A DNA stretch of 48,584 nucleotides from Verrucomicrobia bacterium SCGC AAA164-M04 (GTDB lineage Bacteria; Verrucomicrobiota; Verrucomicrobiae; Verrucomicrobiales; Akkermansiaceae). This document shows positions 1 to 48,584 of this stretch, one piece after another. A model generated the notes under the pieces. That model worked only from the letters and a program-made list of their open reading frames with translations, made no database searches and was not told the DNA's origin. Every line of letters starts with the position of its first letter. The first letter of the stretch is position 1. Position numbers and translations under genes: made by a program. The DNA lies in the NCBI GenBank assembly GCA_000383735.1, contig KB912179.1, positions 1-48,584 of the forward strand. Direction: 5' to 3'.

Positions 1-1
1 A

Positions 2-1006
2 GACGGTTTGGATGATGATGATGAGATTTCTCTCGCCGAGCCGACCGATGTAAATAATCCGGATACGGATGGGGATGGTTTAACGGATGGGGAAGAGGTG
101 AATGGTAATCCGTCTAGTAATCCTTTGATCGTCGATTCGGATTTTGATGGTTTTGATGATTTTTTCGAGGTGTCGCTTGGTTCAGATCCCAATGATTTTA
201 ATAGTCTGCCACCGGCTGATGAAGTGGGGATACCATTTGCAAACTTAAATACCCTCGGAACAGGCAGTTCGTTTGATGCTCTTTTCAGTGTGGCAGATAC
301 ACTTGATGTGAGTTTTAAAATGCTCGTGGATTTTGAAGAGAAAGTTGATGGGGATCGGGAAGTGATTTTCGAAACTGGAGGTGCAACGATTGGAATTTCC
401 CTGACTTATGAAGCTGGCAATAACTTGATCTATCGGGCCTCTGGTAGTGGAGGACTTGAGCTCGCAGTGGCAGCCCATACTCTCACTGAGAGACAGCTTA
501 CGGGTGGAGAGATTTCAGTAGTCGTCACATACGAGGTTGCTGACGAAAATGGTGACTCGGTCATCGCAATCTACTTAGATGGTGCTTTGGTCGCATCTGA
601 CTTTAAACCTCTAGGCGGTGACTGGACTGGTACTAATGGTTCCGCGTTTGGAGTTGCTAGTGGAAATTTTGCTGGCGATGGAGCGAATGGATGGTTGACG
701 GGGGTTACTTTCGTTTCGGGCTCTATTAACGAGAGAAAGGGGCTAACTGTTTACAGTGACACTCTTTTTACTGGTGGACCGGAAGCGGCTTTAGTCATTA
801 CAGATCTCATCTTGGATCAAGAGGCTGGAACGATAATGCTGACATTTGATTCGAAGCCGGGTCGGACCTATACTATTGAGCGCTCATTTGATCTCGTGAC
901 TTTTGATGCAATCGAAACAGGAATTGCTTCGCTGGGTGACGAGACCAACTCACCAGTAATTGCGGCACCAGAGGTGCGGTCATTCTATCGGGTAATCGAG
1001 GAGTAA
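2..1006 (+). CDS. Secreted TSP3-repeat protein, C-terminal part (5' end outside window)
   Basis: The reading frame is open to the left edge, so only the C-terminal part of about 334 residues is visible. The TTG at position 8 is probably not the true start, because the acidic repeat already runs through it. The first ~70 residues are Asp-rich calcium-binding thrombospondin type 3 repeats of the form DxDxDGLxDxxE. A Gly/Ser-rich beta-rich region follows, resembling a LamG-like jelly roll (about residues 80-255). The last ~75 residues form a domain with the pattern G-R-T-Y-x-I-x-x-S-x-D-L ending in FYRVIEE. The same terminal module recurs in the proteins at 19776-22331 and 31816-34764. An extracellular or surface role is likely, but no enzymatic motif is visible. 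The TSP3 assignment is firm; the function is unknown. Confidence 0.8.
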   Translation, partial: DGLDDDDEISLAEPTDVNNPDTDGDGLTDGEEVNGNPSSNPLIVDSDFDGFDDFFEVSLGSDPNDFNSLPPADEVGIPFANLNTLGTGSSFDALFSVADTLDVSFKMLVDFEEKVDGDREVIFETGGATIGISLTYEAGNNLIYRASGSGGLELAVAAHTLTERQLTGGEISVVVTYEVADENGDSVIAIYLDGALVASDFKPLGGDWTGTNGSAFGVASGNFAGDGANGWLTGVTFVSGSINERKGLTVYSDTLFTGGPEAALVITDLILDQEAGTIMLTFDSKPGRTYTIERSFDLVTFDAIETGIASLGDETNSPVIAAPEVRSFYRVIEE

Positions 1007-1158
1007 GAGCTTCCAGCTTTTTTAGAGGGAAGGATGATTTGAGGTGGTTTTTTTGACTTGCAAGATCTTTTGAATTTCTGAATCCCAGTCGGGCAGCTTT
1101 AAATCAAAGGTTCAAAACCCTTTTAAGATCGTTCTTTCTCTGCTATTTCGCACCTACC

Positions 1159-1680
1159 TTGACCCGCGAGACAGAAAAGCCCACCGGACATCTTCCAGTT
1201 CCGTTGATTACTTTTAGCTTTGTATCCCTCTTTTTGGGGACTGCGACTGAGGTCATGGGCGCGTTTGATGGCTTGAATGAATCGGTGAGGGGTCTTTGGG
1301 CTACGAATGGTCTAGAACTTCGAGGCGAGCTCGGGTTGCCTGGAAAAATTGGAATTATTCTCACTGCCGTTGCCTCCTTTGGTTTGATTGCCGCGATTCT
1401 GGGGACACCAGGAACCGTTCGAAGAGCGATCTTGGGAGTCTCGGTATTACTTTTGAGTTTTACGCTAGTCCCGGTCTTTGCCGTTTGGGGTTATTTTTGG
1501 AAACCATTCGGGGTGATTCTGGCCGTTGTCTGGTCATGGTTTTCCGCTACGGTCTACGCTCAGGGTCATCGGATGCCTTGTGAAGGTCGGAGGGGAGATG
1601 ATGCTCAAAATGTCATTCGCCTCAAGGAGGGCGAGCATATGACTAAACAACATTCGAGTCGCGCAGATGGCCAAGGTTGA
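1159..1680 (+). CDS. Small membrane protein overlapping recR
   Basis: An ORF of 173 codons from a TTG start; an in-frame ATG at 1255 is an alternative that would remove the first membrane segment. Hydrophobic segments lie at about residues 14-36, 57-77, 90-110 and 112-134, so the product is probably a polytopic inner-membrane protein. The C-terminal ~35 residues are hydrophilic and charged. The stop codon lies 14 nt inside recR, in a different frame, suggesting translational coupling. I do not recognise the family. The hydrophobic pattern and the overlap with a conserved gene favour a real gene, but the start is uncertain. Confidence 0.5.
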   Translation: MTRETEKPTGHLPVPLITFSFVSLFLGTATEVMGAFDGLNESVRGLWATNGLELRGELGLPGKIGIILTAVASFGLIAAILGTPGTVRRAILGVSVLLLSFTLVPVFAVWGYFWKPFGVILAVVWSWFSATVYAQGHRMPCEGRRGDDAQNVIRLKEGEHMTKQHSSRADGQG

Positions 1681-2266
1681 GTATCCTTCTGAGGTTCGCT
1701 CTCTGGTGGGGGAGTTGAAGCGTTTGCCGGGAGTTGGACCTAGGAGCGCCGAACGAATTGCGGTGTATCTTTTACAGAATCCAAAGGCGGCCCCGATGGA
1801 CCTCTCGAGTGCTCTCAAGGATTGCCACGAGATCGTAAAGGCTTGTGCAACTTGTGGTTTTTTTACCGGTCAATCTGGTTGTGCTGTTTGTAGTGAACAG
1901 GGAAGAAATACTCAGATCATCTGTGTGGTGGAGCAACCCACCGACGTTTTGCCGATCGAGCGATCAGGAGTTTTCCGAGGACTCTATCATTGCTTAGGTG
2001 GGAAGCTTTCGCCTCTTGACGATGTCCGTCCCGAAGATCTCCGAATCGGGGAATTAGTCCGCCGGGTTCGTGAAAACCCGGGAACTGAAGTCATTTTGGC
2101 AACTAGTTCTGATGTTGAAGGTGAAGCGACGGCAAATTATTTGGATGAAGTGCTCGAAAGTTCGGGATGCCGGGTGACGCGTCTCGCCCAAGGTCTTCCC
2201 GCGGGGGGAGGATTAGAGTTTGCAGATGAGTTGACGCTTTCGAGGGCCTTTGAGGGAAGGCGCTAA
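1667..2266 (+). CDS. recR: Recombination mediator protein RecR
   Basis: A 199-residue RecR, the normal length. RecR works with RecF/RecO to load RecA onto SSB-coated single-stranded DNA during gap repair. Visible parts in order are an N-terminal helix-hairpin-helix (LPGVGPRSAERIA, about residues 20-32), a four-cysteine zinc finger (C60, C63, C72, C75), a Toprim domain beginning IICVVEQPTD at about residue 84, and the C-terminal GLPAGGGLEFADELTL Walker-B-like region. The ATG at 1667 gives the canonical N-terminus. It overlaps the end of the upstream membrane ORF by 14 nt. Confidence 0.97.
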   Translation: MAKVEYPSEVRSLVGELKRLPGVGPRSAERIAVYLLQNPKAAPMDLSSALKDCHEIVKACATCGFFTGQSGCAVCSEQGRNTQIICVVEQPTDVLPIERSGVFRGLYHCLGGKLSPLDDVRPEDLRIGELVRRVRENPGTEVILATSSDVEGEATANYLDEVLESSGCRVTRLAQGLPAGGGLEFADELTLSRAFEGRR

Positions 2267-2295
2267 AAAACGCGGACTCGTGAGAGCGCCGCGTT
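2264..2295 (-). terminator. Rho-independent terminator of the azurin gene
   Basis: On the minus strand a 7-bp stem (AACGCGG/CCGCGTT, at 2289-2295 and 2269-2275) is followed directly by a run of T. It lies just past the azurin stop codon. The T tract overlaps the recR stop region on the other strand. Confidence 0.75.
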
Positions 2296-2321
2296 CTAAG
2301 AATTAGCTTTAACGGAAAAAC

Positions 2322-2813
2322 TTACTTAACAGTAATTTTACCCTGCATCAAAGCGAAGTGTCCGGGAAAGCTGCAAAGATACTGATATTCACCGGCCTCT
2401 TTAATGCTGAACGTGACCGAGTCAGACTCACCACCGCCAAGAACCTTGGTTTTAGCAATCACGGCCTTTTTTGAGGCCTCGTCGACTGGAATGTAGTTGG
2501 TAGCAGCCGCAGTCATGGCTTTGCTCGCCCAGCCTGCCAGGTTAGTTCCCTTTTGAAGGATTACGAGATTATGGCCCATTGCAATTTTGGGAAGTTTCCC
2601 AACGTGTTTGAGAGTCAGTTTAATGGAATCGCCAGCTTTGATTTCAAAAGCTTTTTTGTTGAACTGCATCTGATCGTTTGCCTCTACTACGACTTCTTGA
2701 TCGGCCTTTTGAGCCACCTTTTTTTCGGTGTCGGCAGTGTCTGGCTGGGCGCAAATAGTTGCTGGGGAAAGCATGAGAGCCGCTGCAAAGAGCGTGGAAG
2801 TAAGTTTTTTCAT
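2322..2813 (-). CDS. Azurin-type blue copper protein
   Basis: A 163-residue periplasmic type I copper protein that would carry single electrons between c-type cytochromes and oxidases or reductases. It has a clear signal peptide ending near ICAQ (residue 23). All four copper ligands are visible: His81 in MGHNLV, and Cys147, His152 and Met156 in CSFPGHFALM, the spacing typical of azurin. A short acidic/lysine linker (residues 24-40) precedes the cupredoxin fold. A gapped block of about 34 bp upstream (2845-2878) is shared with the candidate selenoprotein gene at 4759-5325. It ends in a good terminator, so it is probably monocistronic. Confidence 0.93.
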   Translation of the reverse strand: MKKLTSTLFAAALMLSPATICAQPDTADTEKKVAQKADQEVVVEANDQMQFNKKAFEIKAGDSIKLTLKHVGKLPKIAMGHNLVILQKGTNLAGWASKAMTAAATNYIPVDEASKKAVIAKTKVLGGGESDSVTFSIKEAGEYQYLCSFPGHFALMQGKITVK

Positions 2814-2844
2814 AACTAGTTATAAGATGTGTGGATGAGACGAA

Positions 2845-2878
2845 TCTGCAAGTGGTAATATTTCAATTTGTGTAATAG
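2845..2878 (-). promoter_or_regulatory. Shared upstream element, azurin copy
   Basis: Read on the minus strand this is CTATT-N3-CAAATTGAAA-N4-ACCACTTGCAGA. The copy at 5356-5389 matches in three blocks (12/12, 9/10 and 5/5 bases). The element ends 31 nt before the azurin ATG; the other copy ends 30 nt before its ATG. TTGCAG inside it could serve as a -35 hexamer. No -10 was assigned with confidence. Confidence 0.6.
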
Positions 2879-2889
2879 TATTTTTAGTT

Positions 2890-3477
2890 TTATTGAATAC
2901 GAAAGGTGCGTCCTTTTCCGCTAGTCCAGGCCTGATAAAGAGATCCGTAAAGAGCATTGAGCTCGACTTCGTTCATGATGCGAAACTCGATAGTGCGAGC
3001 GTGTGTTGTCGTTGGATAACTTTTCTGCGCCATTTCATCGGCCTTGGTTCCGGTCCTGGATTGTCCACGATTGCGAAGTTCTTCGGCCCGTTTTTGAATT
3101 CGGGCAAGAGCGTTAAAAGTAGTGTCTTTTGTAATAGGTTCAATGTAGTAGAAGCGAGCAAGTGCGGTGCCGGTAGTGTCTACTGTCGCCTCGGTGACAA
3201 GGAGGGTGCCGTCAAGAACGTAGGAATGTTTGCTGACCGAGGTTATTGCGCCAAGGTTTACAGAGTATTCGCCACCGGGAAGGCTGCATTCCCAACGGCG
3301 TTTTCGGTTTTCGTCGTCGTTAACTCCTTCAAGCGCTTCCTTGTCCTTTTCATCTTGTTCATCCTTCTCTTGTTGTTGGTTAGTCGAGTTTTGTTGACCC
3401 CCGCGAGGAGCAGTTGTTTGAGCAGTGACAAAAAGCGTGGAAGATGAAAAGGCGAGGATAAGTGGGATGAGTTTCAT
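2890..3477 (-). CDS. Secreted hypothetical protein
   Basis: A 195-residue protein with a signal peptide (MKLIPLILAFSSSTLFVTAQ). A Gln/Asp/Glu/Lys-rich low-complexity linker (about residues 27-60) follows, then a compact domain starting WECSLPGGEYSVNL. That domain contains one Cys, an FYYIEP strand and a C-terminal helix (ELNALYGSLYQAW). I do not recognise the family. It lies upstream of azurin on the same strand, but the azurin gene has its own upstream element in the gap, so the two are probably separate units. Confidence 0.75.
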   Translation of the reverse strand: MKLIPLILAFSSSTLFVTAQTTAPRGGQQNSTNQQQEKDEQDEKDKEALEGVNDDENRKRRWECSLPGGEYSVNLGAITSVSKHSYVLDGTLLVTEATVDTTGTALARFYYIEPITKDTTFNALARIQKRAEELRNRGQSRTGTKADEMAQKSYPTTTHARTIEFRIMNEVELNALYGSLYQAWTSGKGRTFRIQ

Positions 3478-3575
3478 TTGGGTGCAAATATTGTTTGATC
3501 CTAATCAGACGTCAAAGTCTGAATTTCAAGATGGCTACGGATTGAAATTGCCCTTCGTTTCATTACTCTCCCGGT

Positions 3576-4046
3576 ATGGGGGAATATCGACCGAACGTTG
3601 CGGCTTTGATGATTAACAAGGATGGTTGCATTCTTGTTTGTGAAAGATTGCTGAATCCAGGGGCTTGGCAATTTCCACAGGGAGGAGTTAACGAGGGCGA
3701 ATCGCTTGAAGCAGCAATACTGAGGGAGGTGGAGGAAGAGATTGGTCTGAAGCCAGAAGATTATAAAATCGAGCGTTCGAAGGGGCTTTATCGGTATGAT
3801 TTCCCCCCTAGGGCACAGAAGAAAAAGTCTTCTCACAAGGCGGATTTTGTGGGGCAGGAGCAAACTTATTTTCTTTGCCAGCTGAATGAAGAGATGACCG
3901 AGGTGAATTTAATGCAGGAACCCCGGGAGTTTCGCGCAGCAAAGTGGATTCAGCCCAATGAATTTGAGTTTGGGTGGCTCCCCGACTTTAAAAAGCAAAC
4001 CTACCAAAAAGTGATGCGTGATTTCTTCGGGGTAGAATTGGTCTAG
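3576..4046 (+). CDS. rppH: RNA pyrophosphohydrolase (Nudix), RppH type
   Basis: A 156-residue Nudix hydrolase that most likely removes pyrophosphate from the 5' end of mRNA (RppH/NudH) or cleaves dinucleoside polyphosphates. The N-terminus YRPNVAALMIN and the WQFPQGG segment are typical of the RppH family. The complete Nudix box GX5EX7REUXEEXGU spans residues 36-58, with catalytic glutamates in REVEEEIG. The length fits the family. The ATG at 3576 gives the canonical start. It is divergent from the secreted hypothetical upstream and convergent with the peroxiredoxin gene. Confidence 0.92.
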   Translation: MGEYRPNVAALMINKDGCILVCERLLNPGAWQFPQGGVNEGESLEAAILREVEEEIGLKPEDYKIERSKGLYRYDFPPRAQKKKSSHKADFVGQEQTYFLCQLNEEMTEVNLMQEPREFRAAKWIQPNEFEFGWLPDFKKQTYQKVMRDFFGVELV

Positions 4047-4065
4047 GCAAGGCAATTCTCGAGAT

Positions 4066-4100
4066 GAAAAAACCCGCCGCTCCGAAGAGGGAGGGCGGGT
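4066..4100 (-). terminator. Rho-independent terminator of the peroxiredoxin gene
   Basis: A 7-bp GC-rich stem (ACCCGCC at 4072-4078, GGCGGGT at 4094-4100) is followed on the minus strand by a T tract read from 4072 down to 4067. It lies between the convergent rppH and peroxiredoxin genes. Confidence 0.8.
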
Positions 4101-4120
4101 CGAGTCTTGAGGGAAGGGAA

Positions 4121-4615
4121 TTAGGAAAGTTCGCCGAGTTTGGTTTTGATCGCGTCGAAATCAGGAAGGTCGCCAGGGCTGTCGTTGACTTGGGCGTATT
4201 GGACGATCCCGGATTTATCGATGAGGAAAGCGGAGCGTTTGGGAACCCCACCCATGATTAGGTTCTTTTCGGGGAGGAATTGATCGTAGGCGATGCCATA
4301 GGCTTCCGTAGCCTTATGATCGTAGTCGGAAAGGAGCTGGAGGCTAATACCTTCCTTTTCAGCCCATGCTGCTTGGGCAAATGGATTATCTCCGGAAATT
4401 CCGAGAACTTTGCAGTTCAGATCAGCGTAAGCCCCAAGACCGGCGGAGATGTCGCAAAACTCTTGCGTGCAGACACCGGTGAAGGCCATAGGGACGAAAA
4501 GGACTAGGATGTTCTGCTCGCCGGTTATTTTGGAGAGAGTCACAACTTCTGGACCACCTTCGCCGAGTCCGACGAGGGAGAAATCTGGGGCAGGGTCGCC
4601 AATTTTGATGCTCAT
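4121..4615 (-). CDS. Peroxiredoxin, AhpE/Bcp-like
   Basis: A 164-residue thioredoxin-fold peroxidase that reduces H2O2 and organic or peptide hydroperoxides with thiol donors. The start IGDPAPDFSL and the active site PMAFTGVCTQEFC are diagnostic. Cys49 is the peroxidatic cysteine, and Cys54 sits five residues later where Bcp/PrxQ-type enzymes may have a resolving cysteine. No signal peptide, so it is cytoplasmic. The active site uses ordinary Cys, unlike the neighbouring TGA-containing gene. AhpE versus Bcp subclass is not decided. Confidence 0.93.
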   Translation of the reverse strand: MSIKIGDPAPDFSLVGLGEGGPEVVTLSKITGEQNILVLFVPMAFTGVCTQEFCDISAGLGAYADLNCKVLGISGDNPFAQAAWAEKEGISLQLLSDYDHKATEAYGIAYDQFLPEKNLIMGGVPKRSAFLIDKSGIVQYAQVNDSPGDLPDFDAIKTKLGELS

Positions 4616-4694
4616 AGCGGAATTATTATAGTTGAGGTTGGTGGGATGGAAACCGAGAAATATAAAAAAATGTTAGATCGATGTCTTCATAGAG

Positions 4695-4729
4695 AAAAAC
4701 CCGAGGCGTCTGAGACGACTCGGGTTTTT
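4695..4729. terminator. Bidirectional terminator hairpin
   Basis: A near-perfect inverted repeat: AAAAACCCGAG at 4695-4705 pairs with CTCGGGTTTTT at 4719-4729, with a partly paired centre. It has T tracts in both directions. It lies about 30 nt past the stop of the candidate selenoprotein gene on the minus strand and upstream of the peroxiredoxin gene, so it most likely ends the selenoprotein transcript. Confidence 0.85.
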
Positions 4730-4758
4730 CAGTTAATTGTTCGTTCGTTCGGGTAGAA

Positions 4759-5325
4759 TTAGAGAGGACTACTCGCTAACTTGGTCGCCTTCTTGATGAC
4801 GGACTTCCGTTTTTTGGTCATCTCACCAATTTTTTCCTCATCATAAGAATCGGCTGTCGCCATTAGGAGGGTGATAGAACCGGCGTTGACGAAGGCAGCA
4901 CTCACTTCATCCAATTTTTCGAGATCGGCACGCAATCTCTCATTGGTTTGCGCTCATGTGCCACCAGTAACGGCGATCGCGTAGGCTTCCTCTGGTGCTG
5001 CAATCTCTCTTTGCTTCACACGCTCGAGTTTGAGACCACCAGCTTTGAGTGCTTTCCCCACGCTGACGCGGGTAAACTTCACATCTTCGCTTTTGGTAGT
5101 CACGAAAGCAGTCATGCCAGACAGCATTACTTTCTCAACTCCTTCCATTTTGCCCAAGGCCGCACGGGCCTTTTTAGCAGCACCTCACCCACCACCACTG
5201 AAGGATACAGTGTACCCTTCGATAGTCGATGCAGCGACGTCTTCAGCATCAGCCGGGGCAGCAATGGCTACCGGGGCTATTGCTCCGAAGGCACAAATCA
5301 TGCCAAATCTAATTGTTGCGTTCAT
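4759..5325 (-). CDS. Candidate two-Sec selenoprotein: periplasmic tandem HMA-like protein
   Basis: Read from ATG at 5325 to TAA at 4759, the frame has 188 sense codons interrupted only by two TGA codons (codon 47 at 5185-5187, codon 124 at 4954-4956). A signal peptide covers residues 1-22. Two repeats follow with a beta-alpha-beta-beta-alpha-beta pattern like heavy-metal-associated (HMA/MerP) domains. Repeat 1 starts YTVSFSGGG-TGA-GAA and repeat 2 starts YAIAVTGGT-TGA-AQT. Each TGA sits where HMA domains have the first Cys of CxxC; the second Cys is Ala or Thr. Helix and strand patterns after each TGA are intact (for example ALGKMEGVEKVML). Each TGA has a downstream hairpin with loop CGUGC. 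Reading TGA as selenocysteine is inference: no sel genes are in the window. The alternative is a pseudogene with two nonsense codons. Role is probably metal binding or redox. Confidence 0.8.
4921..4939 (-). promoter_or_regulatory. Candidate bacterial SECIS for the second TGA
   Basis: Minus-strand RNA forms GAGAUUG-CGUGC-CGAUCUC, a 7-bp stem with one U-G pair and a 5-nt loop. It begins 14 nt after the TGA at 4954-4956. The loop has G at its second position followed by U, fitting the bacterial SECIS pattern in which loop G and U are recognised by SelB. Confidence 0.65.
5156..5172 (-). promoter_or_regulatory. Candidate bacterial SECIS for the first TGA
   Basis: Minus-strand RNA forms AAGGCC-CGUGC-GGCCUU, a perfect 6-bp stem with the same 5-nt loop as the second hairpin. 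It begins 12 nt after the TGA at 5185-5187, close to the roughly 11-nt spacing known for the minimal E. coli fdhF element. Confidence 0.7.
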
Positions 5326-5355
5326 AGCGATCAAATCTTAACGCACGAAAATGGC

Positions 5356-5389
5356 TCTGCAAGTGGTGTTTTTCAGTTTGTTGGAATAG
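5356..5389 (-). promoter_or_regulatory. Shared upstream element, selenoprotein copy
   Basis: On the minus strand: CTATT-N4-CAAACTGAAA-N3-ACCACTTGCAGA, matching the block upstream of azurin. It ends 30 nt before the ATG at 5325. TTGCAG followed 16 nt later by TAAGAT (5335-5340) is a possible sigma-70 promoter with a very short leader. Confidence 0.6.
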
Positions 5390-5406
5390 ATCAGTGGCTG
5401 GAATTG

Positions 5407-5447
5407 ACTACAAAAACGCCTCGGAGGAAAAATCCTGCGAGGCGATT
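5407..5447 (-). terminator. Rho-independent terminator of rpsU
   Basis: On the minus strand CGCCTCG (5438-5444) pairs with CGAGGCG (5417-5423), with an additional inner AGGA/TCCT pairing, followed by TTTTTG. It lies shortly after the rpsU stop codon. Confidence 0.8.
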
Positions 5448-5477
5448 ATTGGTTGAAGCTGATTTTTTCCAGAAGTC

Positions 5478-5735
5478 TTACTCAGCGTTGCGGGCAGCTT
5501 TAGCAGCTTCTGCGGTAGCGACTTGGGACTCACTTCGGAATCTCCACCGAACCTTGTTACGCTTAGGTGCAGTGCGGGCTTTGCGAATTGCGCGGTCGAT
5601 GGTGCTCTCATGGGAACGGCGGCGACGCATTTCCTCGAGAATTCCTTCTGTGTCGAGTTTGGTTTTCAAGCGCTTCAGTGCACGATCGACACTTTCTCCA
5701 CTTTTGACATCAACGCCACGAATATGTTTTTCCAT
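5478..5735 (-). CDS. rpsU: 30S ribosomal protein S21
   Basis: An 85-residue basic protein of the small ribosomal subunit, needed for efficient initiation. The N-terminal half has the S21 pattern of an ALKRLKTKLDTEGILEEMRRR-like helix (about residues 18-40), followed by Arg/Lys-rich sequence. A C-terminal Ala/Glu-rich extension (about residues 70-85) makes it longer than the ~70 residues of E. coli S21. It has its own terminator, so the downstream selenoprotein candidate probably uses a separate promoter. Confidence 0.93.
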   Translation of the reverse strand: MEKHIRGVDVKSGESVDRALKRLKTKLDTEGILEEMRRRRSHESTIDRAIRKARTAPKRNKVRWRFRSESQVATAEAAKAARNAE

Positions 5736-5880
5736 GATAAATAGCCCTCGGGGTTCGACGGGAGCGGGAAATTAGGGGGGAGGCAGGGAACCGTCAAGCC
5801 CCCATTTACGGGAAAAGTGGAGAATCTTAAACTCCTTGTTAGTTAGATTTTGTTAAGTTTCTTTGTTACAACTGCTAGAG

Positions 5881-5896
5881 GCTCCTAATAAGGAGC
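5881..5896. other. Hairpin downstream of phoD
   Basis: GCTCCT-AATA-AGGAGC is a perfect 6-bp hairpin about 10 nt past the phosphatase stop codon. There is no T tract on the minus side and only a weak TGTTTTC on the plus side, so it may be an mRNA 3' stabilising hairpin rather than a classic terminator. Confidence 0.4.
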
Positions 5897-5906
5897 TGTT
5901 TTCTGG

Positions 5907-7487
5907 TTAGGCGGGATGGATGAGCGGCCTGCCAGCTTCGACGACGAACTTGGCTCGAGAGCTCGTTACCCCTCCGGGTTTTAAGACATCGGTGATAGTT
6001 TTGAAATCAGCGGTGTAGGTTTTCGGAGTGACGTCACACATGATATAACCGCGCTCACGGTTGTGGAATTTATTGCAGGGGTTTTTAGCCTGAAGGCTCT
6101 CGAGGGCATTGATCTTTGGATTGCCATTGCCGCCGCTGGCGAGAGAAGTTGCGACAAACTCGGTAGCAACTGTCGGAAGGTCAGCCTTGAGATCATCGAT
6201 TCTTAATTCATTAGCCCAGTGCGAGTGAATATCACCGGTCAGCACGACAGCATTAGAGATCATGTGGTCCCGGATGTGTTCAAGGAGTTTTTGGCGTTCG
6301 GCGGCGTAACCTGGCCATTGATCCATCGAATAGGCCGCTTCTCCCGTCGTGTTGCGATTGACCAAAGCCATCATGACTTGTTGGGCGAGTATATTCCATG
6401 TGGCACTAGATGATTTAAGGGAATTAAAGAGCCATTTTCTTTGCTGCCTACCCAGCAAGGTATTACGCGGATTCAGGGCGGCTTCGTTGAGGGGATCCTT
6501 ACCGTCCTTGTTGGGTTGGTTGGTCCGGTACTGCCGGGTATCTAGGACGAAGAGTTCGGCGAGTTTCCCGAAGTTCCCCTTGCGGTAAAGTTGCATATTT
6601 GGCCCCTTGGGAAGCGAGCTTGAACGGAGCGGCATCATTTCGTAATACGCCTGATAGGCATTAGCTCGGCGGAGAAGGAGTTGCGCCGGTGTGACGCCGG
6701 ACTGTTCAGAAATGTCGTTACTGTAATTGTTGTCGACTTCGTGGTCGTCCCACGTGAGGAACCATGGGCAACTCGCGTGCATGGCCTGAAGGTCAGGATC
6801 TGTTTTGTATTGGCAGTAACGTAAACGATATTGTTCCAGCGTTTCGATCTCGGGGCCAAGATGGCGCCGGACTTTGCCACCTCGGCCACTGGCGTATTCG
6901 TAAATGTAATCGCCGAGGTGAAAGACAAGGTCGGGTTGGTCTTGAGCCATTTGCTGGTAAGCAGTGAAGAGACCTTGCTCCCAATGTTGGCAGGAGGTGA
7001 CAGCGAAACGAAGTTTTTCGGGGTTGGCATCCGGGGTTGGCATGGTGCGGGTCCGACCGATTGGGCTGGTGGCATCGCCTGACTGAAAACGGTAGAAGTA
7101 CCAATGATCCGGCTTGAGGCCTTGGGCCTCGATATGGACTGAAAACCCGAGTGCAGAAGTCGCGGTGGTTTTGCCGGAGGTAATGATTTTTTTAAAAGAG
7201 TCGTCGATCGCGATTTCCCAACGAACCTCCACAGGATGGTCTGGCATTCCTCCCCCGGGCTCGAGTGGTTTAGGTCCAAGGCGGGTCCAAAGAATGACAC
7301 TTTTGTGATCCGGGTCGCCAGAGGCAACGCCCATGGAAAAGGGGTTGGATGAAAAGCTGACCTTTTTAGGAGTGCTGCTAGTTTGGCCAAGCAGCGGGAT
7401 AGCTGAGAGGGAAGCGGCGTAGGTGAGAAAAAGTCGTCGGGAAAGGTGGCCCTCGTGTTGGAAGGCTGAAGGGAGTTGTTCAAACAT
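5907..7487 (-). CDS. phoD: PhoD-like alkaline phosphatase / phosphodiesterase
   Basis: A 526-residue Tat-exported metallophosphatase of the PhoD family, which releases phosphate from phosphomonoesters and diesters outside the cytoplasm using Fe/Ca. The N-terminus has a twin-arginine motif (SRRLFL, about residues 16-21) before a hydrophobic stretch. An N-terminal Fn3-like PhoD_N domain (NPFSMGVASGDPDHKSVILWTRL) follows. The catalytic domain shows VTSCQHWEQG, FHLGDYIYEY, WDDHEVDNNYS and LTGDIHSHW metal-binding motifs. The ATG at 7487 keeps the whole Tat signal. It is divergent from prc. Confidence 0.93.
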   Translation of the reverse strand: MFEQLPSAFQHEGHLSRRLFLTYAASLSAIPLLGQTSSTPKKVSFSSNPFSMGVASGDPDHKSVILWTRLGPKPLEPGGGMPDHPVEVRWEIAIDDSFKKIITSGKTTATSALGFSVHIEAQGLKPDHWYFYRFQSGDATSPIGRTRTMPTPDANPEKLRFAVTSCQHWEQGLFTAYQQMAQDQPDLVFHLGDYIYEYASGRGGKVRRHLGPEIETLEQYRLRYCQYKTDPDLQAMHASCPWFLTWDDHEVDNNYSNDISEQSGVTPAQLLLRRANAYQAYYEMMPLRSSSLPKGPNMQLYRKGNFGKLAELFVLDTRQYRTNQPNKDGKDPLNEAALNPRNTLLGRQQRKWLFNSLKSSSATWNILAQQVMMALVNRNTTGEAAYSMDQWPGYAAERQKLLEHIRDHMISNAVVLTGDIHSHWANELRIDDLKADLPTVATEFVATSLASGGNGNPKINALESLQAKNPCNKFHNRERGYIMCDVTPKTYTADFKTITDVLKPGGVTSSRAKFVVEAGRPLIHPA

Positions 7488-7624
7488 AAGTTAAAGATTT
7501 TCTGGACACTGACCGTATAAGGGAACGATGTCACTTTAAGATATGGCAATAATCGGTTCGATGGCTTCGCTTCTCCGCGTGGCCGTTGGGTTGTCTCTCC
7601 AGATCAAGGTTCCTACAGCCCCCC

Positions 7625-9850
7625 ATGTTGAATTTTCGTAAACTTACGACCGCGGTCATATTTGCCGCCGGGGTTGGCTTCCTAGCTCCAGCCCGTGGCG
7701 CTGATCTAGAGCTCGTGGGGCGGGAGGTAGCGAGGATGCTTCAAAATGGTCACTACGCCCGCCTTGCATTTAACGAGGATCTAAGCCGCCGATTTCTCGA
7801 GCGATATCTGGATTCAATTGATGGAAAAAAGATCTACTTTTTAGATCGGGAGGTGACCGAGATGAAGCGTCGTTATGAGCGCGTTCTCCATGACCGCATT
7901 AGCACCAAGTCCATCATGCCGGTGGCGAATAGCATCCATGAAATTTATCGAGGACGTGTGATGGCCCGAGTGGCTTACGTCAAAAACCTTCTCGCGGTTA
8001 AAGAATTTCCCTTTAAGGGAGAGAGAGTAGTAACTAATGACCGGAGTGAGGCCCCTTGGCCGGCCGATGATATAGAGCTTCGACAAATTTGGAGTGATAA
8101 TTTGGAGAATCTATTGCTCTCCGAAATGATTCATCGTGCTCGCCTCAAGACTCGCGCGATTGAAGCGGGAAAGCCAGACCCTTTTCGAAGGAAACCATCA
8201 ATTAAAAAAACTGTTGAACTCAAGTTTGATCGGCTGCTTGAGTCGATCGAGGGAGTTGAACAAGACGACGTCGCAAATTATTTTTTCTCGGCGGTGACAA
8301 AGGCTTATGATCCGCACAGCGAATACTTTAGTGCAAATGAAATGGCACAATTCAAGATTGATGTCAGCAACGAGTTAGTGGGGGTTGGCGCAAGACTCCA
8401 TAGCAACGATAATGGGGAGATCGAAATCAGGGGGATTGTGAACGGAGGGCCGGCTGATCGTCAGGGAGATCTGAAGCTAGGCGATCGGATTATCGCGGTT
8501 TCGGCAAGGAATGATGGCAAGTGGAAGAGTCTTCTTTTCAAATCACTTGATAGAGTCATTGAGGATATTTTGGGAGAAAAGGGTGCGTTGGTTGGCCTGC
8601 GTGTAAGGCGCGAAGTGAATGAAAAAGATCTGGTCATCGATATCGCTATTCCGCGGGGGGTCGTGACGATGAAAGACGAACTCGCAACCTCCCGAATTTA
8701 CGACTACCGGCAAGACGAAAAGTCGCTGCGTCTCGCTGTCATGAAAATCCCATCTTTCTACTTTGATTTTGAGAATTCAGGCAATCGGGTTTCAGTTGAT
8801 GTAGAGCGTTTGTTGGGGCGCCTAAAAAAGGAACAGGTTGATGGAATCGCTCTCGATTTACGGGATAATACGGGGGGGTCGTTACCAGAGGTTCAGCGTC
8901 TTACTGGATTTTTTACGGGACGTGGTCCAGTGGTTCAGGTTCGTTCAAAGAACGGGCAGATTCGCGCCCTAAACTCTCTTCACCGTAAACCTCTGTATGA
9001 CGGGCCATTGATAATTTTAGTGAATAGAAACAGCGCCTCAGCGACCGAGATTTTGGCGGGCGCACTTCAGGATTACAATCGGGCCGTGGTCGTTGGGACT
9101 TCCTCAACATACGGCAAAGGAACCGTCCAGAAGATGATGAATATTTCTGAATATATGCCCATTCTTGTAGATCGTGAGGACGCGGGATGGTTGAAGCTGA
9201 CTTTCCAAAAATATTATCGGGTTTCTGGGAGCTCTGTTCAAATTAAGGGAGTGGTTCCGGATCTGATTTTACCCGGTCTGAGTGATGCTTACGAAACAGG
9301 AGAAGGTTTTAAAAAGTATGCTCTTCCACATGACATCATTCGCCGTAGCCCGGACTTCGTGCCGCTTGAGCGAAATGGACTGTTCATTTCGGAACTTACG
9401 GATAAGAGTCGCGAACGAGTAGATACCGAACCGTATTACAAGGATCTCACTGCTGACATCCAGAAAGCTAAGGAGGCACTCAAAGAAAACACCGTTTCAC
9501 TTAATCTGAACGAGCGGTTGGCTGAGTTAAAGGAAGAAGAGAGCCGCCGTGCGCTGCGGATTAAGAAGCGCACTAAGCATTTTTCAGCAATCAAGAAAAG
9601 GGATCAGAAAGAACTTAAGATTTCTCGGCTCACCTTAGATGATGTTAATGCTGGGAAGCTTTCCTTAGTTGATCCAAAGGAAGAGGTTGACGATTACATG
9701 AGGCGAGCAGCCGATGAAATCGCTGATCTTGAGAAGGCCTTAAGATGGCCCAATGGAATTGATGCCGTGGAACGGGAAGGTCTGCAGGTGCTACGAGACT
9801 TGATCAAAGCCATCGAGTCGGAGAATCTCGCTCAGGTCGAAGCCGATTGA
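7625..9850 (+). CDS. prc: C-terminal (tail-specific) processing protease
   Basis: A 741-residue periplasmic S41 serine protease of the Prc/Tsp type, which degrades proteins with apolar C-termini and trims envelope proteins. I chose ATG 7625 rather than the in-frame TTG at 7586, because it starts a clean signal peptide (MLNFRKLTTAVIFAAG, cleavage after ARG-A). In order there are an N-terminal Tsp domain (residues ~30-230), a PDZ domain (VGVGARL to GDRIIAVS, ~255-330) and the S41 peptidase. Catalytic Ser is about residue 472 in NSASATEI and Lys about 498 in TYGKGTVQ. The C-terminal DUF3340-like region is helical and highly charged. The length fits the family. Confidence 0.93.
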   Translation: MLNFRKLTTAVIFAAGVGFLAPARGADLELVGREVARMLQNGHYARLAFNEDLSRRFLERYLDSIDGKKIYFLDREVTEMKRRYERVLHDRISTKSIMPVANSIHEIYRGRVMARVAYVKNLLAVKEFPFKGERVVTNDRSEAPWPADDIELRQIWSDNLENLLLSEMIHRARLKTRAIEAGKPDPFRRKPSIKKTVELKFDRLLESIEGVEQDDVANYFFSAVTKAYDPHSEYFSANEMAQFKIDVSNELVGVGARLHSNDNGEIEIRGIVNGGPADRQGDLKLGDRIIAVSARNDGKWKSLLFKSLDRVIEDILGEKGALVGLRVRREVNEKDLVIDIAIPRGVVTMKDELATSRIYDYRQDEKSLRLAVMKIPSFYFDFENSGNRVSVDVERLLGRLKKEQVDGIALDLRDNTGGSLPEVQRLTGFFTGRGPVVQVRSKNGQIRALNSLHRKPLYDGPLIILVNRNSASATEILAGALQDYNRAVVVGTSSTYGKGTVQKMMNISEYMPILVDREDAGWLKLTFQKYYRVSGSSVQIKGVVPDLILPGLSDAYETGEGFKKYALPHDIIRRSPDFVPLERNGLFISELTDKSRERVDTEPYYKDLTADIQKAKEALKENTVSLNLNERLAELKEEESRRALRIKKRTKHFSAIKKRDQKELKISRLTLDDVNAGKLSLVDPKEEVDDYMRRAADEIADLEKALRWPNGIDAVEREGLQVLRDLIKAIESENLAQVEAD

Positions 9851-9880
9851 GAATGACTTGCCGGTCTGAAAATTGGGTTT

Positions 9881-10501
9881 CTAGTAATCGAGTCCTAGCT
9901 TTTTCAGCTTGGGCGTAATTTGTTGCGGGCAGTAAGGATTTTCTCCCTTTTTGCGAAAGTAGTAGTCTTGATGCTCCTCTTTTGCCGCGTAGAATTCCTC
10001 GGCGTCTCGGATTGTAGTGACGATTGGCGTGTCAAAATTTGTTTGGGCTTCCTTTTTTGAGGCTTCGGCAAGTTCGCGCTGCTTCGGCGAATGGGCGAAG
10101 ATATTGCTCATGTAAATCTTGCCCTTATCAACACCTTGCCCACGTGGATCGGTTGGGTTATGCGCCTTCCAAAACCATTTCAGAATTTCTGGAGTAGAAA
10201 TTATGTTTGGATCGAAGACAACTTGAACAACTTCGATGTGTCCGGAGGTTTGTGAGTAAACTTCCTCAGAGCTTGGGTTGGGAATATGGCCTCCCATGAA
10301 TCCTGAAGTGGCTGATATGACTCCGTCAAGTTGCTGGAACACGGCCTCTACGCACCAGTAGCAGCCCCCGCCAAGGGTGATTGTTTCATGCTTTTCAGGA
10401 TCAGTCGGCTCGTCGGGTTTGACGTCGACAACCTTGGGCTTGCATGAGGTGAAAAGCAATGCTGCGGTCAGTAATATGGTGATGTTGTGTGAGGGTTTCA
10501 T
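9881..10501 (-). CDS. msrA: Peptide methionine sulfoxide reductase MsrA, lipoprotein form
   Basis: A 206-residue MsrA that reduces methionine-S-sulfoxide in oxidised proteins. The active site GGGCYWCVE places catalytic Cys47 near the start of the enzyme domain. The HIEVVQVVFDP, AHNPTDPRGQG and FYAAKEEHQDYY segments are typical. The N-terminus is a signal sequence ending LLFTSC, suggesting a lipid-anchored envelope enzyme; the lipobox is imperfect. It starts 9 nt after the upstream repeat-protein gene on the same strand, so the two likely form an operon. It uses Cys, not selenocysteine. Confidence 0.95.
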   Translation of the reverse strand: MKPSHNITILLTAALLFTSCKPKVVDVKPDEPTDPEKHETITLGGGCYWCVEAVFQQLDGVISATSGFMGGHIPNPSSEEVYSQTSGHIEVVQVVFDPNIISTPEILKWFWKAHNPTDPRGQGVDKGKIYMSNIFAHSPKQRELAEASKKEAQTNFDTPIVTTIRDAEEFYAAKEEHQDYYFRKKGENPYCPQQITPKLKKLGLDY

Positions 10502-10510
10502 GGTTAAAAA

Positions 10511-11812
10511 TTACTTTTGGTTTTGACTTCTTTTAAGGGTCATTTCGACCCGTTGTTTAATCCCTTCTGGGACGGGGTTATTGTTTACGTAGTCGACAAC
10601 TCCGGCCTCATCCTTGCTCATCCATCTTCCAATCATCCGGTGGAAGGTGCTGCGCTGATCGTCTTCGCTGGAGAGTTTCATAATCCAATCGGCAGCAAAG
10701 GCTGGTTCTTCGCCCATGGAATGCCAAACGAGGGAGCGAACGCTTTCGTCAAAAGCAGGATTTCCTTCGTAGCTCGCAAGCCAGTCGGAGGCCGCCACTA
10801 CGTCTTCACTCTCAATCATTTCACGAACGAGAGCAGGGCCGGCGGAGGCTACAATTTCTTCGGGTTGGCCTTCGACCCAGTTCCGGGCGGCGGTAAGATC
10901 GTTATCTGCCCATTGCTGAATGATTTCTCCCGCGGAGGATTTTAGAATTTCCGATCCCATTGAGGAGGCCCATTCAGCGGCGGCGCGTGGGTCGCTTTTG
11001 GCGAGCTGTCCAGCAAAACGGCTGGCAGCTCCCGATTTGAGTTTTTCATCGCCGAGGCTCGCAATCCATTGCTTGGTGTTCTCAGGGCCTCCGCTAGTGA
11101 CTTCGGCAAAGACGGCATCGAGAGCCTGACCGCGTCCGCGAGAGAAGGGGAGTTCTTCGAGCAACTCGGTGGCACGACCGAGGTCGATTGAGGAAATGCC
11201 TTCGATTACTCCAACAATCCATGGGTTGGCATCGGCACCTTTTGCTTCGCTATCGAAGTTTTCGCGAGCCCATGCTACTGCGCCTTCGGTATCATTTTTG
11301 GCCCACGCGGAAAGAATGGTCTGACGAGCAAAATTAGTCCCGGTCTTCTCTTTAGCATAATCGAGGGCCTGAAGTGGATCGGCCTGAGCCCAGGCGGATA
11401 GAAGCATGCGGTATTCGCCGAATTGCTCGTTTTCGATCCCGCCTTCTCGGTAGGCATCGACAGCGTCGAGGTATTGGTCGGGCGAGAGATTTTTAACGAA
11501 TTTGAGAAATTCTTCGGCCCGGGCAATCGGGTCTGACATGTTTTTGAGAACTTTGGCTTCCCCACGAATCGCCTCGATCTGTGATTTGCTTGAGCTTTTC
11601 GTAGATGTTGAAGCAATCTGACCGGTCGTCGCAGAAGGGGTTGAGGATTTGGGTCTACGAGAGATCGTCCTAGATCCAGAGGCGGCAGATTTCGTCTTAG
11701 AATTAGAGGTGTCAGCAGCCTCTGGTGAGTCTGCAGATCCTCGTCCGACGAGAAAGGCAGCTCCACAGCTGACGGCCCAGGCTGCGGCAAAAAGTCTATT
11801 TTTTGAGGTCAT
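10511..11812 (-). CDS. Membrane-anchored W-A repeat protein (paralog A)
   Basis: A 433-residue protein with an N-terminal membrane anchor or signal (about residues 7-24), then a Ser/Thr/Lys-rich disordered stretch (residues 25-80). A long alpha-helical repeat region follows, with units built around W-A/I-x(n)-D/S-P/L-x-x-A (LLSAWAQADPLQALDYA, AWAKNDTEGAVAWA, QWADNDLTAARNW). This resembles HEAT/TPR-like scaffolds. I do not recognise a named family. It is clearly paralogous to the protein at 12454-13761: both share a LISAW/LLSAW, WI/VVGLIEG and SDPRAAAEW-like framework. It precedes msrA by 9 nt. Confidence 0.8.
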   Translation of the reverse strand: MTSKNRLFAAAWAVSCGAAFLVGRGSADSPEAADTSNSKTKSAASGSRTISRRPKSSTPSATTGQIASTSTKSSSKSQIEAIRGEAKVLKNMSDPIARAEEFLKFVKNLSPDQYLDAVDAYREGGIENEQFGEYRMLLSAWAQADPLQALDYAKEKTGTNFARQTILSAWAKNDTEGAVAWARENFDSEAKGADANPWIVGVIEGISSIDLGRATELLEELPFSRGRGQALDAVFAEVTSGGPENTKQWIASLGDEKLKSGAASRFAGQLAKSDPRAAAEWASSMGSEILKSSAGEIIQQWADNDLTAARNWVEGQPEEIVASAGPALVREMIESEDVVAASDWLASYEGNPAFDESVRSLVWHSMGEEPAFAADWIMKLSSEDDQRSTFHRMIGRWMSKDEAGVVDYVNNNPVPEGIKQRVEMTLKRSQNQK

Positions 11813-11939
11813 GACGGTAAGATACTAAACTGTAAACGATGCTATTCCGGCTTTTTTTTCGGATCCGTTTGTCTGGGGGGCATAAATAAAGAATAAATCT
11901 GCGGTTGCGGCAATCGGCGGTGGAGCGTATGTCGCTCAC

Positions 11940-12377
11940 ATGAATCTTCTAGAGGACGACTCAGCAGTCATGGGAAAGACCCGCGACCTTTGTGAAACTA
12001 TTGCCAATGATTCGGATTATCGCGACCTTCTTCAAAAGGTGGAGAAATTTCTTGGCGATGACGAAGCTCGCTTGAGCTACCAATCGGTGCACGAAAGCGG
12101 GCAGGCCCTGAATCAGAAGCAGCAATCAGGACTTCAATTGTCGGATAGTGAAATCGCTGAGTTCGAAGGTGGCCGCACCGAGCTCTTAAACAACCCGATC
12201 GCTTCTGACTTCATGCAAGCCCAGCAATCTCTCGAAGCTCTGCAGTCCAGCGTAAGTCGGATGGTGGGAATGACTTTGGAGCTAGGGCGCGTCCCAACTC
12301 CTGAAGATATTGCCCAAGCAAGCGGTGGCGGGTGCTGTGGCGGCGGCGGCGAAGGCGGTGGTGGTGGTGGCGGATGA
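11940..12377 (+). CDS. YlbF/YmcA-like protein with Gly/Cys-rich tail
   Basis: A 145-residue, mainly helical protein. The body (residues ~1-125), with TRDLCETIANDSDYRDL and NPIASDFMQAQQSLEAL, fits the Com_YlbF family; in Bacillus these proteins form complexes that affect RNA maturation. The last ~18 residues are almost pure Gly with a CC pair (GGGCCGGGGE), resembling a flexible metal-binding tail. No signal peptide. It is monocistronic between two minus-strand repeat-protein genes and followed by a terminator. The family call is moderately sure; the function here is unknown. Confidence 0.72.
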   Translation: MNLLEDDSAVMGKTRDLCETIANDSDYRDLLQKVEKFLGDDEARLSYQSVHESGQALNQKQQSGLQLSDSEIAEFEGGRTELLNNPIASDFMQAQQSLEALQSSVSRMVGMTLELGRVPTPEDIAQASGGGCCGGGGEGGGGGGG

Positions 12378-12429
12378 GGCTGCTAATCCATCCCGGCAGT
12401 TTGCCGGACCTTCATGTTTAAAACGTAAA

Positions 12430-12461
12430 GGGTGGGCGCGATGGCCATCCTTTTTATTTTT
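12430..12461 (+). terminator. Terminator of the YlbF-like gene
   Basis: GGGTGG (12430-12435) pairs with CCATCC (12445-12450) and is followed by TTTTTATTTTTTC. The T tract overlaps the lysine-coding 3' end of the convergent gene on the minus strand. Confidence 0.65.
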
Positions 12462-13761
12462 TCTTCTTTTTGGGTTTAGGGAAAATTCCCTTTAAGGCCT
12501 TGTCTGGTAGGAAATCCGAGTTTTTGGTTGCCCAGGCAATAGCTGAGTTTCCGTCGGTTTTGTGCCAGCGGTTTAAAATGTCGCGATAGTAGCGCTCTTG
12601 GTCTTTGGGGCGCGAAAGGGTTGAGACGTTTTCGAGTGCAGTTTGCGGGTCTTGCTGGCCTGTTTCTTGTAAAAAACGAATGCGGGCACCATCAAGGTCG
12701 GGATCGTCACCGAGACTACGAAGCCAGATTGCAGCTTCTATTGGATCTTTGCGAGCGAGGTATTTGGCAACTCCTTCGGCTGCTTCGGTCATGGTGTCTT
12801 GTGGGAGGCTTTCGGCCCATAGCTTGGCGCCATCGAGATTCTGTTGGGCGTATATTTCTGAGACCACTTCGGAGGCATCGCGTCGAGTGGCGACCGTGGT
12901 CATGTTACTGATCCAGTTAGAGGCAGATTCGGGATCTCGGCGGGCTAACGAGCTAGCGAGGCGCTTTGCGGTGTCTCTTTGGAGCTTTGGGTCCTTGATT
13001 TGCTCGATCCATTTGCCGGCAAATTCGGCTCCCCGGATCACCACTTCAGGTAGGATTTCACGAATGGCTTGGTTTCTAGTGCTGCTGTCTTCGATATCCT
13101 TAAGGGCTAGGAGCGCGCCTTCAGGATCATTTCGGGCCATTCCTTCGATTAGGCCGATCACCCAGTCATTGACCTCGCCATTGTCTTCAAGGCCTTGAAT
13201 GGCGTTCGCAGCTTCCTCTGGGCTATCGGCCGCCCAAGCTGAGATTGCAGTTTTTCGAGTCCAACCGTCAGATTCGTTTTGATCGAGAAAGCCGATTGCC
13301 GTAAAAGGATCTCGGTCCATCCAGGCGGAAATTAGCATCGAGAACTCGCTCCGATTATAGTCAACCCATCCGGCTTCACTGAAGTTTTGGACGATGTCTG
13401 CCATTTCGTTGTTATCGATGCGATCAATAAAAGCGATCATCTGGCGGGTGCGTTCGATGCGGTTCCCAACATTAAGAACATCGGAGAGCTCGATCATGGT
13501 TTGATGGATCGCTTCCTCATCTCCGGTAGATATCGAATCATCGCTGATTTTCCTTCGTCCGATTTTCTGAGCTTCAGCAAGATAAGAGGGGGAATCGAGC
13601 GAGCGGGAATCGTGGGGAGGCTTTGCTGGGAGTGAGGTTCCGGTCCCATTCGTGAGGTTGGCGTTTGATGCACTTTTCCACCCAACAAGTAAGCCGATTG
13701 CGAGCGTAATTAGCCACGAAATGGCGATCAGGGTGTTGCGGGGAGTTATTTGAAGAGGCAA
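12454..13761 (-). CDS. Membrane-anchored W-A repeat protein (paralog B)
   Basis: A 435-residue paralog of the protein at 10511-11812. The start is TTG at 13761, the first likely initiator after an in-frame TAG at 13819-13821. Residues ~10-28 form a hydrophobic anchor (LIAISWLITLAIGLLVGW). A low-complexity linker and then helical repeats follow (LISAWMDRDPFTAIGF, AISAWAADSPEEAANAI, WVIGLIEGMARNDPEGAL, SLARRDPESASNWI). It ends in five lysines. No catalytic motif was seen. A scaffold or protein-interaction role is inferred from the repeat architecture only. Confidence 0.78.
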   Translation of the reverse strand: MPLQITPRNTLIAISWLITLAIGLLVGWKSASNANLTNGTGTSLPAKPPHDSRSLDSPSYLAEAQKIGRRKISDDSISTGDEEAIHQTMIELSDVLNVGNRIERTRQMIAFIDRIDNNEMADIVQNFSEAGWVDYNRSEFSMLISAWMDRDPFTAIGFLDQNESDGWTRKTAISAWAADSPEEAANAIQGLEDNGEVNDWVIGLIEGMARNDPEGALLALKDIEDSSTRNQAIREILPEVVIRGAEFAGKWIEQIKDPKLQRDTAKRLASSLARRDPESASNWISNMTTVATRRDASEVVSEIYAQQNLDGAKLWAESLPQDTMTEAAEGVAKYLARKDPIEAAIWLRSLGDDPDLDGARIRFLQETGQQDPQTALENVSTLSRPKDQERYYRDILNRWHKTDGNSAIAWATKNSDFLPDKALKGIFPKPKKKKK

Positions 13762-13818
13762 AACGCTGGAGGATGCTGCTTCTAACAGCGATAGAATCAG
13801 CGTTCTTTCAGGTAGGTC

Positions 13819-13971
13819 CTATTTCTTTGACGAATTCGATGACGCTTTCTGTTGCGTATTTCTACTACTTGGGTTTAGTCTCAAGACCTCGCCGTCGCTA
13901 GCGGCTCCTTTTGGGGTGCTTGGCTGCGGTTTTCTTTCACGCACTAAGAAAATAATAATGGCTAGTAACAT
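13819..13971 (-). CDS. Possible 50-aa membrane-anchored small protein or gene remnant
   Basis: From ATG 13971 a 50-codon frame encodes one hydrophobic segment (MLLAIIIFLV), then a Pro/Ser/Lys-rich tail ending in KK. It is in the same frame as the 435-aa paralog B and separated from it by one TAG. Anchor plus low-complexity tail resembles the N-terminus of paralogs A and B, so it could be a truncated third copy. It overlaps the start of the SNF2 gene by 14 nt on the other strand. A chance ORF is possible. Confidence 0.3.
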   Translation of the reverse strand: MLLAIIIFLVRERKPQPSTPKGAASDGEVLRLNPSSRNTQQKASSNSSKK

Positions 13972-16900
13972 GACCGCACTCAACCCGGACCGGGCGACAT
14001 TGAACTTTCTCAATAGTTTCCCAGAGGCTGCCCGTAAGCGTGGGGAGCATCTTCAGGAAGAAGGAGCGGTAACGCAGATTTTTGGAAACCACCTCTTTAT
14101 CCAGGGGCGGGTTGAGGATAATGGCGGGGTGCACCGTACCACGCTAAGACTCCAAGGTAATCGTTGGTTTGGCAGTTGCTCGACCGAGGACGAGGAAACA
14201 TCAGGAGCAGTAATGTTCGCGGCAATGCTTGAGCGCCTTCACCGGGGGGAAGATCTCCCGGAGTCGCCCAATGAGTTTGACGATACTCCGATCGTCGATC
14301 TTATCGAGGAGAAGCTTGATCGTGAACTTGATGACAAAGAGGCGGATTTTGTGTTTCGGGTCGAGAAGCGCTATCGAAGATATGTGATCGAGGGAGAGAT
14401 CCATGATCATGATATGGTTCGTTTAAATCCTCGCTGGGAGATCGCGAGTTACGAGCCTCTAGAACTCTGGCCGGTTCCTCCGGGTGATATTTTAGAGTTC
14501 TGGAACTATTTGGGCTATGCCTTCGATAAGAAAAATCTTCGCTATCCTGACTTCATGGACGCGATCACCGACTTGGAAGATGTTCAGCGTCGGATGCGTG
14601 ATTGGGAACAAGAGAGGGAAGTTGCGGCTTGGTATGACAGAATTGAAAGTGTCAACGAACGTCCACCACAAGAAATCCCACACAAAATTGAGTTTCGCCT
14701 GGTTTCTACGATAAACGAAGCCCGCGTTGAGGCGCGGGAGGAATACGAAGAAGAGTGGGTGTCTCTTCGAGAGAAGGGGGAGATCGAACGTATCCTGAAG
14801 TTGTTTGATGCCTCAGCTTTGCGGATGGATGCCGCGAGCCAAATTCTTTGGGAGCACTTTTTACGCTATAGCGAAAAAACGGGTGAGCTCTATCTCGATC
14901 TGGAGAATGAAGAAGCTTGTTGTTTCATGAATCTTCTCTTTCACCAAAAGGAGTCGAAGGGCTACATGGTGAACCTTGACGAAAGACCGTTTCAGGTAGT
15001 CGACGAGCCTCTTAGTTGGCTCTGTGATGACGACCCCATGGATTCGAACTCATTTGCTCTGCAGTTAGTGACCCAAAGTGGTGAAAAAGTTTCTCACTCG
15101 GTCCGTTTGCTTCCGGGTCGAACTGAACTTTATCAGTCCGACGAGACCGTTTTCCCCGGGCCTCCACGATGGTTGGAGGACACCGAGATTATGCCTCGCT
15201 ATTCGATTCCGAAGCTGGTTATCGATTCCCTCGAAGGGGTTGAATTTCTTCGTAAGATTGGGTCCAGTTTGCCGCCTTCGATGAAACGTCGAGTGACTGA
15301 TCTAGACCTTTTTCCTCATTTGAAGATGTGGGTTGAGCAAGGGTTGACAGCCGCCGAAACAGAGCACTTAGTCATCGATGTAAAAGCTCTTGAAGCGAAA
15401 GGACGCCGTGAGGAGAAACTAATCAAAGCTGGTTGGGATCTTATCAAACAGGAACCTGTAAAAGGTAAGGCTCTTCTCCGCTTTGCGCGTGAGAAGCTTT
15501 ACCCGATCCCTGAAATTCTCCTCCAAATGGGCTTAACCTACGACGAAAAGCTGGAGGCCTTTAAGGGACGGATCACCAAGCAGTTTCCGGAGAAATTTGC
15601 TGAGTGGATTGAAGCGATGCCGGAATCAGTAGAGCTCGACATCGAAGCTAAGCTGAAAACAATTCTCAGCGACCCGGTCACTGCTGCGATTCGCTTCGAG
15701 GTCGTGAATCAGGAGATTGATTGGTTTGATCTCCGCGTAGTGATTGATGTGGAAGGTGTTAACCTTTCTAAGACTCAGATCCGTCAACTCGTGGCAGCCC
15801 GTGGTGGTTATGTCCGCATGGATGATGGCTCGTGGATGCGACTTGAAATCAAACTCGATCCTGATCAGCGCGATGCCGTGACACGTCTAGGACTCGATCC
15901 TTTCGATCTTTCAGGTGAGACCCACCGAATGCATGCCATGCAGTTAGCGGATCCTAAGGCTGCCGAAGTCTTTGATCCGAAGGCGTGGAAGCGAATTAAG
16001 GACCGTGCCCGCGATATTAAAATTGATATTAAGCCTGATGTTCCTGATTCACTCAACGCGACCTTACGTCCCTATCAGGTCGAGGGTTACCAGTTCCTTG
16101 CCTATCTCGCCACGAATGGCTTTGGTGGAATACTTGCTGATGACATGGGTCTTGGTAAAACGATTCAGAGTATCACTTATCTTCTTTGGCTGCGGAAATA
16201 TATTGATGAAACCAAAGATGCGAACGTTAAGATTGGTCCAGCTCTTGTGGTTTGTCCAAAGTCTGTTCTTGATGTTTGGGCAACCGAAGCTGGGAAATTT
16301 GCCCCAAATCTCAAACTGAAGATTTTGCGAACCCGCGACGATTTGGATCTTGATGAAGTGAACAATGAGCTAGACATCCTTGTTCTCAACTATGCCCAGC
16401 TGCGGGTGTGTGGAGATCAGCTGAACAAAGTCCGCTGGCTGACCGTTATTCTTGACGAGGGACAACAGATTAAAAACCCAGACTCTAAGGCCGCCAAATG
16501 TGCCCGTGAATTGAATGCAGAAAATCGCCTAGTTCTGACTGGTACTCCTATCGAGAATCGCCTCATGGATATGTGGTCACTGATGGCTTTCGCAATGCCA
16601 GGAGTTCTCGGAACCCGCGCTTATTTTAAGCGTCGTTTCGATAAGCGGAAGGATCCAAGTAGCCAAAATCGTCTCGCCGCGCGCTTGCGCCCATTCCTTC
16701 TTCGCCGGACTAAGGGCCAAGTGGCAAAAGATCTCCCACCAAGAACGGAAGAAGAAGTCTTTGCGGGAATGGAGGGAATCCAAGAAGAGCTCTACAAGGT
16801 GGAGCTGAAGCGCATTCAACAAGCTTTGCTTGGTCTTGATTCCGATGAGGCGGTGAAGAAAAACAGTTTCGCAATTCTTCAGGGCCTGATGCGCCTTCGT

Positions 16901-17599
16901 CAGATTTGTTGTCACCCAGGTTTGATCGATCCGAAGTGGCTCAAAGAAGAAAGCGCGAAGATGAATGCTCTTTTCTATCTACTGGATCAGCTTCGCGAAG
17001 AGGGACACAAAGTCCTCGTCTTTTCACAGTTTGTATCGATGCTCGATATCATCAAGATGCGTCTTGAGGTCGAGAGTCGCCCCTTCAACTACCTCACTGG
17101 ACAAACCAAGGATCGCAAAGGGGAGATCGAGAAATTCCAAACTACGAAGGATGCTTCAGTGTTCCTTCTTTCGTTAAAAGCGGGTGGTGCAGGCTTGAAT
17201 TTAACTTCGGCATCTTACGTGATTCTCTATGATCCATGGTGGAATCCGGCGGTGGAAAACCAGGCGATCGATCGAACTCACCGAATTGGTCAAAAAAACA
17301 AGGTGATCGCTTATCGTCTTCTGACCCGTGATTCGGTGGAAGAGAAGATCCGGATCCTGCAACACCAAAAGACGGCTCTTGTGACCAACATTTTGGGCGA
17401 CGAAGGGTTCGCTAGTAATCTGGGTGTCGATGACCTCCAGTTCATTTTAAGCCACGGTGGGAGTGATGATGATGAAATCCCACCGCCACCTCCTAAGGAG
17501 GCCGATGTCCAGAAGGTCACGACAAAAAAGAAATCTACTGTCCAAAAAGTGGCAAAAAAGGCGGCTAAAAAAGCAGCTAAGAAGGATTCAAAGTCGTAA
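13958..17599 (+). CDS. SNF2-family DEAD/H ATPase (RapA/HepA-like helicase)
   Basis: A 1213-residue protein starting at ATG 13958; the longer frame from 13916 adds 14 residues without an obvious role. It is a Swi2/Snf2 ATPase that remodels protein-DNA or polymerase-DNA complexes. The N-terminal ~650 residues begin with a SWIM-like region in which the usual zinc-binding CxC...CxH is not evident. The motor has Walker A DDMGLGKT (~728-735), motif II DEGQ (~833-836) in place of the common DEAQ/DEAH, motif III LTGTPIENRL, and the helicase C domain with LVFSQF, LKAGGAGLNL and DRTHRIGQ. The tail is histone H1-like (KKAAKKAAKKDSKS). A terminator follows. Confidence 0.92.
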   Translation: MASNMTALNPDRATLNFLNSFPEAARKRGEHLQEEGAVTQIFGNHLFIQGRVEDNGGVHRTTLRLQGNRWFGSCSTEDEETSGAVMFAAMLERLHRGEDLPESPNEFDDTPIVDLIEEKLDRELDDKEADFVFRVEKRYRRYVIEGEIHDHDMVRLNPRWEIASYEPLELWPVPPGDILEFWNYLGYAFDKKNLRYPDFMDAITDLEDVQRRMRDWEQEREVAAWYDRIESVNERPPQEIPHKIEFRLVSTINEARVEAREEYEEEWVSLREKGEIERILKLFDASALRMDAASQILWEHFLRYSEKTGELYLDLENEEACCFMNLLFHQKESKGYMVNLDERPFQVVDEPLSWLCDDDPMDSNSFALQLVTQSGEKVSHSVRLLPGRTELYQSDETVFPGPPRWLEDTEIMPRYSIPKLVIDSLEGVEFLRKIGSSLPPSMKRRVTDLDLFPHLKMWVEQGLTAAETEHLVIDVKALEAKGRREEKLIKAGWDLIKQEPVKGKALLRFAREKLYPIPEILLQMGLTYDEKLEAFKGRITKQFPEKFAEWIEAMPESVELDIEAKLKTILSDPVTAAIRFEVVNQEIDWFDLRVVIDVEGVNLSKTQIRQLVAARGGYVRMDDGSWMRLEIKLDPDQRDAVTRLGLDPFDLSGETHRMHAMQLADPKAAEVFDPKAWKRIKDRARDIKIDIKPDVPDSLNATLRPYQVEGYQFLAYLATNGFGGILADDMGLGKTIQSITYLLWLRKYIDETKDANVKIGPALVVCPKSVLDVWATEAGKFAPNLKLKILRTRDDLDLDEVNNELDILVLNYAQLRVCGDQLNKVRWLTVILDEGQQIKNPDSKAAKCARELNAENRLVLTGTPIENRLMDMWSLMAFAMPGVLGTRAYFKRRFDKRKDPSSQNRLAARLRPFLLRRTKGQVAKDLPPRTEEEVFAGMEGIQEELYKVELKRIQQALLGLDSDEAVKKNSFAILQGLMRLRQICCHPGLIDPKWLKEESAKMNALFYLLDQLREEGHKVLVFSQFVSMLDIIKMRLEVESRPFNYLTGQTKDRKGEIEKFQTTKDASVFLLSLKAGGAGLNLTSASYVILYDPWWNPAVENQAIDRTHRIGQKNKVIAYRLLTRDSVEEKIRILQHQKTALVTNILGDEGFASNLGVDDLQFILSHGGSDDDEIPPPPPKEADVQKVTTKKKSTVQKVAKKAAKKAAKKDSKS

Positions 17600-17615
17600 C
17601 GGACTTAGAAAATTA

Positions 17616-17653
17616 GCGCCATGAAGCTTCGTGCTTCTTGGCGTCGATTTTTT
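17616..17653 (+). terminator. Terminator of the SNF2 gene
   Basis: GCGCCATGAAGC (17616-17627) pairs with GCTTCTTGGCGT (17633-17644) with one mismatch and one G-U pair, then CGATTTTTT. It lies 17 nt past the stop codon. Confidence 0.75.
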
Positions 17654-17817
17654 CTTCCTAGGTGTGCTGGTGTTCCGGCCTACATAAGTGGAGCCTAATG
17701 GGGGCATTTGATCTTTCCTTCGCACGGATTGGCTGGTAGCCGGGAGGCTGGAGGGGGAATTGGATCAAGCGGGGAGAGAGTTCTTGATGCTTTGGAAAAG
17801 TTAAATATTCTCCCTCC

Positions 17818-19671
17818 ATGGCCGCTGCCGTGAGTTACACTGAAGACGATATTAAAAGCCTCGATTGGAGGGAGCATATTCGGTTGCGTCCCGGAATGTA
17901 TATCGGGAAGCTGGGAGATGGATCTTCGGCGGACGATGGGATTTACATCTTGCTAAAAGAAGCGCTCGATAACTCGGTTGACGAGTTCGTGATGGGTCAC
18001 GGCAAAGAGATTACGATTGATATTGATGACGAGAGTCGAGTTGAGGTGAGGGACTTCGGACGGGGAATTCCTCTTGGTAAGCTAATGGACTGTGCGGCCA
18101 AAATTAATACGGGTGCGAAGTATGATAGCGAGGCTTTTAAGAAGTCGGTAGGGCTAAATGGAGTGGGGATCAAGGCGGTGAATGCGCTAAGCGAATTCTT
18201 CGAGATTCAGGCTTGGCGTGAAGGTAAGACGAAGGCGATTGAGTTCTCAAAAGGGGAAGTGGTTGAGGAGATGAAAAAACCGGCAATCGATGAATCAGTG
18301 GGCGGAACCCGCTTGGCTTTTGAGGTTGATCGGACAGTTTTTCCCAAGCGAACCAAGTTCCGTGATCCCTTCGTGGAGAAAATGTGTCGCTATTATTGCT
18401 ACTTAAACCCGGGTCTGGCGTTGATCTTCAATGGAAAGAAATTCCGATCAAGGAATGGTCTTTTAGATCTTCTAAAAGAGGAGATGGATGAAGCTCCGCT
18501 TTATGAGCCGATTTATTTGACTGGTAAGGACATCGATGTGGTCTTCACCCATAGCCAGGGTGGAAGTGAGGATTATTATTCTTTTGTAAATGGTCAGAAT
18601 ACGACGCAGGGCGGGACTCACCTCGCGGCGTTTCGAGAGGCACTGGTGAAAGTGATCCGCGAATTTTATAAGAAGAGTTATGATCCTTCTGATATTCGCG
18701 CTGGGATTACGGGAGCGATTTCGGTGCGAATTGAAGAGCCAGTTTTTGAAAGTCAAACAAAGACGAAGTTGGGATCGGCCACGGTCGCCCCGGAAGGCGA
18801 GACGGTGCGGACCTTTATTGGGAATTTCCTGAAGGAGGAACTGGATAACTATCTTCACAAAACTCCAGCAGTAGCCGAGGCGATTCAGAAGCGTATTCTT
18901 TCCGCTGAGAAAGAGCGTAAGGAACTAAGTGGAGTGAAGAAATTGGCTCGCGAGCGAGCGCGCCAGACCAAGGTTCACAACAAGAAGCTCCGCGATTGCC
19001 GAGCTCACTTTAATACCAAGCACAAGCGTCGCGCGGACACTACGGTTTTTTTGACAGAGGGTGATTCGGCCAGTGGATCAATCACGAAGTGTCGCGATGT
19101 AGAGTCTCAGGCCGTATTTTCCTTGCGTGGAAAACCGCTCAATACTTTCGGGCTAACCAAGAAGGTAGTCTATGAAAATGAGGAGTTTGCTTTGCTTCAG
19201 GCGGCTTTGGGAATCGAAGACGATATCGAATCGCTGAGATTCAATCGGGTCGTGATCGCGACCGATGCCGACGTCGATGGAATGCATATTCGTTTGCTCC
19301 TGCTGACTTTCTTTCTCCAGTTTTTTCCGGAGCTAATTCGTGAAGGACATCTTTTCATACTGCAGACCCCACTTTTTCGCGTGAGGAATAAAAAGAAGAC
19401 CATTTACTGCTACGATGACGACGAACGAGAAGCTGCAATGAAGGAGTTGGGCCGCAATCCCGAGATCACCCGATTCAAGGGCTTGGGTGAGATTTCGCCT
19501 GACGAATTTAAGTTCATGATTGGTAAAGACATGCGGCTGGATCCGGTGCAGATGGAGGAAGGCAGAGGTCTTAAAGAGATGTTAACCTTTTATATGGGGA
19601 AAAATACGCCTGATCGTCAGGGGTTCATTATCAAGAATCTTCGTGATGACGTTGATTCTGCCGAGGTTTAG
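17818..19671 (+). CDS. parE: DNA topoisomerase IV subunit B (ParE-type)
   Basis: A 617-residue type IIA topoisomerase ATPase subunit; with ParC it decatenates and relaxes DNA. The GHKL ATP site is visible (E48, N52 and D55 in [34 protein letters not shown]). The transducer domain and a Toprim domain follow, with [20 protein letters not shown] and RFKGLGEI. The length fits ParE-type rather than the longer gyrase B. Its partner parC lies 2.8 kb downstream, beyond an unrelated secreted-protein gene. The ATG at 17818 gives the typical N-terminus. ParE rather than a second GyrB is inferred from length and pairing. Confidence 0.93.
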
Positions 19672-19775
19672 GCAGATTCCATCTACCTCTCCAATTACTG
19701 AATTTGCGATATCGGTGAAACGGGCATAGAACTCAGCAGGAATTTGCGACGGTTCTTGAAACTTCTATTCTGCTC

Positions 19776-22331
19776 ATGAAAAAACTGATTTTCTTCTTAG
19801 CCGCTTTGTTACTGACACTGAGTGCTTCAGCTCAGCTCGTCATCAATGAACTCCTTTACGATCCCTCGCCGGGGAACGACGTCAACCAAGATGGTGAGGC
19901 GAATACTAGCCAAGATGAATTCGTGGAAATCGTCAATACTGGTAATGTAACGGTAAACATTGGCGGCTATCAGATTACAGATCTGAGCGGCAATTTTTTC
20001 GAATTTCCTCCCGGGATAATGATCGGCGCCAATGAGGCTATTGTGGTTTTTGGTGGAGGTAATCCGGCAGCTACTCTCAACGGAGTTTCGGTTTTTGTTG
20101 GTGCTCCGAGTCTCAACAATAGTGGTGACACAATTACTCTTCAGGACAGTTCTTTCACGCAAGTGGATCAAGTAAGGTATGAGGATAATTCCTCTGATGA
20201 CGAATCATTGAACCGAAGCCCGGAATTGGTTGGAGGATTTCAGCCCCATACGACCATCGCTGGTTCGGTGAGCTCAGAGTCGCCTGGCACCGACGTAACG
20301 GGTGCGAGTTTTGGGGATCCTCTACCATCTATCATGTTATCTCCTGCCACTAGTTCGATTAGTGAAAGCGGAGCAGGTAGCACGACGACTTTGACAGTCA
20401 ACCTTCCGGAGGCTCCCGCCAACTATCCACTGAGAGTGGATCTCACTAGCGATGATTTGACGGAGGCTACCGTGCCTGCGACCCTAAGTATTACGAGCGG
20501 CTTGACTGCAACTTTTCTGGTGACTGGAGTTGACGACCCAGATCCCGACGGTGCCCGGAAGGTTTCAATTAGCGCGGTGGCGGAGGGTTTTCGGGGCGCA
20601 GTGGCGACTGTGACCGTGACCGATGATGGCGATGTTGGAACAGAAACGGGCAGTCCACTTTTGATTACGCAATATCACGAAGGTTTTTCGAATAACAAAT
20701 ACATCGAGTTGACCAATGTTTCTGATTCTGAAATTGATCTCGGTAACTTTATTTTGACTCGATGGTCTAATGCTTCGACGGAAGACTTCAAGACTGACGG
20801 GAACTTCCCAAGCAGCCAGTTAGCCCTTTCGGGTTTTCTGCCCGCTGGTGCGAGTTTCATTGTGGCAAACCCGAGCGCGACGACGCCCGTTGCAGCAGGT
20901 GCCGCAAATGTGACTTCTGATATTACCTTTTATAACGGCAATGATTCAGTCGTCCTTTATCAAGGGGATACTGGTGAAACTGCCAACATAGTCGATGCGA
21001 TCAGCGTGACCGCTGATGGGAACGAGGGAAATGATACGAGTGTCGTAAGGGAGAACACTTTGACTGGATTCAATCTCGACGCTGGTTCGACCTTTCGTGA
21101 TTTCCCTGTCGTTTGGCAGGAAGTCTCAATTGGGGAAGTGGATGGCTCGGCTTTAGGAACTAATAATTTTATCGGTTCAAGTGTTCTTGGCAAGAATTCG
21201 CCCTTAGTTGGTTTTAAGACGACATCAGTCACAGTTAATGAAGCGGACGGAACGGCTGATATTGAAGTTGAGATTTTGAATCCGGATGGGGCAGCGGTAA
21301 CTGTTTCAATTATGTTGGAAGATATTAATAGCACTGCTGCTGCTGCCGATATTGGTAATTTTTTGAGCCGAACTGTAACTTTCCCGGCCGGTGCGCAGAG
21401 TGGTGACACTCAGATGATTACGGTGACCTTAGCTGATGATTCGGAGCAAGAGACCGCCGAGACAGCTATCTTTATTCTCTCAGATCTTACGTCCAATGGA
21501 GACGCCCGCATCAGTGGAGCTTCCGCTTTTAATCTGAATATCCAAGACAACGATACAGTCATTCCTCCGGTTTATATTTCTGAGATTGCCGATCCAGGCG
21601 ATAACTTCGAAGGGCGTTTCGTAGAGCTTTTCAACCCGACTAACGAGGATATCGACTTGGGTTCAGGAAATTGGAATATTGTTTATTATGTCAATGGTAG
21701 CAGCAATGGCCGGGCCATTCCTTTGTTTGGAACTATTCCTGCTAGAGGAACTTTTGTGATCGCCAACAATAGCGTTAACTTCACTGCGGCCTATCCCGAT
21801 GCTCCGGCACCTGACCAAGAAAGTAGCACCATCAATTCAAATGGTGACGATAACATCGAGCTGCGATTCGGTGGAGACCAGTCTACCGGAGCTTTGGTTG
21901 ATGTTTATGGGCAGCCTGGCACAGACGGAACTGGTGAAATTTGGGAATTCTTAGATTCTCGGGTTGATCGCGCGGTTGGTGCTCCGAATGCCACCTTTAC
22001 GATCGAAGAGTGGATCATTACCCCGGCAGTTGTGGCCGATATGACTCCTAGTGTGCATGGCGGCGGAGGTCCTCCGCTTGTGACTGGACTGGAAGTTCTA
22101 GGTTTCTTGGTTGACCCCGTAATTGGTCAAGCTGAGCTCATTGTTTCAGGGCTTGGAACTAAGGTCTGGATTCTCCAATCCTCGAGTAATCTCGGCGCAA
22201 CTGATGCTTGGGAAGAAGTGCCGGGTGGTTTTGCGGAAATTGATAATCCGGATGGTTCAACGACGATTCGGTTTTCCGATGCCATTTCATCGACACCGGC
22301 TCGCTACTACCGCTTGATTGAACAGCCATAG
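19776..22331 (+). CDS. Secreted lamin-tail / Calx-beta domain protein
   Basis: An 851-residue secreted protein with a signal peptide (MKKLIFFLAALLLTLSASA-Q). Lamin-tail domains appear three times: LVINELLYDPSP to ~residue 125, LLITQYHEGFSNNKYIEL at ~295-420, and VYISEIADPGDNFEGRFVEL at ~600-735. Calx-beta-like domains lie between them (ISESGAGSTTTLTV and VNEADGTADIEVEI, ending in LNIQDND). The last ~75 residues share the terminal module with the proteins at 2-1006 and 31816-34764 (WILQSSSNLG...ARYYRLIEQP). Such proteins are usually extracellular, but no catalytic domain is visible. It sits between parE and parC and has its own terminator. Confidence 0.88.
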   Translation: MKKLIFFLAALLLTLSASAQLVINELLYDPSPGNDVNQDGEANTSQDEFVEIVNTGNVTVNIGGYQITDLSGNFFEFPPGIMIGANEAIVVFGGGNPAATLNGVSVFVGAPSLNNSGDTITLQDSSFTQVDQVRYEDNSSDDESLNRSPELVGGFQPHTTIAGSVSSESPGTDVTGASFGDPLPSIMLSPATSSISESGAGSTTTLTVNLPEAPANYPLRVDLTSDDLTEATVPATLSITSGLTATFLVTGVDDPDPDGARKVSISAVAEGFRGAVATVTVTDDGDVGTETGSPLLITQYHEGFSNNKYIELTNVSDSEIDLGNFILTRWSNASTEDFKTDGNFPSSQLALSGFLPAGASFIVANPSATTPVAAGAANVTSDITFYNGNDSVVLYQGDTGETANIVDAISVTADGNEGNDTSVVRENTLTGFNLDAGSTFRDFPVVWQEVSIGEVDGSALGTNNFIGSSVLGKNSPLVGFKTTSVTVNEADGTADIEVEILNPDGAAVTVSIMLEDINSTAAAADIGNFLSRTVTFPAGAQSGDTQMITVTLADDSEQETAETAIFILSDLTSNGDARISGASAFNLNIQDNDTVIPPVYISEIADPGDNFEGRFVELFNPTNEDIDLGSGNWNIVYYVNGSSNGRAIPLFGTIPARGTFVIANNSVNFTAAYPDAPAPDQESSTINSNGDDNIELRFGGDQSTGALVDVYGQPGTDGTGEIWEFLDSRVDRAVGAPNATFTIEEWIITPAVVADMTPSVHGGGGPPLVTGLEVLGFLVDPVIGQAELIVSGLGTKVWILQSSSNLGATDAWEEVPGGFAEIDNPDGSTTIRFSDAISSTPARYYRLIEQP

Positions 22332-22362
22332 GGGTGGGCGATCTCTAAGCTGAATTTCAAGA

Positions 22363-22387
22363 GGGTGGGATTTCCCGCCCTTTTTTT
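22363..22387 (+). terminator. Terminator of the lamin-tail protein gene
   Basis: GGGTGGG and CCCGCCC (within 22363-22380) form a strong short-loop hairpin followed by seven T. It separates the secreted protein from parC. Confidence 0.85.
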
Positions 22388-22447
22388 GTTGGGGCTTAGC
22401 GCTTCGATTGTTAGCTTTTCTTAACAAACAATTGTTTGAGCCAAGAC

Positions 22448-24436
22448 ATGGACGAAACTAATGATTCCAAGGAGCCGCGCGAGAATCTTTCGCTGGGCGG
22501 GATGTATTCCGACTACTTCCTCGATTACGCTAGTTATGTAATCATGGAGCGCGCTGTCCCTCATCTTGGGGATGGCTTGAAGCCAGTGCAGCGTCGGATC
22601 CTCCATTCGATGCGCGAGTTGGAAGATGGACGTTACAACAAGGTCGCGAACGTGGTCGGAAATACCATGAAGTATCACCCGCACGGGGATGCTTCAATTG
22701 GTGATGCGATGGTGCAGCTGGGTCAAAAAGACCTTTTAATTGATACTCAGGGAAATTGGGGAAACGTCTTAACCGGAGATCGGGCAGCTGCCCCTAGATA
22801 TATTGAGGCTCGGCTCACTCCGTTCGCACTTGAGGTCGGGTTTAACCCAAAAACTACTGAATGGACTCGAAGCTACGATGGCCGAAATAAGGAGCCGGTC
22901 ACCTTGCCGATGAAGTTTCCTCTCTTGTTGGCACAAGGAGTGGAGGGCATCGCTGTAGGGCTAGCTTGCAAGATTCTTTCGCATAATTTCATTGAACTGA
23001 TTGAGGCCTGTATTTGTGTCTTGCGGAAGCAGCCATTCGAGCTGTTCCCTGATTTTCATACCGGTGGTTTGATCGATGTGAGCGACTATCGCGATGGCTT
23101 GCGTGGCGGCAAAGTCCGGGTGCGTGCCGATGTTGAAATCGTGAAAGCAAAGCTGATTCGAATTGGCTCGATTCCCTTTGGAACCACGACTGGGGGAGTG
23201 ATGGATTCTATCGTTAGTGCAAATGATAAGGGGAAGATCAAGATTTCTAAAATTGAGGACAACACGGCGGAGAATGTTGAGATCCTGGTCCACCTTCCAG
23301 CTGGGGCCGATGCCGAAACAACACGTGAGGCTCTCTATGCGTTTACTGATTGTGAGGTGAGTATTTCTCCAAATTCTTGTGTCATTCATGATGGCCAGCC
23401 GCATTTTATGCCGGTGAGCGAAATCCTTAAAAATTGCGCCTTTCTGACAAAGGACCTCCTGCTCAAAGAACTGGAAATTCTCCTCGGTGAACTCAATGAG
23501 AAATGGCACTTCAGTTCACTAGAGAAAATCTTCATTGAGAACCGAATCTACCGCGATATTGAGGAATGTGAAACTTGGGAGGCGGTCATCGAAGCGATTG
23601 ATAAAGGTTTGGGACCCTTCAAAAAATTGCTCAAGCGCGAGGTGACTCGGGATGATATTATTCGTTTAACTGAAATCAAAATTAAGCGAATTTCAAAGTA
23701 TGATGGATTTAGAGCTAATGAGGAAATTCGAGGTCTTGAAGACCGCATTGAAGAGACTGAGAAACATATCAAGAATATCACACGTTATTCGATTGCTTAC
23801 TTTAAATCACTCATCAAAAAGTATGGCAAGGGACGTGAGCGTAAAACCGAACTTGCCGAATTTGGGGTGGTGAAACGTTCGGCAGTGGTGGTTGCTAGCG
23901 AGACCCTTTATCTGGATCGTAAGAACGGCTTTGCGGGTATTAGCCTGAAAAAAGAAGATGCTCTTGAGAAATGTTCAACGCTTGATGACATCATTATCTT
24001 CTCCCTCGATGCCGAGATGCGTGTCACTAAGGTAGCCGATAAGATTTTTGTTGGAAAGCGTCCGGTCCATGTCTCGGTTTTCCGTAAGGATGAGCCCAAG
24101 GTCTATTCGATGATCTACCGGGAGGGTCGCGAGGGTCCTTACTATGCCAAGCGATTCAAAGCAGGTGGAGTGACTCGCGATAAGATTTACAAAATGGGTA
24201 AAGGGACCAAAGGGTCCCGGGTGATGTATTTTGCGGTCCATGACACAGAGGAGGCGAGTGCTGCAAATACGGTTGTGGTCCATCTCAAACCTGCGCTTCG
24301 TCTGAGAAATGTTTCCCGTCCTTTTTCCTTTGGTGAAATTGCTCTTAAAGGGCGGGGCTCAAGGGGAAATATCGTCACCAAGCTGAATGTTGATAGAATT
24401 GTTCGTGCGATAGCTACTGACTTTGGTGAAAGTTAG
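22448..24436 (+). CDS. parC: DNA topoisomerase IV subunit A (ParC-type)
   Basis: A 662-residue DNA-cleaving subunit of a type IIA topoisomerase, started at ATG 22448 rather than the TTG at 22436. The N-terminal winged-helix region (YSDYFLDYASYVIMERAVPHLGDGLKPVQRR, split across residues ~20-50) leads to the catalytic Tyr118 in APRYIEARL. The tower and coiled-coil domains follow to ~residue 450. The C-terminal region (from RSAVVVASETLYL) is a short beta-pinwheel-like domain, so the protein is shorter than typical ParC (~750) or GyrA (~850). There is no GyrA-box-like sequence, which supports topoisomerase IV. Confidence 0.92.
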   Translation: MDETNDSKEPRENLSLGGMYSDYFLDYASYVIMERAVPHLGDGLKPVQRRILHSMRELEDGRYNKVANVVGNTMKYHPHGDASIGDAMVQLGQKDLLIDTQGNWGNVLTGDRAAAPRYIEARLTPFALEVGFNPKTTEWTRSYDGRNKEPVTLPMKFPLLLAQGVEGIAVGLACKILSHNFIELIEACICVLRKQPFELFPDFHTGGLIDVSDYRDGLRGGKVRVRADVEIVKAKLIRIGSIPFGTTTGGVMDSIVSANDKGKIKISKIEDNTAENVEILVHLPAGADAETTREALYAFTDCEVSISPNSCVIHDGQPHFMPVSEILKNCAFLTKDLLLKELEILLGELNEKWHFSSLEKIFIENRIYRDIEECETWEAVIEAIDKGLGPFKKLLKREVTRDDIIRLTEIKIKRISKYDGFRANEEIRGLEDRIEETEKHIKNITRYSIAYFKSLIKKYGKGRERKTELAEFGVVKRSAVVVASETLYLDRKNGFAGISLKKEDALEKCSTLDDIIIFSLDAEMRVTKVADKIFVGKRPVHVSVFRKDEPKVYSMIYREGREGPYYAKRFKAGGVTRDKIYKMGKGTKGSRVMYFAVHDTEEASAANTVVVHLKPALRLRNVSRPFSFGEIALKGRGSRGNIVTKLNVDRIVRAIATDFGES

Positions 24437-24833
24437 TCTTGCTCACTTCTCTAAGTGCCTACATAGTGTTTAAATGAACACCAAAATGTATTGGCGGTTA
24501 CGATTGGGTTGGGCTCGTTGGCGTATGAAAATTGTGCGCAGTCGAGTCTGGAAGGCCATTCGTCGGTCGAGACTTCGTCGAGCCCCGAGGCATTTCCATC
24601 AGCTTGAATTACCATTTCGGTAAAATGACCGGATATCGAGGTGGCTCGGAAGTGTTTGGTAAAATAGGTGATGGGTTGACTGGGCGTGATCCGTTCGAGC
24701 GCTACTCCATAGTTTTGTTGTCGAGACTCTTTTGATCTATTCCTGAGTAAGAGGGTTGGGTTCCAGTAAGCTTTCCGAATATGATAATCTGAAATAAGTT
24801 TAAATTTCTGCCTAATCTCATTGAAGTTCATCC
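24437..24833. other. 397-bp gap between parC and the DUF3592 gene
   Basis: No convincing gene. A plus-strand frame at 24474-24623 would encode 49 residues extremely rich in Arg and Trp. A minus-strand frame at 24451-24831 would encode 126 residues with no recognisable features. These overlap and neither has supporting context. No terminator with a T tract was found after parC. Confidence 0.4.
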
Positions 24834-26090
24834 ATGGAACGCCTTGGATTTATTCGAAAGCATCTTAAAGAGTTCGGGTGCGCGAATGAAGTGAGTGACA
24901 AAAGGAAAAACTTAAGTTTTTTGGCAAGAGTGGTGCGTGCGCTGGGTGACTCAAAGCCGAAGTGGTGGAAGCGTTTCTTGTCGGCTGTTCTGGCTACATT
25001 GATTTTGGTAGGATGTGGCAAGATTGCTGAAGAGCCGAACGCGGCGTTTATTGATTTGGTTCGTAGCATTTGGTGGGAGGAAGCAACTGCAACCTTGCTG
25101 GAAAGTCATGGGCAGACTGCGATTCGCTATTCGTATGAAGTCGGGGAAGAGACCTTTTCAGGAACCCGTTTTTCATTTGGCAATGTCAGCGGCGGGTTGA
25201 TGGGGGTAGAGATTTTAGAATTCATTGAGAATCAAAATTCAGACGAAGGATTTACGATTTTCGTAAATCCGGATGCGGCAGGCGAAGCCGTGATTCAGCG
25301 CTCTCTAACCCCGAATACCTGGATTTTAATTCCTCTTTCTCTAGTTTTGTTGGCGCTGGGAATCGCGATTGCAGGATATGCCGTGCTTCCAACCATTATT
25401 TATTGGTGGCGCGGAAAATTAAGGAGCCAATTTATCTTAAATGCCCCTGAATTAATCGTTTCTTCCTTAAAAGACGGTGGAGCTGGAACCAAATTGTTAT
25501 TCTTCTCAATGACGATAGTTCATCGGGGGGGGTGCTTCTTGATGTGGTCAATCTTCTGGATCCTCTTAATCTCACTGGGGGCGGTGGGCGGTGGGCTACT
25601 GATGATCAAATTAGGAGATTTGCGATGGCTATATGTCTGGGCTGCCTTGGCATCTTTTGTCGTGGTAGGTTTGTGTATTGGCTGGGTGATTTACCGGAGA
25701 TCATTTGGCTCTCAACCCCCAGGTGTGGTGTTTTTCTTGGATGGTTGGAAGAGTAAGAAGTCAGTAGTTGAGGACGAAAAAGTGAGCCTTCATTGGATGT
25801 CAGACCCAGATGAGAAGGACAATTTTCGCGCTTGTCGAGTTGGTCTTGGAAGATGGCAAAACGGGCAATCTTTTTCCCAGTGGCGCAAAAGTCATCCTGA
25901 CTGGCGTGATACCTTAGTGGACATTTTGCGGGGTACTGTCGGGGCGCATAGTTTTGATTTAGAAACTGTGGGTCGTTTTGATGGTCCGGTGCTTTTGGGC
26001 GAGGAGCTTCATCTTATCATAATCTGGCAAGAGTGGGATGGTAAGGTGCGCCAGACCTCGATCTATTTAGGTCGACTCCTTGCAAGTTGA
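24834..26090 (+). CDS. DUF3592 membrane protein
   Basis: A 418-residue protein with several membrane segments at about residues 47-62 (ending in a lipobox-like LVGC), 160-185, 220-245 and 255-280. Between the first and second segments is an extracytoplasmic region fitting DUF3592 (ATLLESHGQTAIRYSYEV...VNPDAAGEA). The C-terminal part is soluble with several Trp. The annotated ATG leaves ~45 residues before the first hydrophobic segment, so a later GTG start is possible. The function of DUF3592 proteins is not established. Isolated between two gaps. Confidence 0.72.
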   Translation: MERLGFIRKHLKEFGCANEVSDKRKNLSFLARVVRALGDSKPKWWKRFLSAVLATLILVGCGKIAEEPNAAFIDLVRSIWWEEATATLLESHGQTAIRYSYEVGEETFSGTRFSFGNVSGGLMGVEILEFIENQNSDEGFTIFVNPDAAGEAVIQRSLTPNTWILIPLSLVLLALGIAIAGYAVLPTIIYWWRGKLRSQFILNAPELIVSSLKDGGAGTKLLFFSMTIVHRGGCFLMWSIFWILLISLGAVGGGLLMIKLGDLRWLYVWAALASFVVVGLCIGWVIYRRSFGSQPPGVVFFLDGWKSKKSVVEDEKVSLHWMSDPDEKDNFRACRVGLGRWQNGQSFSQWRKSHPDWRDTLVDILRGTVGAHSFDLETVGRFDGPVLLGEELHLIIIWQEWDGKVRQTSIYLGRLLAS

Positions 26091-26515
26091 CTGATTTTTG
26101 GAGCTGGAAATTGAATTTTAGATACCGAGTTGGTGGAATCCTTTGACATAGAAAAAGTGTAATCTGAATAGTTTTGCATACCTTTTGCTAAGAAATTTAA
26201 TAAACGACGACACCCAGTTCCCGACATACGAAAAAATTAATCGTCTTCAAATCGGTCTGCCATCTTTGGGTTTTGCTGAGACTTGTTCTTTTTGAGAGGA
26301 CAGAGTTTGTTTGGTCTTAATCTACTCCAATCACCTTTGGATAGTTTGTATGCGAATGTGCACTCTTTTTTCTTCAACACGGCATGATCTGGGTCAAAGA
26401 TCCACTGACACTTGAAAAGATTTCAGCTAACCTTATGAATCGGGGAGAATAGACCCTCAATCTCCCAGGGATAGGCCGAATTGTTAGTTCAAAGTTTCAG
26501 AACACTATTTATATT
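26091..26515. other. 425-bp gap upstream of the rhamnose operon
   Basis: No ORF of interest on either strand. It probably holds the operon promoter: a TTGACA hexamer occurs at 26143-26148 but without a good -10. A short hairpin (GGGAGA 26443-26448, TCTCCC 26461-26466) and a GATCT/AGATC inverted repeat near 26390-26400 are candidate regulatory sites. No regulator gene lies next to it. Confidence 0.35.
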
Positions 26516-28708
26516 ATGTCATTTACATCATCGGAATATCGTCACGTGGATTATGGTTGGGACGATGCAAGAGTCGGCTCAATGAACGTTGCCGAGCGTT
26601 TAGCGTATCGATCAAATATTCTCGGGAATGATCAGCGTATCACTAATACCGGTGGTGGAAATACTTCGTCTAAAGCAATGGAGACGGACCCTTTGACCGG
26701 CGAAGAGGTTGAGATTCTTTGGGTCAAAGGTTCTGGTGGGGACCTAAGAACTTCAACAATCGAAAATTTTTCTTCGCTGTATCAGGATAAGCTTATTGCG
26801 TTACAGAAGATTTATAATGAAACTTCGCCGAATGGGGTGAAGACCCAAATCGAAGATGACATGGTAGGGATGTATCGACATACTACCTTTAATCTCAATC
26901 CGCGACCTTCCTCGATTGATACTCCGCTACATTCTTTTATCCCATACAGGCATGTCGACCACATGCATCCGAACGCGTTTATTTCGATCTGCGCTACCAA
27001 GAATTCAGAGGCCATTACCCGGGAGATTTTTGGAGATGAGGTGATTTATACCTCCTGGCAACGCCCAGGTTTTGATCTTGGTCTTTTGTTTCAAGAGGTT
27101 TGTAAAAATCATCCTCAGGCTAAAGGGATAAATATGGGGCAGCATGGGCTGATCAATTGGGCGAACGACGATAAGGAATGTTACGAACTCACCCTAGAGT
27201 TAATTGAGCGAGCTGGCAGATATATTGAGGATAGAGACAAAGGCGAGCAGACTTTTGATGGGCAGAAATATGAGAGCCTTTCGGCCGATCATCAGAAGGA
27301 CTTAGTAGGTAAAATTGTGCCATGGTTGCGTGGGCAGGTCAGTCAGCAGAATCGTTTTGTCGCAACAATTGAATCAACGGAAGCTGCTCTGGAGTTTGTA
27401 AACTCTCATGCTGCGAAGCGTCTTGCGGGGCTGGGTACTTCTTGTCCAGATCATTTCCTGCGAACCAAGATCAAACCACTCTATGTTGACTGGGATCCAA
27501 AAAATGAAGATTTCGAAGTTTTGAGGGCTAAACTTCTGGAAGGATTAAAGGAATACCGTGTCGACTATGCGAAATACTACGAGGCGAATAAGGAGCCATC
27601 CTCGCCTGCAATGCGTGATTCAAATCCGACCGTGGTACTTATTCCGGGGATCGGGATAGTGGCTTTTGGAAAGAACAAATCAGAATCGCGGGTGACAGCT
27701 GAATTTTACAATTGCGCAATCTCGGTGATGCGCGGTGCAGAGGCGATCGATGAATATATCGGGTTACCACAGAAAGAGGCTTTTGATATTGAATATTGGG
27801 CTCTTGAGGAGGCGAAGCTGCAGCGTATGCCTCCCGAGTGTGAGTATGCACGGAGAGTGGTTCTTGTGGTTGGAGCTGGTAGTGGAATTGGAAAAGAAAT
27901 GGCTCATCTCATGATCGATCAGGGTGCGCATGTCGTCTGTGCGGATTTAAATTCGGAGGCAGCTGAGCAGACTGCGGCCGAATTGATTGCAAAAGTTGGA
28001 AAGGGGATTGGCGTTGCAGGGACTGGAGTTTCGGGGTGTGGAAACGCGATTGGTGTGGCCTGTAACGTGACAGATCGTGTCTCGATCAAGGCGATGCTAG
28101 ATAAGGTGATCTATGCCTATGGTGGGTTGGATCATGTTGCGGTGACCGCCGGAGTTTTCGTGCCACCGGATCGGACCGGACATATCCCTGATGAAAAATG
28201 GGGGCTTACTTTTGGGATCAATGTCTCTGGGCCTTATTTAGTCGCAGATGAGGCTGCTAAAATTTGGAAACAACAAGGGCTTAAAGGCTCGATGGTTATC
28301 ACGACGAGTGCTAATGCGGTTGTTTCTAAAAAGGGTAGTCTTGCTTATGATGCCTCGAAGGCGGCCGCCAATCATTTAATCCGTGAGTTGGCGATCGAAC
28401 TTGCTCCTCTCGTTCGGGTGAATGGAGTCGCTCCCGCTACGGTGGTGGCTGGAAGTGGGATGTTTCCAAGGGACCGGGTGGTTGCGTCGCTCGCCAAGTA
28501 CGAAATTTCTTTTAGTGATGATGAGAGCACTGAGGATCTTCGCGATAAGCTTGCACAGTTTTATGCCGACCGAACACTCACTCAATCTCCTATAACGCCT
28601 CAGGACCAAGCGCAGGGGATGCTCTTTATGCTCAGTGATGCTGCTTCAAAAACTACCGGCCAAATCTTAGCGGTTGACGGAGGGCTTCAGGAAGCCTTCC
28701 TACGTTAA
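26516..28708 (+). CDS. rhaD: Bifunctional rhamnulose-1-phosphate aldolase / short-chain alcohol dehydrogenase
   Basis: A 730-residue fusion. The N-terminal ~430 residues are a class II aldolase with Zn-ligand motifs (PLHSF, RHVDHMHP, and MGQHGLINW). The C-terminal ~270 residues are an NAD(P)-dependent SDR with VVGAGSGIGKEM and the catalytic YDASK motif (SLAYDASKAAANH). The aldolase would split L-rhamnulose-1-phosphate into dihydroxyacetone phosphate and L-lactaldehyde, and the dehydrogenase would oxidise lactaldehyde. It starts an operon with mqo (7-nt gap) and rhaB. It ends with an SDR tail (TGQILAVDGGLQEAFLR). Confidence 0.9.
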   Translation: MSFTSSEYRHVDYGWDDARVGSMNVAERLAYRSNILGNDQRITNTGGGNTSSKAMETDPLTGEEVEILWVKGSGGDLRTSTIENFSSLYQDKLIALQKIYNETSPNGVKTQIEDDMVGMYRHTTFNLNPRPSSIDTPLHSFIPYRHVDHMHPNAFISICATKNSEAITREIFGDEVIYTSWQRPGFDLGLLFQEVCKNHPQAKGINMGQHGLINWANDDKECYELTLELIERAGRYIEDRDKGEQTFDGQKYESLSADHQKDLVGKIVPWLRGQVSQQNRFVATIESTEAALEFVNSHAAKRLAGLGTSCPDHFLRTKIKPLYVDWDPKNEDFEVLRAKLLEGLKEYRVDYAKYYEANKEPSSPAMRDSNPTVVLIPGIGIVAFGKNKSESRVTAEFYNCAISVMRGAEAIDEYIGLPQKEAFDIEYWALEEAKLQRMPPECEYARRVVLVVGAGSGIGKEMAHLMIDQGAHVVCADLNSEAAEQTAAELIAKVGKGIGVAGTGVSGCGNAIGVACNVTDRVSIKAMLDKVIYAYGGLDHVAVTAGVFVPPDRTGHIPDEKWGLTFGINVSGPYLVADEAAKIWKQQGLKGSMVITTSANAVVSKKGSLAYDASKAAANHLIRELAIELAPLVRVNGVAPATVVAGSGMFPRDRVVASLAKYEISFSDDESTEDLRDKLAQFYADRTLTQSPITPQDQAQGMLFMLSDAASKTTGQILAVDGGLQEAFLR

Positions 28709-28715
28709 TTTGCTC

Positions 28716-30206
28716 ATGAAGACTGACATTCTACTAATCGGCTCAGGGATCATGTCCTCGACGCTCGGAGTGATGCTCAAAGAGTTGAATCCAGCTCTCT
28801 CAGTGCAGCTCTTTGAAGTGACTGAAAAGCCGGCTCAGGAAGCTTCAAATGGTTGGAATAACGCGGGGACTGGTCACGCTGGAATTTGCGAGCTATCTTA
28901 CACTCCAAACCAAGAAGAGGATGGGACGGTCGATGTCTCGAAAGCGATCTCGGTTTTTGAAGACTTCGAACATTCTCTTCAGTTCTGGGCGCATGCGGCG
29001 CGGAGGGGGATCATCAAGGATACAAGGGAATGTTTGAATTCGTTGCCACACATCTCCCTTGTTCATACTCAAGAGCAGGTGCCTTACCTCAAGGCTCGCT
29101 ACGAGGGCTTGAAGAAGCATCATTTCTTTGAGCCGATGAGGTTTTCGACAGATCGGAAGGAGATTGCTGATTGGGCCCCACTTTTAATGAAAGGACGTAA
29201 TGAGGAGCAACCGGTAGCTGCGACTTATATGGATGGCGGGACAGATGTGAATTTTGGCGAAATTTCTCGAAGTTTTTGTCAATGGATCGATGAACAGGAA
29301 AACTGCAGGACCCAGTTTGGACACCGGGTCGTTGATCTCAATAAGAAGACTTCGGGAAAGGGTTGGATTGTCACTGTGCGTAATGAGGAGACGTGCCAGA
29401 AACAGAAGATTCACGCCGATTTTGTTTTCGTAGGAGCTGGCGGGGGATCCCTTCCGTTGCTTCAAAAATCGGGTATCCCTGAAGTGAGCGGGTATGGCGG
29501 TTTTCCGATTGGTGGGCAGTGGATGATCAGCCGGAATCCTAAGGTTGTGGCGAAGCATACTGCTAAGGTCTATGGGCAGGCTCTTGGCGCAGCTCCGACG
29601 ATGGCGGTTCCCCACCTTGATACGCGTATGATTGATGGTAAGCAGTCCTTACTCTTTGGGCCATTTGCGGCCTGGACTGGCAAATTCCTTCACAATGGAG
29701 GGAGCCACTTTGATTTGCCCCTTTCGGTGCGTCCCGGAAATATTCTCTCACTGATGAGGGTTGGAATGCATAATTTAGATCTCGTCAAATATCTCGTCGA
29801 GCAAGGGTTGCAGTCCAAGGAATCGCGGATGCGCGAATTGCGCAATTTTTATCCGGATGCCTTGGCCGAGGACTGGGAGGTCATTGACGCTGGTATTCGG
29901 GTTCAAGCCATCAAACAGGAGCCTGGGGAAGAACCTGGAATCGTTCATTATGGAACGGAAGTGCTCACGAGCGCTGATAAAACTATTTCAGCGCTCCTTG
30001 GGGCGTCACCGGGTGCTTCGGTTTCAACTCAAGTGATGCTTGAGTGTATTCAGCGTTGTCTTCCCCAGTTGCTTGAATCTGACGAAGCAAAGGAGCGGAT
30101 GAGCGATATGATTCCAAACTGGAATCATGATCTGAAAGTAGATTCGGCGCGAAACCGTTATCTCGAGATTCATGAGAAGGCGATGACTGACCTTAATCTT
30201 ATTTGA
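28716..30206 (+). CDS. mqo: Malate:quinone oxidoreductase
   Basis: A 496-residue membrane-associated FAD enzyme that oxidises malate to oxaloacetate and passes electrons to quinone. ATG 28716 places the FAD-binding motif ILLIGSGIMSSTLGVMLKEL at the N-terminus; the longer frame from 28674 would overlap rhaD. Family segments include NGWNNAGTGHAG and PVAATYMDGGTDVNFGEIS. The C-terminal LLGASPGASVSTQVMLE is typical. The gaps are 7 nt after rhaD and 3 nt before rhaB, so it is co-transcribed with sugar catabolism, an unusual setting for a TCA enzyme. Confidence 0.93.
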   Translation: MKTDILLIGSGIMSSTLGVMLKELNPALSVQLFEVTEKPAQEASNGWNNAGTGHAGICELSYTPNQEEDGTVDVSKAISVFEDFEHSLQFWAHAARRGIIKDTRECLNSLPHISLVHTQEQVPYLKARYEGLKKHHFFEPMRFSTDRKEIADWAPLLMKGRNEEQPVAATYMDGGTDVNFGEISRSFCQWIDEQENCRTQFGHRVVDLNKKTSGKGWIVTVRNEETCQKQKIHADFVFVGAGGGSLPLLQKSGIPEVSGYGGFPIGGQWMISRNPKVVAKHTAKVYGQALGAAPTMAVPHLDTRMIDGKQSLLFGPFAAWTGKFLHNGGSHFDLPLSVRPGNILSLMRVGMHNLDLVKYLVEQGLQSKESRMRELRNFYPDALAEDWEVIDAGIRVQAIKQEPGEEPGIVHYGTEVLTSADKTISALLGASPGASVSTQVMLECIQRCLPQLLESDEAKERMSDMIPNWNHDLKVDSARNRYLEIHEKAMTDLNLI

Positions 30207-30209
30207 TCG

Positions 30210-31700
30210 ATGGCTGACGGCGCGGTTTTTTTGGCAGTTGATCTTGGCGCGGGAAGCGGCCGGATCATCGCGGGTTTGATGTTAGGAGGAAGGCTCTCGC
30301 TAGAGGAGGTTTATCGCTTTAAGAACGAACCTGTTGAAAAAAGTGGAAACCTTTATTGGGATTTCGAGGGGCTTTGGGCTGGGGTGCTAGAAGGTTTAAG
30401 GTTGTCGGTGGTTCGATATGGGGCCGAGAATATTTCTTCTATCGGGGTAGATGCTTGGGGTGTCGATTACGGGTTTATAGATAAGAGCGGGCAGCTCCTT
30501 GGTAAGGTAAGGCACTACCGTGACCCGCGGACAAAAAACATGTATGAGGATCTTGCGAAACGAGTTTCCAAGGATGTCATTTTTGAAAAGACAGGGATCC
30601 AATTCATGAATATTAATACGCTTCCGCAGATGCGTGCAGAAGTTAAGGATCCTGATTCATTACTGCCTCTCGCAGATCAGTTTTTGATGGTGCCAGACTT
30701 AATTAACCTTTCCCTAACTGGGCAGGCCTTTTGCGAGCGAACCAATGCAAGCACGACCCAATTTTATAATCCTATAAAAAAGGATTGGTCGCGAACTTTG
30801 TTCGAAGCTTTGAAGCTTCCGTTGGACCTTGCTCCGAAATTTGTGTCTCCTGGGACTAATCTCGGAATGGTCAAGGCTTCGGTCAGAGATCAAACTGGAT
30901 TATCTGCAGAAACTAGAGTGGTGACGGTGGGGGCGCATGATACCGCTTCGGCGGTGGCAGCGGTTCCCGCAGAAAGAGGAACGAAATTTGCCTATTTGAG
31001 CTCGGGAACTTGGTCTCTGCTGGGGGTAGAACTTGAAAAGCCCATCATCACTTCTCTTGCTCAGTCCTATAATTTCACGAATGAGGTTGGGGTTTTCGAC
31101 ACGATTCGGCTTCTGAAAAATATTAATGGCTTATGGGTGGTGCAGGAATGCCGTCGAGTTTGGAAGGAGCAGGGGAATGATTGGAGTTACCGTGAGCTTG
31201 CAGAAATGGCGTCGGGAGCTAAGCGATTACAATCGTTTATTGATCCTGATGATGACCGCTTTGCGGGGCGTTGTAACATGCCCCTTGTGATTCAGGACTA
31301 TTGCCGCGAAACGGGACAATCTGTTCCAGAGGGGCCAGCTGAGATTCTTCGATTGGTCACTGATAGTTTGGCGATGAAGGTTCGCTTTGTGCTGGAGAGA
31401 TTAGAAGAGGTGACTGGATACCGGATTGAAGTTCTTCACATCATCGGAGGTGGAGGTCAAAATGATCAGCTTAATAAAAGCATTGCTAGTAGTATTAATC
31501 GACCAGTTGTGGTGGGGCCGTACGAGGCAACTGCAGCGGGGAACGTTATGATGCAAAAGGTCGCCCTGGATGGGCTTCGGAGTTTGGGCGACGGTCGCGA
31601 TCTGATCCGAGAGTCTTTTCAGACAAGGCGCTTTGAGCCGGCTCATCCCGATGACTGGGCGACTGCCTACGTGCGTTTCAGGGATCTCCTGAATGGGTGA
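30210..31700 (+). CDS. rhaB: Rhamnulokinase
   Basis: A 496-residue FGGY-family sugar kinase that phosphorylates L-rhamnulose to the 1-phosphate used by the aldolase encoded first in the operon. The start AVDLGAGSGRIIAG is the phosphate-1 motif. GVDAWGVDYGFID and VGAHDTASAVAAVP are rhamnulokinase-like. The C-terminal IIGGGGQNDQLNKSIA is the adenosine motif. No rhamnose isomerase or transporter is in the window. A strong hairpin follows. Confidence 0.93.
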   Translation: MADGAVFLAVDLGAGSGRIIAGLMLGGRLSLEEVYRFKNEPVEKSGNLYWDFEGLWAGVLEGLRLSVVRYGAENISSIGVDAWGVDYGFIDKSGQLLGKVRHYRDPRTKNMYEDLAKRVSKDVIFEKTGIQFMNINTLPQMRAEVKDPDSLLPLADQFLMVPDLINLSLTGQAFCERTNASTTQFYNPIKKDWSRTLFEALKLPLDLAPKFVSPGTNLGMVKASVRDQTGLSAETRVVTVGAHDTASAVAAVPAERGTKFAYLSSGTWSLLGVELEKPIITSLAQSYNFTNEVGVFDTIRLLKNINGLWVVQECRRVWKEQGNDWSYRELAEMASGAKRLQSFIDPDDDRFAGRCNMPLVIQDYCRETGQSVPEGPAEILRLVTDSLAMKVRFVLERLEEVTGYRIEVLHIIGGGGQNDQLNKSIASSINRPVVVGPYEATAAGNVMMQKVALDGLRSLGDGRDLIRESFQTRRFEPAHPDDWATAYVRFRDLLNG

Positions 31701-31747
31701 TTCTGCGGGGTTTTCAAGCCGAAGAGGTCTTGACCCTAGGAGCCGAT

Positions 31748-31785
31748 AAAAGAAGAACCGTATTCTCCGAAAGGGAGAATACGGT
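31748..31785. terminator. Strong convergent terminator hairpin
   Basis: A perfect 12-bp stem (ACCGTATTCTCC at 31757-31768 and GGAGAATACGGT at 31774-31785) lies between convergent rhaB and the TSP3 protein gene. On the minus strand it is followed by a T-rich TTCTTCTTTT tract. On the plus strand there is no T run. It may serve both genes. Confidence 0.75.
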
Positions 31786-31815
31786 CCTCAGAATACTAAG
31801 TTTAGCTTCCTCGGT

Positions 31816-34764
31816 TTACTCGTTTTCGACGACCCGGAAGAAGAGCTTTTCGATTTCCGGACTCAAGTTTGTAAAGGTAAAGGTTGTTGTCTCACCTTGG
31901 GATTCAATGCTGTCATTGATATCGGTTTCAAAATCGAATAGATCGGTCGAGGTGAAGACCGAATAGGTTTGATTGTTTCGTGAGTTCCATGTGAGGGAGA
32001 CTTGTTTTGTCTCTTCGTCGTATGAGAACGCAATGACCTCCAGAGGGGCCAAGGACCCGACCTCACCGAAATACTCAATCTCTGCCAAAGCGTGGTTTGG
32101 TCCTCCTGTCCGGGTCACATCGTAACGGATGAATTTGTAAGGATTCGAAGCAGAGGGAAGGTCAATACGAGCAGTCTGATTCCGCGTCGCACCCCAAATA
32201 GAAGGGCCGTCGATACGCTCGTAGATGATCTCAAAAGTGATGCCATCGTTTGATCCCTGAATTTGGAAATCAAGAGGATCACGAGAAGGAGTGTCATTAC
32301 TTGAAGTCAGGGTGAAGTGAGTCAGCGAAACTGGGTTTTCAAACTCAACGGTAGCAAAAACCGGAGCTCCGCCACAGCAGAGTTTATTTTGTCCGCCACC
32401 GGTTAGGTTGTCGAACATGTCAAATGAGCCTTCACTTCCGCCAAAGTTACCGAAGTATTCCTCTGCATTTGCAGTAATTGAAACCCAGTTAAAGTTTGTT
32501 CCGGCAGTTTGACCGACATCTCCATTAGCAAAGATGGTTTCACCCTCTGTGCCATCATCTTCGGGATCGGTCAGATCGCCTCCTAGGAGACCGTCAATCA
32601 GAGTAATCGTAGCAACATTGGATTTACTCTCGGGGTCATTGGGATCAGTTAAGTTCTCAATTTCGAATTTGTCATTCTGTCCGTCTCCATCGGTGTCAGT
32701 TTTATTAGGATCGCTCTTGTGCTCCTTGACCTCTGCTTCGTCAGTTAGACCATCACCATCTGAATCTTCCTCATTCGGGTTAGTGAGATAGGTGATGACT
32801 TCCTCTCGGTCGGTAAGGCCGTCTTCATCTGAATCGTCAGAATCAGGTCGAGTGAAATGAACTGTGATTTCATCTTCGTTACTGAGTCCATCTGCATCTA
32901 AGTCACCATCAGGACCGTTTACACCAGTCGCGGAGTTAGGATCTAAGCCATTTTGAATTTCGATCCGATCATTGAGTCCGTCTTCATCAGAGTCAGGATT
33001 GTTTGGGTCGGTAAAATAGATCGTGGTTTCATCTTCAGTGCTAAGACCATCTTGATCGGGGTCATTAAATCCTAATGGAACCATAGAATCTTCGATTTCT
33101 GCGGCGGTGAGAACTTCATCGAATACTTTGACTTCATCAATTGCTCCATTGAAACTTTGGCCTGCAGGATCATCGGCATCGCGTCCATGGCCTCCAATAA
33201 TAACAGGGAGTGCGTGGCCTCCCATGGTGCTGCCAGCTCCGCGGGCGGTCTCGACTCCGTTGACATAGACAACTTTGTCAGCGCCATCAAATTGCCAAGC
33301 AACGTGGGTCCATTCCCCGATAGCTACAGTTCCTGCATCATTGAGGTCGTTTCCCCAGCCGCCGTAGTGAACGTTTGTGACACTGTCATCACGGATGCCA
33401 TGGTGAAGCATTGCGGCGTTTCCAGGGCCGTCCTCTTGGCCAAAAATCATGTGGTCGACATTGCCCCCGCTGCCATCCCAATTGATCCATGCCATCGCGG
33501 TATAGACCGAGTCGGGTCCCAGTGCTAATTCAGTTCCCGAGAACCCAGTCTGGATGTAAGCATCATTCGCTAAATTACGATTACCGTAGAAAGCGGATCC
33601 GAAGCTTGGGTCTTTACTGTCGACGTAAGTCACTCCACCCGCCACGGTTCCGGCGGTTTGAAGTGTGCCAAAATTTTCGATGCTTGATTCACTTTTTCCG
33701 TTGAAGGAATAGTGAAGAATGGGAGGGCTAAGGCCAGGAATGCTGTCTTCATCATTCGGATCACTTCCTTTTTCGAACTCATCAAAATCAGACCGGCCGT
33801 CGCCGTCAGTATCGCTGAGGTTAGGATTTGTTCCGGTATTGGATGCATTGACGAGTGTGCCAGTGTTTGTCTCAACTCCATCGGAAAATCCATCGCCATC
33901 GGTGTCGTTGCTCAGAGGGTTTGTGCCTGTGTCATTCGCGTCCACAAATGTGCCGGTGTTAGTTTCCGCTCCATCAAGAATCGAATCGTCATCAGTGTCA
34001 TTGTCTTGAGGGTCTGTGCCATTCAGGAATTCATCAAGATTAGTTACGTTGTCTGAGTCGTCGTCATCTCCAGAGTCATCGGCATTTTTGTCGAGCCCGT
34101 TGGCATCCTCATATGAGTCCGGCATACCGTCACCATCAGCATCGGTAACAGTCTCGACCTTGAGTGAATCAATTTCCCAGTTTGGAATATTAGTTCCGCG
34201 GGCGCCTTCGTCAAATGCCCCGACGAAGCGGATCTGAATATTGGAGCCGGCCGTCACACCGCCGACTCTGGCAATACTGGTGATAAAAGTCCCGTCGAGA
34301 TAACCAGGGGAATCATTGCTGAATCCATCGAGATCTTTCAAGACGTGGTTGCCAATCAGAGGGTTAATATTGGTGTATCCGTTTTGGGTAAATGCTGATC
34401 GAGGCACGTTTGTAAATTCACCACCATCGATTGAGATTTGCAGACCAGCACCGTCCCAATCGCCGCCCTCAATACTGTATCGGTGATCAAAACTTACCTG
34501 AATTCCAGCTGTCGATGGAACTTCGATTGTGGGACTCGTAATGGTATTGGTCGCAGGTCCGGAGTCGTCTCCTTCAATCGACCAAGTTCCGCTCCCCGCA
34601 TTGTAAAATGCTGGGATCGGCGTGTTCCCAGTCGCTTCCTGAACAAAACCGCCATCATTGTCAGCAAAGTCTTCTACCAGTAAATCCGTGGCCGTGGCTA
34701 AATAGGGTGGGAAGACCGCCAATATTGGCACAATCGGTAAGAATTTGTATTTAATGCTGATCAT
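31816..34764 (-). CDS. Large secreted TSP3 / LamG / discoidin-like protein
   Basis: 982 residues from ATG 34764 (chosen over 34800 because it starts a clean signal peptide ending PYLATA). Order of domains: a jelly-roll-like domain (~25-200), TSP3 calcium repeats (~205-340, DADGDGMPDSYED), a LamG/concanavalin-like domain (~345-580, containing EWTHVAWQFDG and GAIDEVKVFDEVLTAAEI), more TSP3 repeats (~585-730), a discoidin-like domain (~740-900, containing HFTLTSSNDTPSRDP and IQGSNDGITFE), and the terminal module shared with two other proteins here (LTWNSRNNQTYSV...FFRVVENE). It is strongly acidic, suggesting a calcium-rich, probably marine setting. A binding or adhesion role is inferred. Confidence 0.88.
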   Translation of the reverse strand: MISIKYKFLPIVPILAVFPPYLATATDLLVEDFADNDGGFVQEATGNTPIPAFYNAGSGTWSIEGDDSGPATNTITSPTIEVPSTAGIQVSFDHRYSIEGGDWDGAGLQISIDGGEFTNVPRSAFTQNGYTNINPLIGNHVLKDLDGFSNDSPGYLDGTFITSIARVGGVTAGSNIQIRFVGAFDEGARGTNIPNWEIDSLKVETVTDADGDGMPDSYEDANGLDKNADDSGDDDDSDNVTNLDEFLNGTDPQDNDTDDDSILDGAETNTGTFVDANDTGTNPLSNDTDGDGFSDGVETNTGTLVNASNTGTNPNLSDTDGDGRSDFDEFEKGSDPNDEDSIPGLSPPILHYSFNGKSESSIENFGTLQTAGTVAGGVTYVDSKDPSFGSAFYGNRNLANDAYIQTGFSGTELALGPDSVYTAMAWINWDGSGGNVDHMIFGQEDGPGNAAMLHHGIRDDSVTNVHYGGWGNDLNDAGTVAIGEWTHVAWQFDGADKVVYVNGVETARGAGSTMGGHALPVIIGGHGRDADDPAGQSFNGAIDEVKVFDEVLTAAEIEDSMVPLGFNDPDQDGLSTEDETTIYFTDPNNPDSDEDGLNDRIEIQNGLDPNSATGVNGPDGDLDADGLSNEDEITVHFTRPDSDDSDEDGLTDREEVITYLTNPNEEDSDGDGLTDEAEVKEHKSDPNKTDTDGDGQNDKFEIENLTDPNDPESKSNVATITLIDGLLGGDLTDPEDDGTEGETIFANGDVGQTAGTNFNWVSITANAEEYFGNFGGSEGSFDMFDNLTGGGQNKLCCGGAPVFATVEFENPVSLTHFTLTSSNDTPSRDPLDFQIQGSNDGITFEIIYERIDGPSIWGATRNQTARIDLPSASNPYKFIRYDVTRTGGPNHALAEIEYFGEVGSLAPLEVIAFSYDEETKQVSLTWNSRNNQTYSVFTSTDLFDFETDINDSIESQGETTTFTFTNLSPEIEKLFFRVVENE

Positions 34765-34855
34765 ATCGGTGTTTCTAACAGGAAGAGTGTAGTAGCTCAC
34801 TTCTGCTCAAGCGCGTCAAGGTCATTCTAAATTCGACTGATGATTCGAGCGTCCT

Positions 34856-35407
34856 TCATCTTTCGACTAGGAGTGTTGGACGGGAATTTGGAGCAAGACG
34901 TTTGGGGTTCTCTAAGAGCTTTTCGATTTCGAATCCTTGGGCTTTTATCATTTGGAGCGTTTCGGTGAAGTCTGAAAGGATATCAGCCGGATCCTTCGAG
35001 AGGATCCACAAATACTTGCGATCAGGAGTTCCTACGATGGCTCGCTCGTAATCTTCATCAATCCAGAGAACCCAGTAGTCGCTCGGAAATAAGTTTGCGG
35101 GAAATGGATGAAAACGGACCTCGAGTTTTCCATCGCCCACCAGCTTGGCCGAGCCCGTGATCCGAGTTGGTTCCCCGTTCGATTTTAGTCCTTCATTCAA
35201 AATTCGAACAGGCCCCTCCAGTCCTACCCCATAAGTTGCTTTTGCCGCGATGAGGTCCCTTTCAAAGCGATTCGGGAGTCGTGCCAGTTCATGCCATTCT
35301 CCGTCATAGCGGTTTAGGTTAAAGTTTTGGACTGTTTGAATCGGCGGAAGAGATTTCGAGCAGGATGCCAAAAAGAGGGGAGCGATGAGAATTACTAGAA
35401 GTTTCAT
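34856..35407 (-). CDS. blc: Blc-type bacterial lipocalin (outer-membrane lipoprotein)
   Basis: A 183-residue lipoprotein with lipobox LASC at ~13-16, then the lipocalin fold. The first lipocalin motif YDGEWHELARLPNRFERDL, the central DYWVLWIDEDYERAIVG and the YLWILSKDP segment match the Blc/apolipoprotein D family. The protein would bind lipids in the envelope, perhaps in membrane maintenance under stress. A 47-codon ORF ends 4 nt before its ATG. Confidence 0.93.
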   Translation of the reverse strand: MKLLVILIAPLFLASCSKSLPPIQTVQNFNLNRYDGEWHELARLPNRFERDLIAAKATYGVGLEGPVRILNEGLKSNGEPTRITGSAKLVGDGKLEVRFHPFPANLFPSDYWVLWIDEDYERAIVGTPDRKYLWILSKDPADILSDFTETLQMIKAQGFEIEKLLENPKRLAPNSRPTLLVER

Positions 35408-35411
35408 AATG

Positions 35412-35555
35412 TTATGCGATTTCGGCTACGATCTGGTCGGCAAGTAGCTTTTGGTAGCTGCCGATTCTTTTAGGCCATCCTTGGGCAAAGATTCCCTGAG
35501 TGTCCAGTTCATGATCGTAAGCAGGGGGATTTCCAGTCCCTGCTACCTCTTTCAT
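35412..35555 (-). CDS. Possible 47-aa protein directly upstream of blc
   Basis: ATG 35555 to TAA 35412 encodes 47 residues of ordinary, protein-like composition (GNPPAYDHELDTQGIF, then GWPKRIGSYQKLLADQIV). It is too short for most annotation cut-offs. The 4-nt gap to blc suggests an operon. I do not recognise it: it could be a small protein or the C-terminal remnant of a larger gene, since an in-frame TAA lies 8 codons upstream of the ATG. Confidence 0.4.
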   Translation of the reverse strand: MKEVAGTGNPPAYDHELDTQGIFAQGWPKRIGSYQKLLADQIVAEIA

Positions 35556-36050
35556 AAACCCACGGGGAGGTTTTTACCATAAGTGGGACGGTTCCGTGAA
35601 ATCGATAGTGAGCTGAAATTTAGGTTTTTTTCGAGATTCTAGAAATTATTGCGGCAATTAAGGGTGTTTGTCATACGCTCCATCCTGCTGGCAGGAGGAT
35701 GAATAGAGTCTTTAAGGTGGGATTCGTGCTTCAAACTTGGAAGTCTGCGAGATCTTTTGGTCTCGACGAGGCCAGAAAACAAGATTGAGGGGTGAATGGG
35801 GAGACAAACGAGTGAATCTAAGTTTCCAGAAATCAGAGGCGAATCAAGCGAGTTTGCCACGGTGAACGTTTCACAGAGCCATGGGATTGATAAATCAGGT
35901 TGGTGAACGGCGCGAAACGGCTTATTTTAAGACCGAATTGACATGGAAGTAAGCATTGGTTGTTTTGGGGAAAGGGATGTCTGAAGAATGAGCATAAAAA
36001 CATGAGTCCCTGAAAAAAATAAAGCCCTTATAATTAGGGGGTTATGGAGC

Positions 36051-36068
36051 TTGTGAAATTTTTCACAA
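36051..36068. promoter_or_regulatory. CRP/FNR-type palindrome 1 upstream of actA
   Basis: TTGTGAAATTTTTCACAA is a perfect 18-bp palindrome around a 2-bp centre and matches TGTGA-N6-TCACA exactly. It lies 46 nt before the actA ATG, downstream of the TATAAT at 36029-36034. Confidence 0.65.
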
Positions 36069-36075
36069 ATTCCCC

Positions 36076-36093
36076 TTGTGAAACAATTCACAA
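36076..36093. promoter_or_regulatory. CRP/FNR-type palindrome 2 upstream of actA
   Basis: TTGTGAAACAATTCACAA matches TGTGA-N6-TCACA exactly. Its centre is 25 bp from that of the first site. Outer arms GAGCTTGTGAA (36047-36057) and TTCACAAGCTC (36087-36097) make the pair a larger inverted repeat. It ends 21 nt before the actA ATG. Confidence 0.65.
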
Positions 36094-36114
36094 GCTCCTA
36101 ATAATCCTCCAGCG

Positions 36115-36876
36115 ATGGCAAACTTTTTTCCCCGTTGGACAAACTTATTGCCGCTGAAAATTGCGGTTTGTCTTGGAGCTCTAGGTGCCGGCTTAGTTGC
36201 CGGAATCACCTACTATGCAACGCCCAAGGCGCAAAGGGTCGGTTACCAGCCCACTCAACCGATACATTTTGACCACAACCTTCATGTGAGTCAGCTTGGT
36301 TTAGACTGTCGTTATTGTCACAGTTTCGTTGAGCATTCGGGCCACGCCAACGTTCCTTCAGCCAATACCTGTTGGAATTGCCATCAGCACGTGAAGAAAG
36401 GCTCACCCAAGCTTGCGGCCTTACGCTCCGCCATGGGGGTGGATGAATTCCATAGCCCAATTCTTGATGAAGGAGGGAGCCCAGTCGATGGGAAGTCGAT
36501 CGAGTGGGTTCGTGTCCACAAGGCACCGGATTACGTCTACTTCAATCACTCGGCTCACCTAAACCGCGGAATTTCCTGCGTGAGTTGCCACGGCGAAGTT
36601 CACAAAATGGAGAAGGTTTATCATGCTGAGAGCCACTCCATGGGGTGGTGCCTCGATTGTCACCGTGCTCCTGAAAAGCACCTCCGTCCGCTGGAGGAAG
36701 TCTTTAATCTCAACTACGATCCTAAAATTTATCTGCAAGACAACGAAGTCATCGACACCGAGGGCTTGATCGTTGGAAAAGGAGAGCGAATCGAAGAACC
36801 TAAAGATTTCGGCAAATTCCTCCGCCTTCATTGGGGAGTTCAGCCAAAGGAGTCCTGTGCGACTTGTCACCGTTAA
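36115..36876 (+). CDS. actA: ACIII subunit ActA, pentaheme cytochrome c
   Basis: A 253-residue multiheme cytochrome c that carries electrons through alternative complex III, a quinol:cytochrome c oxidoreductase that replaces the bc1 complex. One N-terminal membrane anchor lies at ~13-34. Five CxxCH heme sites are visible, with first cysteines at 65, 86, 155, 179 and 248 (CRYCH, CWNCH, CVSCH, CLDCH, CATCH). It is first gene of the operon, 12 nt before actB. Expression is probably controlled by the palindromes upstream. Confidence 0.95.
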   Translation: MANFFPRWTNLLPLKIAVCLGALGAGLVAGITYYATPKAQRVGYQPTQPIHFDHNLHVSQLGLDCRYCHSFVEHSGHANVPSANTCWNCHQHVKKGSPKLAALRSAMGVDEFHSPILDEGGSPVDGKSIEWVRVHKAPDYVYFNHSAHLNRGISCVSCHGEVHKMEKVYHAESHSMGWCLDCHRAPEKHLRPLEEVFNLNYDPKIYLQDNEVIDTEGLIVGKGERIEEPKDFGKFLRLHWGVQPKESCATCHR

Positions 36877-36888
36877 TAACTGCCCGAG

Positions 36889-39800
36889 ATGAGTAAACGC
36901 GTCTGGAACCCACCTGTCACTCCGAACAAAGGAGATACCACCACCGCTTGGCGTAGTGTCGGCGAAAAGGAAGGCGCTGAAAGCTTTCGAAATCTCCTCG
37001 ATAAGGAATTTCCCCAAGGGGATACTCTCGATGAAGAGGAGCAAAGAGTTTCTCGCCGAAGCTTTACCAAGATTATGGGAGCCTCAAGCGCTCTTGCTGG
37101 AATTGGTCTTGTGTCCTGCCGACGTCCGGAATCCTACATTGTGCCCTATAAAAAGGCGCCTGAGTGGATTATCCCCGGAACGCCGCTTTACTATGCGAGC
37201 ACGCGCCCATCGGCAGCTGGTGCAGTTCCTTTGGTGATAACGACTTACGAGGGTCGTCCGACCAAGCTTGAGCCCAACCATGATCACCCAGATGCTTCAG
37301 GAACTTGCGCTCAGACTCAGGCCTCGGTTCTTGATCTCTACTCACCCTCACGCTCACGCAAGATCCTCAAAGGAGGAAAGGAAGCGACGAAGAGTGAGCT
37401 TAGGTCTTCACTTCAATCTCTTGACCTTGCCAAGACCGCCTTGGTTTTCGGCAATGATGATTCGCCCACCCGTAATCGCCTTGCCAAAGGTTTGGCTAGT
37501 AAGGGTGCGACTTTGATTTCTTACGAGGCTATCTCGGGCGAGCCACTCGCTGTTGGAGTTTCGCAGATTGTCGACTTTGAAAAAGCGTCCCGCATTCTTT
37601 CTCTTGATTGTGACTTTCTTGGGACCGATCCTACTGGGAATTCCAAGGCTTTTTCCAAAAAGCGGCAGGGTGGAAACGAAAATTACGACCAAGAACACGA
37701 TGTTGACGCTGACAAGATGAACCGCCTCTATCAGGTGGAGACTCAGTTCAGCCTGACTGGAGGGATGGCAGACCATCGCCTCCGCGTTGCTCCAAGCCGT
37801 GTTGAAGCCGTGGCTGGTGCAATTGCTTCCGCGCTTGGAGTCGGAAGTTACAACCCTGGCGACAAGGATAAGGAGGCTCTTTTTCCCGGCGCAGAAAACG
37901 CAGTTGTGGAATTTGATAGTTGGGTCAAGGAGTGTGCGGCGGATCTTGAAAGTGCTGGTGCTAGTGCCCTGGTTCTTGCCGGATCGCGCCAAAGCAAGGC
38001 CGTGAAACAAATTGCTGCTGCTTTAAATGCTAAGCTAGGTTCAACCGCAATTCGTGCGGTTCAGACTGAGCTAGGGCAATACGGATCACTTGCTGATCTC
38101 ACAGGTGCGCTTGACAGTGGCGCGATCGAGAATGTCATTTTCCTCACTCCTTCTAATCCTGTGTTCGATGCCGACGGCTTTGCCGAGGTTCTTGGCAAAG
38201 CGAAGGCGTCGGTCCATTGGGGCCTCCGCACTGATGCCACAGCGTGGGCTTGTGATTGGCATGTCCCTGCTGCTCACTACCTTGAGAGTTGGGGGGATGC
38301 CAGAACCCAGACCGGTGTAATTTCTCTCATTCAGCCAATGATCCTGCCACTTTATGGCGGGCTCTCCGAGCTGGACCTCCTACATCTTCTTGGTGGAGGA
38401 GATCTGCCGCAGGGAGAGTTCTTCCCTGCGATGGGCGAGGTCAAGACGACCTTAGCCGAGTTAACCGGAAAGGCAGATGACGATTCTTGGCGGAATGCTC
38501 TCACAAACGGCTTCGTTGAAGGCACTTCATACAAAACAGGCGAACTCAATGCGGTCCTTCCTGAGATTAAGCTCGCTTCGGAACCCTCTCCTAATGCCTT
38601 GGAGGTTGTTTTCGCCACCGACGCTTCGATTCTCGATGGTCGCTTCATTGATAATGCTTGGCTTCAGGAGTCTCCGGATCCCGTCACTAAGTTGACTTGG
38701 GATAATGCCGCGCAGGTATCTCCGGTGACCGCCAAAGAGCTTGGTGTTTACGAGCGGGTCATTGCGCTCGAGCCAAAAACTCCGTTGATGCGCATCGGCA
38801 CGGAGGTGAAGGTTTCAAAACGCTATGAAACTGGGGAAGGCGAGGGGAATCATTCGCCCATGATCGACCTTACTGTTAACGGCCGTGAAATTCGCGTGCC
38901 GGTTCTCATTGCCTATGGTCATGCAGATAATGCGATTACTCTCCCAGTTGGCTATGGTCAGGCTGCGGATGATGGTCGAGGTGGCGCAGTGGTTTCTGAT
39001 GATTCTAAGCCAGTCGTTGGATACGTTGGCATCAACACCGGTTTTAATGCCTACGAACTTCGGACTACTCAAACCCCCTATTTTGCTACCGGTGGTGTCG
39101 TAAAGACCACGGAGGAGAAGTATCCGGTTGCTCTTACTCAGGAGCACAACTCAATGTATGGTCGCGCGCTTGCACGTGAGGTTTCGACCAACACACTCGA
39201 GATTAAGGGGGATTTCGCAAGTCAGATGAAGAGCGTCAAGAAGCAGGGAATGGATTCCCATGCTCCTGACAATATTTCACTTTATAAGCCGGAGGGCAGC
39301 GAGACCTGGTCAAAGACCGAGCTCGCTAAGAAGACCCACCTTGCTGATGAAATCCACCAGTGGGGGATGGCTATCGATCTCAATACATGCACCGGTTGTA
39401 ATGCTTGCCTTGTTGCTTGTCAGGCCGAGAACAATATCCCAGTCGTGGGTAAAACTCAGGTTGCGATGGGGCGCGAGATGCACTGGATCCGCATGGATCG
39501 CTATTTTGCTTCACAAGAACATCCGGTTGAGCATGGTCATGTCAATCATTCCAAGGAAAATCCGGAATGGGTGACCCAGAACCCCGAGTCGATACCACAG
39601 CCTGTCGCTTGCGTTCAGTGCGAGATGGCGCCTTGTGAAACTGTTTGCCCGGTCAATGCCACCGTTCATACCGAAGAGGGTTTGAACTCAATGGCTTACA
39701 ACCGTTGCATTGGAACCCGCTACTGCGCTAACAACTGCCCCTATAAGGCTCGTCGCTTCAATTTCTTTGACTACAACAAGCGCAATCCACTCATCAAGGG

Positions 39801-40329
39801 GAACCTTTACAAGGGGCCATTCGGTGAGAAGCAGGTTGGTCAGACTCCATCAAAGCAGCGCAACCCGAACGTTACGGTCCGCATGCGTGGCGTCATGGAG
39901 AAATGTACTTACTGCGTGCAGCGCCTAGAGTCGGCCAAGATCAAGCAGAAACAGCAACAGAAGGTTAATAAATACGCGGTTGGTAAGAAATCACATGAAG
40001 TTGCGGTTGACCGGATCAAGGACCTACGGGTCAAGTCCAACACCGTCAAAACAGCTTGTCAGGATGCGTGCCCTACCGACGCAGTTTCCTTCGGAAACCT
40101 CCTCGATAACACCTCTAAGGTGGTTCGAGCCAAGGGTAACGTCCTTGATTCAGTTAAAATTATCCAAGGGGCTGACTACAAGGAGATCCAGGGCAGTGAC
40201 CGTAACTACGATTTACTTCAATACGTAAATACCCGTCCGCGCACGAGCTACCTCGCCCGTGTTAAAAATCCGAACGAGAAAATGCCTGATGCGAAATTCC
40301 TCGGTCAGGCAACAATCAACATTCACTAA
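36889..40329 (+). CDS. actB: ACIII subunit ActB, fused molybdopterin-oxidoreductase-like and ferredoxin protein
   Basis: A 1146-residue fusion. The N-terminus has a Tat-like RRSFTKIMGASSALAG at ~54-70, then a molybdopterin-oxidoreductase-like domain (to ~800) that in ACIII carries no Mo cofactor. The C-terminal iron-sulfur domain has Cys clusters CTGCNACLVAC (from 834), CVQCEMAPCETVC (from 908), CIGTRYCANNC (from 940), and CTYC (1006) with CQDAC (1057). This suits the three [4Fe-4S] plus one [3Fe-4S] set of known ACIII. It passes electrons from quinol to the heme subunits. Confidence 0.95.
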   Translation: MSKRVWNPPVTPNKGDTTTAWRSVGEKEGAESFRNLLDKEFPQGDTLDEEEQRVSRRSFTKIMGASSALAGIGLVSCRRPESYIVPYKKAPEWIIPGTPLYYASTRPSAAGAVPLVITTYEGRPTKLEPNHDHPDASGTCAQTQASVLDLYSPSRSRKILKGGKEATKSELRSSLQSLDLAKTALVFGNDDSPTRNRLAKGLASKGATLISYEAISGEPLAVGVSQIVDFEKASRILSLDCDFLGTDPTGNSKAFSKKRQGGNENYDQEHDVDADKMNRLYQVETQFSLTGGMADHRLRVAPSRVEAVAGAIASALGVGSYNPGDKDKEALFPGAENAVVEFDSWVKECAADLESAGASALVLAGSRQSKAVKQIAAALNAKLGSTAIRAVQTELGQYGSLADLTGALDSGAIENVIFLTPSNPVFDADGFAEVLGKAKASVHWGLRTDATAWACDWHVPAAHYLESWGDARTQTGVISLIQPMILPLYGGLSELDLLHLLGGGDLPQGEFFPAMGEVKTTLAELTGKADDDSWRNALTNGFVEGTSYKTGELNAVLPEIKLASEPSPNALEVVFATDASILDGRFIDNAWLQESPDPVTKLTWDNAAQVSPVTAKELGVYERVIALEPKTPLMRIGTEVKVSKRYETGEGEGNHSPMIDLTVNGREIRVPVLIAYGHADNAITLPVGYGQAADDGRGGAVVSDDSKPVVGYVGINTGFNAYELRTTQTPYFATGGVVKTTEEKYPVALTQEHNSMYGRALAREVSTNTLEIKGDFASQMKSVKKQGMDSHAPDNISLYKPEGSETWSKTELAKKTHLADEIHQWGMAIDLNTCTGCNACLVACQAENNIPVVGKTQVAMGREMHWIRMDRYFASQEHPVEHGHVNHSKENPEWVTQNPESIPQPVACVQCEMAPCETVCPVNATVHTEEGLNSMAYNRCIGTRYCANNCPYKARRFNFFDYNKRNPLIKGNLYKGPFGEKQVGQTPSKQRNPNVTVRMRGVMEKCTYCVQRLESAKIKQKQQQKVNKYAVGKKSHEVAVDRIKDLRVKSNTVKTACQDACPTDAVSFGNLLDNTSKVVRAKGNVLDSVKIIQGADYKEIQGSDRNYDLLQYVNTRPRTSYLARVKNPNEKMPDAKFLGQATINIH

Positions 40330-40359
40330 TCTAAGAATCTTTTCCAGCGACTGAAACCC

Positions 40360-41889
40360 ATGTCCGAAGCGACCACACAGTCTGAGAACAACACGAACGG
40401 GATTAAAATTCCCGTCCTCGAGCGTGAGGAGTTGATTCTTAACAAACGTTCCTACAATTGGATTACTGAACGGATTTGCGGCGTTGTCGAAAATCGGCAA
40501 CCGTTTCTCTGGTGGATCCTTTTTATTCCATCAGCTATTATTGCTCTCGTCGGGGTTGTCGGTGGCCTCACTTACTTGGTTTCCACGGGTGTGGGAGTTT
40601 GGGGTAACACTAACCGTGTCATGTGGGGATGGCCTATTGTTAATTTCGTTTTCTGGATTGGTATCGGACACGCTGGGACCTTGATTTCTGCGATCCTTTT
40701 CCTGACCCGTCAAAACTGGCGGACCTCGATCAACCGGGCCGCCGAGGCCATGACGATTTTTGCGGTGATGTGTGCAGGCATTTTCCCAGCCTTCCACGTG
40801 GGGCGTGTTTGGATGGCGTGGTTTCTCGCGCCAATCCCTAACTCGAACGCGATTTGGCAAAACTTCAAGTCGCCGCTCCTCTGGGATGTTTTCGCGGTCT
40901 CGACCTACTTTACGATTTCTCTGATTTTCTGGTTTCTTGGAATGGTTCCAGACCTTGCGACGATTCGCGATCGGTGCAAGCCAGGCATCCGAAAGTTTAT
41001 GTATGGGATCTTCTCATTAGGATGGCGTGGCGGTAACCGCCAATGGAGCCACTATGAGATGGCCTACTTACTTTTAGCGGCGCTTTCAACTCCACTTGTT
41101 CTCTCGGTGCACTCGGTTGTTTCGTTTGACTTTGCGACTTCGGTTGTTCCCGGATGGCACACCACCATCTTCCCGCCTTACTTTGTGGCAGGTGCGATCT
41201 TCGGTGGATTTGCGATGGTTCTAACGATTATGATTCCTGCACGGGCCCTCTATGGGCTGCATGACATGATCACGATGAAGCACATCGATAACATGTCGAA
41301 GATCATTCTCTTGACTGGCACGATCGTTGGGTATGCCTATTTGATGGAGCTCTTCATCGCTTTCTATTCGGGCGCGAAGTACGAAGGAGCTGCCTTCCTT
41401 TTCCGAATCGATGGCCCTTATTGGTGGGCCTATTATTGCATGATGGGGCTAAACGTTCTCTCGCCACAGATTTTCTGGTTTAAGAAGTGCCGCGAAAATC
41501 TTTGGGTTGTGATGGCCGTTGCGATGTGCGTCAACATTGGAATGTGGTTTGAGCGTTTTGTGATCATCGTGACTACGCTGGCACGGATGTGGCTACCAGG
41601 AGATTGGAAAACTTACAGCCCGAGCGGCGTTGATGTGATGACCTTTGTTGGGACGATCGGAATGTTCCTCGCTCTCTTCCTACTTTTCCTCCGTTTCCTC
41701 CCTTGTATCAACATCGCCGAGGTAAAATGGACTCTCAAAGAGAGTGACGTTCACGATGAGGATAAGAAAGCTCATCCTGACGACGGCATCGAAGTAATCG
41801 AAGCCTATCAATACGAATTACACGAGAATCCCGAAGGAGCCGCTAAAGAGGCTGGGATTGAAATTGAAACCTCAACTGCCGAGAGCTAA
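40360..41889 (+). CDS. actC: ACIII subunit ActC, NrfD-like quinol-binding membrane protein
   Basis: A 509-residue polytopic protein of the NrfD/PsrC family, with about ten transmembrane helices between residues ~45 and ~460. It is expected to bind menaquinol and may take part in proton translocation. Conserved-looking segments are [28 protein letters not shown] and [16 protein letters not shown] hydrophilic C-terminal tail follows the last helix. Its stop abuts the actD start with no intergenic base. Confidence 0.95.
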
Positions 41890-42447
41890 ATGAGCACGAA
41901 AGTCCGCAGAGTTTACGGCTACCTCGCCGAGTTCAAAAATGCTTCGCAGCTTTACAAGGCTGCCGAGAAAGTCCGGGATGCTGGATTCAAAAAGTGGGAT
42001 TGTTACACACCGTATCCGGTTCATGGCTTGGATGACGCAATGGGTGTGAAGCGCTCTGTTCTTCCTTACTTTGTGTTCTTTGGAGGCTTGACCGGTTTCC
42101 TCACTGCTATCGCTTTGGCTTATACGACTCAAGTTGGTCTTTACCCAACCGTAGTACAGGGTAAGCCCGCCAATATCTTCACCACAGCTGCCTTCTTTCC
42201 GGTGATGTTTGAGCTCACTATTCTCTTCTCGGGTTTTACGGTTCTTTTTGGGCTGCTCGCCTTGATCGGGCTGCCACGTTGGAATCACCCGATCTTTGCA
42301 AGCAAGCAATTTAAACGTGTGACCGATGATAAGTTCTTTATCGCGATCGAAGCACGTGACGCGAAGTTCTCCGCAGAGAGCACCAAATCTCTCCTCACTG
42401 AAATTGGCGGGGATAACATCGAGCTCGTGGAAGACGATTCCGAGTAA
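41890..42447 (+). CDS. actD: ACIII subunit ActD (DUF3341)
   Basis: A 185-residue membrane subunit with a soluble N-terminal region (VYGYLAEFKNASQLYKAAEKVR) and the family segment WDCYTPYPVHGLDDAMG. Two transmembrane helices follow at ~60-80 and ~105-130. A cytoplasmic or periplasmic tail ends in an acidic stretch. It is a structural part of ACIII in known complexes and holds no cofactor. Next gene starts 3 nt later. Confidence 0.93.
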   Translation: MSTKVRRVYGYLAEFKNASQLYKAAEKVRDAGFKKWDCYTPYPVHGLDDAMGVKRSVLPYFVFFGGLTGFLTAIALAYTTQVGLYPTVVQGKPANIFTTAAFFPVMFELTILFSGFTVLFGLLALIGLPRWNHPIFASKQFKRVTDDKFFIAIEARDAKFSAESTKSLLTEIGGDNIELVEDDSE

Positions 42448-42450
42448 ACC

Positions 42451-43071
42451 ATGAAATACTTTTTTCTCTCTCTCATCGCTTTGTCGATCCTTGTGGTCGG
42501 GGTGTTTGGTTTCCGTGGCGACAAATTCTCACAAGCGCCTATTCAGGTTTTTCCTGACATGGATGATCAGGATAAGGTCAAGGCTCAGACTGCTGATTCC
42601 TTTTTTGCCGATGGCATGGGGTCACGGAAACCGGTTATCGGAACCATTCCTCGCAATGCTGAAGCAGGGGTGATGCCCGTTGAGTTCGGAGCCGGACGTG
42701 CAGGCTACTACTTCGATGGAAAAAAGGAGGCTACCTTCGGTAATGGCCTGCCTGATGATCTTGGGATCGAAAGCGAGGCCGATATGGTAGGTCTCTTGGG
42801 ACGAGGAGAGGACATGTTTAATGTCCACTGCGCCATCTGTCACGGTAAGTCGGGTAACGGAAAGGGCGTTGTTTCCCACCATCTAGGGGAGGTTGGTGTC
42901 GGAGTTCCTAGTCTTCATAACTATCCTCGGGAAACCTCACCTGACGGCTATATTTACGAGGTCATCTCAAACGGCAAGGGCCTCATGGGAGGCTATAAAC
43001 ACAACCTACCCGTTCGCGACCGATGGGCCATCGTTTCCTATCTTCGCGCGCTTCAGGCTTCTGCTAAATAA
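42451..43071 (+). CDS. actE: ACIII subunit ActE, monoheme cytochrome c
   Basis: A 206-residue cytochrome c with an N-terminal membrane anchor or lipid signal (residues 1-22). One heme site, CAICH, starts at Cys127, followed by GKSGNGKGVV; the likely distal ligand is Met in GLMGGY. It would accept electrons from ActA/ActB and pass them to soluble cytochrome c or directly to the oxidase. It sits between actD and actF, the usual ACIII order. Confidence 0.94.
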   Translation: MKYFFLSLIALSILVVGVFGFRGDKFSQAPIQVFPDMDDQDKVKAQTADSFFADGMGSRKPVIGTIPRNAEAGVMPVEFGAGRAGYYFDGKKEATFGNGLPDDLGIESEADMVGLLGRGEDMFNVHCAICHGKSGNGKGVVSHHLGEVGVGVPSLHNYPRETSPDGYIYEVISNGKGLMGGYKHNLPVRDRWAIVSYLRALQASAK

Positions 43072-43095
43072 CATTTTCATCTGACTCAATACGCC

Positions 43096-44415
43096 ATGGC
43101 ACATCAAGTGACATCAAAAGACATTCCGATCAACGGGGAACACCTAGAGAAGGGCAAAATTGCGACCCTTCAGATGATTTGCGGCGGCATCGGTGGAATT
43201 GGTCTGCTCGCAAGTATCATTTATCTCGTCAACGGAAGTGGTGAGATCCACGGGAGCTATGCATTTTCTTGGCTTTTCGCAGTTTTCTTCGTCACGACAA
43301 TCGTTCTTGGTGGTTGTTTCTGGACCTTCCTTCATAACCTCTCGAATTCAGGGTGGGGGACATCCGTTCGCCGCTTGATGGAGAATCTTGGATTTGTTTT
43401 TCCGTTTATGGTGGTCTTTTTCATTCCATTTCTTTTCCCCAATGTTCAGCAGTATCTCTATGAATGGATGACAGCTTATCGCGATGTTGTTGGGGACAGT
43501 GCGAATGCCAAGGAGCAACTCTTGCACGACTCCGACCCTCACAATCATCTGCTTGCCGCCAAGACCTTCTATCTAAATCCAGTTTTCTGGTATGCACGGG
43601 TCGCTTTCTACTTTATTGGTCTTGGATTCTTCATCTTCCTTGTTCGGAAGTTTTCTATTGCACAGGACACTGATGATAAGCCTGGAACTAAGAACCTCTT
43701 CGCAGCCCGCAAGCATTCTTCTTGGAGTATGATCATCTTCGGAGTGACGTTGACCTTTCTCGCGCTCGATTTTGTGATGGCTCTGGATTACTCTTGGTTT
43801 TCCACAATGTTTGGGGTCTATGTCTTTGCTGGATCGGCGTTAAATTCAATGGCTGTCCTCATTCTTACCGGAATTTTTCTGCAGAAAATGGGCTACCTTA
43901 AAAACGTAGTTACGCAGGAGCACTATCACATCATGGGTAAACTCTGCTTCGCCTTTACCATTTTCTGGGCTTATGTTTCCTTCTCTCAATTTTTCTTGAT
44001 TTGGTATGCCAATATCACGGAGGAAACCCGCTATTTTCTTCTGCGAAATACTGAAAATTGGAACCTGCTGAGTTTGGCTCTTGTGTTCATGCACTTCGGA
44101 CTTCCTTTCTTGGCGCTTCTCCGTTCAGACGTAAAGAAGAGCTCGAATTTCATGACGATCTTCTGTTTCTATATCCTCTTTATGCATGTCTTGGATGTTT
44201 ATCACATGGTCATTCCTGAGCGTGGTCCTTCCGTAGGTCTTGTGATCGATCATCATCCTCAACTCTGGATCTCTGGTTCATGGTTGGGCGACATCCTTGC
44301 TCTGGTTTTCGTCGTTAGTGCTTTTCTGTTTATTTATCTTCGGAATCTTACGTCTGCAGCTCTCTACCCTCACCGCGACCCTCGTATTCTCGAGTCCGCA
44401 AATCTTCATAACTAA
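43096..44415 (+). CDS. actF: ACIII subunit ActF, NrfD-like membrane protein
   Basis: A 439-residue polytopic membrane protein of the same broad family as ActC, with about ten hydrophobic helices from ~residue 25 to ~420. In known ACIII it contributes to the membrane arm and possible proton channels. The segments YEWMTAYRDVVGDSANAKEQL and LDVYHMVIPERGPSVG mark the ActF type. It ends 5 nt before a small membrane-protein gene. Confidence 0.93.
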   Translation: MAHQVTSKDIPINGEHLEKGKIATLQMICGGIGGIGLLASIIYLVNGSGEIHGSYAFSWLFAVFFVTTIVLGGCFWTFLHNLSNSGWGTSVRRLMENLGFVFPFMVVFFIPFLFPNVQQYLYEWMTAYRDVVGDSANAKEQLLHDSDPHNHLLAAKTFYLNPVFWYARVAFYFIGLGFFIFLVRKFSIAQDTDDKPGTKNLFAARKHSSWSMIIFGVTLTFLALDFVMALDYSWFSTMFGVYVFAGSALNSMAVLILTGIFLQKMGYLKNVVTQEHYHIMGKLCFAFTIFWAYVSFSQFFLIWYANITEETRYFLLRNTENWNLLSLALVFMHFGLPFLALLRSDVKKSSNFMTIFCFYILFMHVLDVYHMVIPERGPSVGLVIDHHPQLWISGSWLGDILALVFVVSAFLFIYLRNLTSAALYPHRDPRILESANLHN

Positions 44416-44420
44416 AGGTC

Positions 44421-44744
44421 ATGGATCATACCCGCGACAATCCTCTCAAACGCTTCAGTGCCTTCTGGATCGCCGTCTTGTTGGCGACTTCTTTTGGTAT
44501 TGCTCTTATTATCACCCAGCCCTTTGCACCGGACAAGACCGACAAGGCCTATGAAATGGTGAGCGAAGGCCGGCTCGAGATTAAGGATGGGATTGATCGT
44601 GCTCAGGATGATGCTCTTAATGAAGCGGCTCTTGCTGAGGCCCTTCAGGCACAGGCGAAGTCCTTTGATAAGAATACGGAAAGCAAGGGTAGCATGCCAG
44701 TTCCGGGTGCTGCACCTACTACTGCCGAAAAACCCGCTGAATAA
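44421..44744 (+). CDS. Small single-helix membrane protein in the ACIII operon
   Basis: A 107-residue protein with one transmembrane helix at ~13-34 (FWIAVLLATSFGIALIIT) and a helical, Ala/Asp/Glu-rich tail ending in low-complexity Pro/Ala. No heme or metal motif. Position 5 nt after actF and 32 nt before the ccoN-like gene argues for co-expression. It could be an accessory subunit joining ACIII to the oxidase, but that is inference. Confidence 0.8.
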   Translation: MDHTRDNPLKRFSAFWIAVLLATSFGIALIITQPFAPDKTDKAYEMVSEGRLEIKDGIDRAQDDALNEAALAEALQAQAKSFDKNTESKGSMPVPGAAPTTAEKPAE

Positions 44745-44776
44745 TACTTTTCCAAGGCTCTAACCCGCACACTTTC

Positions 44777-46264
44777 ATGGCTGAGAACAATTCTACCGCA
44801 GATTCCAAGGACGTCGTTTTACGCTCGTCGATTGATCGCTCTCTTCGTCATCCCGTGATGTTTTTCTTCGCGAGTGGCGCTCTTTGGCTCGTGCTCTCCA
44901 TCGTCCTTGGGCTGGTGGCTTCTGCCAAGAAGCACAACCCCGAGTTCCTGACCTGTTTTTCTTGGTTGGACGCTGGAAAGGTGGACGCTGCTCATATGAG
45001 CGCAATGATTTATGGATGGGGCTCGCAGGCTGCTTTTGGAATCATCATTTGGCTCATGGCTCGGCTATCCCGTAAAGAGTGCACTGCCTCAGGGATCATT
45101 CTCTGGGCAGCTCATGTCTGGAATGCCGTAGTCTTATATGGAGTTATTCGGATTATGATGGGAGAGGGTTCGGGCGTCACCTATATGGAATTTCCAAGTG
45201 AAGTTTGGCCTCTGTTGTTGGTTTGTTACACCACTATTACAATTTGGTCCTTGGTTCAGTTTCAGGTTCGAGACGCCGGTCATGTTTATGTGAGTCAGTG
45301 GTATCTCCTCGCTGGCCTGCTCTGGTTTCCCTGGATTGCAGTTACCGCGTGGGTTTTTGTTTTTCTTATGGATGGCCACCCTCTGATGGTTGCTGGGGTA
45401 GCGGCTTGGTTTAAGGGGACTCTTTTCTCTCTCTTCTTCCTCCCGGTTGCTCTGGGCAGCGCTTACTATCTGGCTCCGAAGGTAACGGGTCGTCCAGTCT
45501 ACAGTTACAACATTGCCCTATTTGGCTTCTGGTCCCTTGCAGTCTTCGGGCCATGGTCAGGGATGGAGAAGCTCTTCGGCGCACCGGTTCCCCAATTCCT
45601 TCCCTACGCGGGGGCGGCCTCGATGATCTTGATTCTCATCCCAGCTATCGCAGTTGGTTACAATATAATCAAAACAGTAATCGGTAATAGCGAAGTTATT
45701 GCGGAAAGTCCGTCCCTTCGGTTTACGGCAGCTGGCATTGTTCTTTTCGTTGTTTTTGGCGGCCTTTCGGTCCTTCTCCACACCGTTCCAGCCTTGAAGT
45801 TGACCCAGTTCACCTACACAGGTTACGGATTCGATGTTTTGGGACTTTACGGGGTATTCTCACTTTGCGCTTTTGGAGCGATTTATTTCATTGTTCCTCG
45901 AATTACCCGTCGTGAATGGCTTTCCCGCCGTTTCATTAAATGGCACTTCTTCTGTTCTATTTACGGTATCTCTTCTGTTGTTATTTGTGCGATTGCTGGG
46001 GGTCTGTCTCAGGGACAAGGGATCGAGGATCTTAGCCAACCCTTCGGAACGATGGCCGAACGCGCGAGTCAGTTCAGTTGGGGAGTCACGCTTGCTTGGG
46101 CTTTTATCCTTTTTGCCAATTTATTCTTCTGCCTGCACTTGTTCCTGATGTGGGCCCGCCTTGGTCGTCGATCGTCACATCCAACGCTCCTTGATGCGCA
46201 TCATCCGACGAGTCCGCATGGACCGGAGGGTGAGGTTGATAATTATAGTTCCGCTTCTGCCTAA
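44777..46264 (+). CDS. CcoN-like subunit lacking heme-copper ligands
   Basis: A 495-residue polytopic membrane protein clearly related to cbb3 oxidase subunit I. VDAAHMSAMIYG keeps the helix-II heme b histidine (His73), and WFKGTLFSLFF and TGRPVYSYNI align with CcoN. Three histidine sites expected in CcoN are absent. The CuB histidine of WYGHNAV is replaced at T216. The HH pair of GPHHLHY is W261-S262. Both histidines of GHVHSG are Y351 and F353. So it should not form the O2-reducing site or complete the low-spin heme site. It is probably structural, or electron- or proton-linked. The replaced residues come from my manual alignment. Confidence 0.85.
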   Translation: MAENNSTADSKDVVLRSSIDRSLRHPVMFFFASGALWLVLSIVLGLVASAKKHNPEFLTCFSWLDAGKVDAAHMSAMIYGWGSQAAFGIIIWLMARLSRKECTASGIILWAAHVWNAVVLYGVIRIMMGEGSGVTYMEFPSEVWPLLLVCYTTITIWSLVQFQVRDAGHVYVSQWYLLAGLLWFPWIAVTAWVFVFLMDGHPLMVAGVAAWFKGTLFSLFFLPVALGSAYYLAPKVTGRPVYSYNIALFGFWSLAVFGPWSGMEKLFGAPVPQFLPYAGAASMILILIPAIAVGYNIIKTVIGNSEVIAESPSLRFTAAGIVLFVVFGGLSVLLHTVPALKLTQFTYTGYGFDVLGLYGVFSLCAFGAIYFIVPRITRREWLSRRFIKWHFFCSIYGISSVVICAIAGGLSQGQGIEDLSQPFGTMAERASQFSWGVTLAWAFILFANLFFCLHLFLMWARLGRRSSHPTLLDAHHPTSPHGPEGEVDNYSSASA

Positions 46265-46285
46265 ATACCAAGTTTCCCATCAATT

Positions 46286-47044
46286 ATGACTTTTAAAGCA
46301 TTCATTATAGGTCTCTTAGCAACCTTTGGGATTCCTTGGCTGCTCTTGGTGGTCGTTCCATATGCAACGATGCGAAGTCTTGACCCTGTCGAATATGGTA
46401 AGGATTCTGAGTTTACGGGGGCTTTCGTGCCTAAGCGCGATGGGCGTATTAAAGAGGGTTCTCGAATTTTTGGTCAGGAGGGTTGCGCTCTCTGTCACAC
46501 TCAAGTCATCCGCCCAACCTACGCTGGGAATGATGTCCACCGAGGTGAGTGGGCCGGGCTTCGGAAGAGCAGTAGTGTAGACGAGGACACTCGCCGTGAG
46601 ACCATCGCTCAAGATTTCCAGCAGGAGGATGTTGCTCACATCGGTCAAACAAGAGTTGGGCCCGATCTTTCTAACTTTGGACGTCGTCTTGAACACTACC
46701 TCAAGCTTAACAAGAGTAGTCGGACTCCGGAACAATGGTCCTTGATGCACCTCTACAATCCGAAAGCGGTCCCTCGCTACGAGGTTCCCGAGACTGGGGC
46801 GCAGATCATCACCGCTTGGAAATCAGCCTGCCCACCAAAGTCGGGTTTGTTTGATAAGGTCCAAGTAAATGGTGCAGGATATGGTACCTTGCCAGTCGAT
46901 ATCGAGGCGGGGATGGGCATCAAGCCCTCCGATCGTGCCCGGGCTCTTGTCAGTTATTTGCTTTCTCTCAAAAAGGACACTCTTGGGAACCCGCTTCCTG
47001 ATGCTCTTAATTTTAATCCAAAGGCCCCTAAATCCGAAGAATAG
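46286..47044 (+). CDS. CcoO-like monoheme cytochrome c
   Basis: A 252-residue membrane-anchored cytochrome (helix ~5-27) with the CcoO signature GSRIFGQEGCALCHTQVIRP, heme Cys67, Cys70 and His71. The following region GNDVHRGEWAG and RVGPDLSNFGRR is also CcoO-like. It would normally partner CcoN, and here it follows the ligand-less CcoN-like gene by 21 nt. It keeps its heme site, so it can still carry electrons. Confidence 0.9.
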   Translation: MTFKAFIIGLLATFGIPWLLLVVVPYATMRSLDPVEYGKDSEFTGAFVPKRDGRIKEGSRIFGQEGCALCHTQVIRPTYAGNDVHRGEWAGLRKSSSVDEDTRRETIAQDFQQEDVAHIGQTRVGPDLSNFGRRLEHYLKLNKSSRTPEQWSLMHLYNPKAVPRYEVPETGAQIITAWKSACPPKSGLFDKVQVNGAGYGTLPVDIEAGMGIKPSDRARALVSYLLSLKKDTLGNPLPDALNFNPKAPKSEE

Positions 47045-47046
47045 TC

Positions 47047-47817
47047 ATGTCTGATTCATCATCATCAAGTGACCTCCGTCCAGATTTGGACGAATCGATC
47101 AACGTTCAGGATGCTCACAGCGCTCTCAAGGGCGATCCGGCTGCCGGCCGGGAAAAGACAGTACGCGAGAATGGCATGGAGGCTGTTTCTCTTTGGCTTG
47201 TCTTAATCTCTGCGATTGTGGTTTTAGCTGCTGGCGCAGTGATGGGCCAGGGTGGTTCGTTTTTTGGATATAGCGAGTTGGTTAAGGAGGGCTATATGAG
47301 GACGCCATCTCCGGTTCCGCAGGACGCGCCTAAGGTGCCAATTGCAGCTTTGGCCTTGTTTCAGAAGGAAGGCAAGAAGGTTTACGGCACCTGTGTGGCT
47401 TGTCACCAAGATAGCGGGCTTGGCCAGACCGGCCAGTTCCCGCCTCTCGCCGGCTCCGAGTGGGTTCTGGGAAGCACTGAGGCCCTTTCCATGATTATTC
47501 ATAATGGGGTTGCCGGTAACATCGAGGTTGCAGGAACTCAGTATAACGGAAATATGAGTGCCTTCGGTGCGAATCTGAACGCCAAGGAGCTCGCTGTTTT
47601 AATGACTTATATCCGGACTTCTTGGGGTAACGATGCGAGTCTTGTTTCTCCATCTATGGCCGCTAATGCTTTAGAAATTTCAAAAAAGCGTGGCGGCGGT
47701 CAAACAAGTGCTGAGGACCTTAAAAAATCACATGACAAGATGCTTCCCGGTGACATCTTGGCACCAGACACCATGTTGGATCCCGAAACTTGGGAACCAA
47801 TTTCAACTGAGGATTAA
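47047..47817 (+). CDS. Membrane-anchored cytochrome c (CcoP-like position)
   Basis: A 256-residue protein with a Ser/Asp-rich N-terminus, one transmembrane helix (~47-66) and a cytochrome c domain. The heme motif GTCVACH has Cys116; Met170 in GNMSAF is the likely distal ligand. It has one heme rather than the two of typical CcoP. The 2-nt gap to the CcoO-like gene shows co-translation. It may donate electrons to the oxidase encoded next. Confidence 0.88.
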   Translation: MSDSSSSSDLRPDLDESINVQDAHSALKGDPAAGREKTVRENGMEAVSLWLVLISAIVVLAAGAVMGQGGSFFGYSELVKEGYMRTPSPVPQDAPKVPIAALALFQKEGKKVYGTCVACHQDSGLGQTGQFPPLAGSEWVLGSTEALSMIIHNGVAGNIEVAGTQYNGNMSAFGANLNAKELAVLMTYIRTSWGNDASLVSPSMAANALEISKKRGGGQTSAEDLKKSHDKMLPGDILAPDTMLDPETWEPISTED

Positions 47818-47843
47818 TCTTAACACCGACCATCGAAATCACT

Positions 47844-48584
47844 ATGAGTGCGGACTCCCACGAACATCACGACGATCATCATCATGTTCTTCCCTGGTGG
47901 AAGAAGTATTTCTTTTCAACAGACCATAAGACAATTGGGATTCAGTATGGCCTAGCGGCTGGAGCCTTCTTGCTCTTTGGTTTTTTCCTGATGATTGTGA
48001 TGCGGTGGAGCATTGCTTATCCTCATGAGCCTCTTCCCGGTTACCTGAGTTGGATGTTTACCGATGGATGGAAAGCTCGCTGGTTGGATGACGGAAAAGT
48101 TACCGGAGAGACTTATAACATGTTCGGCGCCATGCACGGAACAATTATGGTGTTTCTTGGGGTGGTGCCTCTGGGATTCGCGGCCTTTGGAAACTACGTT
48201 ACACCTCTACAAATCGGTGCTCCAGACATGGCGTTTCCGAAGCTTAACATGGCTAGTTTTTGGGCGTATCTTGCTGGTGGACTTGTAATGTGCATGAGTT
48301 TCTTTATGGAATCTGGTGCTGCTAAGTCAGGTTGGACAAACTACTCGCCTCTAGCTGGCTATGCCGACAAACAGATCGTGAACCAGTTCTTAGCAGGTCA
48401 AACGCAATGGCTCATCGGTTTGGTCTTGTTAATCACATCATCGCTTCTTGGCTCGGTGAACTTTGTCACGACGATCATTCAATTAAGGGCAAAGGGCCTA
48501 ACTTGGATGCGGCTCCCATTTTTTGTCTGGGCGATGCTTGTGACTGGTTTTCTCCTCTTGCTCGCCTTCCCGCCGCTTGAGGCC
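47844..48584 (+). CDS. coxA: Cytochrome c oxidase subunit I, aa3/caa3 type (3' end outside window)
   Basis: The first 247 residues of subunit I of a heme-copper oxidase, cut by the window edge. After a His/Asp-rich N-terminus (HEHHDDHHH, ~6-14) come YFFSTDHKTIGIQYGLA, the heme a ligand region FGAMHGTIMVF, and NYVTPLQIGAPDMAFPKLN, all diagnostic of COX1. It is the last gene seen in the ACIII operon, 26 nt after the cytochrome gene. The CuB histidines lie beyond the edge, so activity cannot be judged. Confidence 0.95.
   Translation, partial: MSADSHEHHDDHHHVLPWWKKYFFSTDHKTIGIQYGLAAGAFLLFGFFLMIVMRWSIAYPHEPLPGYLSWMFTDGWKARWLDDGKVTGETYNMFGAMHGTIMVFLGVVPLGFAAFGNYVTPLQIGAPDMAFPKLNMASFWAYLAGGLVMCMSFFMESGAAKSGWTNYSPLAGYADKQIVNQFLAGQTQWLIGLVLLITSSLLGSVNFVTTIIQLRAKGLTWMRLPFFVWAMLVTGFLLLLAFPPLEA

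Follow-up and report, generated by a model that had tools for sequence, protein, structure and literature searches.

HMA domains bind soft metals. Those of MerP, CopZ and CopA (PF00403) have a ferredoxin-like E-H-E-E-H-E fold and a CxxC motif, with two cysteines per domain and no selenocysteine (Sec). HMA-related or metal-binding selenoproteins are known as well. NF041115 (UxxU_metal_bind) is a single model of 74 positions for a small metal-binding domain with Sec in its UxxU motif, given in Table 1 of a 2026 review (PMC13188914) as a 'putative mercuric reductase', a metal-binding (seleno)protein with 2 Sec. NF045683 (MerT_CopZ_Se) is an HMA-related selenoprotein whose name indicates fusion to a MerT-like transporter, while MbdU (NF045648, in the same table) has two Sec, a CU motif and 'metal-binding' in its name. 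A selenocysteine MerP of the HMA family appears in the Global Ocean Sampling survey (PMC2398784), where it is listed without a motif. Table 1 of PMC13188914, which cites Haft and Tolstoy 2025, includes HMA-related and double selenoproteins and no tandem-HMA one. According to the same review, nearly all selenoproteins have more abundant Cys homologs.

The gene described here lies in a stretch of 48,584 nucleotides (the window, contig KB912179.1 of Verrucomicrobia bacterium SCGC AAA164-M04). Our explanation, to which we give a probability of roughly 0.6, is that two in-frame UGAs are read as Sec via SECIS elements and that the product is an exported, two-domain, HMA-like protein that binds a soft metal. 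An earlier sequence-only reading had pointed to a frame of 188 codons, open save for two TGAs that sit at the same place in two repeats; the frame is on the minus strand, and both its coordinates and the repeat context (Y38-TVSFSGGG-U47 and Y115-AIAVTGGT-U124) were right. The start ATG is at 5325-5323 and the stop TAA at 4761-4759; codon 47 (TGA) is at 5187-5185 and codon 124 (TGA) at 4956-4954, and the frame has no further stops. The features of the locus are as follows.

4759..5325, minus strand: reading frame for the double selenoprotein, 188 codons before the TAA, two of which (47 and 124) are in-frame TGA
5257..5325, minus strand: probable signal peptide, about residues 1-23, from a hydrophobic stretch modelled with low confidence
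4999..5226, minus strand: HMA-like domain 1, residues 34-109, E-H-E-E-H-E in the structure model
5185..5187, minus strand: UGA codon 47, predicted to encode selenocysteine in HMA-like domain 1 and aligned to the first metal-motif Cys of HMA4
5155..5173, minus strand: predicted SECIS hairpin 1, stem of 6-7 bp, loop CGUGC from nucleotide 19 after the UGA
4777..4989, minus strand: HMA-like domain 2, residues 113-183, E-H-E-E-H-E in the structure model and profile alignment
4954..4956, minus strand: UGA codon 124, predicted to encode selenocysteine in HMA-like domain 2 and matching, in the alignment, the first Cys of the HMA domains in CopA and mercuric reductase
4911..4946, minus strand: predicted SECIS hairpin 2, lower stem of 5 bp and upper stem of 7 bp, loop CGUGC from nucleotide 22 after the UGA
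5412..5444, minus strand: stem-loop with a T run, resembling a terminator, past the end of the upstream S21 gene, read by eye and absent from the terminator scan
4695..4729, either strand: palindromic stem resembling a terminator, flanked by T runs and located about 30 bases past the stop codon, its plus-strand version being in the terminator scan

The neighbors of the gene encode ribosomal protein S21 on one side and a peroxiredoxin-family protein on the other. Terminator-like stems flank it, and it is therefore probably expressed as its own transcript. An antisense ORF (4948-5775, plus strand) overlaps the S21 gene and was not counted among the genes.

The AlphaFold model (mean pLDDT 84) consists of two E-H-E-E-H-E domains, each with the ferredoxin-like fold and the metal loop ahead of helix 1, and the model of a distant member has the same secondary-structure elements. 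Past residue 40, all ten-residue blocks have a pLDDT of at least 88 except the one around U124 (81), the Sec-bearing blocks (88 and 81) being the least certain. Foldseek placed the tandem HMA domains of CopA and ATP7B at the top ranks with a whole-model TM of 0.31-0.32; since the whole model superposes poorly on tandem HMA structures, only single domains are matched, for which VIA-align gave Z up to 10.5 over 72 residues. Searched against PDB, the family profile retrieved the tandem HMA domains of CopA (E 2e-8), whose first CxxC cysteine falls on the Sec column. Models and profiles thus put each UGA at the first metal-binding Cys of HMA domains, in agreement with the sequence-only reading. The HMA likeness that it had also proposed is clear from the relatives, the family profile and the structure model, but weak for the window protein alone, which scores 16.3 bits (E 0.013) against Pfam HMA (PF00403, cut-off 24.8). 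Three of the 21 members with scores pass this cut-off (L063 with 29.5, L068 with 25.8 and L072 with 32.5).

The resemblance to MerP, CopZ and CopA ends at the second cysteine of the motif. No Cys was found within four residues after either U in any of the 36 members read, which therefore lack CxxC, and in 34 of them the mature part, counted from the end of the signal or lipobox-like stretch, contains no Cys (the exceptions are L076, with C76, and L083, with C140). Unlike those proteins, moreover, the double selenoprotein is predicted to be exported or lipid-anchored and is not joined to an ATPase. Export is suggested by the probable signal peptide and by the lipoprotein-like start of two relatives (L080 and L084), which we take to be a lipobox.

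Neither is the family covered by the known models. In NCBIfam release 20, no cut-off was reached by the 14 members with scores, and the scores with the NF041115, MerP and CopZ models were far under theirs. NF041115 was the model matched by most members (26 of 27 with E no higher than 1, the best being 4.5e-9), yet the window protein scored 18.9 bits and the best of 14 members 36.3, against a cut-off of 95; whereas NF041115 describes a single UxxU domain, each of the two domains of the double selenoprotein has one Sec and lacks a second motif ligand. NF045683 was matched weakly by 2 of the 27 members (best E 0.06; 11.5 bits for L068 against 375), and MbdU gave no match at E up to 1 for the window protein, L068, L080 or L084. 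Term searches for the family in PMC9312934 and PMC5029168 found nothing, and the literature searched contains nothing on a tandem-HMA double-selenoprotein family, which is unpublished within that scope. We place the family in the HMA branch of bacterial selenoproteins; it is not among the catalogued ones.

The relatives were collected in two sets. Scanning the DNA of GTDB species genomes turned up 11 loci (L001-L011), all from Verrucomicrobiota groups, 62-88% identical and with full-length frames and TGA at both columns in every case. Among 288 genomes from the order to which genome G001 belongs (Verrucomicrobiales, judging by the members), referred to as the order sample, a profile search found the family in 33, with exactly two TGAs in all 33 hits. 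Both TGAs are kept in all 38 carrier genomes known from the close relatives and the order sample; the genomes nearest the window (G272 and G282) have proteins 96% and 91% identical in the same gene order. Three carriers (G016, G025 and G271) were counted by their number of stops, their sequences being left unread, and 24 further members were read, making 36 sequences with the window and the 11 close relatives (L055-L060 were excluded as duplicates of L006, L005, L008, L001, L002 and L009). These 36 contain 72 TGA and zero TAA or TAG within 6,875 codons. An alignment of 27 of them (A5) goes down to 25% identity and retains eight invariant columns (G44, G46, U47, S69, G70, G121, U124 and R132), and the distance between the two U is 76 or 77 residues.

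At the DNA level, we read no homolog without TGA at either column and saw no frame-disrupted ortholog; homologs with neither Cys nor Sec, broken orthologs and a lack of selB, selC and selD were what the sequence-only reading had named as evidence against itself, and in the relatives examined none of the three refuted it. Its expectation of Cys homologs at both columns failed, as no close Cys form was found, and the case is stranger than proposed. No two-domain Cys or Trp form was found at the DNA level save for one distant frame, in G061, which is stop-free, 830 aa long, has CxxC in both HMA stretches and is ATPase-like by looks. This frame was also the fourth of the four matching genomes in a phylum sample of 387, the three with two TGAs being already within the order sample. 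A wider profile gave, beyond the 33 carriers of the order sample, seven weaker matches (E 1e-8 to 8e-6), four of which are single-HMA frames with one TGA (in G005, G006, G009 and G258) and one the G061 frame. The other two, stop-free partial matches mainly to the second domain (G069:C3:30359-30646, E 8e-6, and G094:C192:617-850, E 1e-6), are possibly Cys-type single-HMA relatives, and G196 has a second, partial match with one TGA in the order-sample profile search. A tblastn search of viral contigs gave no relative.

The protein is under purifying selection after each UGA, with a median pairwise dN/dS of about 0.15 for the part that follows the first TGA and 0.12 for the part that follows the second (calculated on 12 sequences with our own script for the Nei-Gojobori method, 61 of the 66 pairs being usable per part), at a median dS of 1.2-1.3 that is close to saturation. 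A conserved in-frame UGA in a frame that is open and selected on both sides is what is expected of a bacterial selenoprotein. Both window hairpins satisfy all the bSECIS rules in the Fig 2A legend of PMC13188914 (loop of 3-9 nt, stem of 4-16 bp, G in the first two loop positions, spacing of 16-37 nt and MFE of at most -7.5). All these rules are satisfied by the minimum-energy fold in 33 of the 36 members at site 1 and 28 at site 2, and by a fixed-position stem in 35 of 36 at both sites; the chance rate of the strict test is 251 of 1,954 window TGAs. No SECIS family in Rfam matched.

At both sites the hairpin stands at a constant distance from the TGA and has compensatory changes among members. 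In the 12 close members, 95% of the cells of hairpin 1 are paired and one pair changed on both sides in 5 sequences, while hairpin 2 has 100% of its cells paired and two pairs with both sides changed. For the paired cells, as for the covariation score, a single shuffle out of 500 came up to the observed value. The counts of covarying pairs and of pair types did not stand out, since 386 and 500 shuffles, respectively, reached them at site 1, and 42 and 471 at site 2. Across all 36 members, 91% of the upper-stem cells at site 1 and 95% at site 2 are paired, against 62% and 58% after synonymous codon resampling. The loop codon is N-G-U in 35 of 36 members at site 1 and 33 of 36 at site 2; at site 1 it encodes Arg, Ser or Gly, and its retention although the residue varies points to a constraint at the RNA level. 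Over codons 128-136, the mean synonymous difference among the 12 close members is 0.08 against 0.45 outside the hairpin regions (none of 20,000 permutations was as low), and hairpin 2 folds more stably than synonymous controls, relative to other windows of the gene (z -1.54, P 2e-6). For hairpin 1, the drop in synonymous difference was not significant in the same 12 members (P 0.056), nor was the hairpin stabler than synonymous controls relative to other gene windows (mean z -0.55, P 0.14).

The machinery for Sec insertion, which the sequence-only reading wanted checked as selA, selB, selC and selD, was found in the genomes of the relatives, including SelA, SelB and tRNA-Sec in the closest two (G272 and G282). 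In the genomes of L001-L011, SelB was above cut-off in 10 of 11, SelA was present in 10, SelD in 9 and tRNA-Sec with anticodon TCA in 9, the weak matches in G003 and G007 being tRNA-Ser. Among the 27 further carriers, 26 have SelB and 25 a tRNA-Sec above cut-off, 24 of these confirmed by ARAGORN. At least two of SelA, SelB and tRNA-Sec are present in all 38 carrier genomes, and single misses can be explained because many carrier assemblies are fragmented. SelA was found in 92 of the 288 genomes of the order sample (91 above cut-off), specifically in 31 of 33 carriers and 61 of 255 non-carriers (Fisher P 2e-15, uncorrected for kinship); the two carriers without it both have SelB and tRNA-Sec. 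Judging from these sequence data, Sec insertion is very likely, and we hold with high confidence that both positions 47 and 124 are selenocysteine. As a separate observation, SelD itself is a predicted selenoprotein, with an in-frame TGA (C-x-G-U-A-S-K) followed by a hairpin in all nine copies found (L046-L054).

As for the mechanism, SelB would read both UGAs via the SECIS hairpin behind each. With one selenocysteine per HMA-like domain and no cysteine, the product would bind a soft metal ion, most likely Cu(I) or Hg(II). Since the second Cys is absent from both domains, the simplest working site would be a two-coordinate Se-M-Se clamp that they form jointly, like the metal bridge that links two HMA domains but within one molecule. 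We favor a soft-metal site because the fold and the residue positions match HMA metal sites and because one ligand per domain needs both domains. The grounds for predicting metal binding are precisely these two, fold and residue position, and we put slightly better than even odds on it being the main role of the protein. Outside the closest relatives, no recurrent metal gene was found next door in the loci compared. The odds fall somewhat short of even for a fuller and more tentative picture, in which this Cys-free two-HMA protein with its intramolecular Se-metal-Se clamp (or diselenide) would be an obligate double selenoprotein without Cys counterpart, within a wider set of exported selenium metal chaperones in Verrucomicrobiales.

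The main rival to metal binding is a redox role, in which the HMA fold would be a scaffold and the two Sec would cycle between a diselenide and two selenolates, in peroxide or thiol-disulfide chemistry outside the cytoplasm. In section 7 of PMC13188914, most uncharacterised selenoproteins are considered likely redox proteins. Two Sec in a mature part that is so consistently free of Cys fit a Se-Se pair, and the model has U47 at the N-terminus of a helix and U124 immediately ahead of one. A peroxiredoxin-family gene adjoins in the window and in 5 of 29 loci, but this neighbor is limited to the closest relatives, and the top structural matches listed include no thioredoxin-like fold. Considering also that both Sec replace the metal-site Cys of a soft-metal-binding domain, a redox protein seems the less likely of the two.

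A different proposal is that the UGAs act as selenium-dependent stops, giving a 46-residue product at low selenium, so that the gene would mainly be a selenium sensor or sink. Full-length synthesis would indeed depend on selenium twice, with the first UGA early in the frame, and the lack of a close Cys version is consistent with this. However, purifying selection acts on the sequence that follows each UGA and the two domains are modelled with confidence, and therefore the full product matters; we consider a mainly sensing or sequestering function improbable.

Still less probable is that UGA is read as tryptophan, through a suppressor tRNA-Trp or local recoding. A first protein search returned four homologs with Trp at both TGA columns, and three queries of the protein database gave 12 such rows (P0002-P0005 and P0007-P0014) plus P0006, the last two queries scoring about 8,000 candidates that shared most words. 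The absence of a Cys form from this database is not proof, because the candidates were restricted and TGA-cut proteins fall below the length limit. Trp is otherwise almost missing from the family (2 TGG in 6,875 codons). Translation table 4, however, prints Trp for TGA, and the database homologs, apparently table-4 gene calls on short contigs, probably owe their Trp to it. We reject the Trp reading because the DNA of the relatives showed TGA, never TGG, at both columns in all 36 copies; P0005, with Trp, has only two other residue differences from the TGA-bearing L010. The hairpins and the Sec machinery suit Sec, and Trp would be unfit for a metal-ligand position. Elsewhere in the window UGA is a stop, as the sequence-only reading had noted: it terminates 6 of the 33 complete ORFs among 34 picked, and these 34 contain 250 TGG codons. 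General reassignment of TGA is therefore excluded, also in view of the relatives. The remaining row, P0006 (136 aa), has a family-like signal peptide joined to a ribosomal L7/L12 domain (PF00542) and is perhaps an assembly chimera.

Weakest of all, a pseudogene or assembly error carrying two nonsense mutations would account for the two in-frame stops, but it is ruled out for practical purposes by identical TGAs in 38 of 38 carrier genomes and a dN/dS of about 0.15, and the same columns in 11 of 11 close relatives and 33 of 33 order-sample carriers uphold the earlier argument that two chance mutations are unlikely.

Current annotation misses this family, since a gene caller that takes TGA as a stop would fragment the gene and the database copies print Trp; no NCBIfam model and no row of the 2026 table (PMC13188914) covers it. 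Other selenoproteins may likewise hide in databases as Trp-containing proteins. As no close Cys form was found, the family is a clean case for what selenium does beyond sulfur and, if two selenolates do hold one metal ion, two HMA domains would together make up a natural bis-selenolate metal site.

Regarding the neighborhood, which does not decide between the proposed functions, the S21 gene (5478-5735 in the window) is directly upstream in 14 of 29 loci (L001-L011 and L088-L090), and a gene with a Spermine_synth domain is downstream in 9 of 26. An azurin gene (2322-2813, TIGR02695 above cut-off) lies 2 kb downstream in the window and is kept nearby in 5 of 29 loci; its proximity is a possible copper link, in the closest relatives only. 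At L097, a 33% match to azurin was found 7 kb away.

Finally, the same genomes apparently code for further, unlisted HMA selenoproteins, to judge by their reading frames. Nineteen single-HMA stretches (L148-L166, for example L151, L153 and L157), from 14 of 22 genomes searched, have one in-frame TGA at the first metal Cys and retain the Cys four residues on (U-x-x-x-C) in 19 of 19, in most cases followed by a GTGCA...TGCAC hairpin. They point to the order as a lineage with more HMA selenoproteins. Five of the stretches have a lipoprotein-like form (L152, L154, L156, L162 and L165), and in G011 about 4 kb separate L153 from selD (contig C175).
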